Shown one piece after another: positions 1-34,827 of a DNA stretch of 34,827 nt (the stretch's first letter is position 1; each line of letters starts with the position of its first letter). The position numbers and the translations under genes were made by a program. The stretch lies in the NCBI GenBank assembly GCA_019695305.1, contig JAIBAG010000024.1, forward strand, positions 1 through 34,827, read 5' to 3'. The notes below the pieces were generated by a model, which saw only the letters and a list, made by a program, of their open reading frames with translations, had not been told where the DNA came from and searched no databases. The DNA is from a bacterium (GTDB lineage Bacteria > UBA10199 > JAIBAG01).

Positions 1-86
1 AGGAAAAAGCCAATATGCGCGATTTCCATGCCCAACAGGGTGATGCAACCGTTAAGCTGTTTGATACTCTTAAAACAAACTCTTAA
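1..86 (+). CDS. C-terminal end of an upstream gene, possibly 30S ribosomal protein S1
   Basis: An open frame enters from the left edge and ends with TAA at 84-86, giving about 27 residues ending DTLKTNS. The fragment is too short for a family call from sequence. The following order sppA, ihfB, HIT, LapA-like commonly lies downstream of rpsA in deltaproteobacteria, so an S1 C-terminus is the best guess by context. A strong hairpin follows 7 nt after the stop, which fits the end of a highly expressed gene. The start lies outside the window. Confidence 0.4.
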   Translation, partial: EKANMRDFHAQQGDATVKLFDTLKTNS

Positions 87-93
87 AAAAAAG

Positions 94-118
94 CGGGGGC
101 GCCCATAAGGCGCCCCCG
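94..118 (+). terminator. Strong GC-rich hairpin between the S1-like gene and sppA
   Basis: A perfect 10-bp stem (94-103 with 109-118, CGGGGGCGCC against GGCGCCCCCG) has a 5-nt loop and is followed by TTAAATTTT. It reads as an intrinsic terminator of the upstream gene, although the T-run is interrupted. The sppA start codon begins only 10 nt after the stem, so the same hairpin would sit in the sppA leader if transcription reads through. Confidence 0.75.
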
Positions 119-128
119 TTAAATTTTC

Positions 129-1037
129 ATGTCCCGACATCCCATACTTTATTCCTTCCTTATTTTAGGTGCGGTTTTTTGTGTGCTTGTTGGTTTTGTT
201 TCGATTTTATTTTACTGGATGGATGATGGAAAAGGTTTTATTCCCGGTGGCTCGGTAGCGGTTGTTAAAATTGAAGGTCCCATTTTTGATTCTAAAGAAA
301 CGCTGGAAGATTTAAATAAATACAGAAAAAATCGTTCGGTAAAAGCTGTGGTATTGAGAATTGATTCTCCCGGTGGTGCTGTAGCTCCTTCTCAGGAAAT
401 TTTTGAAGAAGTTAAAAAATTAAAACAAGATAAAAAGGTAGTGGTATCTATGGGTACCATGGCTGCTTCTGGTGGTTATTATATTTCCTGTGCCGCCGAT
501 TATATTATGGCCATGAAAGGTACCATTACCGGCAGTATTGGCGTGATTATGGAAAGCCTGGGAGTGAATCGCTTGGCCGAGTGGGCCATGCTTGAAAGCC
601 GGGTGATTAAAACTGGAAAGTTTAAAGATGTAGGTTCTCCCATGAAGCCTATGGATGATGAAGATAGGGCTTATTTACAAAGTATTTTAAATAATATGTA
701 TACGCAGTTTAAGGGCGATGTGGGAGAAGGTAGAAAAATGACGCCCGAGCAGGTAGAGGAGTTAGCGCAGGGAAAAGTTTATACAGGTGAACAGGCCAAA
801 GCCTTGGGTTTAATTGATGGCCTGGGAACCATTTACGATGCCATAGACCAAGCTAAAAAAATGGCCGGTTTATCGCAAGATGCTCATGTGGTTTGGCCGC
901 GCAAAAAAGAAAACCCGCTTGATTTTTTAGCTGAGTCCAAATGGATGCAGCATTTTTTAAGTATAGTAACCAACAAACTGGAAGCTAAAACCGAGCCCCA
1001 GTGGATGTATTTATATTCGCCATCGGTTATACATTAA
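129..1037 (+). CDS. sppA: Signal peptide peptidase SppA, short S49 type
   Basis: This is a membrane-anchored serine protease of family S49 that degrades signal peptides left in the inner membrane after secretion. One N-terminal transmembrane segment spans about residues 7-30 and the protease domain follows. The nucleophile is probably Ser114 in the motif MAASGGYYIS. The general base is probably Lys166 in GKFKDVGSP, 52 residues later, the same spacing as in the short Bacillus SppA. The length of 302 aa fits the short single-domain form. The ATG at 129 is the only start that keeps the membrane anchor. I see no good ribosome binding site, because the terminator hairpin lies directly upstream. 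ihfB follows 14 nt after the stop, so the two are probably co-transcribed. Confidence 0.93.
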   Translation: MSRHPILYSFLILGAVFCVLVGFVSILFYWMDDGKGFIPGGSVAVVKIEGPIFDSKETLEDLNKYRKNRSVKAVVLRIDSPGGAVAPSQEIFEEVKKLKQDKKVVVSMGTMAASGGYYISCAADYIMAMKGTITGSIGVIMESLGVNRLAEWAMLESRVIKTGKFKDVGSPMKPMDDEDRAYLQSILNNMYTQFKGDVGEGRKMTPEQVEELAQGKVYTGEQAKALGLIDGLGTIYDAIDQAKKMAGLSQDAHVVWPRKKENPLDFLAESKWMQHFLSIVTNKLEAKTEPQWMYLYSPSVIH

Positions 1038-1051
1038 ATAGGTAAACAAAT

Positions 1052-1345
1052 ATGAACAAGAGTGATCTTATCAACATGTTGGAAGGAAAATTAAAAAGTC
1101 TATCCCATCGCGAAGTGGAAATTATTGTGGAAACCATCTTTGACCAGATGACCCAATCGTTATCGCGTGGGGAACGCATCGAAATCCGTGGCTTTGGCAG
1201 CTTCGAAATACGTACTCGTGAACCTCGCCAAGGACGTAACCCTAAAACAGGTGCCAGCGTTTATGTGAATACGCGCAAGGTTCCCTTTTTTAAAGTGGGG
1301 AAAGAATTAAAAGAACGTGTTAATACCGGTAAGGCCGGAGAGTAG
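1052..1345 (+). CDS. ihfB: Integration host factor, beta-like subunit (HU/IHF family)
   Basis: This is a small nucleoid protein that bends DNA as a dimer. The 97 residues cover the whole HU/IHF fold: an N-terminal helical dimer interface (residues 1-40), then the beta-arm with the family signature GFGSFEIR and RNPKTG. The proline of the second motif (about residue 64) is the intercalating residue that kinks DNA in HU and IHF. IHF-beta is preferred over HU because of the IEIRGFGSF stretch and the position next to sppA and downstream of an S1-like gene, the usual place of ihfB. It may also assist the sigma-54 promoter seen at 6231, since IHF commonly bends DNA at such promoters; that link is inference. 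Confidence 0.9.
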   Translation: MNKSDLINMLEGKLKSLSHREVEIIVETIFDQMTQSLSRGERIEIRGFGSFEIRTREPRQGRNPKTGASVYVNTRKVPFFKVGKELKERVNTGKAGE

Positions 1346-1350
1346 ACATC

Positions 1351-1848
1351 ATGACTAAACCCATTTGGGCGCCGTGGCGCATGGCCTTTATTGCCAAAGC
1401 GCATAAACAACGTGGGGGCTGTGTGTTTTGTGAACAGCCCAAAAAGGGGATTAAAGCCTCAACCCTTGTTATTTATCAGGGTGCTCATTCGTTTGTGATA
1501 CTCAATAAATATCCCTACACCTGTGGGCATCTTATGGTGGTGCCCAATCGTCATACCAACTTATTTGAAGATTTAACAGCCGAGGAGCACTGTGAAATGA
1601 GTGCGCTTGTGGCGGCTTCTATAAAAATTCTTAAAAAGGCTGCTGGAGCTCAGGGGTTTAATGTGGGCTTAAATTTAGGAAAAGCGGCCGGGGCCGGAAT
1701 TAAAGATCATCTCCACTATCATGTTATTCCACGTTGGGAAGGCGATAACAATATTATGCCGGTAATTGGTAATATCCGCGTGATGCCCGAACATTTAAAC
1801 GATACCTATAAAAAATTGGCTCCCCATTTTAAAAAGCTAAAAAAATAG
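1351..1848 (+). CDS. HIT-family nucleotide hydrolase/phosphorylase (Ap4A phosphorylase-like)
   Basis: This is a histidine-triad protein acting on nucleoside phosphates. The triad motif HLHYHVIPRW has His120, His122 and His124; the middle histidine would be the nucleophile. An N-terminal CVFC pair (Cys24, Cys27) and the opening APWRMAFI resemble the subgroup typified by the mycobacterial Ap4A phosphorylase, where the cysteines help bind a metal. The length of 165 aa is normal. It starts 5 nt after ihfB and belongs to the same operon. The stop codon TAG overlaps the start of a short dispersed repeat (1848-1879). The exact substrate cannot be told from sequence. Confidence 0.88.
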   Translation: MTKPIWAPWRMAFIAKAHKQRGGCVFCEQPKKGIKASTLVIYQGAHSFVILNKYPYTCGHLMVVPNRHTNLFEDLTAEEHCEMSALVAASIKILKKAAGAQGFNVGLNLGKAAGAGIKDHLHYHVIPRWEGDNNIMPVIGNIRVMPEHLNDTYKKLAPHFKKLKK

Positions 1849-1879
1849 TGGATAGTGGATGGTGAATGGTGGATAGTAG
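1848..1879 (+). repeat. Short dispersed repeat, family A, copy 1
   Basis: The core GTGGATAGTGGATGGTGAAT followed by GGTGGATAG recurs at 5561-5590 and, inverted, at 22411-22440. This copy begins on the last base of the HIT stop codon and contains an ATG (1866) in frame with the next gene. Confidence 0.7.
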
Positions 1880-1886
1880 TACCTCT

Positions 1887-2210
1887 ATGTATCATTTTCT
1901 CAAATATCTTCTCTTGGTTTTATTTATCCTCATTATTTTTCTATTTTTCTATTCTAACCACACGGTTACGGTAAGTTTAGTGATGGATTTGCCGTTTGTT
2001 GACGATTTAGCTTCACGTCCTATCCCGGTTATTTTTCTGATTATGGGTTCGTTTGTGGTGGGTATTTTATTTGCGGCTTTTATTGGTGCTTTTAGAATGG
2101 CACTGGTAAAGGAAGAAAAGAGAAGGCTTGTTGAATTAAGAAATCCTGTGGTCCCAACTTATACACCGCCTGCGGATCCTAATACGCCGTCGTTACCACC
2201 GCTTGCTTAA
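1887..2210 (+). CDS. LapA-domain (DUF1049) inner-membrane protein
   Basis: This is a small membrane protein with two hydrophobic segments (about residues 4-22 and 44-67 from the ATG at 1887), the pattern of the LapA/DUF1049 family linked to lipopolysaccharide assembly. The C-terminal tail is basic, then proline-rich. An upstream in-frame ATG at 1866 would add MVDSSTS, but those codons come from dispersed repeat family A, so the ATG at 1887 (MYHFLKYL) is the more likely original start. Neither start has a clear ribosome binding site. The gene ends convergently with the minus-strand gene at 2207; the two stop codons share bases 2208-2209. The role in envelope biogenesis is by family only. Confidence 0.72.
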   Translation: MYHFLKYLLLVLFILIIFLFFYSNHTVTVSLVMDLPFVDDLASRPIPVIFLIMGSFVVGILFAAFIGAFRMALVKEEKRRLVELRNPVVPTYTPPADPNTPSLPPLA

Positions 2211-2929
2211 CCGCTAATCTTTTTAGGTGGTCTTTTTAACGATTTAAGATCAACCGTTTTAGAGGTATCAATTTTTTGTTTAACCGGTGCTCCGGCTTTG
2301 TTTTGAAGTGATTTAAACTTTTTAAGCTCTTCTTCACTTTCAAATTGCCCCGCTACAAATTTAGAAACGTCGCGATTTTCGTTTACTTCTCTAAAATCTT
2401 TTTCACGTTCTTTGCGCAGGCGGCTTACTTCAATTTCAAGTTTGCGACGAGGAGAGGGGAAACGGTCGATTAAATATCCTAATTGGGTTTTAACCGTTTT
2501 GTTTACAAGAAGACGGCCATTTTGCTGCAAGCCTTCGCGCTCTTTAAGAGCTTTAATCATGTTAAAATAAACCTGTTCGGGCACTGTGGATGACGGTTTA
2601 ATACTGCGATGATAAAGTTTGGCCAAATCATCGTCGGTCCATTCACCTTCGCGTACCTTGCTAGCATCAAAAGGTTCAAATACCGGGCCTACATACCTAA
2701 ACTTGCGCAGCGATAAAAATTTTTCTTTGGTTAAAATGTAAGAATCGTCGTCTTGTTTGCAATCTTCAAAAGCGGCTTTCCATTGCTCGTAGGTAAACTG
2801 GTTGGAATCAACAAAACCGTTTTGGTAGAGATAGGGCAGGTCGCCTAATAAATAGCGGACGTTTCCCTCTTTGGTTTTGGGAATACGGTCCCAAATGTAT
2901 TCCATTGCGTCTTTAAATTCTTCTGTCAC
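2207..2929 (-). CDS. Unrecognised 240-aa charged protein
   Basis: I do not recognise this protein. It is hydrophilic, rich in Lys, Glu and Asp, with no signal peptide or membrane segment. The middle and C-terminal thirds are probably helical, with a basic stretch around residues 155-185 (RKLEIEVSRLRKEREKDF) that could form a coiled coil. The start is GTG at 2929, supported by a strong ribosome binding site AGGGGGA a few bases upstream. It is the third gene in a minus-strand series with the genes at 3033 and 3482 but is separated from them by three consecutive hairpins (2945-3034). If it is transcribed from the sigma-28-type promoter at 4175-4203 it belongs to the same unknown gene set; this is inference. 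Confidence 0.72.
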   Translation of the reverse strand: MTEEFKDAMEYIWDRIPKTKEGNVRYLLGDLPYLYQNGFVDSNQFTYEQWKAAFEDCKQDDDSYILTKEKFLSLRKFRYVGPVFEPFDASKVREGEWTDDDLAKLYHRSIKPSSTVPEQVYFNMIKALKEREGLQQNGRLLVNKTVKTQLGYLIDRFPSPRRKLEIEVSRLRKEREKDFREVNENRDVSKFVAGQFESEEELKKFKSLQNKAGAPVKQKIDTSKTVDLKSLKRPPKKISG

Positions 2930-2944
2930 TTAAGTCCCCCTTGA

Positions 2945-3034
2945 GGCTTTTTGCGAAGCCCTCATGCAGCTTTGCTGCATAAGTGTTTGTAGTCAATATA
3001 ACTTAGCTTCTCTAAGTTATATTGAACAAACACT
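2945..3034 (-). other. Three consecutive stem-loops between two minus-strand genes
   Basis: Reading leftwards on the minus strand there is first a long hairpin, 2982-3034. Its stem is 23 bp with a 2-nt bulge (AGTGTTTGT and TCAATATAACTTAG arms) and its loop is 5 nt. Next is a perfect 7-bp hairpin ATGCAGC-TTT-GCTGCAT at 2964-2980. Last is a 5-bp hairpin GGCTT/AAGCC at 2945-2960. None is followed by a T-run. The longest overlaps the stop codon of the gene at 3033. They could act in termination, mRNA stability or as a structured leader of the next gene. Confidence 0.7.
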
Positions 3035-3452
3035 ATCCAGTCCAGTAAGAAGAGCTTTGGCGATCTTCGTAACGGCGTAAATCCAAATCGTAATCTTGTT
3101 CATTTTTAAGTCGCTTGTTTTCTTCTTTATCAATAGCGGCTTGTCCCATCATTTTGGCGGCTTCGGCACGCGGTACATCCACTTCAAAAATGCGGGTCAT
3201 TTCTTCTTTATGGCTAAGCTTGGCTTCAAGCTCGCGCACGCGCAGCGCTTCCATTTGTGTACGCTCGTACGATTTAGATTCGGCAATGCGTGCCATGTAA
3301 TCGTACTTGGCTACCTCTACCGCACCCAGGCGTTCCTGGCGAGCGGCGTATTTTGTAGCGTCGGCTTCAATTTCCGATTGATGCACATTGGCATCCGCCT
3401 GCATCTTGGTTGCCTGTGTATAAAACTCATTATATGCTGCACCACCACCCAT
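3033..3452 (-). CDS. Unrecognised ~139-aa helical protein, probable coiled coil
   Basis: I do not recognise this protein. Apart from a Gly-rich N-terminus (MGGGAAYNEFY) and an aromatic tail (YWTG), it is a nearly unbroken run of charged and Ala-rich helix, suggesting a rod or coiled coil. There is no signal peptide or membrane segment. The start at 3452 (MGGGAAY) is chosen over the in-frame upstream start at 3470, because AAGAAAGGAAAC just before it gives a ribosome binding site. The stop of the upstream gene at 3482 lies 29 nt away, so the two are co-transcribed, probably from the sigma-28-type promoter at 4175-4203. The stop codon lies inside the right arm of a long hairpin. Confidence 0.7.
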   Translation of the reverse strand: MGGGAAYNEFYTQATKMQADANVHQSEIEADATKYAARQERLGAVEVAKYDYMARIAESKSYERTQMEALRVRELEAKLSHKEEMTRIFEVDVPRAEAAKMMGQAAIDKEENKRLKNEQDYDLDLRRYEDRQSSSYWTG

Positions 3453-3481
3453 AATGTTTCCTTTCTTCAAGGCTGGCTTTA

Positions 3482-4153
3482 TTAAGCCATGCCTGTACTT
3501 TTAGACGGGGGAGCCATTCCTCCACCGCTTGGCTGTAAATTATTGTTCGACATACTTCCTTCAACGGTCATGCGCCCGGCACTTGATATAGGCGTTCCGG
3601 CATCGGCCATAAGAGCGCTGTTGCCTTGCATGGGATCGGCCTGAGAATTTTGAAAGAGGGCCTCATCCGTATTTCCTAATCCTTCATCGTTTTTCCCCAA
3701 GTTGTTGCCGGTATCCATGAACCTGGCTTCCGAATCCATAAGCCCGGCTTCTTCTTCGGCACCCATGGCCAACATTTCGGTATGAACGAGCTCGCCCGTT
3801 TCGGGATCCACCTGCGAAAAATCATGTTGTTTTCTAAAATCGGCCCGTGCCGTTTCTTGGGCCTTCACACGTTCATGCATGCCTTTTAAATCAAGGAGCG
3901 GACCAATTTTACCTTTACTCATGTTGCCATCCACAACACTGGCACCGGTTTTTTGACCTAATTTTTCATACAAATTTTTTTCGTCTTCACTGGGCGCTTC
4001 GGCCGAGCCTCGTTGCTGGTTGCCACTGAGTTTAGCTTGCTCCTGAGCCGCTATACCATCGGGTGAATTTTGTTTAGCAATAGCATCAGGGCTATGTTGA
4101 TCCACACCATCGTTATAAGCAGTACTTTGATTGGCCTGTAATGCATCAACCAT
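3482..4153 (-). CDS. Unrecognised 223-aa low-complexity protein behind a sigma-28-type promoter
   Basis: I do not recognise this protein. It is acidic and low in hydrophobic residues, rich in Asn, Gln, Gly, Ser, Asp and Met, and is probably largely disordered. There is a small internal repeat near the N-terminus (HSPDAIAKQ, then NSPDGIAAQ). There is no Sec signal peptide. The ATG at 4153 has a weak ribosome binding site (GAGGAAG) upstream. A sigma-28-like promoter ends 21 nt before the start. It is the first gene of the leftward series 3482, 3033 and possibly 2207. Lack of a Sec signal, disorder and a FliA-type promoter would fit a protein handled by the flagellar export apparatus or acting beside it, but nothing in the sequence proves this. 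Confidence 0.72.
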   Translation of the reverse strand: MVDALQANQSTAYNDGVDQHSPDAIAKQNSPDGIAAQEQAKLSGNQQRGSAEAPSEDEKNLYEKLGQKTGASVVDGNMSKGKIGPLLDLKGMHERVKAQETARADFRKQHDFSQVDPETGELVHTEMLAMGAEEEAGLMDSEARFMDTGNNLGKNDEGLGNTDEALFQNSQADPMQGNSALMADAGTPISSAGRMTVEGSMSNNNLQPSGGGMAPPSKSTGMA

Positions 4154-4174
4154 ATATAAACTTCCTCACTTGGG

Positions 4175-4203
4175 TTATCGGCCAAACCCATTTTATAAGT
4201 TGC
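4175..4203 (-). promoter_or_regulatory. Sigma-28 (FliA)-type promoter P1
   Basis: On the minus strand the -10 core GCCGATAA lies at 4182-4175 and GCAACTTA at 4203-4196, with 13 nt between. The -10 core is identical to the FliA/sigma-28 consensus. The same pair recurs at 7449-7477, 8421-8448 and 32105-32131. An imperfect dyad around 4197-4236 (AAGTTG...GGGGT and ACCCC...CAACTT) overlaps the -35 side and could be an operator. Confidence 0.75.
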
Positions 4204-4325
4204 GTGGTGGGGTTTTTTGACCCCAAGGCACAACTTATGTAACTACTTAGATTATCACATAAATTTTGAATGCCGCCTAGGTGTTATTTTTTGACCAAAA
4301 CCTTGTTTTGCTGTAGGGTGCCTTC

Positions 4326-5555
4326 ATGAAAAATATGAAAAAGATGTACCTGGCACTTCTTTTAATGTTTTGGGCACCGCTCACCTGGGCTAATCCTTAC
4401 CCCTCTACCTATTATTCCAGCGAACGCATCCCCGATAGCTTACGCGGCATTGAAACAGGAAAACTTTTATCAACGAGTACTGCAAAAACCGATATTGCCC
4501 TTTTAGGTTTAAGAACAGTGTATGTGTATGCGGTTCATGATAAAAGCATAAATAAGTATTTGATTTATAATGGAAATAAATTTGATGAATTTATGCATTT
4601 AAGCGTGCTGGATATAGATAACGACGGCGATGATGATATTGTGGTGGCTGGTTTTGAAAATGGAGTTCTTACTTCCAAAGTATTAATGGTGGAGGGCGAT
4701 AAGCTGGTGGTGAAGGGCGAGTATGGCCATTACGCAGCGCGTATAAAATGGATGGGGCAGGATGTGCTAGTGGGGCAAAAACGTTTGGGGAATGATGATT
4801 TTACGGGACCTCTATATAAGCTTAAGTGGGACGGAAAAAAGTTGGTGGAAGAGGGTGAAGTGCTGGGTCAGTCGGGTATTTCGGGGGATGCCGAATCGCT
4901 TTTTAGGGTAGAGGGATTTAATCTTAACAATCAACCTCAGCTGTTATCTATAAAACCATCGGGGCGTTTGGTGCTTTCTAACAATCAAAGCGGAAAATGG
5001 AAACAGGGATGGAGTAGCGGCGAAGAATACGGTGGTTCGGTTTTGTTTTATAATTTTGAACTTAAAAATCCTTTGGGCATGACCACCGATAATAGATTTT
5101 TTATTCCGGTGCGTTTTAAAACTATTCTTCCCGGCGAAGAAATCACGCAACTCTCTCCGCCAGCGTACGTGCCACCACCACCAGCCGATCCTGCTGTTCC
5201 CGCTGATATTAATCTTTCGGCGCCGCTTCCTCCGGCTCCTGTAAAAGCCATCAGTAGTTACAACAGCCCTCAAATTTACGTGATGAAAAACGAGGGGTAT
5301 TTAAAAAATGTGATTGGTGCTGTTCCCTCTATTAAAAACACACAGATGGTGCGTTTGGGATATACGGGTTATGGTTTTCAGGAGGCATGGAATTCTCCTC
5401 GTTTAGACGGCGCTATTACCGACTTTACCTTAGCCGATTGGGATGGGGACGGAAAAGAAGATATTATTGCTACCTTTTTACTGCGCGATAAAGGGTATAC
5501 CGATACACTCAAACGGCAAGACAGTTTGGTGATTGTTTTAAAGCCGGATAAGTAG
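4326..5555 (+). CDS. Exported FG-GAP/VCBS-repeat protein
   Basis: This is a secreted or periplasmic protein. Residues 1-22 form a Sec signal peptide with a basic start, a hydrophobic core and a probable cleavage after TWA. Two acidic calcium-binding-like loops of the FG-GAP/VCBS kind are visible, DIDNDGDDDIVVAGF (about 96-110) and DWDGDGKEDIIATF (about 371-384). Such repeats usually form beta-propeller blades, and the rest of the protein has the regular beta pattern expected. A proline-rich stretch near residues 280-305 (PPAYVPPPP and PLPPAPVKA) looks like a linker. The ATG at 4326 is preceded by AGGGTG at suitable spacing. It stands alone between a divergent unknown operon and a tRNA gene. 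The precise function is unknown; such proteins often bind surfaces or other proteins. Confidence 0.8.
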   Translation: MKNMKKMYLALLLMFWAPLTWANPYPSTYYSSERIPDSLRGIETGKLLSTSTAKTDIALLGLRTVYVYAVHDKSINKYLIYNGNKFDEFMHLSVLDIDNDGDDDIVVAGFENGVLTSKVLMVEGDKLVVKGEYGHYAARIKWMGQDVLVGQKRLGNDDFTGPLYKLKWDGKKLVEEGEVLGQSGISGDAESLFRVEGFNLNNQPQLLSIKPSGRLVLSNNQSGKWKQGWSSGEEYGGSVLFYNFELKNPLGMTTDNRFFIPVRFKTILPGEEITQLSPPAYVPPPPADPAVPADINLSAPLPPAPVKAISSYNSPQIYVMKNEGYLKNVIGAVPSIKNTQMVRLGYTGYGFQEAWNSPRLDGAITDFTLADWDGDGKEDIIATFLLRDKGYTDTLKRQDSLVIVLKPDK

Positions 5556-5560
5556 AAGAA

Positions 5561-5590
5561 GTGGATAGTGTATGGTGAATCGTGGATAGG
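5561..5590 (+). repeat. Short dispersed repeat, family A, copy 2
   Basis: GTGGATAGTGTATGGTGAAT then CGTGGATAGG is a variant of the copy at 1848-1879. It lies 5 nt after the stop of the FG-GAP gene. The rest of 5591-5651 is AT-rich with no feature I can name, except AAAAACTCCCCTCTTTTC just before the tRNA, which is also present near the tRNA fragment at 6968-7014. Confidence 0.65.
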
Positions 5591-5651
5591 AAGACAGACA
5601 ATAAAAATATTGCCTTTAAGGGATAAGTAGAATAAAAACTCCCCTCTTTTC

Positions 5652-5723
5652 GGCAGGGTAGCTCAGTGGTAGAGCAGGGGACTCATAAGCCCTTGGTCGG
5701 GAGTTCAACTCTCCCTCCTGCCA
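5652..5723 (+). tRNA. tRNA-Met (anticodon CAT)
   Basis: A full cloverleaf can be drawn. The acceptor stem is GGCAGGG (5652-5658) with TCCTGCC (5716-5722). The D arm is GCTC/GAGC with loop AGTGGTA. The anticodon CAT is at 5684-5686. The T arm is GGGAG/CTCCC with loop TTCAACT. The anticodon stem has an A-G mismatch at its base next to the loop and a G-T pair at the other end. The 3' CCA is not encoded. A CAT anticodon may be elongator Met or, after lysidine modification, Ile2; the first base pair G-C argues against an initiator. A half-copy of this gene lies inverted at 6968-7014. Confidence 0.92.
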
Positions 5724-5740
5724 CATTTTCTTAGTTTATA

Positions 5741-6011
5741 GCCGCGCCTGTGAGGCGCGTCTAGAAACTTAGAAAATGTGAGTCCTTTTAGCCAACGGCT
5801 AAAAGGGCCACAGCTCATCAAGAAACTACCACGATATAAAAACGAAGCCTGTAAGGCGCGTCTAGAAACTTAGAAAATGTGAGTCCTTTTAGCCAACGGC
5901 TAAAAGGGCCACAGCTCATCAAGAAACTACCACGATATAAAAACGAAGCCTGTGAGGCGCGTCTAGAAACTTAGAAAATGTGAGTCCTTTTAGCCAACGG
6001 CTAAAAGGGCC
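5741..6011 (+). repeat. 101-bp tandem repeat, about 2.7 copies, with internal hairpins
   Basis: The unit beginning CTAGAAACTTAGAAAATGTG starts at 5761, 5862 and 5963, giving an exact 101-bp period. The third copy breaks off near 6011, and a partial copy precedes the first. Units differ by only a base or so (TGTGAGGC or TGTAAGGC). Each contains a perfect hairpin CCTTTTAGCC-AAC-GGCTAAAAGG and a smaller GCCT/AGGC stem. The first unit also pairs with the tRNA 3' flank: ACATTTTCTTAGTTTATAG (5723-5741) is nearly the reverse complement of CTAGAAACTTAGAAAATGT, so a long hairpin can form directly after the tRNA. It is not a CRISPR: the period is too long and there are no variable spacers. Confidence 0.9.
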
Positions 6012-6230
6012 GTATTAAACAAGACAATCCAAAGTTGTTCATGCCCAATTGATATATCTCCTTCGATCGCTGTTAGCATTTTGTAGTTAAAAAGCCCCGC
6101 TGGCTGGTTAAAAATGGGGTTTTTAGTCTTCCATTTACAAATAGGATCAGGTTTAAATTTTTCATTTTTTTTAATCGAAAACATTATGGTTACAAGAAGT
6201 TAAAAACGAGAAGGGGGGTATTTTTTATAC

Positions 6231-6246
6231 TGGCACAATCTTTGCT
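6231..6246 (+). promoter_or_regulatory. Sigma-54 (RpoN) promoter
   Basis: TGGCAC (6231-6236), 5 nt, TTGCT (6242-6246) is a perfect match to the -24/-12 consensus. It lies 37 nt before the ATG of the secreted protein at 6284. A sigma-54 promoter requires an enhancer-binding activator; I did not find a clear upstream activator site. Confidence 0.75.
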
Positions 6247-6283
6247 TATTTATTTGCCGGGCATAGATAGGAAAGGGAAAGAA

Positions 6284-6796
6284 ATGAAATCAATAAAATT
6301 AGTGTTTGTTTTATGTTTGGCGGTTTTAGGCGCGAGCTTCTTTTTTAAAATGCGCTATGCGTATGCGGATGATTATGCCGCAGACGCATATTACAAATTC
6401 TGTATGGATCATGCTGGTGATAGTTTTCCTCTCCAAGCGCATTGTTTAGAAAATTATCACAATTTAAAGGCTGTAGCTGAAATGCGTGCTTTTATGGATT
6501 CTTTGAATGAATCCGATGCTGACAGTAATGATAGTAATAGTAATACAAAGAAGAATGAAGATGGGAAAGGCAATATCCAAAAGTCTATGATGGGGGGGCA
6601 AAAAAATCAAATTGACCCTGAGTTAATGGTAGAGGTTGAGACTTTTTTACAACAACACACTGATGTTGAAGAAGAAGCTGACGAGAAGTTAGAGTTAACC
6701 GATGAAGAGAAGGCTGCTTTAAAGAAAAAACAATTGGAAGAATTAAAAGAGGAATATTACAATAATCCCCCTAAATTAAGGAACTTTAAGAACTAG
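6284..6796 (+). CDS. Small secreted acidic protein of unknown function
   Basis: The start at 6284 (MKSIKLVFVL) is preferred over an in-frame upstream start at 6242, because GGAAAGGGAAAG immediately precedes it and the upstream start lies inside the sigma-54 promoter. The mature 170-aa reading opens with a Sec signal peptide (residues 1-28, ending AYA-DD). Two cysteines in the mature N-terminus (in KFCMDHAGD and QAHCLENY) could form a disulphide. The rest is low-complexity: a Ser/Asn/Asp-rich linker, then a Glu/Lys-rich helical C-terminus (ELTDEEKAALKKKQLEEL). I do not recognise the family. The gene stands alone behind a sigma-54 promoter, so its expression is probably conditional and could be tied to motility or nitrogen control; that is inference. 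Confidence 0.75.
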   Translation: MKSIKLVFVLCLAVLGASFFFKMRYAYADDYAADAYYKFCMDHAGDSFPLQAHCLENYHNLKAVAEMRAFMDSLNESDADSNDSNSNTKKNEDGKGNIQKSMMGGQKNQIDPELMVEVETFLQQHTDVEEEADEKLELTDEEKAALKKKQLEELKEEYYNNPPKLRNFKN

Positions 6797-6817
6797 TTTT
6801 TCTGTTCAAGTGATATA

Positions 6818-6946
6818 TTATTCATGCTTGTTTGGCATTAACGCCGCAAAAATTTCCGGATTTTTCTGGGCCGCTTTCTGCATAAATTCATTTACATCAG
6901 CGAGTGTTTTCTGAAGGGCTACTTTACCTTAAGGTGCCAGGTACAT
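6818..6946 (-). pseudogene. Decayed C-terminal fragment of a paralogue of the 91-aa gene at 7043-7318
   Basis: On the minus strand from 6928 to the stop TAA at 6818-6820 the frame reads GKVALQKTLADVNEF, then MQKAAQKNPEIFAALMPNKHE. This aligns with the C-terminus of the neighbouring gene (IALTKTLNDINEF, then VAKVSKNSDIFSALVSKQSQ). The similarity runs further upstream across an in-frame stop at 6929-6931 (YLAP before it, against KLGAP in the neighbour). The N-terminal two thirds are missing, and the inverted tRNA fragment begins 10 nt beyond. It is best read as a broken duplicate. Confidence 0.75.
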
Positions 6947-6955
6947 TTGAAAATA

Positions 6956-7014
6956 CTGCCACATTTTCCCCTGCTCTACCACTGAGCTACTCTGCCGAAA
7001 AGAGGGGTGTTTTT
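6956..7014 (-). repeat. Inverted half-copy of the tRNA-Met gene with its flank
   Basis: The minus strand at 6996-6968 reads GGCAGAG, TA, GCTC, AGTGGTA, GAGC, AGGGG. This is the first 29 nt of the tRNA at 5652 with one change. Its 5' flank (7014-6997) also matches the flank at 5634-5651 with one change. The similarity stops before the anticodon. Directly next to it the plus strand carries CTGCCACATTTT (6956-6967), identical to the tRNA 3' end and flank at 5718-5729. So both tRNA ends are present but joined in opposite orientation. It cannot make a tRNA. Confidence 0.85.
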
Positions 7015-7042
7015 ATGATACCTCTTGTTGAAACGCAACCAA

Positions 7043-7318
7043 TTATTGTGATTGTTTTGATACCAAGGCCGAAAATATATCTGAGTTTTTTGAAACTTTG
7101 GCAACAAATTCATTAATATCGTTCAGTGTTTTTGTAAGGGCTATTTGCTGTGGATTAGGTGCTCCTAATTTGTGAGCATCCATTAAATTGGCATCAAATG
7201 CCTGTGTAAGCGCTTTTGTAAACGCCTCACCAATTTTTTGTAAGTGAATACTATTAATAGTGGTGGTACTAATGGGTTTATCGGGCTTATAAATAAAAAA
7301 TTGTTCAAAGCGATTCAT
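7043..7318 (-). CDS. Unrecognised 91-aa protein
   Basis: I do not recognise this protein. From the ATG at 7318 (MNRFEQFFIY) it gives 91 aa, mostly helical in its second half, with no signal peptide or membrane segment. A GTG at 7384 would add 22 residues rich in hydrophobic ones but has no better ribosome binding site. Its reality is supported by the decayed relative next door (6818-6946), which conserves the pattern of the last 35 residues at the protein level while the DNA has diverged. The gene is convergent with the secreted-protein gene at 6284 and divergent from the one at 7498. Confidence 0.6.
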   Translation of the reverse strand: MNRFEQFFIYKPDKPISTTTINSIHLQKIGEAFTKALTQAFDANLMDAHKLGAPNPQQIALTKTLNDINEFVAKVSKNSDIFSALVSKQSQ

Positions 7319-7448
7319 GCTGGCCAGTATACCTAAGGAAAGTTTAATCAAAAAGGATTGCTTAAGAAATTTTGAATGGAACACGTTTTATTTTAAAATA
7401 TATTAATAATTTCAATAGTTTACATCTGTAGTAAAAATACCCCAAAAC

Positions 7449-7477
7449 ACAACTTTACCCTCTGCTAAAGCCGATAA
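7449..7477 (+). promoter_or_regulatory. Sigma-28 (FliA)-type promoter P2
   Basis: ACAACTTT (7449-7456), 13 nt, GCCGATAA (7470-7477). The -10 core equals the FliA consensus. The core ends 20 nt before the ATG at 7498. Confidence 0.78.
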
Positions 7478-7497
7478 ATAAAGGGAGAGGATTAATT

Positions 7498-8394
7498 ATG
7501 ACAGTAGCAGCCGATTTAAAACAATGTGACACCAGTAACTATGACGCTTTTGATTACCAGGCCAGCGAATCTCAGGTTTTGGATAACTACATGGAGCGCC
7601 AAGACGAATGTCGCGAGGATGGCGGAAATGCTAAAACGGGAGTGAGTACAGTTGGAAGTATTACTAATACAGCTGTAACGCAAACACTAGAAGCGAGTGC
7701 CGAAGCGGGAACCGAAGCTGGCACTGAAATAGCAGCAACTACAGGTTCAGAAATAGCTGGTGAATGTGCAGTTGAAACGGGAAGCACTGTTGCTACAGAA
7801 GTAGCGGGAGAATGTGCTGTTGAAGTAGGAACTACTGTAGGTACGGAAGTGGTTGGGGAATGTGCCACTGTAGGTACAGAAGCTGCTGTAGTGGCCGGAA
7901 CTGAAGCGGGTGTTGCTGGTGGAACAGCCGGCGGTGCGGCAGCTGGTGGTGCTGGTGCGGCTGGTGCGGCTGGTGCGGCTGGTGCAGCTGGTGCAGCTGG
8001 TGCGGCTGGTGCTACTGGTGCTACTGCTGGAGCAACTGCCGCTGTAACCGGTTTAAGTGCTGCTGCGGCTGGTATATCGGCTACAGGCTATGGTGCTATT
8101 GTAGGGGCTGTTTTGGCAGTAGCTGCTGTTTTAGTTTCTGTTTTTACCGGTCAGGATAGTGCAAAGGAACAAGCTTTGGCTGAAGCTAATACTAATGGCC
8201 TGGGCGGTGGTGCTTCAACTACAGGTGATGGCAAGCAGAAGGTTGGTGGAGCTGCCAGTGCAGAGGGACAAAAAGAAGTAGCAAGTACCAGCCAATCTTT
8301 GGGTGGTGGTGCTATGGAAGTTGAAGCAACAAATAAAGGACAGGTAACACAGGCTGTTACAGATGGCGAGCAGGTACAAGCTCAAGTTGCATAA
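7498..8394 (+). CDS. Ala/Gly-rich repeat protein, 298 aa, behind a sigma-28-type promoter
   Basis: I do not recognise this protein. The first 50 residues are ordinary and polar. Residues about 65-130 hold degenerate repeats built on GECAVE-GTTV-GTEV, three of them containing the cysteine of GECA. Next comes a run of GAA/GAG triplets (about 145-180), encoded by near-perfect GGTGCGGCT/GGTGCAGCT DNA repeats. A hydrophobic, Gly-rich stretch (about 195-222, GYGAIVGAVLAVAAVLVSV) could insert in a membrane. The C-terminal 75 residues are polar and disordered-looking. No Sec signal peptide is visible. A good ribosome binding site (GGGAGAGG) precedes the ATG. The composition is unlike that of the housekeeping neighbours. 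It could be a surface or filament-associated structural protein; that is a guess. Confidence 0.75.
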   Translation: MTVAADLKQCDTSNYDAFDYQASESQVLDNYMERQDECREDGGNAKTGVSTVGSITNTAVTQTLEASAEAGTEAGTEIAATTGSEIAGECAVETGSTVATEVAGECAVEVGTTVGTEVVGECATVGTEAAVVAGTEAGVAGGTAGGAAAGGAGAAGAAGAAGAAGAAGAAGATGATAGATAAVTGLSAAAAGISATGYGAIVGAVLAVAAVLVSVFTGQDSAKEQALAEANTNGLGGGASTTGDGKQKVGGAASAEGQKEVASTSQSLGGGAMEVEATNKGQVTQAVTDGEQVQAQVA

Positions 8395-8420
8395 TAATTG
8401 ATGGTTTTTTACCCCTAAAG

Positions 8421-8448
8421 GCAACTTTGAGGGAGGAAATGCCGATAA
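8421..8448 (+). promoter_or_regulatory. Sigma-28 (FliA)-type promoter P3
   Basis: GCAACTTT (8421-8428), 12 nt, GCCGATAA (8441-8448). The core ends 20 nt before the ATG at 8469, the same distance as P2. That the second Ala-rich gene has its own promoter, although it lies only 74 nt after the first, argues for separate sigma-28 control. Confidence 0.78.
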
Positions 8449-8468
8449 CTTAAATAAGAGGAGATTAT

Positions 8469-8942
8469 ATGTCAGTACAAAATACATCGCGTAAACATGG
8501 TTTTGATTATGGTACGGAACAAACAAAATATCTGCAGATGCAACAAGCTAAAAAAGCTCAAGATAGCAAAGATCTTCAGAGCGGCTTAGGCTATGCAAAA
8601 ATGGCTTATGGTGTTGCCGATGGAATTTGTAAGGCTGCTAATGATGGAACAGGAATAGCAGAAACTGCAATACAGGGAATTAAAACAGCTAGTGAAACAG
8701 CCAAAGCTACTAAAGAAGCCGCCCAGGCTGCTGAAGAAGCTGCCAAAGCTGGAACTGAAGCTGGGCAAGTTGCCGGTGATGTTGCTGCTGAAGGGGCTGA
8801 AGTGGGTGCTCAGGTTGGTAGTGAAGCCGCAAATGCCGGTGTTGAAGTGGGGGCAGAAGTGGCCCAAGCTGCTGTGCCTGCCGCTGCTGAAGGTGCAAAA
8901 GTAGCTGCCGATACGGCTACTGCGGTAGTTGGCGCCTTATAA
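8469..8942 (+). CDS. Ala-rich helical repeat protein, 157 aa, behind a sigma-28-type promoter
   Basis: I do not recognise the family. The N-terminal third is polar (MSVQNTSRKHGFDYG). From about residue 65 on the protein is a continuous Ala/Glu/Lys/Gly helix with degenerate short repeats of roughly 4 and 11 residues (EAAQAAEEAAKAGTEAGQVA), resembling LEA-type or apolipoprotein-like amphipathic helices. No Sec signal peptide is visible. The ribosome binding site AAGAGGAGA precedes the ATG. It shares composition and promoter type with the gene at 7498. A clear intrinsic terminator follows at 8968-8995. Confidence 0.76.
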   Translation: MSVQNTSRKHGFDYGTEQTKYLQMQQAKKAQDSKDLQSGLGYAKMAYGVADGICKAANDGTGIAETAIQGIKTASETAKATKEAAQAAEEAAKAGTEAGQVAGDVAAEGAEVGAQVGSEAANAGVEVGAEVAQAAVPAAAEGAKVAADTATAVVGAL

Positions 8943-8967
8943 GCAATAAATAAATGAATGAATTATC

Positions 8968-8995
8968 AAAAAGCCCCGTAATAACGGGGCTTTTT
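8968..8995 (+). terminator. Rho-independent terminator
   Basis: The 12-bp stem AAAAAGCCCCGT/ACGGGGCTTTTT with loop AATA is followed by a T-rich tract. It closes the transcript of the Ala-rich gene at 8469. Confidence 0.92.
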
Positions 8996-9019
8996 GCTTT
9001 TTTAAAGCCTTCTTCGCTC

Positions 9020-9048
9020 TTGACATTTACCGCTAACTCTTTTACAAC
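9020..9048 (+). promoter_or_regulatory. Candidate sigma-70-type promoter
   Basis: TTGACA (9020-9025), 17 nt, TACAAC (9043-9048), about 95 nt before the zinc-motif gene. The same -35, spacer length and -10 recur before the radical SAM gene (13005-13033). Confidence 0.45.
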
Positions 9049-9142
9049 CAAAAGAGGGGTAGGTGTAAATATTCAATAAATAACGCTTTTTTAGTGGTTT
9101 TATTGTTTTTTTTTACCTTTTAAACTCCAAAAAAATTGTTCT

Positions 9143-9490
9143 ATGCCAAAAAAGGCTACCAAAATTTGTAAGGAAAAAGAGTGTAAAAACGAGCAAACCA
9201 CCATGGGCTACTGCCGTTTGCACTATTTGCAAAACTGGAAAAAAATCCGCGAAAAACAAAAGAAAAAGGCTGTTGAAAATCTCAATAAATACGTTGATCA
9301 CATCATGAAGCGTAACCCCGACAGCTATATTGAAACTATCAAGCACGATTTACGCCACACCGGCCGCTTTCAAGAACGTGCCGAACAATTTTCTAGCGAT
9401 GATGATTTCCACGACAATATGGCCGAAAGTGATTTGGGCCGCGAGTTTGGCCGTATTTTAGATGGCCTTAAAGTAGACGAAAGCTTCTAA
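9143..9490 (+). CDS. Small charged protein with a Cys3His zinc motif
   Basis: This 115-aa protein has an N-terminal cluster Cys9, Cys14, Cys24, His27 (in CKEKEC and MGYCRLHY). It follows the C-x4-C-x9-C-x2-H pattern known from short zinc-binding motifs in nucleic-acid-associated proteins. The rest is strongly charged, with a Lys-rich helix (about 30-50) and an acidic C-terminus. I do not recognise a named family. No ribosome binding site is evident before the ATG. It lies upstream of miaB but is separated from it by a 128-nt gap holding an inverted repeat, so co-transcription is uncertain. A regulatory or nucleic-acid-binding role is inference. Confidence 0.7.
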   Translation: MPKKATKICKEKECKNEQTTMGYCRLHYLQNWKKIREKQKKKAVENLNKYVDHIMKRNPDSYIETIKHDLRHTGRFQERAEQFSSDDDFHDNMAESDLGREFGRILDGLKVDESF

Positions 9491-9574
9491 TTGCGGATCG
9501 CTTATCGTGGTTCGCTAATCGCGAAGAATAAGATCTTTTCTTACGATCTGCGATCAACGATTCGCGATAAGCAA
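9491..9574 (+). repeat. Dispersed inverted repeat, family C, copy 1
   Basis: This imperfect palindrome begins one base after the preceding stop codon. TTGCGGATCGCTTATCG on the left answers CGCGATAAGCAA on the right, with inner segments rich in ATCG words (CGCTAATCGCG and GCGATCAACG). A related element lies at 26036-26104. Bases 9575-9618 carry no other feature I can name. Confidence 0.65.
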
Positions 9575-9618
9575 TTTCCCTTGAACTCACCTCTTTATTC
9601 CGGCTATACCAACGCAAC

Positions 9619-10956
9619 ATGAAAGCCCACTTAAAAACCTACGGCTGCCAAATGAATGTGCAGGATTCGTTGCAAATGAAGGGGCTCTTGGCCAAACAAG
9701 GCTATGATCACACCGATAACGCCTCAGAAGCCGATATGGTGCTGCTTGTTACCTGTAGTATCCGTGAAAAAGCCGTTGATAAAGTTTATTCCGATTTAGG
9801 ACGTATCCGCGAGATGCTGCCCGATAATCCCAATATGGTGGTGGGGGTTTCGGGTTGCGTGGCCCAGCAGGAAAAAGAAAATTTATTTAAGCGTTTTCCT
9901 TTTGTAGATATGGTGTTTGGCCCGGATGCCGTGAGTGAATTGCCCACCATGCTTAAAGATGCGCGCGATCAAAAACAAAAAGGTTTTAAGAGCCGTATTC
10001 TTAAAACCAAATTTCATCATAAAAAAGATTTTGAATTTGTAAATTTGCTCTACGACGGCGAAGAAAACAGGGTTAAGGCCTATGTGAATATTCAAAAAGG
10101 CTGCGATAACGTATGTGCCTTTTGCATTGTGCCGCGTGTACGGGGTGCCGAAGTATCGCGTCCCAGTTCGCAAATTATTGATGAAATTAAAGCTTTGGTA
10201 GATTTAGGGGTAAAAGATGTGACTCTGTTGGGGCAGAACGTGAATTCGTATGGATTAAAAGATACCGGCGAAGTAACGTTTGCACAATTGCTTGAAAAAA
10301 TTGCTAAGGAAACTAATTTGGCTCAATTACGCTTTACAACTTCTCATCCTAAAGATGTAGGCGATGATTTAGTGGAGCAATTTAAAAATCTTTCTATTTT
10401 AGCCCCTCATTTTCACTTGCCGGTTCAATCGGGCAGTGATCGCATCTTGCAAGCCATGCGCCGCCAGTACGATACAAAGCATTATCTCACTGTGGTTGAA
10501 AAGTTAAAAAAAGTACGTCCCGATATTGTCTTTACCACCGACTTTATTGTTGGTTTTCCTGGCGAAACCGCCGAAGATTTTGAAGCGACAATTAATTTAC
10601 TACATACCGTGGGCTACGATTTAAGTTTTTCGTTTACCTATTCGCCGCGGCCTGGCACTACCGCTTTACGTTTAGAAGATAATGTGAGTGAAGAAGTAAA
10701 AAAAGAACGTTTGGATATTTTACTTAATCGGCAGCGCCAGGTTTCGGGTGCTAATAATGCAAAATTGCTTGATACCCAGCAAACCATGCTGGTGGAAAAC
10801 TACAGTGCCGAAAATAAAACCTGGTTTGGACGAACCGGCACCAATAAAATTGTTCATCTTCAGGATGAAAATCCAAAACGCAGCTTGACGGGGGAATTTG
10901 TTAAGGTAAAAGTAATAAAAGCAAATCCGCATTCTTTAATAGCGGAAGCAATATAA
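9619..10956 (+). CDS. miaB: tRNA-2-methylthio-N6-isopentenyladenosine synthase MiaB
   Basis: This radical SAM methylthiotransferase adds a methylthio group to i6A37 of tRNAs reading UNN codons. The N-terminal UPF0004 domain carries Cys10 (KTYGCQMN), Cys46 (VTCSIREKA) and Cys80 (SGCVAQ), the ligands of the auxiliary iron-sulphur cluster. The radical SAM cluster motif is Cys162, Cys166, Cys169 (GCDNVCAFC). The C-terminal 65 residues fit a TRAM RNA-binding domain. At 445 aa it is full length. No strong ribosome binding site precedes the ATG. The BFN gene follows 5 nt after the stop, so it leads an operon running to at least 11875. Confidence 0.96.
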   Translation: MKAHLKTYGCQMNVQDSLQMKGLLAKQGYDHTDNASEADMVLLVTCSIREKAVDKVYSDLGRIREMLPDNPNMVVGVSGCVAQQEKENLFKRFPFVDMVFGPDAVSELPTMLKDARDQKQKGFKSRILKTKFHHKKDFEFVNLLYDGEENRVKAYVNIQKGCDNVCAFCIVPRVRGAEVSRPSSQIIDEIKALVDLGVKDVTLLGQNVNSYGLKDTGEVTFAQLLEKIAKETNLAQLRFTTSHPKDVGDDLVEQFKNLSILAPHFHLPVQSGSDRILQAMRRQYDTKHYLTVVEKLKKVRPDIVFTTDFIVGFPGETAEDFEATINLLHTVGYDLSFSFTYSPRPGTTALRLEDNVSEEVKKERLDILLNRQRQVSGANNAKLLDTQQTMLVENYSAENKTWFGRTGTNKIVHLQDENPKRSLTGEFVKVKVIKANPHSLIAEAI

Positions 10957-10961
10957 ATACT

Positions 10962-11474
10962 ATGACCGAAACCGAAGAACTCATCCGCATGAAGGTAACA
11001 GGGCTTACTATAGATCCCTTTACCAACATGCCCATCATTATTTTAAAAGACATGCAAGAAAGCATGGCGCTTCCTATTTGGATTGGTCTTATTGAAGCTT
11101 CATCTATTGCTACCGAACTTGAAAAAGTGGAATTAACGCGCCCTATGACTCATGATTTAATGAAAAAAATTATCGATCTTTTGGGTGCTAAAATTCATCA
11201 GGTGGTAATTTCCGATTTAACCGATAATACGTTTATGGCCGAAATAGAACTTGATGTGAATGGTCAAATTCATGTGATGGATAGCCGTCCATCGGATGCT
11301 ATTGCCATTGCTTTAAGAACACAGGCCAATATTTTTGTTAATAAAAGAGTAATTGAAAAATCTCGTCGTATCGATTTAGCCAAAAAAATGGATGATGGCG
11401 AAGTTAAAGAACAAAAATGGGCTGAAATTTTAGAAAGTTTGGCCCCTGAAGATTTTGGTAAGTATAAAATGTAA
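10962..11474 (+). CDS. Bifunctional nuclease (BFN/DUF151) family protein
   Basis: This 170-aa protein has the BFN/DUF151 core (about residues 5-135), including LPIWIGLIEASSIA and the signature SRPSDAIAIALR. Plant members have DNase and RNase activity; bacterial members are mostly untested. The C-terminal tail is charged and variable. It is sandwiched between miaB and the VanZ gene with a 5-nt gap upstream and a 1-nt overlap downstream (TAATG), typical of translational coupling. miaB and BFN genes are frequently neighbours in deltaproteobacteria, to my knowledge. Confidence 0.9.
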   Translation: MTETEELIRMKVTGLTIDPFTNMPIIILKDMQESMALPIWIGLIEASSIATELEKVELTRPMTHDLMKKIIDLLGAKIHQVVISDLTDNTFMAEIELDVNGQIHVMDSRPSDAIAIALRTQANIFVNKRVIEKSRRIDLAKKMDDGEVKEQKWAEILESLAPEDFGKYKM

Positions 11475-11875
11475 TGCTTAAAACCAAGCACGCCATCATC
11501 TGGCTCCCCGTTGTATTATATTACGCGTTTATTTCCTTTCTTTCATCCCGTTCCGATTTAGGCATTAATCCTTTTCTATTTGAGTATGCCGATAAGGTTA
11601 TTCATTTTTGTGAATATTTTATTTTAGGAATTTTTCTGGCCAGATCTCTTGCCTGGGAAGCTCGTTATCATCACATGAGGCGCCGCTGGCGTTATCTTTT
11701 TTTATTGGTGATTCCTGTTTTGGGAATATCGGATGAAATACATCAGCTCTTTGTTCCTAACCGCATGTTTGATTTACTCGATTTTACAGCCGATGTGTTG
11801 GGGGCTTATAGTGGCCTTATTGTAGCGTGGAAAATTTATAAAAAGAAGTTTCATCTCCAAGAAAATGCAGGATGA
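11474..11875 (+). CDS. VanZ-family membrane protein
   Basis: This 133-aa integral membrane protein has about four hydrophobic segments. It carries the VanZ-like motif set: ADKVIHFCEYFILG with the conserved His/Glu pair, SDEIHQLFVPNR, and DLLDFTADVLGAYSG near the last helix. The family takes its name from a teicoplanin-resistance accessory protein, but chromosomal copies like this one have no assigned role. It overlaps the BFN stop by one base and so is co-translated with it. Confidence 0.85.
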   Translation: MLKTKHAIIWLPVVLYYAFISFLSSRSDLGINPFLFEYADKVIHFCEYFILGIFLARSLAWEARYHHMRRRWRYLFLLVIPVLGISDEIHQLFVPNRMFDLLDFTADVLGAYSGLIVAWKIYKKKFHLQENAG

Positions 11876-11913
11876 TTCTGTGATTGCCGTTTTAGGTAAA
11901 ATATGGTTGAAAA

Positions 11914-12432
11914 TTGTTTGTGATTCTTCCTTTTAAAAATATTAATCCTAACATTGGAAAAGATGTTTTTCTGGCTCCTCAATCTGTAGTTATTGGTGAT
12001 GTGGAAATAGGGGAGGGATCTTCCGTTTGGTTTAATACGGTTATTCGGGGCGATGTAAACACCATCCGTATCGGCAAAAAAACGAATATCCAAGATTTAA
12101 CCATGGTGCATGTAACCAATGCCGATGCCCCCAAACCGGCAAATACGGTTATTGGTGATTACGTGACTATTGGCCATCGTGTGATTGTACATGGATGTAC
12201 TGTTAAAGACCGCTCGCTTATTGGTATGGGGGCTATTCTTCTGGATAATGCCGTTATTGAGGAAGATTGCATTATTGGGGCCGGCTCTTTGGTAACAAGT
12301 GGTACAGTTATACCGGCGGGCTCAATGGCTTTTGGTAATCCAGCCAAAGTTGTGCGCAAACTTACCGATATTGAAAAGGCCATGCTTATTGTATCGGCCG
12401 AGCATTATTATGAACTCTCTAAAAAATATTAA
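11914..12432 (+). CDS. Gamma-carbonic-anhydrase-like hexapeptide-repeat protein
   Basis: This is a left-handed beta-helix protein of the gamma-carbonic anhydrase/YrdA/PaaY group. The hexapeptide rungs (IGDVEIGEGSSVW, then IRIGKKTNIQD) fill residues 15-145. Three metal-ligand histidines are present: His66 (MVHVT), His88 and His93 (GHRVIVHGC). The C-terminal helix ends the trimer. Whether it hydrates CO2 is uncertain, because many family members are inactive or act on other substrates. The frame opens with TTG at 11914; GTG at 11920 is an alternative and neither has a clear ribosome binding site. It lies 38 nt after the VanZ gene. Confidence 0.88.
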   Translation: MFVILPFKNINPNIGKDVFLAPQSVVIGDVEIGEGSSVWFNTVIRGDVNTIRIGKKTNIQDLTMVHVTNADAPKPANTVIGDYVTIGHRVIVHGCTVKDRSLIGMGAILLDNAVIEEDCIIGAGSLVTSGTVIPAGSMAFGNPAKVVRKLTDIEKAMLIVSAEHYYELSKKY

Positions 12433-12434
12433 TC

Positions 12435-12992
12435 ATGCCTGAAAACAAACAAAAGTTAATAGACGCAAAAAGAAGCTTTATTGATGGCGCTGGCAGTATT
12501 TCGGTTTCACTTTTAGGATTGCTCAATCGTGTGTGTGGACAGATTTTTGCACTTTTATATTTAAGCCCAGAGCCACTTTCGTTAGATGATATTGTGAGTG
12601 AGCTGGGAGTATCAAAGGGAAATGTTAGTATTAATATTCGTCTTTTAGAAGATTACAAGCTGGTTAAAAAAATTTGGGTGAAGGGGACGCGAAAAGATTT
12701 TTACCAGGCTGTGGATGAAATTCCCATTTCTATCATTAAAGAATTTGTTGATAAAATTCGCCGCAACATTCACGACAGTTTAGACATGATTAGCGACTGT
12801 GCCGATTTGGTAAATAGTTTTAAAAAAAATATTAAAGATGCTCAGCAAAAAAATGAAGCTGAATTTATGCTGAAACGTTTTGAGCGTGTTTTATCTTTTT
12901 ATCAAGGTGCCGGTCTTCTCTTTAATGCTCTTTATTCGGGCGAAAAACTGGATACCAGTTTACTAGCCCCAATACTAAGCCTAAAAAAATAA
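12435..12992 (+). CDS. GbsR/MarR-type winged-helix transcriptional regulator
   Basis: This 185-aa regulator has the GbsR-type arrangement. The N-terminal winged helix (about residues 30-90) shows IFALLYLSPEPLSLDDIVSE, LGVSKGNVSINIRLLEDYKL and a basic wing (KKIWVKGTRKDFY). A helical C-terminal dimerisation region follows. Family members control glycine betaine uptake in Bacillus and unknown genes elsewhere. It begins 2 nt after the previous stop and ends 121 nt before the radical SAM gene, so that gene is a plausible target; this is inference from position only. Confidence 0.85.
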   Translation: MPENKQKLIDAKRSFIDGAGSISVSLLGLLNRVCGQIFALLYLSPEPLSLDDIVSELGVSKGNVSINIRLLEDYKLVKKIWVKGTRKDFYQAVDEIPISIIKEFVDKIRRNIHDSLDMISDCADLVNSFKKNIKDAQQKNEAEFMLKRFERVLSFYQGAGLLFNALYSGEKLDTSLLAPILSLKK

Positions 12993-13004
12993 TCGAGTTC
13001 CACG

Positions 13005-13033
13005 TTGACACTTAGGTCTATTTTTTGTACAAC
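13005..13033 (+). promoter_or_regulatory. Candidate sigma-70-type promoter of the radical SAM/phosphatidyltransferase pair
   Basis: TTGACA (13005-13010), 17 nt, TACAAC (13028-13033). The -35 is perfect and the -10 is moderate. About 80 nt of AT-rich leader separates it from the ATG at 13114, which has a strong ribosome binding site AAGGAG at 13101-13106. Confidence 0.55.
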
Positions 13034-13113
13034 CCAACTCATAAATTTCTTATTAAATTCATACATTTAGAATGTTTTGAATTTTGTAAACGTTAATATA
13101 AAGGAGTGGATTT

Positions 13114-15006
13114 ATGGGTAAAGTATTTGAAAAAAGTCTTTCGGCAACAGCGAATGTGGCCTGGCATACATTTCAGGGTATTAATAAACTGTTCCCGCAG
13201 GGTAAGGCTAAAACGCCCAAATGGTCTGATAAACCTCTTCTTAAAAGTCATCAAAAAGTAAAGCCTACACTGGGTTGGCCTCGTGAAACCGATTCTCTCT
13301 GTCCGGGATGCGTAAAAGAAGTACGCGAGGCCATTATTAGCGGCAAAGAAGATATCAATATTTTGCGTACCGGCACACCGGGCGAAATTAAAGCCATGAT
13401 TGTTGAAAAAGATGGCAAGATCATGATGGTGAAAGATTGCCCCAAGCATGGTCATTTTGAAGATGTGATGTCGACCGACCCAAAGTTTTTAGCCAAGATG
13501 GAATCGCTTTTTCCTGGCAGCGATTTTTTTGCTCCCGATAATAAATTACGTAACCATGGTACCTCATCCATTAAATTTGGCCGTGGTTCGGTATTAACTG
13601 TAGATTTAACCAACCGTTGCAACATGATGTGTGAGCCTTGTTTTATGGATGCCAACCAGGTGGGTTATGTGCACGAGTTAGAGTTTAACGAAGTAAAACA
13701 AATTTTAAATAATGCTGTGAGTATTAAACCTCGTCGTCAATTGTCGGTTCAGTTTTCGGGCGGCGAACCTACTTTGTCGCCTCATTTTATCAATGGTATT
13801 AAGTACGCTAAAGAAGTGGGATACTTTTCTGTTCAGTGTGCCACCAATGGTATCAAGTTTGCCCAAGACCCTGCTTTTGCCCAAGAAGCCTATGATGCTG
13901 GTTTACGTATTGCTTATTTACAGTTTGATGGCGTTGGCAATGCTAATAATGAACACCGTAAAATTGGTAATTTGTTTGATATTAAACTGCGCGCAATTGA
14001 AAATTTATACAATGCTGGCGTAGATGTGGTGTTGGTAGTGACAGTAGTGAATACGGTTAACGATCATCAAATTGGCGAAATTTTTCGATTTGCCGTGGCT
14101 AATTCCGATAAAATTACTTTTATTTCTTTTCAACCGGTTTCGTTTACCGGACGTGACGAAGATATTAGCGATGCCGATCGCATGCGTATGCGTTATACAT
14201 TGGCTAATTTAGCGCACGATCTTAAAAAGCAAACGGGCATTACCGACCCTCATCGCGACTGGTTTCCGTTGTCGGCCGTGAGTGTTTTTTCAGATTTTGG
14301 CGATATGATTAGTGCCGAGCTTGATAAAGACTGGGGTAGTTTAAAATGCGGCTGTCATCCTAATTGCGGTGTAGGGACAGCTTTTTTTGTTAATAAACAA
14401 TCGAAAGAAAAGTTTTCTTTGGGAGCCGCTTTAGATATAGATCAACTTTTTAAAGATGTAGCCCTTATTAACGATAACAGCCGTTCTACTTTTTGGTCGA
14501 AAGTTCAAATTGTATTATCGCTATTGCGTAATTATGATGCCTCGCAAACTCCCAATTCGTTTAGCTTAAAACATTTATTGCAAAAGTTTGATAAGCAAAG
14601 CGGCGGTACTTTGGGCGGTGAATATGGTGTGGGTAAAGAACGTAAAAAAGATACATGGCTGCTCATGTTTGTGGCCGGGATGTGGTTTCAAGATTTATGG
14701 AATTACGATTTTAGACGCACCGAACGTTGTATTATCCCGTACGGCACGCAAGAAGGAGAAATTTCATTTTGTGCCTACAATACAGGGATTGGCTGGCGCA
14801 ATATCATCGAGCATTTTTATAAAAATGCCTCGGTAGGTGAATGGTATAAGGAAAAGGGCCGTCATGATGTTTATGCAAACGGCAAAGCGGTGGATATTGG
14901 TGCTTTCGACAATACCTTATCGGTTCCTGGAAAACCCTCGTATGACCCCACAGCAGCTATAAAAGAGAGTGTGCCCGAAAAGCAGGCGGTGGGATTTAAT
15001 GTATAA
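13114..15006 (+). CDS. Large radical SAM enzyme, resembling the tetraether lipid synthase (MJ0619/Tes) group
   Basis: This 630-aa radical SAM protein has at least three metal-site signatures. The N-terminal module has Cys63 and Cys66 (CPGC), then Cys109 and His112 (CPKHG). The SAM cluster is Cys169, Cys173, Cys176 (CNMMCEPC), followed by the GGEP motif at 216-219. A distal set is Cys412, Cys414, Cys418 (CGCHPNCG), with Cys539 (RRTERCIIPYG) and Cys553 (FCAYN) in the C-terminal part. This layout, with CPKHG before the core and CHPNCG plus a late C-x13-C pair after it, is what I recall of the MJ0619-like family. That family includes archaeal tetraether synthase, which couples two lipid tails by forming a carbon-carbon bond. 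The next gene is a CDP-alcohol phosphatidyltransferase 8 nt downstream, which supports a lipid role. The substrate is inferred, not shown. Confidence 0.8.
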   Translation: MGKVFEKSLSATANVAWHTFQGINKLFPQGKAKTPKWSDKPLLKSHQKVKPTLGWPRETDSLCPGCVKEVREAIISGKEDINILRTGTPGEIKAMIVEKDGKIMMVKDCPKHGHFEDVMSTDPKFLAKMESLFPGSDFFAPDNKLRNHGTSSIKFGRGSVLTVDLTNRCNMMCEPCFMDANQVGYVHELEFNEVKQILNNAVSIKPRRQLSVQFSGGEPTLSPHFINGIKYAKEVGYFSVQCATNGIKFAQDPAFAQEAYDAGLRIAYLQFDGVGNANNEHRKIGNLFDIKLRAIENLYNAGVDVVLVVTVVNTVNDHQIGEIFRFAVANSDKITFISFQPVSFTGRDEDISDADRMRMRYTLANLAHDLKKQTGITDPHRDWFPLSAVSVFSDFGDMISAELDKDWGSLKCGCHPNCGVGTAFFVNKQSKEKFSLGAALDIDQLFKDVALINDNSRSTFWSKVQIVLSLLRNYDASQTPNSFSLKHLLQKFDKQSGGTLGGEYGVGKERKKDTWLLMFVAGMWFQDLWNYDFRRTERCIIPYGTQEGEISFCAYNTGIGWRNIIEHFYKNASVGEWYKEKGRHDVYANGKAVDIGAFDNTLSVPGKPSYDPTAAIKESVPEKQAVGFNV

Positions 15007-15014
15007 CAAATAAT

Positions 15015-15785
15015 ATGCAACAAACGTTTCCCTGGGTTTCACTAGGTCCTCTTATTGCTTTTAACGTTCTTTTATTATGCACGGTGTTGGTTTTTCGTGG
15101 TGTGTATCGTAAGAGAGAGCGTTTAAAAGATGTTGAAGAGCGTTTTGAGTCAAAATTTTTAAGCCGTTGGATGAAAGAATACTGGTATTGGCTTACCGAA
15201 CCCATCGTACTCTTTTTAATAAAAATAAAACTCACTCCCAATAAAATTACCGGAATAGGTGTTCTTATCAGTTTACTTTCAGGTTATTTTTTTGCCGATG
15301 GCCGTTTTGGCCTGGGAGGATGGGTAATGATTGCCGCTGGTACTTTTGATATGTTTGATGGGCGTGTAGCGCGCATGACGGGTAAGGCGACGCATTCAGG
15401 AGCGTATTACGATGCAGTGATGGACCGGGTGTCGGAATCGGCTACCTTTTTAGGATTAGCGTACTATTACCGCAATTCGTGGGCTGTGGGGCTTGTTTGT
15501 TTGGCGTTAGTGGGTTCGTTTATGGTGAGTTATGCGCGTGCTAAAGGTGAGGCTGAGGGCGCCAAATACACGGGTGGTAGTATGCAGCGACCGGAACGTA
15601 TTGTCTATTTGGGTGTAGGTGCCATATTTATTCCTATCATTTCCTATTTTTTGGTAAAAATTCATCCCGGATTTAGCATTGATAATTTGTATCTTTTGCC
15701 TCTTGCTTTTGTAGCACTCATGACAGGACTGACTACCATTGACCGTATTACCAAGGTAATGGCACTTTTGGATAAGAAGAGGTAA
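15015..15785 (+). CDS. CDP-alcohol phosphatidyltransferase family membrane enzyme
   Basis: This integral membrane enzyme joins a CDP-activated lipid to an alcohol to make a phospholipid head group. The full family signature is present: Asp112, Asp115-Gly116, Ala119-Arg120, Gly129, Asp133, Asp137 (D-x2-DG-x2-AR-x8-G-x3-D-x3-D). About six hydrophobic segments surround it. The 256 aa are preceded by an N-terminal anchor (about residues 8-28) and a charged loop. The alcohol (glycerol phosphate, inositol phosphate, serine or other) cannot be read from the motif. It is co-transcribed with the radical SAM gene, suggesting a shared lipid product. The stop codon TAA is the first base triplet of a palindromic repeat (family B). 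Confidence 0.9.
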   Translation: MQQTFPWVSLGPLIAFNVLLLCTVLVFRGVYRKRERLKDVEERFESKFLSRWMKEYWYWLTEPIVLFLIKIKLTPNKITGIGVLISLLSGYFFADGRFGLGGWVMIAAGTFDMFDGRVARMTGKATHSGAYYDAVMDRVSESATFLGLAYYYRNSWAVGLVCLALVGSFMVSYARAKGEAEGAKYTGGSMQRPERIVYLGVGAIFIPIISYFLVKIHPGFSIDNLYLLPLAFVALMTGLTTIDRITKVMALLDKKR

Positions 15786-15895
15786 CCCCCTCCTGGCCTC
15801 CCCCTTACTCTAAGGGGGAGGGATATTCTTCCAAATTCTGTTAGTACGTACTCCTCCCTTAGAGTAAGGGAGGAGGCAGAGGTGGGTTACTCTTG
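15777..15895 (+). repeat. MITE-like inverted repeat, family B, copy 1
   Basis: The element has terminal inverted repeats: AGAGGTAACCCCCTCC on the left and, as reverse complement, AGAGTAACCCACCTC on the right. Each arm contains its own hairpin (CCCCCTTA-CTC-TAAGGGGG on the left, CTCCCTTA-GAG-TAAGGGAG on the right). The left end encodes the last residues and stop codon of the preceding gene. A second copy lies at 19625-19720. Confidence 0.82.
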
Positions 15896-15926
15896 AAATA
15901 ACAAAGAGACATGCTACAACAGAGTC

Positions 15927-17936
15927 ATGCCGCCGTTTAAACTTATCTCCAATTTCAAACCCATGGGGCACCAACCCCAAGCCATTAAAAAGCTTTCCGA
16001 CGGTGTTTTAAAAGGTCTGTCCCACCAAACATTATTGGGCGTAACGGGCTCCGGCAAAACCTTTACCATGGCGCATGTGATTGCCGAAACTAAAAAACCG
16101 GCTCTTATTTTGGCTCCCAATAAAACGCTGGCGGCGCAGTTGTATGCCGAATTTAAAGCGCTCTTTCCCGATAATGCCGTAGAGTACTTTGTGAGTTACT
16201 ACGATTACTACCAGCCCGAAGCTTATATCCCGCGTACCGATGTTTTTATCGAAAAAGATTCGGCCATCAATGAAGAAATCGACAAAATGAGACATTCGGC
16301 GACACGTTCGGTTTTAGAACGCAATGACGTGATTGTTGTGGCTTCGGTTTCGTGCATCTATGGTTTGGGATCGCCTGATGCCTATCAGGGAATGCTGGTG
16401 GATATTAAAAAGGGCATGTCGGTAGGGAGAACACATATTTTAAACAAGCTCGTGATGATTCAATATGAACGAAATGATGTGGATTTTCATCGCGGAACGT
16501 TTCGTGTGCGTGGTGATGTGGTGGAAATTTTTCCGGCTTACGAAGAAAACCGCGCTATACGTATGGAATTTTTTGGAGATGAGATTGATCAAATAAGTAT
16601 TGTGGATCCCTTGCGTGGCAAAACTCTTGAAAAAGTAGATCGCGTTGCCATTTATCCGGGGTCACACTTTGTGACTCCAAAATCACTTTTAGAAAAAGCC
16701 ATGATTAATATTAAGGCCGAACTAAAAGACAGACTCGAATATTTTAGAAAAGAAGGAAAGCTGGTAGAAGCCCAGCGTTTAGAGCAGCGTACCATGTACG
16801 ATTTGGAGATGATTGGTGAAATTGGTTTTTGTAAAGGGATCGAAAACTATTCACGCCATCTTACCGGCCGAGACCCAGGCCTGCCTCCGCCAACCTTGCT
16901 TGAATATTTTCCAAGTGATTTTTTACTGATGATTGATGAATCGCACATTGCTGTTCCGCAAATTGGTGGGATGTACAACGGGGATAGGGCGCGTAAAACA
17001 ACATTGGTGGATTACGGTTTCAGGCTTCCGTCGGCACTCGATAACCGCCCCCTTAAATTTGATGAGTTTGAAAAAATGATCAAACAAACTATTTATGTGT
17101 CGGCAACACCTGGAGATTACGAATTAAAGAATTCTAAAAAACAGATTGTAGAACAGCTGGTGCGTCCAACAGGACTTATTGACCCTGAGATTATGGTGCG
17201 TCCTGTTAAAAATCAGGTAGATGATTTGCTGATAGAAATTAAAAAAGTTATTGAAAAGGGCGAGCGTGTTTTGGTGACCACACTGACAAAGCGGATGTCT
17301 GAAAATTTAACCGAATATTACACGGGCGAAAAAATTAAGGTTAAATATCTTCATTCCGATATTGATACTATGGAGCGCATGGAAATATTGCGCGATTTGC
17401 GTTTAGGCGTTTTTGATGTGCTGGTGGGGATTAATTTATTGCGAGAAGGACTCGATTTGCCCGAAGTATCGCTGGTAGCTATTTTGGATGCCGATAAAGA
17501 AGGCTTTTTACGTTCCGAACGTTCACTTATTCAAACGTTTGGCCGTGCGGCGCGTAATTTAAATGGTCGTGTCATTTGCTATGCCGATAACCTAACGGGC
17601 TCACTTAAAAGAGCAATTTCCGAAACAAACAGGCGTCGAGAAATTCAAACCGAGTATAATAAGGAACATGGTATTACGCCTACCAGTATTACTAAAGAAA
17701 TTAGAGATGCTCTGCAAATTGCCAATGCTGATTATGTTGATTTAGACGTAGGGGCGCACGGCCGCACGCCCTTGCAGGATATTAGTCTGAAAGATATTCC
17801 TCGAGAGATAGAAAAACTTACAAAAGAAATGAAGGACCATGCTAAAAAGATGGAGTTTGAAGAAGCGGCCAATATACGCGACAAGATAAACGAACTTAAA
17901 AAGAGAGAGCTGGCCTTTAGCGGTATGGATGAATAA
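15927..17936 (+). CDS. uvrB: Excinuclease ABC subunit B
   Basis: This is the helicase-like damage-verifying subunit of nucleotide excision repair, which acts with UvrA and UvrC. Walker A GVTGSGKT is at about residues 38-45. The beta-hairpin that probes DNA follows as [12 protein letters not shown]. The DESH box sits in [10 protein letters not shown]. Helicase motifs continue ([29 protein letters not shown]). The C-terminal UVR domain (about 625-660, [16 protein letters not shown]) binds UvrC. At 669 aa it is full length. The start ATG lies 32 nt after a family B repeat. The stop overlaps the uvrC start by one base (TAATG). Confidence 0.97.
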
Positions 17937-19633
17937 TGGAAATTTTGCCTGTCAATCAATTGTTAGCATCAAAAGTCTCGGAATTTCCGGCCAATCCTGG
18001 TGTGTATTTGATGAAGGATGCCAAAGGGAAAATTATCTATGTAGGTAAAGCTAAAAATTTAAAAAGCCGGGTAAAACAGTATTTGCCAGTAGAAGGCGAT
18101 GGCCGTTACCAGATTAAATTTTTAATGGAGCGGGTACAGGATATTGATTATCTGGTAACTGATACCGAGCAGGAAGCACTTCTCCTTGAAAACAGCCTTA
18201 TTAAAAAGCATAAACCCAAATATAATGTTTTTTTAAAAGATGATAAAACCTATATCAGTTTAAAGCTTACTCTCACACATCCTTTTCCGCGGCTAGTTGC
18301 TACGCGTAACGTAAAGAAAGATGGCTCTCTCTATTTTGGGCCGTATGTGAATGCGCAGGCATGTTACGAAACTGCCGATTTTGCCTATAAATATTTTATG
18401 CTGCGTACGTGCAGTGATCACGAGTTTTCTAACCGTTCGCGCCCTTGTTTGGAGTATCAAATTAAACGCTGTACGGCCCCATGTGTGGGGTATGTAACTG
18501 AATCGCAGTATGGGAAGCAGGTTAATGAAATTAAATTATTATTATTGGGAAAAAACGAAGAGCTGAAAAAGGAATTAAAAAATAAAATGCTTCTTTTATC
18601 GGAGCAGGAAAAATTTGAGGATGCGGCCCCTTTGCGTGATGCCTTAAATCATCTGGAACAACTGTTAGAAAAGCAAAAGGTAGTAAAACATACGGGTGAA
18701 AATCAGGACTACGTTACGCTATATCGTGAAAACGAGCAGGGGATGATTGCGGTACTCAGTGTTCGCAATGGTGATTTGGTCGATTCACACTACTATCCTG
18801 TTGTATCGGTAGAAATGGATACTGAAGTTTTGGGAAGTTTTATGAATCAGTATTATTTAACCACACCCTTTATTCCCAGCGAAATTCTGGTTTCTACAAC
18901 CATACCCGATGTGGAGGCTTTGCTTGAATTTTTGCGCGAAAAAAAGGGTAAAAAAGTGTGTGTGAGGAATCCTCAAAAGGGAGATAAAAAAGATTTGATG
19001 GAGCTGGCGCAAAAAAACGCTATTGCGCAGTTTGCCAGGAAGGTGCACAAAAAGTTTGAAAATACAGAAGCCTTATCAAGGCTTGAAAAGGCATTAGACT
19101 TAAAAAATCCCTTAAAGCGTATTGAGTGTTACGATATTTCCAATATTTCAGGAAAAAATCCAACTGGATCGCGTGTTACTTTTATAGAGGGCGAGCCTGA
19201 TAAAAATTTATATCGGCAATACAAGATCCGCTCGATGGATACACCCAATGATTACGCCATGATGATGGAAATGTTGATGCGTCGTTTTGATAAAGAGGAC
19301 ATTAATAATGAAGGGGATGCATGCCCAGATTTGCTGATAGTAGATGGCGGAAAAGGGCAGCTTGGTGTGGCGCTTGAAGTGTTAAAAGATTTAAATATTG
19401 AATCTGTTCCCGTGATAGGAGTGGCAAAGGGGCAGGGACAAGGAGTACGTGCCAAAGGTTTGTGGGATAATAAAAAGGAAGAAGAAATTTATTTGCCGGG
19501 TCGCAAGAACCCTGTGATTTTAAAGAGGGGATCTCCGGAACTGATGTTACTTCAGCGTATCCGTGACGAATCGCATCGGTTTGCACTTAAATATCATCGG
19601 AAGTTAAGGGATACGTTGAAGAAGAAGAGGTAA
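17936..19633 (+). CDS. uvrC: Excinuclease ABC subunit C, lacking the C-terminal HhH domain
   Basis: This is the dual-incision nuclease of nucleotide excision repair. The GIY-YIG domain (about residues 15-92, GVYLMKDAKGKIIYVGKAKN) makes the 3' cut. The UVR domain (about 205-240, EKFEDAAPLRDAL) binds UvrB. The RNase H-like domain (about 395-545, with ECYDIS and LLIVDGGKGQL) makes the 5' cut. The protein stops at residue 565, just after RDESHRFALKYHRKLR, with a short basic tail LKKKR. UvrC normally continues for about 50 residues with tandem helix-hairpin-helix motifs that bind DNA, and these are missing here. The stop codon belongs to a MITE-like repeat (19625-19720). uvrC is translationally coupled to uvrB. 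Confidence 0.95.
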   Translation: MEILPVNQLLASKVSEFPANPGVYLMKDAKGKIIYVGKAKNLKSRVKQYLPVEGDGRYQIKFLMERVQDIDYLVTDTEQEALLLENSLIKKHKPKYNVFLKDDKTYISLKLTLTHPFPRLVATRNVKKDGSLYFGPYVNAQACYETADFAYKYFMLRTCSDHEFSNRSRPCLEYQIKRCTAPCVGYVTESQYGKQVNEIKLLLLGKNEELKKELKNKMLLLSEQEKFEDAAPLRDALNHLEQLLEKQKVVKHTGENQDYVTLYRENEQGMIAVLSVRNGDLVDSHYYPVVSVEMDTEVLGSFMNQYYLTTPFIPSEILVSTTIPDVEALLEFLREKKGKKVCVRNPQKGDKKDLMELAQKNAIAQFARKVHKKFENTEALSRLEKALDLKNPLKRIECYDISNISGKNPTGSRVTFIEGEPDKNLYRQYKIRSMDTPNDYAMMMEMLMRRFDKEDINNEGDACPDLLIVDGGKGQLGVALEVLKDLNIESVPVIGVAKGQGQGVRAKGLWDNKKEEEIYLPGRKNPVILKRGSPELMLLQRIRDESHRFALKYHRKLRDTLKKKR

Positions 19634-19720
19634 CCCCCTCCAACTCCCCCTTAGCTTAAGGGGGAGAGCTTGCTTTCTCCTCCCCATAGACTAAGGGGAG
19701 GTTGGGAGGGGTTACTCTTG
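19625..19720 (+). repeat. MITE-like inverted repeat, family B, copy 2
   Basis: The left end AGAGGTAACCCCCTCC and the right end GGGAGGGGTTACTCTTG are inverted repeats. Inner hairpins CTCCCCCTTA/TAAGGGGGAG and CTCCCC/GGGGAG mirror those of the copy at 15777-15895. It fills the whole gap between the uvrC and tamA stop codons and supplies the last codons of uvrC. Confidence 0.82.
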
Positions 19721-19722
19721 TA

Positions 19723-22428
19723 TCAGAAGAAATATCCAAATGAAAAATGAAGACGGCCCTTATGTTCATTAGGTTTTCTGTCTAGAATAAAGCCATAATC
19801 TAAACGAATAGGGCCCACTGGTGTTACATAGCGCAATCCTACTCCGGCCGATTCACGAAAATGACTAAAAGACAAATCGTTAAAAGAATCACTTAAGGAT
19901 CCTGCATCAAAAAATCCTGCCAGGTATATAGAATCAAACACACGAGCCTGTAGTTCACCATTATAAATGATACTTGTTGTGCCACCTGAATCGTCAATGG
20001 CATCTTCATCAAAACCTCTTACTGTATCGTTGCCTCCCATAAAATAGAGTTTTGTAGCTGGAATACGAGGCGCATTGTGGATACGTAGAATTTTTCCCAA
20101 TCTAAAATTATTGACCAAAACAAATCGGTTCGCAAATCCTAGGTAATGAGCACCTTTAAATTCCAGGCGGTTAAAATTATTGGAAAGATTGGCCAAATCG
20201 GTATTAAACTCTGTAGATCCAATGGCATAAAGGCCACGATAGGGGTTGGCAAAGTTATCGCGGCTGTCGTAAGTGACAGAAATAGTATTTTCGGCAAAGG
20301 TGCTATCAAACAAATTGTCTTGAAGGGCTTGAACATTAGATTCGCTTTCAAAAATGTTAAATCGGGTTACTTGCGATTTTAATAATAAAGTCCAGTTTGA
20401 TCCAAAACGTTTAACAGTACCCAAAAAACCTCCAAAAGAGGTAGCGTTAAAATTGGTGTCATCTTCGTATTGAACAAAGTACTGGTTTATCAGGTTCCAG
20501 CTTGCACCAAAAATGCGAGGAGATGAAATTGTCATTTCGCCGCGTGATAATTCAAAACCGCCAACCCCCCTAAATTGAAGTTGCTTGCCCGATCCAAAAA
20601 TATTTTTCTTGGTTAAAATAAGTTGCCCCGATGCAAGTTTATCGGAATCGTAGCCAACCTGTACATCTGCTGTAATGCTTTTAGATTCTTGCAGTTTTAC
20701 CAAAATATCAATTGTGTCATGGGGTGTATCAATGTCAATGGGAGATACCCGTGCATAATCAAATATGCCCAAACGCTTTAAATAAAGTTGTCCATTAAGT
20801 AGCTTTTTATAGCGATATAAATCTCCGCTTTTGATGGTTAAAGCTTCTCTAATAACTCCTTCCTTCGTGATAAGATTACCTTCAATAATAATTTGCCCAA
20901 AACGGGCCTTGGGCCCCTCTGTGATATTAAATATAACATCTACTAAATGGGTTTTAGCGTTGGGTATTTTTTGAATGGAAATTTTAAAAAATGGATAACC
21001 ATGATTTGCGTAAAGCTCAGTTATTTTTTTTATGGCCTTATCAATCTTTTTTTGCCTAAATCCTTTTTTAATTTTAAGGCCACTTTCATCAATTAATATA
21101 TCGGTATTAAAGGCGTTGTTTCCTGTAATTGAAATGGAAGATATTTTATATTCAGGACCTTCATTTACCTTAATTTCTAAAACAGCCTGATCTTTGAAAG
21201 AGTTTCGTAATACACGCCAACTCAGAATGGTAGCGTCAAAATAACCTTCTGCTATATAAGCCTGTATTAATTGTTCTATATCAGTTTCAATATAACGTTC
21301 TTGGAAAAAACCTTGCCGAGTAATGGAATGGGTTTTGCTTTTAAAATTTTTGAGTAAATCTTTTTCCCCTACCTTTTTATTGCCCAAAACATCTACATCT
21401 TTTAGGCGTGTACGAGGGCCTTCCTCTATTTTAAATATAACAAAAACATTGTTGTCTTGTTTTTTTGTTTCGTCGGTTACGCTCACTTCCGAAAAACCGT
21501 TTAATTTGTAAAACTTTTCAATGTTATCGCGACTTCTTTCTATAGAAAAACGATCATACCCGCGCTCTTCAACAAAGGTAGTTAGTTCTTTTAGAGTGGC
21601 ATCTAAAAACCAGTGGTTGCCTTCAAATTTTAACTCAATATTTTTACGCTCATTAACGGTAATAACGGCATCTATTTTGCCCGTTTTTGGGTTAAAAACG
21701 GCTTCGTCAAGTGTAACCCTTGCTCTTACAAAGCCTTTATCAATATATTCTTGTTTAAGACGATCTATTTTTCTTTTAATTTTTTGATATGTATATTTGT
21801 AAAAAGAAAAGTATTTTCTTAGAATATAACGGGTAGATAAATATTCATTGCCGGTAATGGTTACTTCTCCCAAAGTAAAGGGATAGGTTTGGTGAATTTT
21901 TACTTTAAGGTTAACCACCTCATGCTTATGGTCGATGGTGGGTATGATAGAAACTTTAGTATTGTAGGCTCCGCGCTTTTCAAAAAATTCTTTAATGCGG
22001 CTTTCGCTTTCAATTAGCTTTTCTGCAATATAAGGTTCACCAGATTGGAGTAGAGAGAGTCGCAATATTTTTTTTGCTAAAAGTGGCATATGGCCAGAAA
22101 CCGATATTTTTCGAATAAGACGTGCCTCAACAATGTTTAAATTGACAGTTGCCAACGAGCCTTTTATGAGCTCGCTTCCTTCTACTTTTTCAAAAAGAGC
22201 TGTTTTTTTAAGACTTTCGGTAATGTCGCTTATTTTACCGGTTGTGTAAGGTTCACCTTCACGAGCGGGAATCAAAGCTCGTACTTCAATAGGTGTTAAT
22301 TTAATAAGGGAAGAGGTGATATTTATTTTTTTAAGCGTAAGAGGGGATGCATAAGCCGATACGCTTGCCAACATAAATACAATCAGTAATTGAAGTCTGA
22401 TTATTTTGCGCCATCCACTATCCACCAT
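19723..22428 (-). CDS. tamA: Omp85-family outer-membrane assembly protein, TamA-like, seven POTRA domains
   Basis: This is an outer-membrane beta-barrel protein that would insert or translocate other envelope proteins. A signal sequence (about residues 8-28, ending AYA) is followed by seven POTRA-like repeats by eye (about 32-103, 104-182, 183-262, 263-336, 337-424, 425-505, 506-583). Each ends in a short beta strand such as VIFNITEG. The 16-strand barrel fills 584-901, with the conserved loop-6 motif VRGF at about 803-806 and a C-terminal FSFGYFF. TamA usually has three POTRAs and BamA usually five. It lies 15 nt after tamB on the same strand, so TamA is preferred over BamA. The start ATG and residues MVDSGW come from dispersed repeat family A; I see no other start that keeps the signal peptide. 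Confidence 0.88.
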   Translation of the reverse strand: MVDSGWRKIIRLQLLIVFMLASVSAYASPLTLKKINITSSLIKLTPIEVRALIPAREGEPYTTGKISDITESLKKTALFEKVEGSELIKGSLATVNLNIVEARLIRKISVSGHMPLLAKKILRLSLLQSGEPYIAEKLIESESRIKEFFEKRGAYNTKVSIIPTIDHKHEVVNLKVKIHQTYPFTLGEVTITGNEYLSTRYILRKYFSFYKYTYQKIKRKIDRLKQEYIDKGFVRARVTLDEAVFNPKTGKIDAVITVNERKNIELKFEGNHWFLDATLKELTTFVEERGYDRFSIERSRDNIEKFYKLNGFSEVSVTDETKKQDNNVFVIFKIEEGPRTRLKDVDVLGNKKVGEKDLLKNFKSKTHSITRQGFFQERYIETDIEQLIQAYIAEGYFDATILSWRVLRNSFKDQAVLEIKVNEGPEYKISSISITGNNAFNTDILIDESGLKIKKGFRQKKIDKAIKKITELYANHGYPFFKISIQKIPNAKTHLVDVIFNITEGPKARFGQIIIEGNLITKEGVIREALTIKSGDLYRYKKLLNGQLYLKRLGIFDYARVSPIDIDTPHDTIDILVKLQESKSITADVQVGYDSDKLASGQLILTKKNIFGSGKQLQFRGVGGFELSRGEMTISSPRIFGASWNLINQYFVQYEDDTNFNATSFGGFLGTVKRFGSNWTLLLKSQVTRFNIFESESNVQALQDNLFDSTFAENTISVTYDSRDNFANPYRGLYAIGSTEFNTDLANLSNNFNRLEFKGAHYLGFANRFVLVNNFRLGKILRIHNAPRIPATKLYFMGGNDTVRGFDEDAIDDSGGTTSIIYNGELQARVFDSIYLAGFFDAGSLSDSFNDLSFSHFRESAGVGLRYVTPVGPIRLDYGFILDRKPNEHKGRLHFSFGYFF

Positions 22429-22440
22429 TCACCATTCACT
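22411..22440 (-). repeat. Short dispersed repeat, family A, copy 3
   Basis: On the minus strand it reads AGTGAATGGTGAATGGTGG then ATAGTGGATGG, related to 1848-1879 and 5561-5590. It provides the tamA start codon (ATGGTGGATAGTGG gives MVDSG). Confidence 0.68.
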
Positions 22441-22443
22441 TTC

Positions 22444-25400
22444 TTAGTAAGCCTGTAAACGCCAAGCTAAATCAAAACGATATTTAAATCCTGTGTCTTT
22501 AGAACCTTTTAAAAGTAAGTTATCAAATAAACGATACTCCACTACAAAACCTTTATAAGCTTCATCCAACGATAAATCGGTAGTAAACGCCAGATTTACT
22601 CTATCTGATACACTTTTGCCTATTGAAAAGCGGGAAACAGATGGATCTACACGGTCGTAACGATTTTCCAGCTTTACTATATCTAATTTGGTAGCTTTTG
22701 AGAGAGGGCGTTGCAAAAGTCCAACTACTTGAGACGCAATGGCATTTGTGGAAAAAAGAGATTGATCGTTTTGTGCTAATTGATCGGGCGTACGGCCATA
22801 GGCAATAAGGGATACAATGTCGTTTTGGTTTAAGTCGGGAGTTGATTCTAAACTTAAACTCAAATTATCCATGGGGCCTTTAAAGATGGCCCTTACTTCA
22901 AAATCCTGGATAGCATGGCGTGCTACAAATTCAAGCCATGCGTTTTCCTGAGTAGGGTGAAAAGTAATAAAACCTGATGTGTCGTCAAAATCAATACCAA
23001 AAGCATGGATATCGCCTTCCGAAACATCTACAGTGCCATCTAATATGGGCTTGTCTAGGGAGCCTGTCATTTCAACATTTCCAATTAAATTTAGATCGGC
23101 CAAGTTGTTTTTAACTACTAAATCACCGCTGCTTTTAATATTGAGATCAAAAAGCATATTTTTAAAAAACGGGTTATCGGCAATTGATTTTTCTTCAATG
23201 GAGACTCCCACCGGCTTTAAAACAAATTGGCTAATACTGTAATCTTTGTAGTAAAGTCCTTCTACAACGTTAAGGTTTCCCGATAATTTAAGTTCCTTAT
23301 TTGCTCCGGAGATATTCACGTCTAAATCACCCAGCATGTGCCATGTATCAGGCTTTGAAAAGGGGATTTCTTTAGCATCTATATTTAAATTAGCAGCAAC
23401 AATTTCCTTATCTTTGTTCCATTCTATCCAGCCCGCTAAAATGACAGGCGCATCTTGGTAATCGAGATGAAGTTTATCGGTAGATACGCGTTTACCATCA
23501 AAATTTATTTTTCCCGTAGTATTAGCTAAATCACCTGCTAAAAACGGTAATACAAAACCAGCTTTGTTAAAGTTAAGTGATCCCTGAAAAGAGGGGTCGG
23601 TAAGCATTCCTAAAACAGTAAGATCGCAACCTATTAAACCTTCAGATTCACCAAGCGAGGCATTCAGATCGGTAAGTTGAGATAAATCAATTTGTCCCGT
23701 TAATTTTAAATTAGAATCGGCTTTTAGTCCGGCATAGCCGCTTACTGTTAGTTTGCCAGAACCAATTTGAAAGGCTGTGTTGTTAAAATTAAGTTTTTGG
23801 TCTTCCAATAGTAAATCGGCTTTTCCCAGTAAACGCATGCTCTTTTCTTCGCCGCCTAGTTCAAAACTAGAAAGAGCCGCTTTAATTTTGGTGTGACTTG
23901 CATCTTTTAATTTGTAGGTTACATCAAAAGTTCCTGCGGTGGACATTTTGTTGATATCAAAAGGAAGAAGAGGTGATAAAAAATGGATGTCGGTATTAGA
24001 TGCTGTAAACAGCATGTTGAGATAATCGGGATTTACTTTGCTATAGTAACCTTTGAGTGCAACGGTATTTAAAACATTTCCCTCAAAGTTGTAGCCACCT
24101 TTATCAAAGTTAAAAACAAAAGGTTTAGAAATGGTTAGTGGGCTTTCTTGATCACTCCATACAATGCTTAAAGGAGCCACGGTCAAGGTTTTATCTTTTT
24201 GTTTAAGCTTACCATTTATTTTAGCAATAGGGATACCATACCACGAGGCGTTAGTAAGAGTGACGTCGCCGTTGCCATCGTAATTACCTTTGTTTTTTGT
24301 AAAATTAAAAAAACCGTCCACAGTGCCGTCAAGTACATCGGTTTTAATAAGAGGGCCTGCCGGAAGAGACGTAAAGCTGGTTTTTAAATCTACCTGTTGT
24401 AAGCTTGGCCTAAATACCTGCACAATGCGCAAATCCAAATTTCCACGACCGCTTCCGTTTAAAAGGCTGTTGCCATGCAGTACCAGGTTTTTATTAATAA
24501 TTGAAAGTGTGCCATTAAAACTGCCAAAGTTTAAGCCTTCGTAGCCAAAATCGGCAGAATCTAAATTAAGATTAAAAACAGGATCTTTAAGTGCTCCCGT
24601 GATAGAACCCTTTATGTCGGCTTTGCCGGGAATATCGATGCTTGAAAAAAAATGAATAATAGTAAGTGCCGATAAATCGCTGCCGTTTACAGAAGTATCG
24701 AGCTCATTGTTTTTTAAATTAACTGTACCTCGCGCACTTAGTTTGCCATTGCCAAGAACTGCATCAAAACTGTTTATTTTAATAAGTCCATTTTCAAAAT
24801 TAGCTTTTGATTCTATGTTTAAATTGCCAGCTTCTGCCTCTATTAAATTATGGAGAAGATTTATTTTTAAATTAAGGCCAGCCTTGCCGTTTGTGATATC
24901 TTTTATTTTACCCTTGGCTGTTAAGGCTAAATTGACTTCTTGGTAGGCACGTTTAAAGTTGGCTTTGCCAAGAGGCAATAAACTTAGTTGCGGATGATTA
25001 GGGGTTGTTAAATCTAAATCTACTTTTCCGTTATTTTTGTTGTAGGAGGCCGTCAGATTGATGAGTCCGCCAAAAGCATCTATTAAACCATTATTTAAAC
25101 TAACTTCATTTTTTTGATAGGAAAGTGGGAAATAAATTTTATTGATGGCGGCAAAGCCTCTATCGGGTGGGTAGCCGTTTGGATAAAATTTATCAATTAA
25201 CGGATTTAAAGAATCGTCCCAAGCCGTATCGGTATTCCATGGTGTTGGGGTTTTGTAGAAACTGGAAAAAATCTCGGTAATATCAAGCGTGCCGTTAAAT
25301 TTTGGGTTAGTGTCACCGGTTTCTTCATCGGCATCCATTTTAAAAGAACCGTACGCCTTAAACATTTTAAAAAATAAATCAATTTTGGGGGATGTATAGG

Positions 25401-25980
25401 CAAAGTCGGAAAATACAAAATCAATTTTATGTGTGTATAAAAAGAAGGGGGTCACACTTTTACCCTGAAGCCTGGCTAAACTTATTTTTTTATCACCTGG
25501 CAAATTAAGAGTAATAGACTGGATGTCGGAAGACGCAACCTGAAAGGTGTTAATAAGATACGCTAAGTTTTGAGAGGTATTTTTTGGAGTTCGTCCTTTT
25601 TTAACTACCATGGGCGAATAAGGAAATTCTTCAATAGTGATACTAATACTATTTGCATTAAGATTTAAGAGATGAACTTTTTTAAACATAAGCCTAATAG
25701 GGTCTATAGCCATAGAAAAATCTTGTAGGCTAATAGTGGCATTGGCTTTGGGAATATAGGCTCTTAAGTTTTTACCACTAAAGTGACCCGTTAAGGCTGT
25801 AAAATTAAAATTGTCCCAGCTAATTTCAATGCCGGTTCGTTTTTCCAGTTGTGCCAATGCAAAAATTTGAAAGCGTTTATTGTTTAAAACAAGATGGGAG
25901 AGCGTCATCACAAATGCCGTGAGCAGTAAAAATTTGAACAGTAAATGACGCTTTTTGTACGATTTTTTTTCCAAAAACAA
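22444..25980 (-). CDS. tamB: TamB-like inner-membrane/periplasmic bridge protein (DUF490)
   Basis: This AsmA-like, very long protein spans the periplasm and works with TamA in outer-membrane protein or lipid transfer. One N-terminal transmembrane segment (about residues 13-33) is followed by more than 1000 residues of repetitive beta structure. The conserved TamB/DUF490 domain fills the last 300 residues, with PILDGTVDVSEGDIHAFG, LSLESTPDLNQNDIVSLIAYG and a closing YRLFDNLLLKGSKDTGF. At 1178 aa it is close to the usual length. The frame opens with TTG at 25980; a second TTG at 25974 has AGGGG at better spacing. It is the first gene of a tamB-tamA pair, the reverse of the Escherichia coli order. 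Confidence 0.93.
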   Translation of the reverse strand: MFLEKKSYKKRHLLFKFLLLTAFVMTLSHLVLNNKRFQIFALAQLEKRTGIEISWDNFNFTALTGHFSGKNLRAYIPKANATISLQDFSMAIDPIRLMFKKVHLLNLNANSISITIEEFPYSPMVVKKGRTPKNTSQNLAYLINTFQVASSDIQSITLNLPGDKKISLARLQGKSVTPFFLYTHKIDFVFSDFAYTSPKIDLFFKMFKAYGSFKMDADEETGDTNPKFNGTLDITEIFSSFYKTPTPWNTDTAWDDSLNPLIDKFYPNGYPPDRGFAAINKIYFPLSYQKNEVSLNNGLIDAFGGLINLTASYNKNNGKVDLDLTTPNHPQLSLLPLGKANFKRAYQEVNLALTAKGKIKDITNGKAGLNLKINLLHNLIEAEAGNLNIESKANFENGLIKINSFDAVLGNGKLSARGTVNLKNNELDTSVNGSDLSALTIIHFFSSIDIPGKADIKGSITGALKDPVFNLNLDSADFGYEGLNFGSFNGTLSIINKNLVLHGNSLLNGSGRGNLDLRIVQVFRPSLQQVDLKTSFTSLPAGPLIKTDVLDGTVDGFFNFTKNKGNYDGNGDVTLTNASWYGIPIAKINGKLKQKDKTLTVAPLSIVWSDQESPLTISKPFVFNFDKGGYNFEGNVLNTVALKGYYSKVNPDYLNMLFTASNTDIHFLSPLLPFDINKMSTAGTFDVTYKLKDASHTKIKAALSSFELGGEEKSMRLLGKADLLLEDQKLNFNNTAFQIGSGKLTVSGYAGLKADSNLKLTGQIDLSQLTDLNASLGESEGLIGCDLTVLGMLTDPSFQGSLNFNKAGFVLPFLAGDLANTTGKINFDGKRVSTDKLHLDYQDAPVILAGWIEWNKDKEIVAANLNIDAKEIPFSKPDTWHMLGDLDVNISGANKELKLSGNLNVVEGLYYKDYSISQFVLKPVGVSIEEKSIADNPFFKNMLFDLNIKSSGDLVVKNNLADLNLIGNVEMTGSLDKPILDGTVDVSEGDIHAFGIDFDDTSGFITFHPTQENAWLEFVARHAIQDFEVRAIFKGPMDNLSLSLESTPDLNQNDIVSLIAYGRTPDQLAQNDQSLFSTNAIASQVVGLLQRPLSKATKLDIVKLENRYDRVDPSVSRFSIGKSVSDRVNLAFTTDLSLDEAYKGFVVEYRLFDNLLLKGSKDTGFKYRFDLAWRLQAY

Positions 25981-26035
25981 ACCCCTAACAAGTTCTTGAA
26001 ATTTAAAATGGTTTTACGAAAAAGGAAAGGGAAAT

Positions 26036-26104
26036 TCGCTTATCGCTAATCGTGTATCGCCTATCGAAAAGAATCTTTATTTTGCGATTAGCGATAAACG
26101 ATCT
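26036..26104 (-). repeat. Dispersed inverted repeat, family C, copy 2
   Basis: There is a perfect 13-bp inverted repeat TTATCGCTAATCG (26040-26052) and CGATTAGCGATAA (26085-26097), with further ATCG-rich words between. It resembles 9491-9574. The right arm encodes the last residues of Mpl (RLSLIAK and stop). Confidence 0.75.
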
Positions 26105-27531
26105 GCCATCTTTTGATGAATTCCCCCAAAGGCACCATTACTCATGATAAGAAGAACAGCAGGTGAGGTAATATGGCTTACCACATGCGCTATAATGGCA
26201 TCGACATCGGGTAAATTGATGGCGTTTTTACCGCGGGCGCACACTTCGGCAACAATTTGCGGCACATCCAAAATTTTTCCATCGGGTACTTTTTCGGGCA
26301 TGAACACATTGGCAATAATGGATTGGTCAGCTTCGTCAAATGCTTTGCCATAACCTTCCTGGAAAACATTTCGTTTGCTGGAGTTGGAGCGTGGTTCAAA
26401 AATGGCCCACAGTTTATGCTGGGGATAAGCCTTTTTAACGGCGGCAATGGTTTCTAAAACGGCTGTTGGGTGATGCGCAAAATCATCCATCACTAAAATG
26501 TCGCCAATTTTTTCGCGCACTTCTTGCCGGCGTTTGACACCCTTGAATGTAGAGAAAACTTTTTGGATGGCATCGTTTTGATAACCTAATTTTTTGAGGA
26601 GCACAAAACAAGCTAAAGCATTTTGTACGTTATGGGAACCAACCATAGGAATTGTCAGTGTTGTTTCCAGTTTTTCTTTGTAAAAAATTTTAAAAGAAGT
26701 GGTGGGGATGGCTTTGGCATCACCTGGAAGAACAGGATGGAATTCAATATCGCGTGCATCCCAATCGCCTTTTCCATTAATCCCATATGTGGACATCTCC
26801 GGCAGGGGCGAGGCCCTGCCTCGCCCTCTTAATTCAATAAGTTTAGGATAATGCGTGTTCAACAACAAAAACCCATTGGGGTTCGTTTTATCAATCAACT
26901 TTACAAACGATTCTGTTAAATGATCTAAATCGCGATAAATATCGGCATGATCAAATTCCAGTGAAGTGATAAGCGTGTAGTAGGGGCGATAGTGTAAAAA
27001 TTTGGGTCCTTTATCGAAATACGCGGTATCATATTCATCACCTTCAATCACAAAATAATCGCCTTTGCCGTCATGTACATTTTTTTGTCCGTCATGCAGC
27101 ACGCCACCAATCAAATAACCCGGATCGGCTTTTAATTCTTTTAAAAGATGCGCCATGAGGGCTGTGGTGGTGGTTTTACCGTGGGTACCGGAGATGACGA
27201 TGGATTTTTTATCTTTAATAAAAAATTCTCCCATGGCCTGGGGAAACGACATGAATTTTAATCCCAGCTTTTCCATTTCCATGGCTTCGGGATTGGTTTT
27301 GGAAATAGCGTTGCCCACGATGACTAAGTCAGGTTTGGGATTCAGATTCTCAGCTTTAAAGCCGGTAAAAATTTTGATACCCGCATTCTCAAGCGTGGTA
27401 CTCATGGGCGGGTAGACGTTTTGATCGCTGCCGGTAACGGTGAATCCTTTTTCTTTAAGCAGCATGGCCAAAGAACCCATGCCGGTGCCACAGATGGCGA
27501 TGAGGTGGATGTGTTGAATAGTTTTTGTCAT
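26077..27531 (-). CDS. mpl: UDP-N-acetylmuramate:tripeptide ligase Mpl (murein recycling)
   Basis: This cytoplasmic Mur-ligase-family enzyme joins recycled L-Ala-gamma-D-Glu-meso-Dap to UDP-MurNAc. The N-terminal UDP-binding motif HLIAICGTGMGSLA is followed by the ATP-binding GTHGKTTTTALM (about residues 115-126). The Mpl-typical EGDEYDTAYFDKGPKF and SLEFDHADIYRDL distinguish it from MurC. The C-terminal domain has FEPRSNSSKRNVFQ. Its 484 aa is somewhat longer than the usual size. The last seven codons and the stop derive from an inverted repeat (family C). The start ATG overlaps the stop of the ParE-like toxin gene (ATGA), so mpl is translationally coupled to a toxin-antitoxin pair. Confidence 0.93.
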   Translation of the reverse strand: MTKTIQHIHLIAICGTGMGSLAMLLKEKGFTVTGSDQNVYPPMSTTLENAGIKIFTGFKAENLNPKPDLVIVGNAISKTNPEAMEMEKLGLKFMSFPQAMGEFFIKDKKSIVISGTHGKTTTTALMAHLLKELKADPGYLIGGVLHDGQKNVHDGKGDYFVIEGDEYDTAYFDKGPKFLHYRPYYTLITSLEFDHADIYRDLDHLTESFVKLIDKTNPNGFLLLNTHYPKLIELRGRGRASPLPEMSTYGINGKGDWDARDIEFHPVLPGDAKAIPTTSFKIFYKEKLETTLTIPMVGSHNVQNALACFVLLKKLGYQNDAIQKVFSTFKGVKRRQEVREKIGDILVMDDFAHHPTAVLETIAAVKKAYPQHKLWAIFEPRSNSSKRNVFQEGYGKAFDEADQSIIANVFMPEKVPDGKILDVPQIVAEVCARGKNAINLPDVDAIIAHVVSHITSPAVLLIMSNGAFGGIHQKMADRLSLIAK

Positions 27532-27821
27532 AATTCTGGTCGTTTTTCTTTGCTATGCCATAAATGTAAAATTTGAATTTTTTTAGCATTTATACGATAG
27601 CGAACTACATAATGTCCATGGCCAAAGGGTATTAAAAATTCACGAGTTTCGGGTTTGAATTTTGTGAGGATGTAGCCAGAACGAGGGTGTTTTTTAAGTA
27701 TGTTAAAGGCTTGTTTAATACGAAGAGCCGCCATTTTAAGGGCTTTTGGATATTGGATTGATAAAAAAGAATAGAGGCGGTTTAAATCGGCATAGGCCGT
27801 TGGGGTTAATAAAAGTTTCAT
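27528..27821 (-). CDS. RelE/ParE-family toxin
   Basis: This 97-aa protein has the ParE pattern: MKLLLTPTAYADLNRLYSFL, then the helix pair IKQAFNILKKHPRSG, and a C-terminal beta sheet (HYVVRYRINAKKIQILHLWHSKE). ParE toxins inhibit DNA gyrase and RelE toxins cleave ribosome-bound mRNA; the sequence resembles the ParE branch. The start ATG overlaps the antitoxin stop by 4 nt (ATGA), and its own stop overlaps the mpl start by 4 nt, an unbroken coupled series. The gene appears intact. Confidence 0.88.
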   Translation of the reverse strand: MKLLLTPTAYADLNRLYSFLSIQYPKALKMAALRIKQAFNILKKHPRSGYILTKFKPETREFLIPFGHGHYVVRYRINAKKIQILHLWHSKEKRPEL

Positions 27822-28051
27822 TTTCCCCAGGTATCTAGATATTCCAATGCTTCTTTTTCGGAAACAAAATCATTTTTGAGCGCTTCGCCCAAGGCTAGCA
27901 AGGTTTGCTCGTCATGCCAGTCGTTTGTTTCTTGTTCGGCTATAAAGGCAGAGAGAGCTTGTTTTACCACCTCGCTTCGTGTGGTTTTATGTTTGGCTAA
28001 ATAACGGGAAAGTTGCTTTTCTATTTTGGGATTGAGCCTGACGCCTAGCAT
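27818..28051 (-). CDS. CopG/ParD-type ribbon-helix-helix antitoxin
   Basis: This 77-aa protein has an N-terminal ribbon-helix-helix fold: MLGVRLNPKIEKQLSRYLAK is the strand and first helix, and TTRSEVVKQALSAFI the second helix. An acidic C-terminal tail would wrap and neutralise the toxin. It is the first gene of the antitoxin-toxin-mpl series. A perfect 18-bp palindrome begins 8 nt upstream of the start codon and is probably its operator. Confidence 0.88.
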   Translation of the reverse strand: MLGVRLNPKIEKQLSRYLAKHKTTRSEVVKQALSAFIAEQETNDWHDEQTLLALGEALKNDFVSEKEALEYLDTWGK

Positions 28052-28058
28052 AAGGCTA

Positions 28059-28076
28059 GTTTAACAATTGTTAAAC
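28059..28076. promoter_or_regulatory. 18-bp palindromic operator of the toxin-antitoxin operon
   Basis: GTTTAACAA/TTGTTAAAC is a perfect dyad directly upstream of the antitoxin start at 28051. Ribbon-helix-helix antitoxins usually repress their own promoter at such sites. A second smaller dyad (CTAGC/GCTAG, 28045-28059) adjoins it. Confidence 0.7.
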
Positions 28077-28100
28077 AAAAATCAAGGTTTTTTATGGTGG

Positions 28101-28577
28101 TCATGCGAGCAGTTCCTTTACCTTTTTGAGTTTAGCTTCGATATATTTTTCATCTAGTTTTTTCCCATAAATTTCTCGCAATTCTTCAATGTCGCGTCTG
28201 TCCACACTTCGGTTAGCAATGGTTTTAAGGACGATAATATCTTCAGGGGTGGCTATTTTTACCAGTTTATCGCCTAGTTTAGAAATTTTAGCCCGTTTGA
28301 CAACATCAGCTCCGACATACTCATCGGCAAAAAGAAGATCGATAGGGACATTATCTACTTTGCCTTTTAATTGATATTCGCCCATGGATTTAATTTCGTA
28401 ACTTTTTTGTGTGAATATTTTTTTAACTTCATCCAGATTATCTACCAAAACATACACATCAATATCCACGGTATTGGCACGGCCGTGGTGGAGCATAACG
28501 GCCAGTCCGCCAATTAAACAGTAATCGATATCGGCTTCATTGAGGAGGTTTACAATTTTATAAAGTGTTTCTAGCAT
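28101..28577 (-). CDS. Small nucleotidyltransferase (Pol-beta fold)
   Basis: This protein of about 158 aa starts at ATG 28577 (MLETLYKIV); a TTG at 28592 is possible but less likely. The fold signature is LIGGLAVMLHHG followed by TVDIDVYV, giving the two catalytic aspartates, with a third candidate in VPIDLLFAD. Such small nucleotidyltransferases often pair with a regulator and modify proteins or tRNA in toxin-antitoxin or phage-defence modules of the AbiEii/MNT kind. The start lies inside the end of the upstream winged-helix gene (20-nt overlap), so the two are translationally coupled. The target is unknown. Confidence 0.8.
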   Translation of the reverse strand: MLETLYKIVNLLNEADIDYCLIGGLAVMLHHGRANTVDIDVYVLVDNLDEVKKIFTQKSYEIKSMGEYQLKGKVDNVPIDLLFADEYVGADVVKRAKISKLGDKLVKIATPEDIIVLKTIANRSVDRRDIEELREIYGKKLDEKYIEAKLKKVKELLA

Positions 28578-28965
28578 GGAGAAGGGCCTCAAAAAAGTTT
28601 TGGGGTTTGTGGGACGGTATTTTATTGGATCTATTTAATTCTGCAATTTGATAAACGCTCACAGGGTCTACTTTTTTATCGTCGGCAAAATGAACCAGCC
28701 AGGGTTTTTTTATATGGCTGGCTTCTTCATAAACCATATGGGTAATGCCCATGGCCAACGGATGCTTGTGATTAAAGTAATAAAGGGGAGGAGTCTTATT
28801 TTTACGGATGATACGGGCGTCTACAAGAGGTTTAAGTGCTTTAAAAATTTCGGACGGGCTTCGTTTTAAGGCATTAGCCAAGCCTCTGCCTGTAGTTCCC
28901 CCTTTGGTGATTAAATACAGGAGAATATCGCTTTTAGTGTGGCTTCCTGTAAGGGCTTCTATCAT
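28558..28965 (-). CDS. Winged-helix regulator paired with the nucleotidyltransferase
   Basis: This 135-aa protein has an N-terminal winged helix (about residues 8-70): HTKSDILLYLITKGGTTG, then LANALKRSPSEIFKALKPL as the recognition region, and a wing with ARIIRKNKTPPLYYFN. The C-terminal half is basic and aromatic and may contact the partner. It is first in a two-gene operon with the nucleotidyltransferase. A 23-bp palindrome abuts the start codon, which suggests autoregulation, the usual plan of AbiEi-type antitoxins. It is shorter than AbiEi and I do not recognise a named family. Confidence 0.78.
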   Translation of the reverse strand: MIEALTGSHTKSDILLYLITKGGTTGRGLANALKRSPSEIFKALKPLVDARIIRKNKTPPLYYFNHKHPLAMGITHMVYEEASHIKKPWLVHFADDKKVDPVSVYQIAELNRSNKIPSHKPQNFFEALLHARNTL

Positions 28966-28988
28966 ATGTACCTATTATATAGGTACAT
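28966..28988. promoter_or_regulatory. Palindromic operator abutting the winged-helix start codon
   Basis: ATGTACCTAT-TAT-ATAGGTACAT is a perfect 10-bp inverted repeat with a 3-nt centre, ending directly at the ATG (28965). On the minus strand TATAAT (28992-28987) partly overlaps its far edge and could be the -10 box, which would make the leader very short. Confidence 0.68.
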
Positions 28989-29020
28989 TATAATAGATCA
29001 ACCCTTATTTTTAAAAAAAT

Positions 29021-31978
29021 CTATTCGTGCTTAATTTCATCCAGCTTGGCGGCTGCGCGGCGTATGGCTTCCAGTAATGCCGGATATTGTTCGCGCATGG
29101 CTTTATGCCAAATCACAAAATCGCGGCCGTCGGCTACGTTTTGGGCTACTTTATCGGGTGCAAATTTATAAGCCACATTAATGCCGCTGGCGAGCACCAC
29201 ATACCACATTTCGCCTGTGTCTTCATTAAAGGCCCAGTCGCCGGCATCCACTTTAAGATCATAGCTGTGTTTGTGCTCATCTTCGCTTTTATCATGCTGT
29301 TCCTTGTAGTTATCGGTGGCTATCGTCCAGGGGAGATATGCTGTATTTCCTTCAATAACGGGTTTTAATGAAATAGCCTCGGATGTAAAAACACCCATGC
29401 CCATATCTAAATACTGGTATACATCAAACTGACCCGGTGTGCTGATGGGGTTTCCGGTTGCCTCATCACGATAAGTAGGATTAAGAGGGTTAGCGTAGCC
29501 GCTGCCTTCCAGCAAACGGTTATCTAAACACACACCTGTTAAACCAGCTCTCATTTTTTGTACACCGGTAGCAACTACCTCGCCTGTATCTTTACGCTTT
29601 AAGGTATAAAGGCCATCGTTAAATGGAAAACTTTGTTCTGTAGTGTCGGTGCGTTCGGCAATTAGTTCGTTGCCATCCATGTCATAAATGGCGTCACGGT
29701 GTTTTGGGTCTTTTTCAATGGCTACAAAAATTTGATCTACCGATTGGCCACCATTACCGGTTGCCACATAATAGGTACGGGCTTCGTGCAATGGATAGTC
29801 GGTAAGGGCCCTTAAGAATTCTTCTTTGGTAAAGTCGTGTGTAACAAGCTTGGCGCCAATTTCACCCGATTTCCCTTCGGTGACCAGTTTTTCGCGCAGC
29901 ATATCGTTAGATTCGTCTAACTGATACACAGTAACTTCGCTGGCTGTATCGTTAGGAGTGCGTGCAAAACCATTTAATTGAAATGTATTGCCATCCGCCT
30001 TCCAGCGCGCAGGGTCGGTAATAACCGTACTCATCAAGGCTTCGGTTTCATCTCTAAAGGGGCCTTGTGCCGGTGGCTTGGCCGGGCGGATATTCATTTT
30101 TTCGGTTACATACGCATCTACTTTATCCATGAGTTCCATCAGTTGTTCCAGCAGGCCTTGTATTTGTGCTACGTTTTCATCCTGCATGATGACTTCCATC
30201 ACTTTGTCTTTATAGGCTTGCGCAGTAATAATAGCGGCATCTACCAAGGCTTGACGGGCTTGTTGTGCGCTAGGTGTATCTAATGTGAGAGCATCGGTGG
30301 TTAATTTAACACCTTCTACGCCCACCAACTGTAAAAAGGCCTCGCGTGTGCCGGGTTGGTTGAGGGCTCCAATCACCAAATTAATAGCAGCTGCATTCAG
30401 AAGGTCCAGTTGCGCTTTGAAAGTGGGATCATCTTTAAGAGTTGTTAACGCTTGAGTAGTAAAACCCATCATCGAAAGAGCGGCTTCTCCAAAAAGTTTT
30501 TTAAACTCGGTATCGTTAGGAAGGTCTTTTACAATTTCCAACGTGGCCGTAATGTATTTGGGGGCAACACGCTGATAAGCCGCTACAACACGCGGATCGC
30601 CACTAGCCAAAACTCCGTGTTGCATAAGAACGGGAGCCACTTCATCCAAAGCGGCCACGGCTTCCTTGCTTCCGGCGGCGCGGATGATATCGGCTGTCAT
30701 GGCTTCCAAAATGGGTTGTAAGAGTGGGCGTAAGGCTTCAAATTGTTGAGGGATTTGTTCTTTGATTTGAGCAATAATTTCTTCTTGATGGCTTAATAGA
30801 TATTGCTTGATAGCTTCGGGAGCACTACCTAAACCTTGTTCTAAAATAACGGTCGTCCATTTTTCTAATGTAGAACCAATGGCGTTTACAATTTGATCGT
30901 TTTCGGCCCAATCCCCGCCAAGCCTTATCAATGCCGCAATTGTATCCGGATGTTTTTCTAGTGAAACAGGTAAGTAAGTAACAACGGTATCAACGGCTTC
31001 TCGTGTGACTGCTTCGGGTATGCTTTTGGGTGCTTCAGGATCAATAGGAGAAGGTGGCATAGTAGAAGCGGGTTCATCAAAAAGAAAATCGGTTACATGG
31101 CCTATTCCCCATATGGGATGAGTGACGCTGGTTATTCCCCGGTTGGCATCTGTAGCTCGCGTTGATTCGCGTTCAAAACCTTCACAGTAATCACGTGAAA
31201 CAGGCAAGGCTCTTCCGGTAAGTATGCTTCTTTCAAAAGAAGAAGTGCTTAAGCAAAATTCGGCGGAAGCAAGGTTGCGAAGATACTCGCTTAAGATATC
31301 AAATGACTCACGATATTTGGGTATGTAAATATCATTGCTGCTTTGTGAAGAATTTTGCCTAATTTTTATTTCGGCCTGACGCAGGAGACGTTTTACAATA
31401 TACCACTCGCCCCATGCTACTTGCGTTAAATCTACATTTTTAACAAAAGCTGAAATGTAAGCATGATCTATATTGTTTTTTGAGCCGTTTAAAAAGGCCA
31501 TGAGGTCGTCTTGGATATAATGCACATTTTCCAAAAGATCATCGCTTCTTGCATCGTCACCTATGTTGTGATTTTGGGTAAAGTAATAGCGAATAAAATA
31601 ATTTTTATAAGGGTCAAAATTGAATTTTTCTAAAATTGGGCTACCAGCTAAAGCCATAGCATCATCACTGGTGCTGCTGTTTGATTGTGGCCAGGTGAAA
31701 TCTTCGTAAATAATAGATTTAGAATCTTTTTTAATTTCCCACTGAATACCAAAGTTTGGGTCGGTCCATACTTCAATGGTGGTAACGCGGTAAAAATCGT
31801 CTAACTCTTCGGTAACAGTAAATTCCGATCTGGGTTTAGTCCAGTCAAATTCTCCTTCAATAGAAACGATGCCAGGTTTTAGTTTGTATAAGTCATCGCT
31901 TAAATTGGCGCGTAAAAGTGTATCGTCGATGGCGTTAAAAGCCCATGCCGCCCGGGCTATTCTTAATGAATCAACCAT
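29021..31978 (-). CDS. Very large unrecognised protein (985 aa) behind a sigma-28-type promoter
   Basis: I do not recognise this protein. The start ATG at 31978 (MVDSLRIARAAWAF) is chosen because GAAGGGAAAG precedes it; an upstream TTG at 32017 lies inside a hairpin. Three regions are visible. The N-terminal 300 residues are mixed and rich in aromatic and acidic residues. The middle (about 320-640) is helical and rich in Ala, Leu and Gln (EEIIAQIKEQIPQQFEALRP), resembling an alpha-solenoid or coiled rod. The C-terminal 330 residues are probably beta-rich. There is no Sec signal peptide or clear membrane segment. It has its own sigma-28-type promoter (32105-32131) and a structured leader. It may be exported by a non-Sec route or act in the cytoplasm; nothing decides this. 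Confidence 0.78.
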   Translation of the reverse strand: MVDSLRIARAAWAFNAIDDTLLRANLSDDLYKLKPGIVSIEGEFDWTKPRSEFTVTEELDDFYRVTTIEVWTDPNFGIQWEIKKDSKSIIYEDFTWPQSNSSTSDDAMALAGSPILEKFNFDPYKNYFIRYYFTQNHNIGDDARSDDLLENVHYIQDDLMAFLNGSKNNIDHAYISAFVKNVDLTQVAWGEWYIVKRLLRQAEIKIRQNSSQSSNDIYIPKYRESFDILSEYLRNLASAEFCLSTSSFERSILTGRALPVSRDYCEGFERESTRATDANRGITSVTHPIWGIGHVTDFLFDEPASTMPPSPIDPEAPKSIPEAVTREAVDTVVTYLPVSLEKHPDTIAALIRLGGDWAENDQIVNAIGSTLEKWTTVILEQGLGSAPEAIKQYLLSHQEEIIAQIKEQIPQQFEALRPLLQPILEAMTADIIRAAGSKEAVAALDEVAPVLMQHGVLASGDPRVVAAYQRVAPKYITATLEIVKDLPNDTEFKKLFGEAALSMMGFTTQALTTLKDDPTFKAQLDLLNAAAINLVIGALNQPGTREAFLQLVGVEGVKLTTDALTLDTPSAQQARQALVDAAIITAQAYKDKVMEVIMQDENVAQIQGLLEQLMELMDKVDAYVTEKMNIRPAKPPAQGPFRDETEALMSTVITDPARWKADGNTFQLNGFARTPNDTASEVTVYQLDESNDMLREKLVTEGKSGEIGAKLVTHDFTKEEFLRALTDYPLHEARTYYVATGNGGQSVDQIFVAIEKDPKHRDAIYDMDGNELIAERTDTTEQSFPFNDGLYTLKRKDTGEVVATGVQKMRAGLTGVCLDNRLLEGSGYANPLNPTYRDEATGNPISTPGQFDVYQYLDMGMGVFTSEAISLKPVIEGNTAYLPWTIATDNYKEQHDKSEDEHKHSYDLKVDAGDWAFNEDTGEMWYVVLASGINVAYKFAPDKVAQNVADGRDFVIWHKAMREQYPALLEAIRRAAAKLDEIKHE

Positions 31979-31991
31979 ATTCTTTCCCTTC

Positions 31992-32040
31992 TTGTTTGGT
32001 CTGCCCAGACCAAACAAAAAATGCCCGGATTGTTGTCCGG
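31992..32040 (-). promoter_or_regulatory. Two-hairpin leader before the 985-aa gene, possible attenuator
   Basis: Reading on the minus strand from promoter P4, the transcript first meets CCGGA-loop-TCCGG (32040-32025), followed by GCATTTTTTG, a terminator-like arrangement with a weak 5-bp stem. It then meets a perfect 11-bp hairpin TTGTTTGGTCT-GGGC-AGACCAAACAA (32017-31992) directly before the ribosome binding site. This could control read-through or translation. Confidence 0.5.
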
Positions 32041-32104
32041 TTTTATTTTATGTTTCTTAATGAAGTTTTTATGCCCTGTAAAAACCTGTGCTTCTATATG
32101 TAAG

Positions 32105-32131
32105 TTATCGGCATGGCCAGTAAAAAGTTGC
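32105..32131 (-). promoter_or_regulatory. Sigma-28 (FliA)-type promoter P4
   Basis: On the minus strand GCAACTTT (32131-32124), 11 nt, GCCGATAA (32112-32105). The 11-nt spacing equals the classical FliA spacing. The core ends 126 nt before the start at 31978, leaving room for a structured leader. Confidence 0.75.
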
Positions 32132-32194
32132 GTTGTTTTGGATAAAAAATAGGGGAGGGAACACTATTTTACGACGTAAAGCGTTAAAATACAC

Positions 32195-32222
32195 AACCCC
32201 GCACCTGTGAGGGTGCGGGGTT
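32195..32222 (-). terminator. Hairpin downstream of the OmpA-domain gene
   Basis: The 11-bp GC-rich stem AACCCCGCACC/GGTGCGGGGTT has a 6-nt loop and lies 29 nt after the stop of the minus-strand gene at 32252. The downstream tract on the minus strand (TTGTGTATTTT) is T-rich but interrupted. Confidence 0.75.
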
Positions 32223-32251
32223 AAGGATTAGTGTAAGGAAGATGTGTTTTA

Positions 32252-34827
32252 TTATAGGTCGCCTGTATCAGCGAGAGTAATGGCAACTTCTTTTTTAACT
32301 CCACCTTGAAGTTCAATAACAAAGGTAATGGTGGCGCCGTAGTATGTGTGGGTGCCACTAGCTAGTGGGTTTTCTAGTATAGATAATATGTGATAGCTGT
32401 GGTCAGTTGACGGCTCAACAAGAAAATATTCAGTTTTAATGTCCGGTAAGATAGTGCCATCAGCCAATTTGGCTTTTATGGTTATTGGTTTTTTTACATC
32501 ATTGCTGTTTATACCCCTTAAATTAAATTGAAACATTTGAATATTGGCATAGTTTCTTCCTTGGTAATCTGTGTCCAAGGTAACAGTTACTGTACGGTCT
32601 GCTTCAAAAGCTTTGCATCTTTCAAGGGCAGCTTCGTAAATACGTTGCGCTGTTCTTATTTGAGTGAGCAAAGCCTCTTTTTTAGCGGCAGCACCTTTGG
32701 TGCTAGGATCTCTTACAAAAGCATAAGCCGATAACAACGTGTTGTTGATATCAATGTATTTATCGCGTGTGGCCTCAAAGTTGAGGTCACTGGCAGGGTC
32801 ATAACTTTCTGCTGTTGTTTGATTTTCTTCAGTGGGAATTGAGAGCTCAATAGCTAGCTTAATAGTAGCCCACGAATCTTTAGAGTCTAAATTTAAATCA
32901 ACCTCAGTATCAGGTTTATAAATATCTTCTTCCAAAGCAGCTTGAGCTTCTTCAAATGAGGAGAGTGCAGGTACAGGTTCATCGGTACCAGCAAGAGCCT
33001 GGCGTCCGTACGCAACGGCCGATGTAAAGGCATCGTAACGTTCTTTATATTTTGAAATTAGTGTTTGAATACGCTCTAAAGTTGTTTGAGCAATATCGTG
33101 TTTATGGCCTTTTGGATGTTTTGTAAGATACGCCTTTAAGTTTGCTTCATCATCTTTTAAGCTGTTCAGTTTACCAGTAATTTCTCTTAAGCTTGCCGTG
33201 TCTTTATCTAAGACGTTGAGCACTACATAACAAGGCGGATATACAGTGTTGTTTTTCTGTGCAAGGTCTTTAACGTCTGTCCAATGTAATACGATTGCTG
33301 TTCTCTGTTCGGGAACCTTAAATTCCACCTGTTCCATGGCTGTTACAATATCTCGTACCTGTTCCAAAGCCGCTTCGGCGGCTTTTACTTCGGCTTCATT
33401 AACATAAGTAAAGCCTTGGGTAGAGGTGCCGGCAGGGTCTTTATCATCGGCGTGGCCCAAGTGATGGCCGTGGTCGGCTAAATTGCCATAATCATCTTCA
33501 AGGGTAATAGGGGCAGATGCTGTTGTTGTGCCATTCGATTGCGCTGTGTGCCAAACAAGTTGGCCTCTAATAATGGTAGAGTTGGGGATATTGCCATTAG
33601 CTGCATTGGTGCTAATGGTATGCTCACCATTTACTATTACTTCATCGCCGGTAATGCTAGCTGAGCGGATGATGGTGTCAAAGTCTACAAAACCGTCTTC
33701 TACGTTAAAAATGCTCACATAACCGTGGTTATAAGGGTCTTGGTAAAACTCTCCCATTTCTTGTTCGTTGGTGGGTAAAGCTACATCGGGACGAACAATT
33801 ACCAATTGTAATCCGCGATCTTTTATCGCTTCGGTAGAGTCTTTGCTATATTCGGCAGAGCCTTCTTTATAATCGCCATCGGAAGCGGTGTATTTGTAAT
33901 TACCTTGGTCATCGTAGCTTGAAGGTAAACAATGCAAGTTTTCACCGGTAGAAAGTACATGGAGTTTACCGCTTAAATCTATGCCCTTTTCCTTGGCCAT
34001 GAGTTTAAGAATATGTTCAATAATTTGGGCGCGTCTTTTAGAAAGTGGGTTATTAGTTTTAACAGCATTGCCGTCTTGGCTGGCCGTAGCATTGAGTACA
34101 ATTTGATAGCCACCACCTAAATCGATAATGCCCATGATGGTGTCATACATTTTTTGCATTTCACGTTTCATTTCTTCTAAACGAGGGCCAAAAATGGTGC
34201 GTTTTGTTTGATCGCCAGATTTAAGGGTGGCCGCCATTTGCCAAAAGGCATCTAATGTAGTGGTTTTTAAAAGTTTATCGGCCTGTGTTGTGTAAGGACG
34301 GCCAATTTCAAATTTTACCGCATTAGGATCAAAATCTTTAAATGTCATTGCAAACGGGGAGGCAATAGACAAGAAATCGTCCACGGTTTCGGGCTGGTAA
34401 TCATTGTGTTTGGTAACATAATGATTGATAAAATCGATATTCATCAAGATTTTAGGATCAGCTTTAGAACCCCATACCATCACCAGTTTATCTTCAAAAA
34501 TTTGTTTGCCACCTTCGAGGGCCAGTTTGTCGCCAAGCATTTTGGGAACGGGTCTAATTTCGAGACGCAAGGTTCTTTTAATTTCTTCCAAACGCGCATT
34601 GTAAGCATCGTTTGCAGGAGTGCCGGCCGGTTTTTTAAGGCTGTCAAATACGGCGGCGGCAGCTATGCTTAAACGATCGACTGGATTTTTGGTGGTGACG
34701 CCATCCGCATTAAACGGGTTGTTATCGCTATTTTCAAACATGCGTAACGCATCTAAGGCAATTTGTTGTTCTAGAGCGCCAATATCACAATCCGGCCGTT
34801 CATAAACAGGGTCTACATGTAAATCGG
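32252..34827 (-). CDS. Large protein with an OmpA-like domain, 5' end beyond the window
   Basis: The frame is open from the stop at 32252 to the right edge, with no stop codon after the ATG at 34741. That ATG may be internal, and the upstream codons read plausibly (YERPDCDIGALEQ). Counting from it, residues about 140-335 resemble an OmpA C-terminal peptidoglycan-binding-like domain. It opens with AVKFEIGRPYTTQADKLL, shows a core NATASQDGNAV and NPLSKRRAQIIEHIL, and ends with RGLQLVIVRPD. An insertion rich in Gly, Tyr and Asp interrupts it. Helical segments follow (about 445-650) and a beta-rich C-terminus. Whether it is exported cannot be judged without the N-terminus. It lies directly upstream of the 985-aa gene on the same strand, but a terminator and a separate promoter intervene. 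Confidence 0.8.
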   Translation of the reverse strand, partial: DLHVDPVYERPDCDIGALEQQIALDALRMFENSDNNPFNADGVTTKNPVDRLSIAAAAVFDSLKKPAGTPANDAYNARLEEIKRTLRLEIRPVPKMLGDKLALEGGKQIFEDKLVMVWGSKADPKILMNIDFINHYVTKHNDYQPETVDDFLSIASPFAMTFKDFDPNAVKFEIGRPYTTQADKLLKTTTLDAFWQMAATLKSGDQTKRTIFGPRLEEMKREMQKMYDTIMGIIDLGGGYQIVLNATASQDGNAVKTNNPLSKRRAQIIEHILKLMAKEKGIDLSGKLHVLSTGENLHCLPSSYDDQGNYKYTASDGDYKEGSAEYSKDSTEAIKDRGLQLVIVRPDVALPTNEQEMGEFYQDPYNHGYVSIFNVEDGFVDFDTIIRSASITGDEVIVNGEHTISTNAANGNIPNSTIIRGQLVWHTAQSNGTTTASAPITLEDDYGNLADHGHHLGHADDKDPAGTSTQGFTYVNEAEVKAAEAALEQVRDIVTAMEQVEFKVPEQRTAIVLHWTDVKDLAQKNNTVYPPCYVVLNVLDKDTASLREITGKLNSLKDDEANLKAYLTKHPKGHKHDIAQTTLERIQTLISKYKERYDAFTSAVAYGRQALAGTDEPVPALSSFEEAQAALEEDIYKPDTEVDLNLDSKDSWATIKLAIELSIPTEENQTTAESYDPASDLNFEATRDKYIDINNTLLSAYAFVRDPSTKGAAAKKEALLTQIRTAQRIYEAALERCKAFEADRTVTVTLDTDYQGRNYANIQMFQFNLRGINSNDVKKPITIKAKLADGTILPDIKTEYFLVEPSTDHSYHILSILENPLASGTHTYYGATITFVIELQGGVKKEVAITLADTGDL

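Follow-up and report, generated by a model that had tools for sequence, protein, structure and literature searches.

HrpL of plant-associated bacteria is an ECF sigma factor with the hrp box GGAACC-N16-CCACNNA. It is a dedicated alternative sigma factor encoded with the injectisome, and one box is found both at the apparatus operons and at scattered effector genes. For the flagellar sigma factor FliA (sigma-28), the consensus promoter has been quoted as TNAAG-N14-GCCGATA (PMC3333780). In Chlamydia, sigma-28 is known for hctB and few other genes, and the type III secretion operons have sigma-70-like promoters, according to the same paper (PMC3333780) and to the title of reference B35 in it. Literature searches, with incomplete coverage, returned no description of an injectisome regulon of the sigma-28 type.

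The window, i.e. the whole stretch of DNA analysed here, is the whole of contig C24 (34827 bases), one of 58 contigs in a 2.78-Mb genome that is 95.6% complete. The initial annotation had recognised four FliA-type promoters in it. All four were recovered in place, each with a perfect GCCGATAA, which is the FliA -10 box, and with CAACTT upstream. The distances to the start codons (21, 20, 20 and 126 nt) and the gene sizes (223, 298, 157 and 985 aa) were likewise reproduced. Counted from CAACTT, the spacers measured 14, 14, 13 and 12 nt, and the sites are named by this number:

4175–4203, reverse strand: promoter of the long-spacer class N14; exact GCAACTT-N14-GCCGATAA, 27.8 bits; 21 nt 5' of the 223-aa gene.
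7449–7477, forward strand: promoter of the long-spacer class N14; ACAACTT-N14-GCCGATAA, 27.6 bits; 20 nt 5' of the 298-aa gene.
8421–8448, forward strand: promoter, N13; GCAACTT-N13-GCCGATAA, 28.5 bits; 20 nt 5' of the 157-aa gene.
32105–32131, reverse strand: promoter of the short-spacer class N12; GCAACTT-N12-GCCGATAA, 32.9 bits, the top score in the window; 126 nt 5' of the 985-aa gene.

In a matrix scan, the four sites scored 27.6–32.9 bits, compared with at most 16.1 bits elsewhere in the window and at most 17.3 bits in shuffled sequence. Of the 11 occurrences of GCCGATAA by itself in the window (1.26 expected), the seven outside these sites had no -35 box. The four sites are a real, promoter-like set. 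The genes behind them, with their followers, are:

3482–4153, reverse strand: 223-aa orphan, first gene behind its promoter; no Sec-like N-terminus; candidate for type III export.
3033–3452, reverse strand: 139-aa coiled-coil-like follower in the same likely operon, after a 29-nt gap; no family above cut-off.
2207–2929, reverse strand: 240-aa orphan follower, after a 103-nt gap; no family; single-sequence model with a pLDDT of 44.
7498–8394, forward strand: 298-aa orphan rich in Ala and Gly; a single hydrophobic segment, GYGAIVGAVLAVAAVLVSVF; no Sec-like N-terminus; possibly translocator-like.
8469–8942, forward strand: 157-aa Ala-rich orphan; no Sec-like N-terminus.
29021–31978, reverse strand: 985-aa orphan; no Sec-like N-terminus; single-sequence model with a pLDDT of 36; putatively effector-like.

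None of the four first-gene proteins matched a Pfam or NCBIfam model and their N-terminal hydropathy was low, in line with the earlier description of proteins with no recognised domain and no visible Sec signal. Against the PDB, the 985-aa protein gave a match at chance level only. No homologues of window proteins were found among the reading frames of the fetched loci, which included the injectisome and regulon genes of relatives. Structure prediction was rejected as a route to a fold for the 985- and 240-aa proteins because of the pLDDT values listed above. By analogy, the 298-aa and the adjoining 157-aa proteins are reminiscent of a translocator pair, and the comparisons below make it probable that the genes of the window belong to a type III secretion regulon. 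An 829-aa protein (32252–34741, reverse strand), encoded upstream of the 985-aa gene, likewise has neither a domain above cut-off nor a relative in the PDB; between the start of its gene and the contig end lie 86 bases.

Genome-wide work consisted of pattern searches and fetched stretches. The shared motif claimed for the window also held for the 2.78-Mb genome, where CAACTT-N12–15-GCCGATAA had 21 exact sites (none with N15) versus one for the reversed pattern. A phylum-wide search with GCAACTT-N12–14-GCCGATAA yielded 659 sites versus two for a control pattern, in 46 genomes all belonging to one class. At least one exact site was present in 40 of 40 class-level genomes (window genome included), several of which had one to four sites, a number near the uninformative level. 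The motif lies before genes: 89 of 99 sites were intergenic, i.e. outside open reading frames, versus 11 of 66 other occurrences of GCCGATAA (Fisher p = 2e-22; both counts from the same loci, which came from many genomes and were fetched because of the motif). A motif equally common inside genes, named in the initial annotation as evidence against promoters, was therefore not observed. In the fetched loci, the median distance from site to start codon was 30 nt; behind some sites, a clear gene was absent. GCCGATAA alone was rejected as a marker, because without the -35 box it lay mostly inside genes.

The 40 class-level genomes linked the motif to an injectisome. A second, SctV-like FHIPEP protein was encoded in 39 of them, including the window genome, whose SctV scored 796 bits against the SctV model (cut-off 692) and 702 bits against FlhA (cut-off 772). 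Relatives had non-flagellar type III secretion genes distinct from the flagellar versions, with SctV (782 bits), SctN and SctR above cut-off and SctJ as the best match below cut-off. In fetched clusters, a relaxed motif with no match in 374 kb of reversed sequence preceded the sctJ operon, headed by a gene of 167–193 aa, in 12 clusters representing up to 11 families. It also preceded an operon headed by a hydrophobic 132–167-aa gene and carrying a sigma factor gene in seven clusters, and sctV in two. Conservation of the sites at injectisome operons was thus observed directly. In the window genome, an exact site precedes an isolated sctU. The gene adjoining its sctV shares 35% over 301 aa with a gene located behind an exact N14 site in genome G012. 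This sctV-adjoining gene (L078:6018–8339, contig C18 of the window genome, G000; its homologue is L117:350–2044, G012:C8) encodes a thioredoxin domain and an N-terminal part that appears caspase-like by eye. The type III set found in the window genome, SctV and SctU, is incomplete; SctJ, SctN and the cluster sigma factor were not found in its assembly, the last despite a search with a 14-row profile that admitted E values up to 1. A single assembly gap would explain the missing sctJ, sigma and sctN genes, since they are neighbours in relatives.

A FliA-like sigma factor (118–148 bits) was encoded in most of the 40 genomes, often on the sctV contig because its gene lies inside the injectisome cluster. 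In the fetched clusters, it follows sctJ and precedes sctL-sctN. TIGR02479 was matched over the full length and as the best subfamily, with scores under the curated cut-off of 189.6 bits, which points to a divergent relative and not to FliA proper. In a tree that had long branches and included two FliA proteins, the cluster sigma factors formed one clade apart from FliA (support 96/98). Compared with solved structures of the sigma-28 family, region 2.4 is kept (FRTFAYYRIKGAIYDGLRKTGWIPRS) and the region 4.2 helix is altered from ESRVSQ[IL]H to KSWTSRLH, which is nearly invariant across 14 aligned members. These features fit the promoters, with the -10 box of FliA retained and TNAAG replaced by GCAAC at -35. 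Location, co-distribution and the match of helix and box suggest that the cluster sigma factor reads these promoters; self-activation is likely because its gene sits in an operon with a motif-bearing promoter. A second candidate sigma factor was not found. Sigma factor and sites did not coincide everywhere: genome G024 (99% complete) had 12 sites and neither the sigma factor nor SctN, G023 had one site without either, and family f14 had the sigma factor with few exact sites. The injectisome-type sigma factor of G006 (L099:1007–1603, G006:C91) is only 198 aa long, with most of region 3 missing; the same genome had 52 sites, the maximum among the genomes searched.

Spacer lengths in the class-level site list were bimodal, with 89 N12, 16 N13 and 45 N14 sites. 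The -35 and -10 boxes were identical in both classes; the spacers differed in GC content (58% for N14 versus 38% for N12). With N12, GCAAC and GCCGATA stand 14 nt apart, as is normal for sigma-28; N14 is 2 bp longer. Apparatus promoters were of the N14 type in 21 of 22 cases and N13 in the remaining one, with none of N12 (p = 2e-9 versus the site list, the 22 promoters being partly orthologous and hence not independent). Orthologues in different genera retained their spacer class, and homology among regulon genes fell mostly within N14. On a plain reading, N14 is the mark of apparatus and accessory genes that are conserved, and N12 mostly that of lineage-specific genes. An inverted repeat of at least 4 bp was noted in 13 of 56 long spacers (4.4 expected, the excess being partly inflated by orthologous promoters). 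The repeats share no sequence (e.g. CACCTGCAGGTG, L087:13132–13159), and hint at a possible MerR-like regulator or a hairpin.

We consider it probable, and are fairly confident, that the sites are promoters of a dispersed, phylum-conserved injectisome regulon read by a dedicated, cluster-encoded sigma factor of the sigma-28 family. RNA polymerase with this factor would read the sites through a FliA-like region that still recognises GCCGATAA and through an altered region 4.2 that would favour GCAAC over TNAAG. By driving its own operon, the factor would probably amplify itself. The longer, GC-rich N14 would serve the conserved apparatus operons and N12 mostly the lineage-specific genes. By this spacer rule, the 985-aa gene would encode an effector, and the 223-, 298- and 157-aa genes would be apparatus-like or have an early accessory role, for instance as translocators. 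A more far-reaching proposal is put forward tentatively, at slightly under even chances: in this uncultured phylum, a private sigma-28 descendant with altered -35 reading would run the injectisome, with spacer length as a two-level code for apparatus versus lineage-specific effectors, so that effector repertoires could be read from DNA. Counting against the main account are the lack of the cluster sigma factor, SctJ and SctN in the window genome's own assembly, genome G024, family f14, regulon members that are not injectisome substrates (such as a hopene cyclase, lipoproteins and exported proteins), and window proteins without a homologue tied to secretion.

The initial annotation had read the sites as late flagellar FliA promoters of a motility-coupled gene set, perhaps encoding filament accessories or substrates of flagellar export. 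The -10 box is indeed that of FliA, N12 corresponds to sigma-28 spacing, and the window genome encodes a flagellum with flagellins. The fliA gene on which that reading depended is present: it closes an ordinary fliMNOPQR-flhB-flhA-flhF-flhG-fliA cluster, and its product is a true FliA whose score of 208.6 bits exceeds the family cut-off. However, the expected motif was found before none of the flagellar genes fetched in the window genome, even at one mismatch in GCCGATAA (fliC, fliD, flgK/flgL, part of flgB-fliF, flgFGAHI and fliMNOPQR-flhBA-fliA, with motA/motB and chemotaxis loci outside this set). Flagellar FlhA together with an above-cut-off FliA occurred in 4 of the 40 class-level genomes, and the motif was abundant in relatives without them. 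With place-conserved sites at injectisome operons and a -35 box other than TNAAG, a flagellar regulon, rejected by the promoter scans and the distribution over relatives, is very improbable. The described set of sigma-28-family promoters over scattered genes mostly lacking a Sec signal stands; its tie to flagella and motility is not supported. The suggestion of type III exporter substrates came close to the preferred reading, although the exporter is most likely the injectisome and not the flagellum. As separate observations, the flagellin promoter of the window genome (G000) lacks GCCGATAA, and its FliA (L026:8880–9773) has DILPRS in region 2.4 where sigma-28 relatives have DW[IV]PRS, so that its -10 preference may differ. 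A takeover by this FliA was considered as well, in which the regulon would descend from that of the injectisome sigma factor, the cluster and its sigma factor would have been lost here, and the flagellar FliA would now read the sites. Such a history would suit an assembly with FliA, without the injectisome sigma factor, SctJ and SctN, and with perfectly kept sites. It is nevertheless unlikely: besides the atypical DILPRS in place of the [WA]-type motif, this FliA has an ordinary -35 helix (ESRVSQIHSQ), the flagellar genes carry no motif, sctV and sctU are still present, and one assembly gap suffices for the genes that are missing.

The regulon probably extends beyond effectors alone. It takes in lipoproteins, a matrixin-like lipoprotein, large exported proteins and very large signal-less proteins (988 and at least 2841 aa), and a hydrophobic N-terminus was present in 17 of 92 downstream proteins. 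Further members are an 815-aa protein carrying DUF4116 (E 1e-10; L040:4317–6764, G000:C44) and a 367-aa protein that matches the M91 'effector protein' peptidases below threshold (L036:7870–8973, G000:C17). A perfect short-spacer site stands 44 nt upstream of a squalene-hopene cyclase gene (L031:7162–9180, G000:C3:132000–150000), and hopanoid synthesis may thus be co-regulated with secretion. A shared EF-hand was sought in effector-like proteins and dropped, as 5 of 82 were too few. The hydrophobic N-termini, the hopene cyclase, the lipoproteins and large exported proteins, together with the different GC content of the spacer classes, would agree with a general sigma regulon for stress, envelope or host contact that includes the injectisome genes without being centred on them, N12 and N14 perhaps belonging to different factors. 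We regard this as improbable, because it is at injectisome operons that sites have kept their place across families, the injectisome cluster contains the sigma gene, and both classes have the same -35 and -10 boxes with no second candidate factor found.

If the injectisome regulon is confirmed, a short DNA string would list the apparatus of a poorly known phylum together with its candidates for export, homologue-less proteins included. The system would parallel the HrpL regulon as an independent counterpart derived from the flagellar sigma family, and would bear on how injectisomes, as relatives of flagella, gained their own regulation. With its two spacer classes, it would lend itself to testing directly whether a single sigma factor grades or orders expression by spacer length.

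The system resembles the FliA regulon in its -10 box, the spacing of the N12 class and its sigma family. It differs in its GCAAC -35 box, in sites that do not lie at flagellar genes, in a sigma factor that forms a separate clade and has a different helix in region 4.2, and in an extra class with a spacer 2 bp longer. Like HrpL, one alternative sigma factor would serve the apparatus and scattered effectors via one recognisable box; unlike HrpL, the factor best matches FliA/WhiG and is encoded in the sctJ-sctN cluster, and the box is GCAAC/GCCGATAA, in place of an ECF factor and an hrp box. Chlamydia likewise retains a sigma-28 factor alongside an injectisome with scattered genes. Its type III operons, in the literature cited above, have sigma-70-like promoters, whereas here a sigma-28-type motif stands at the injectisome operons.
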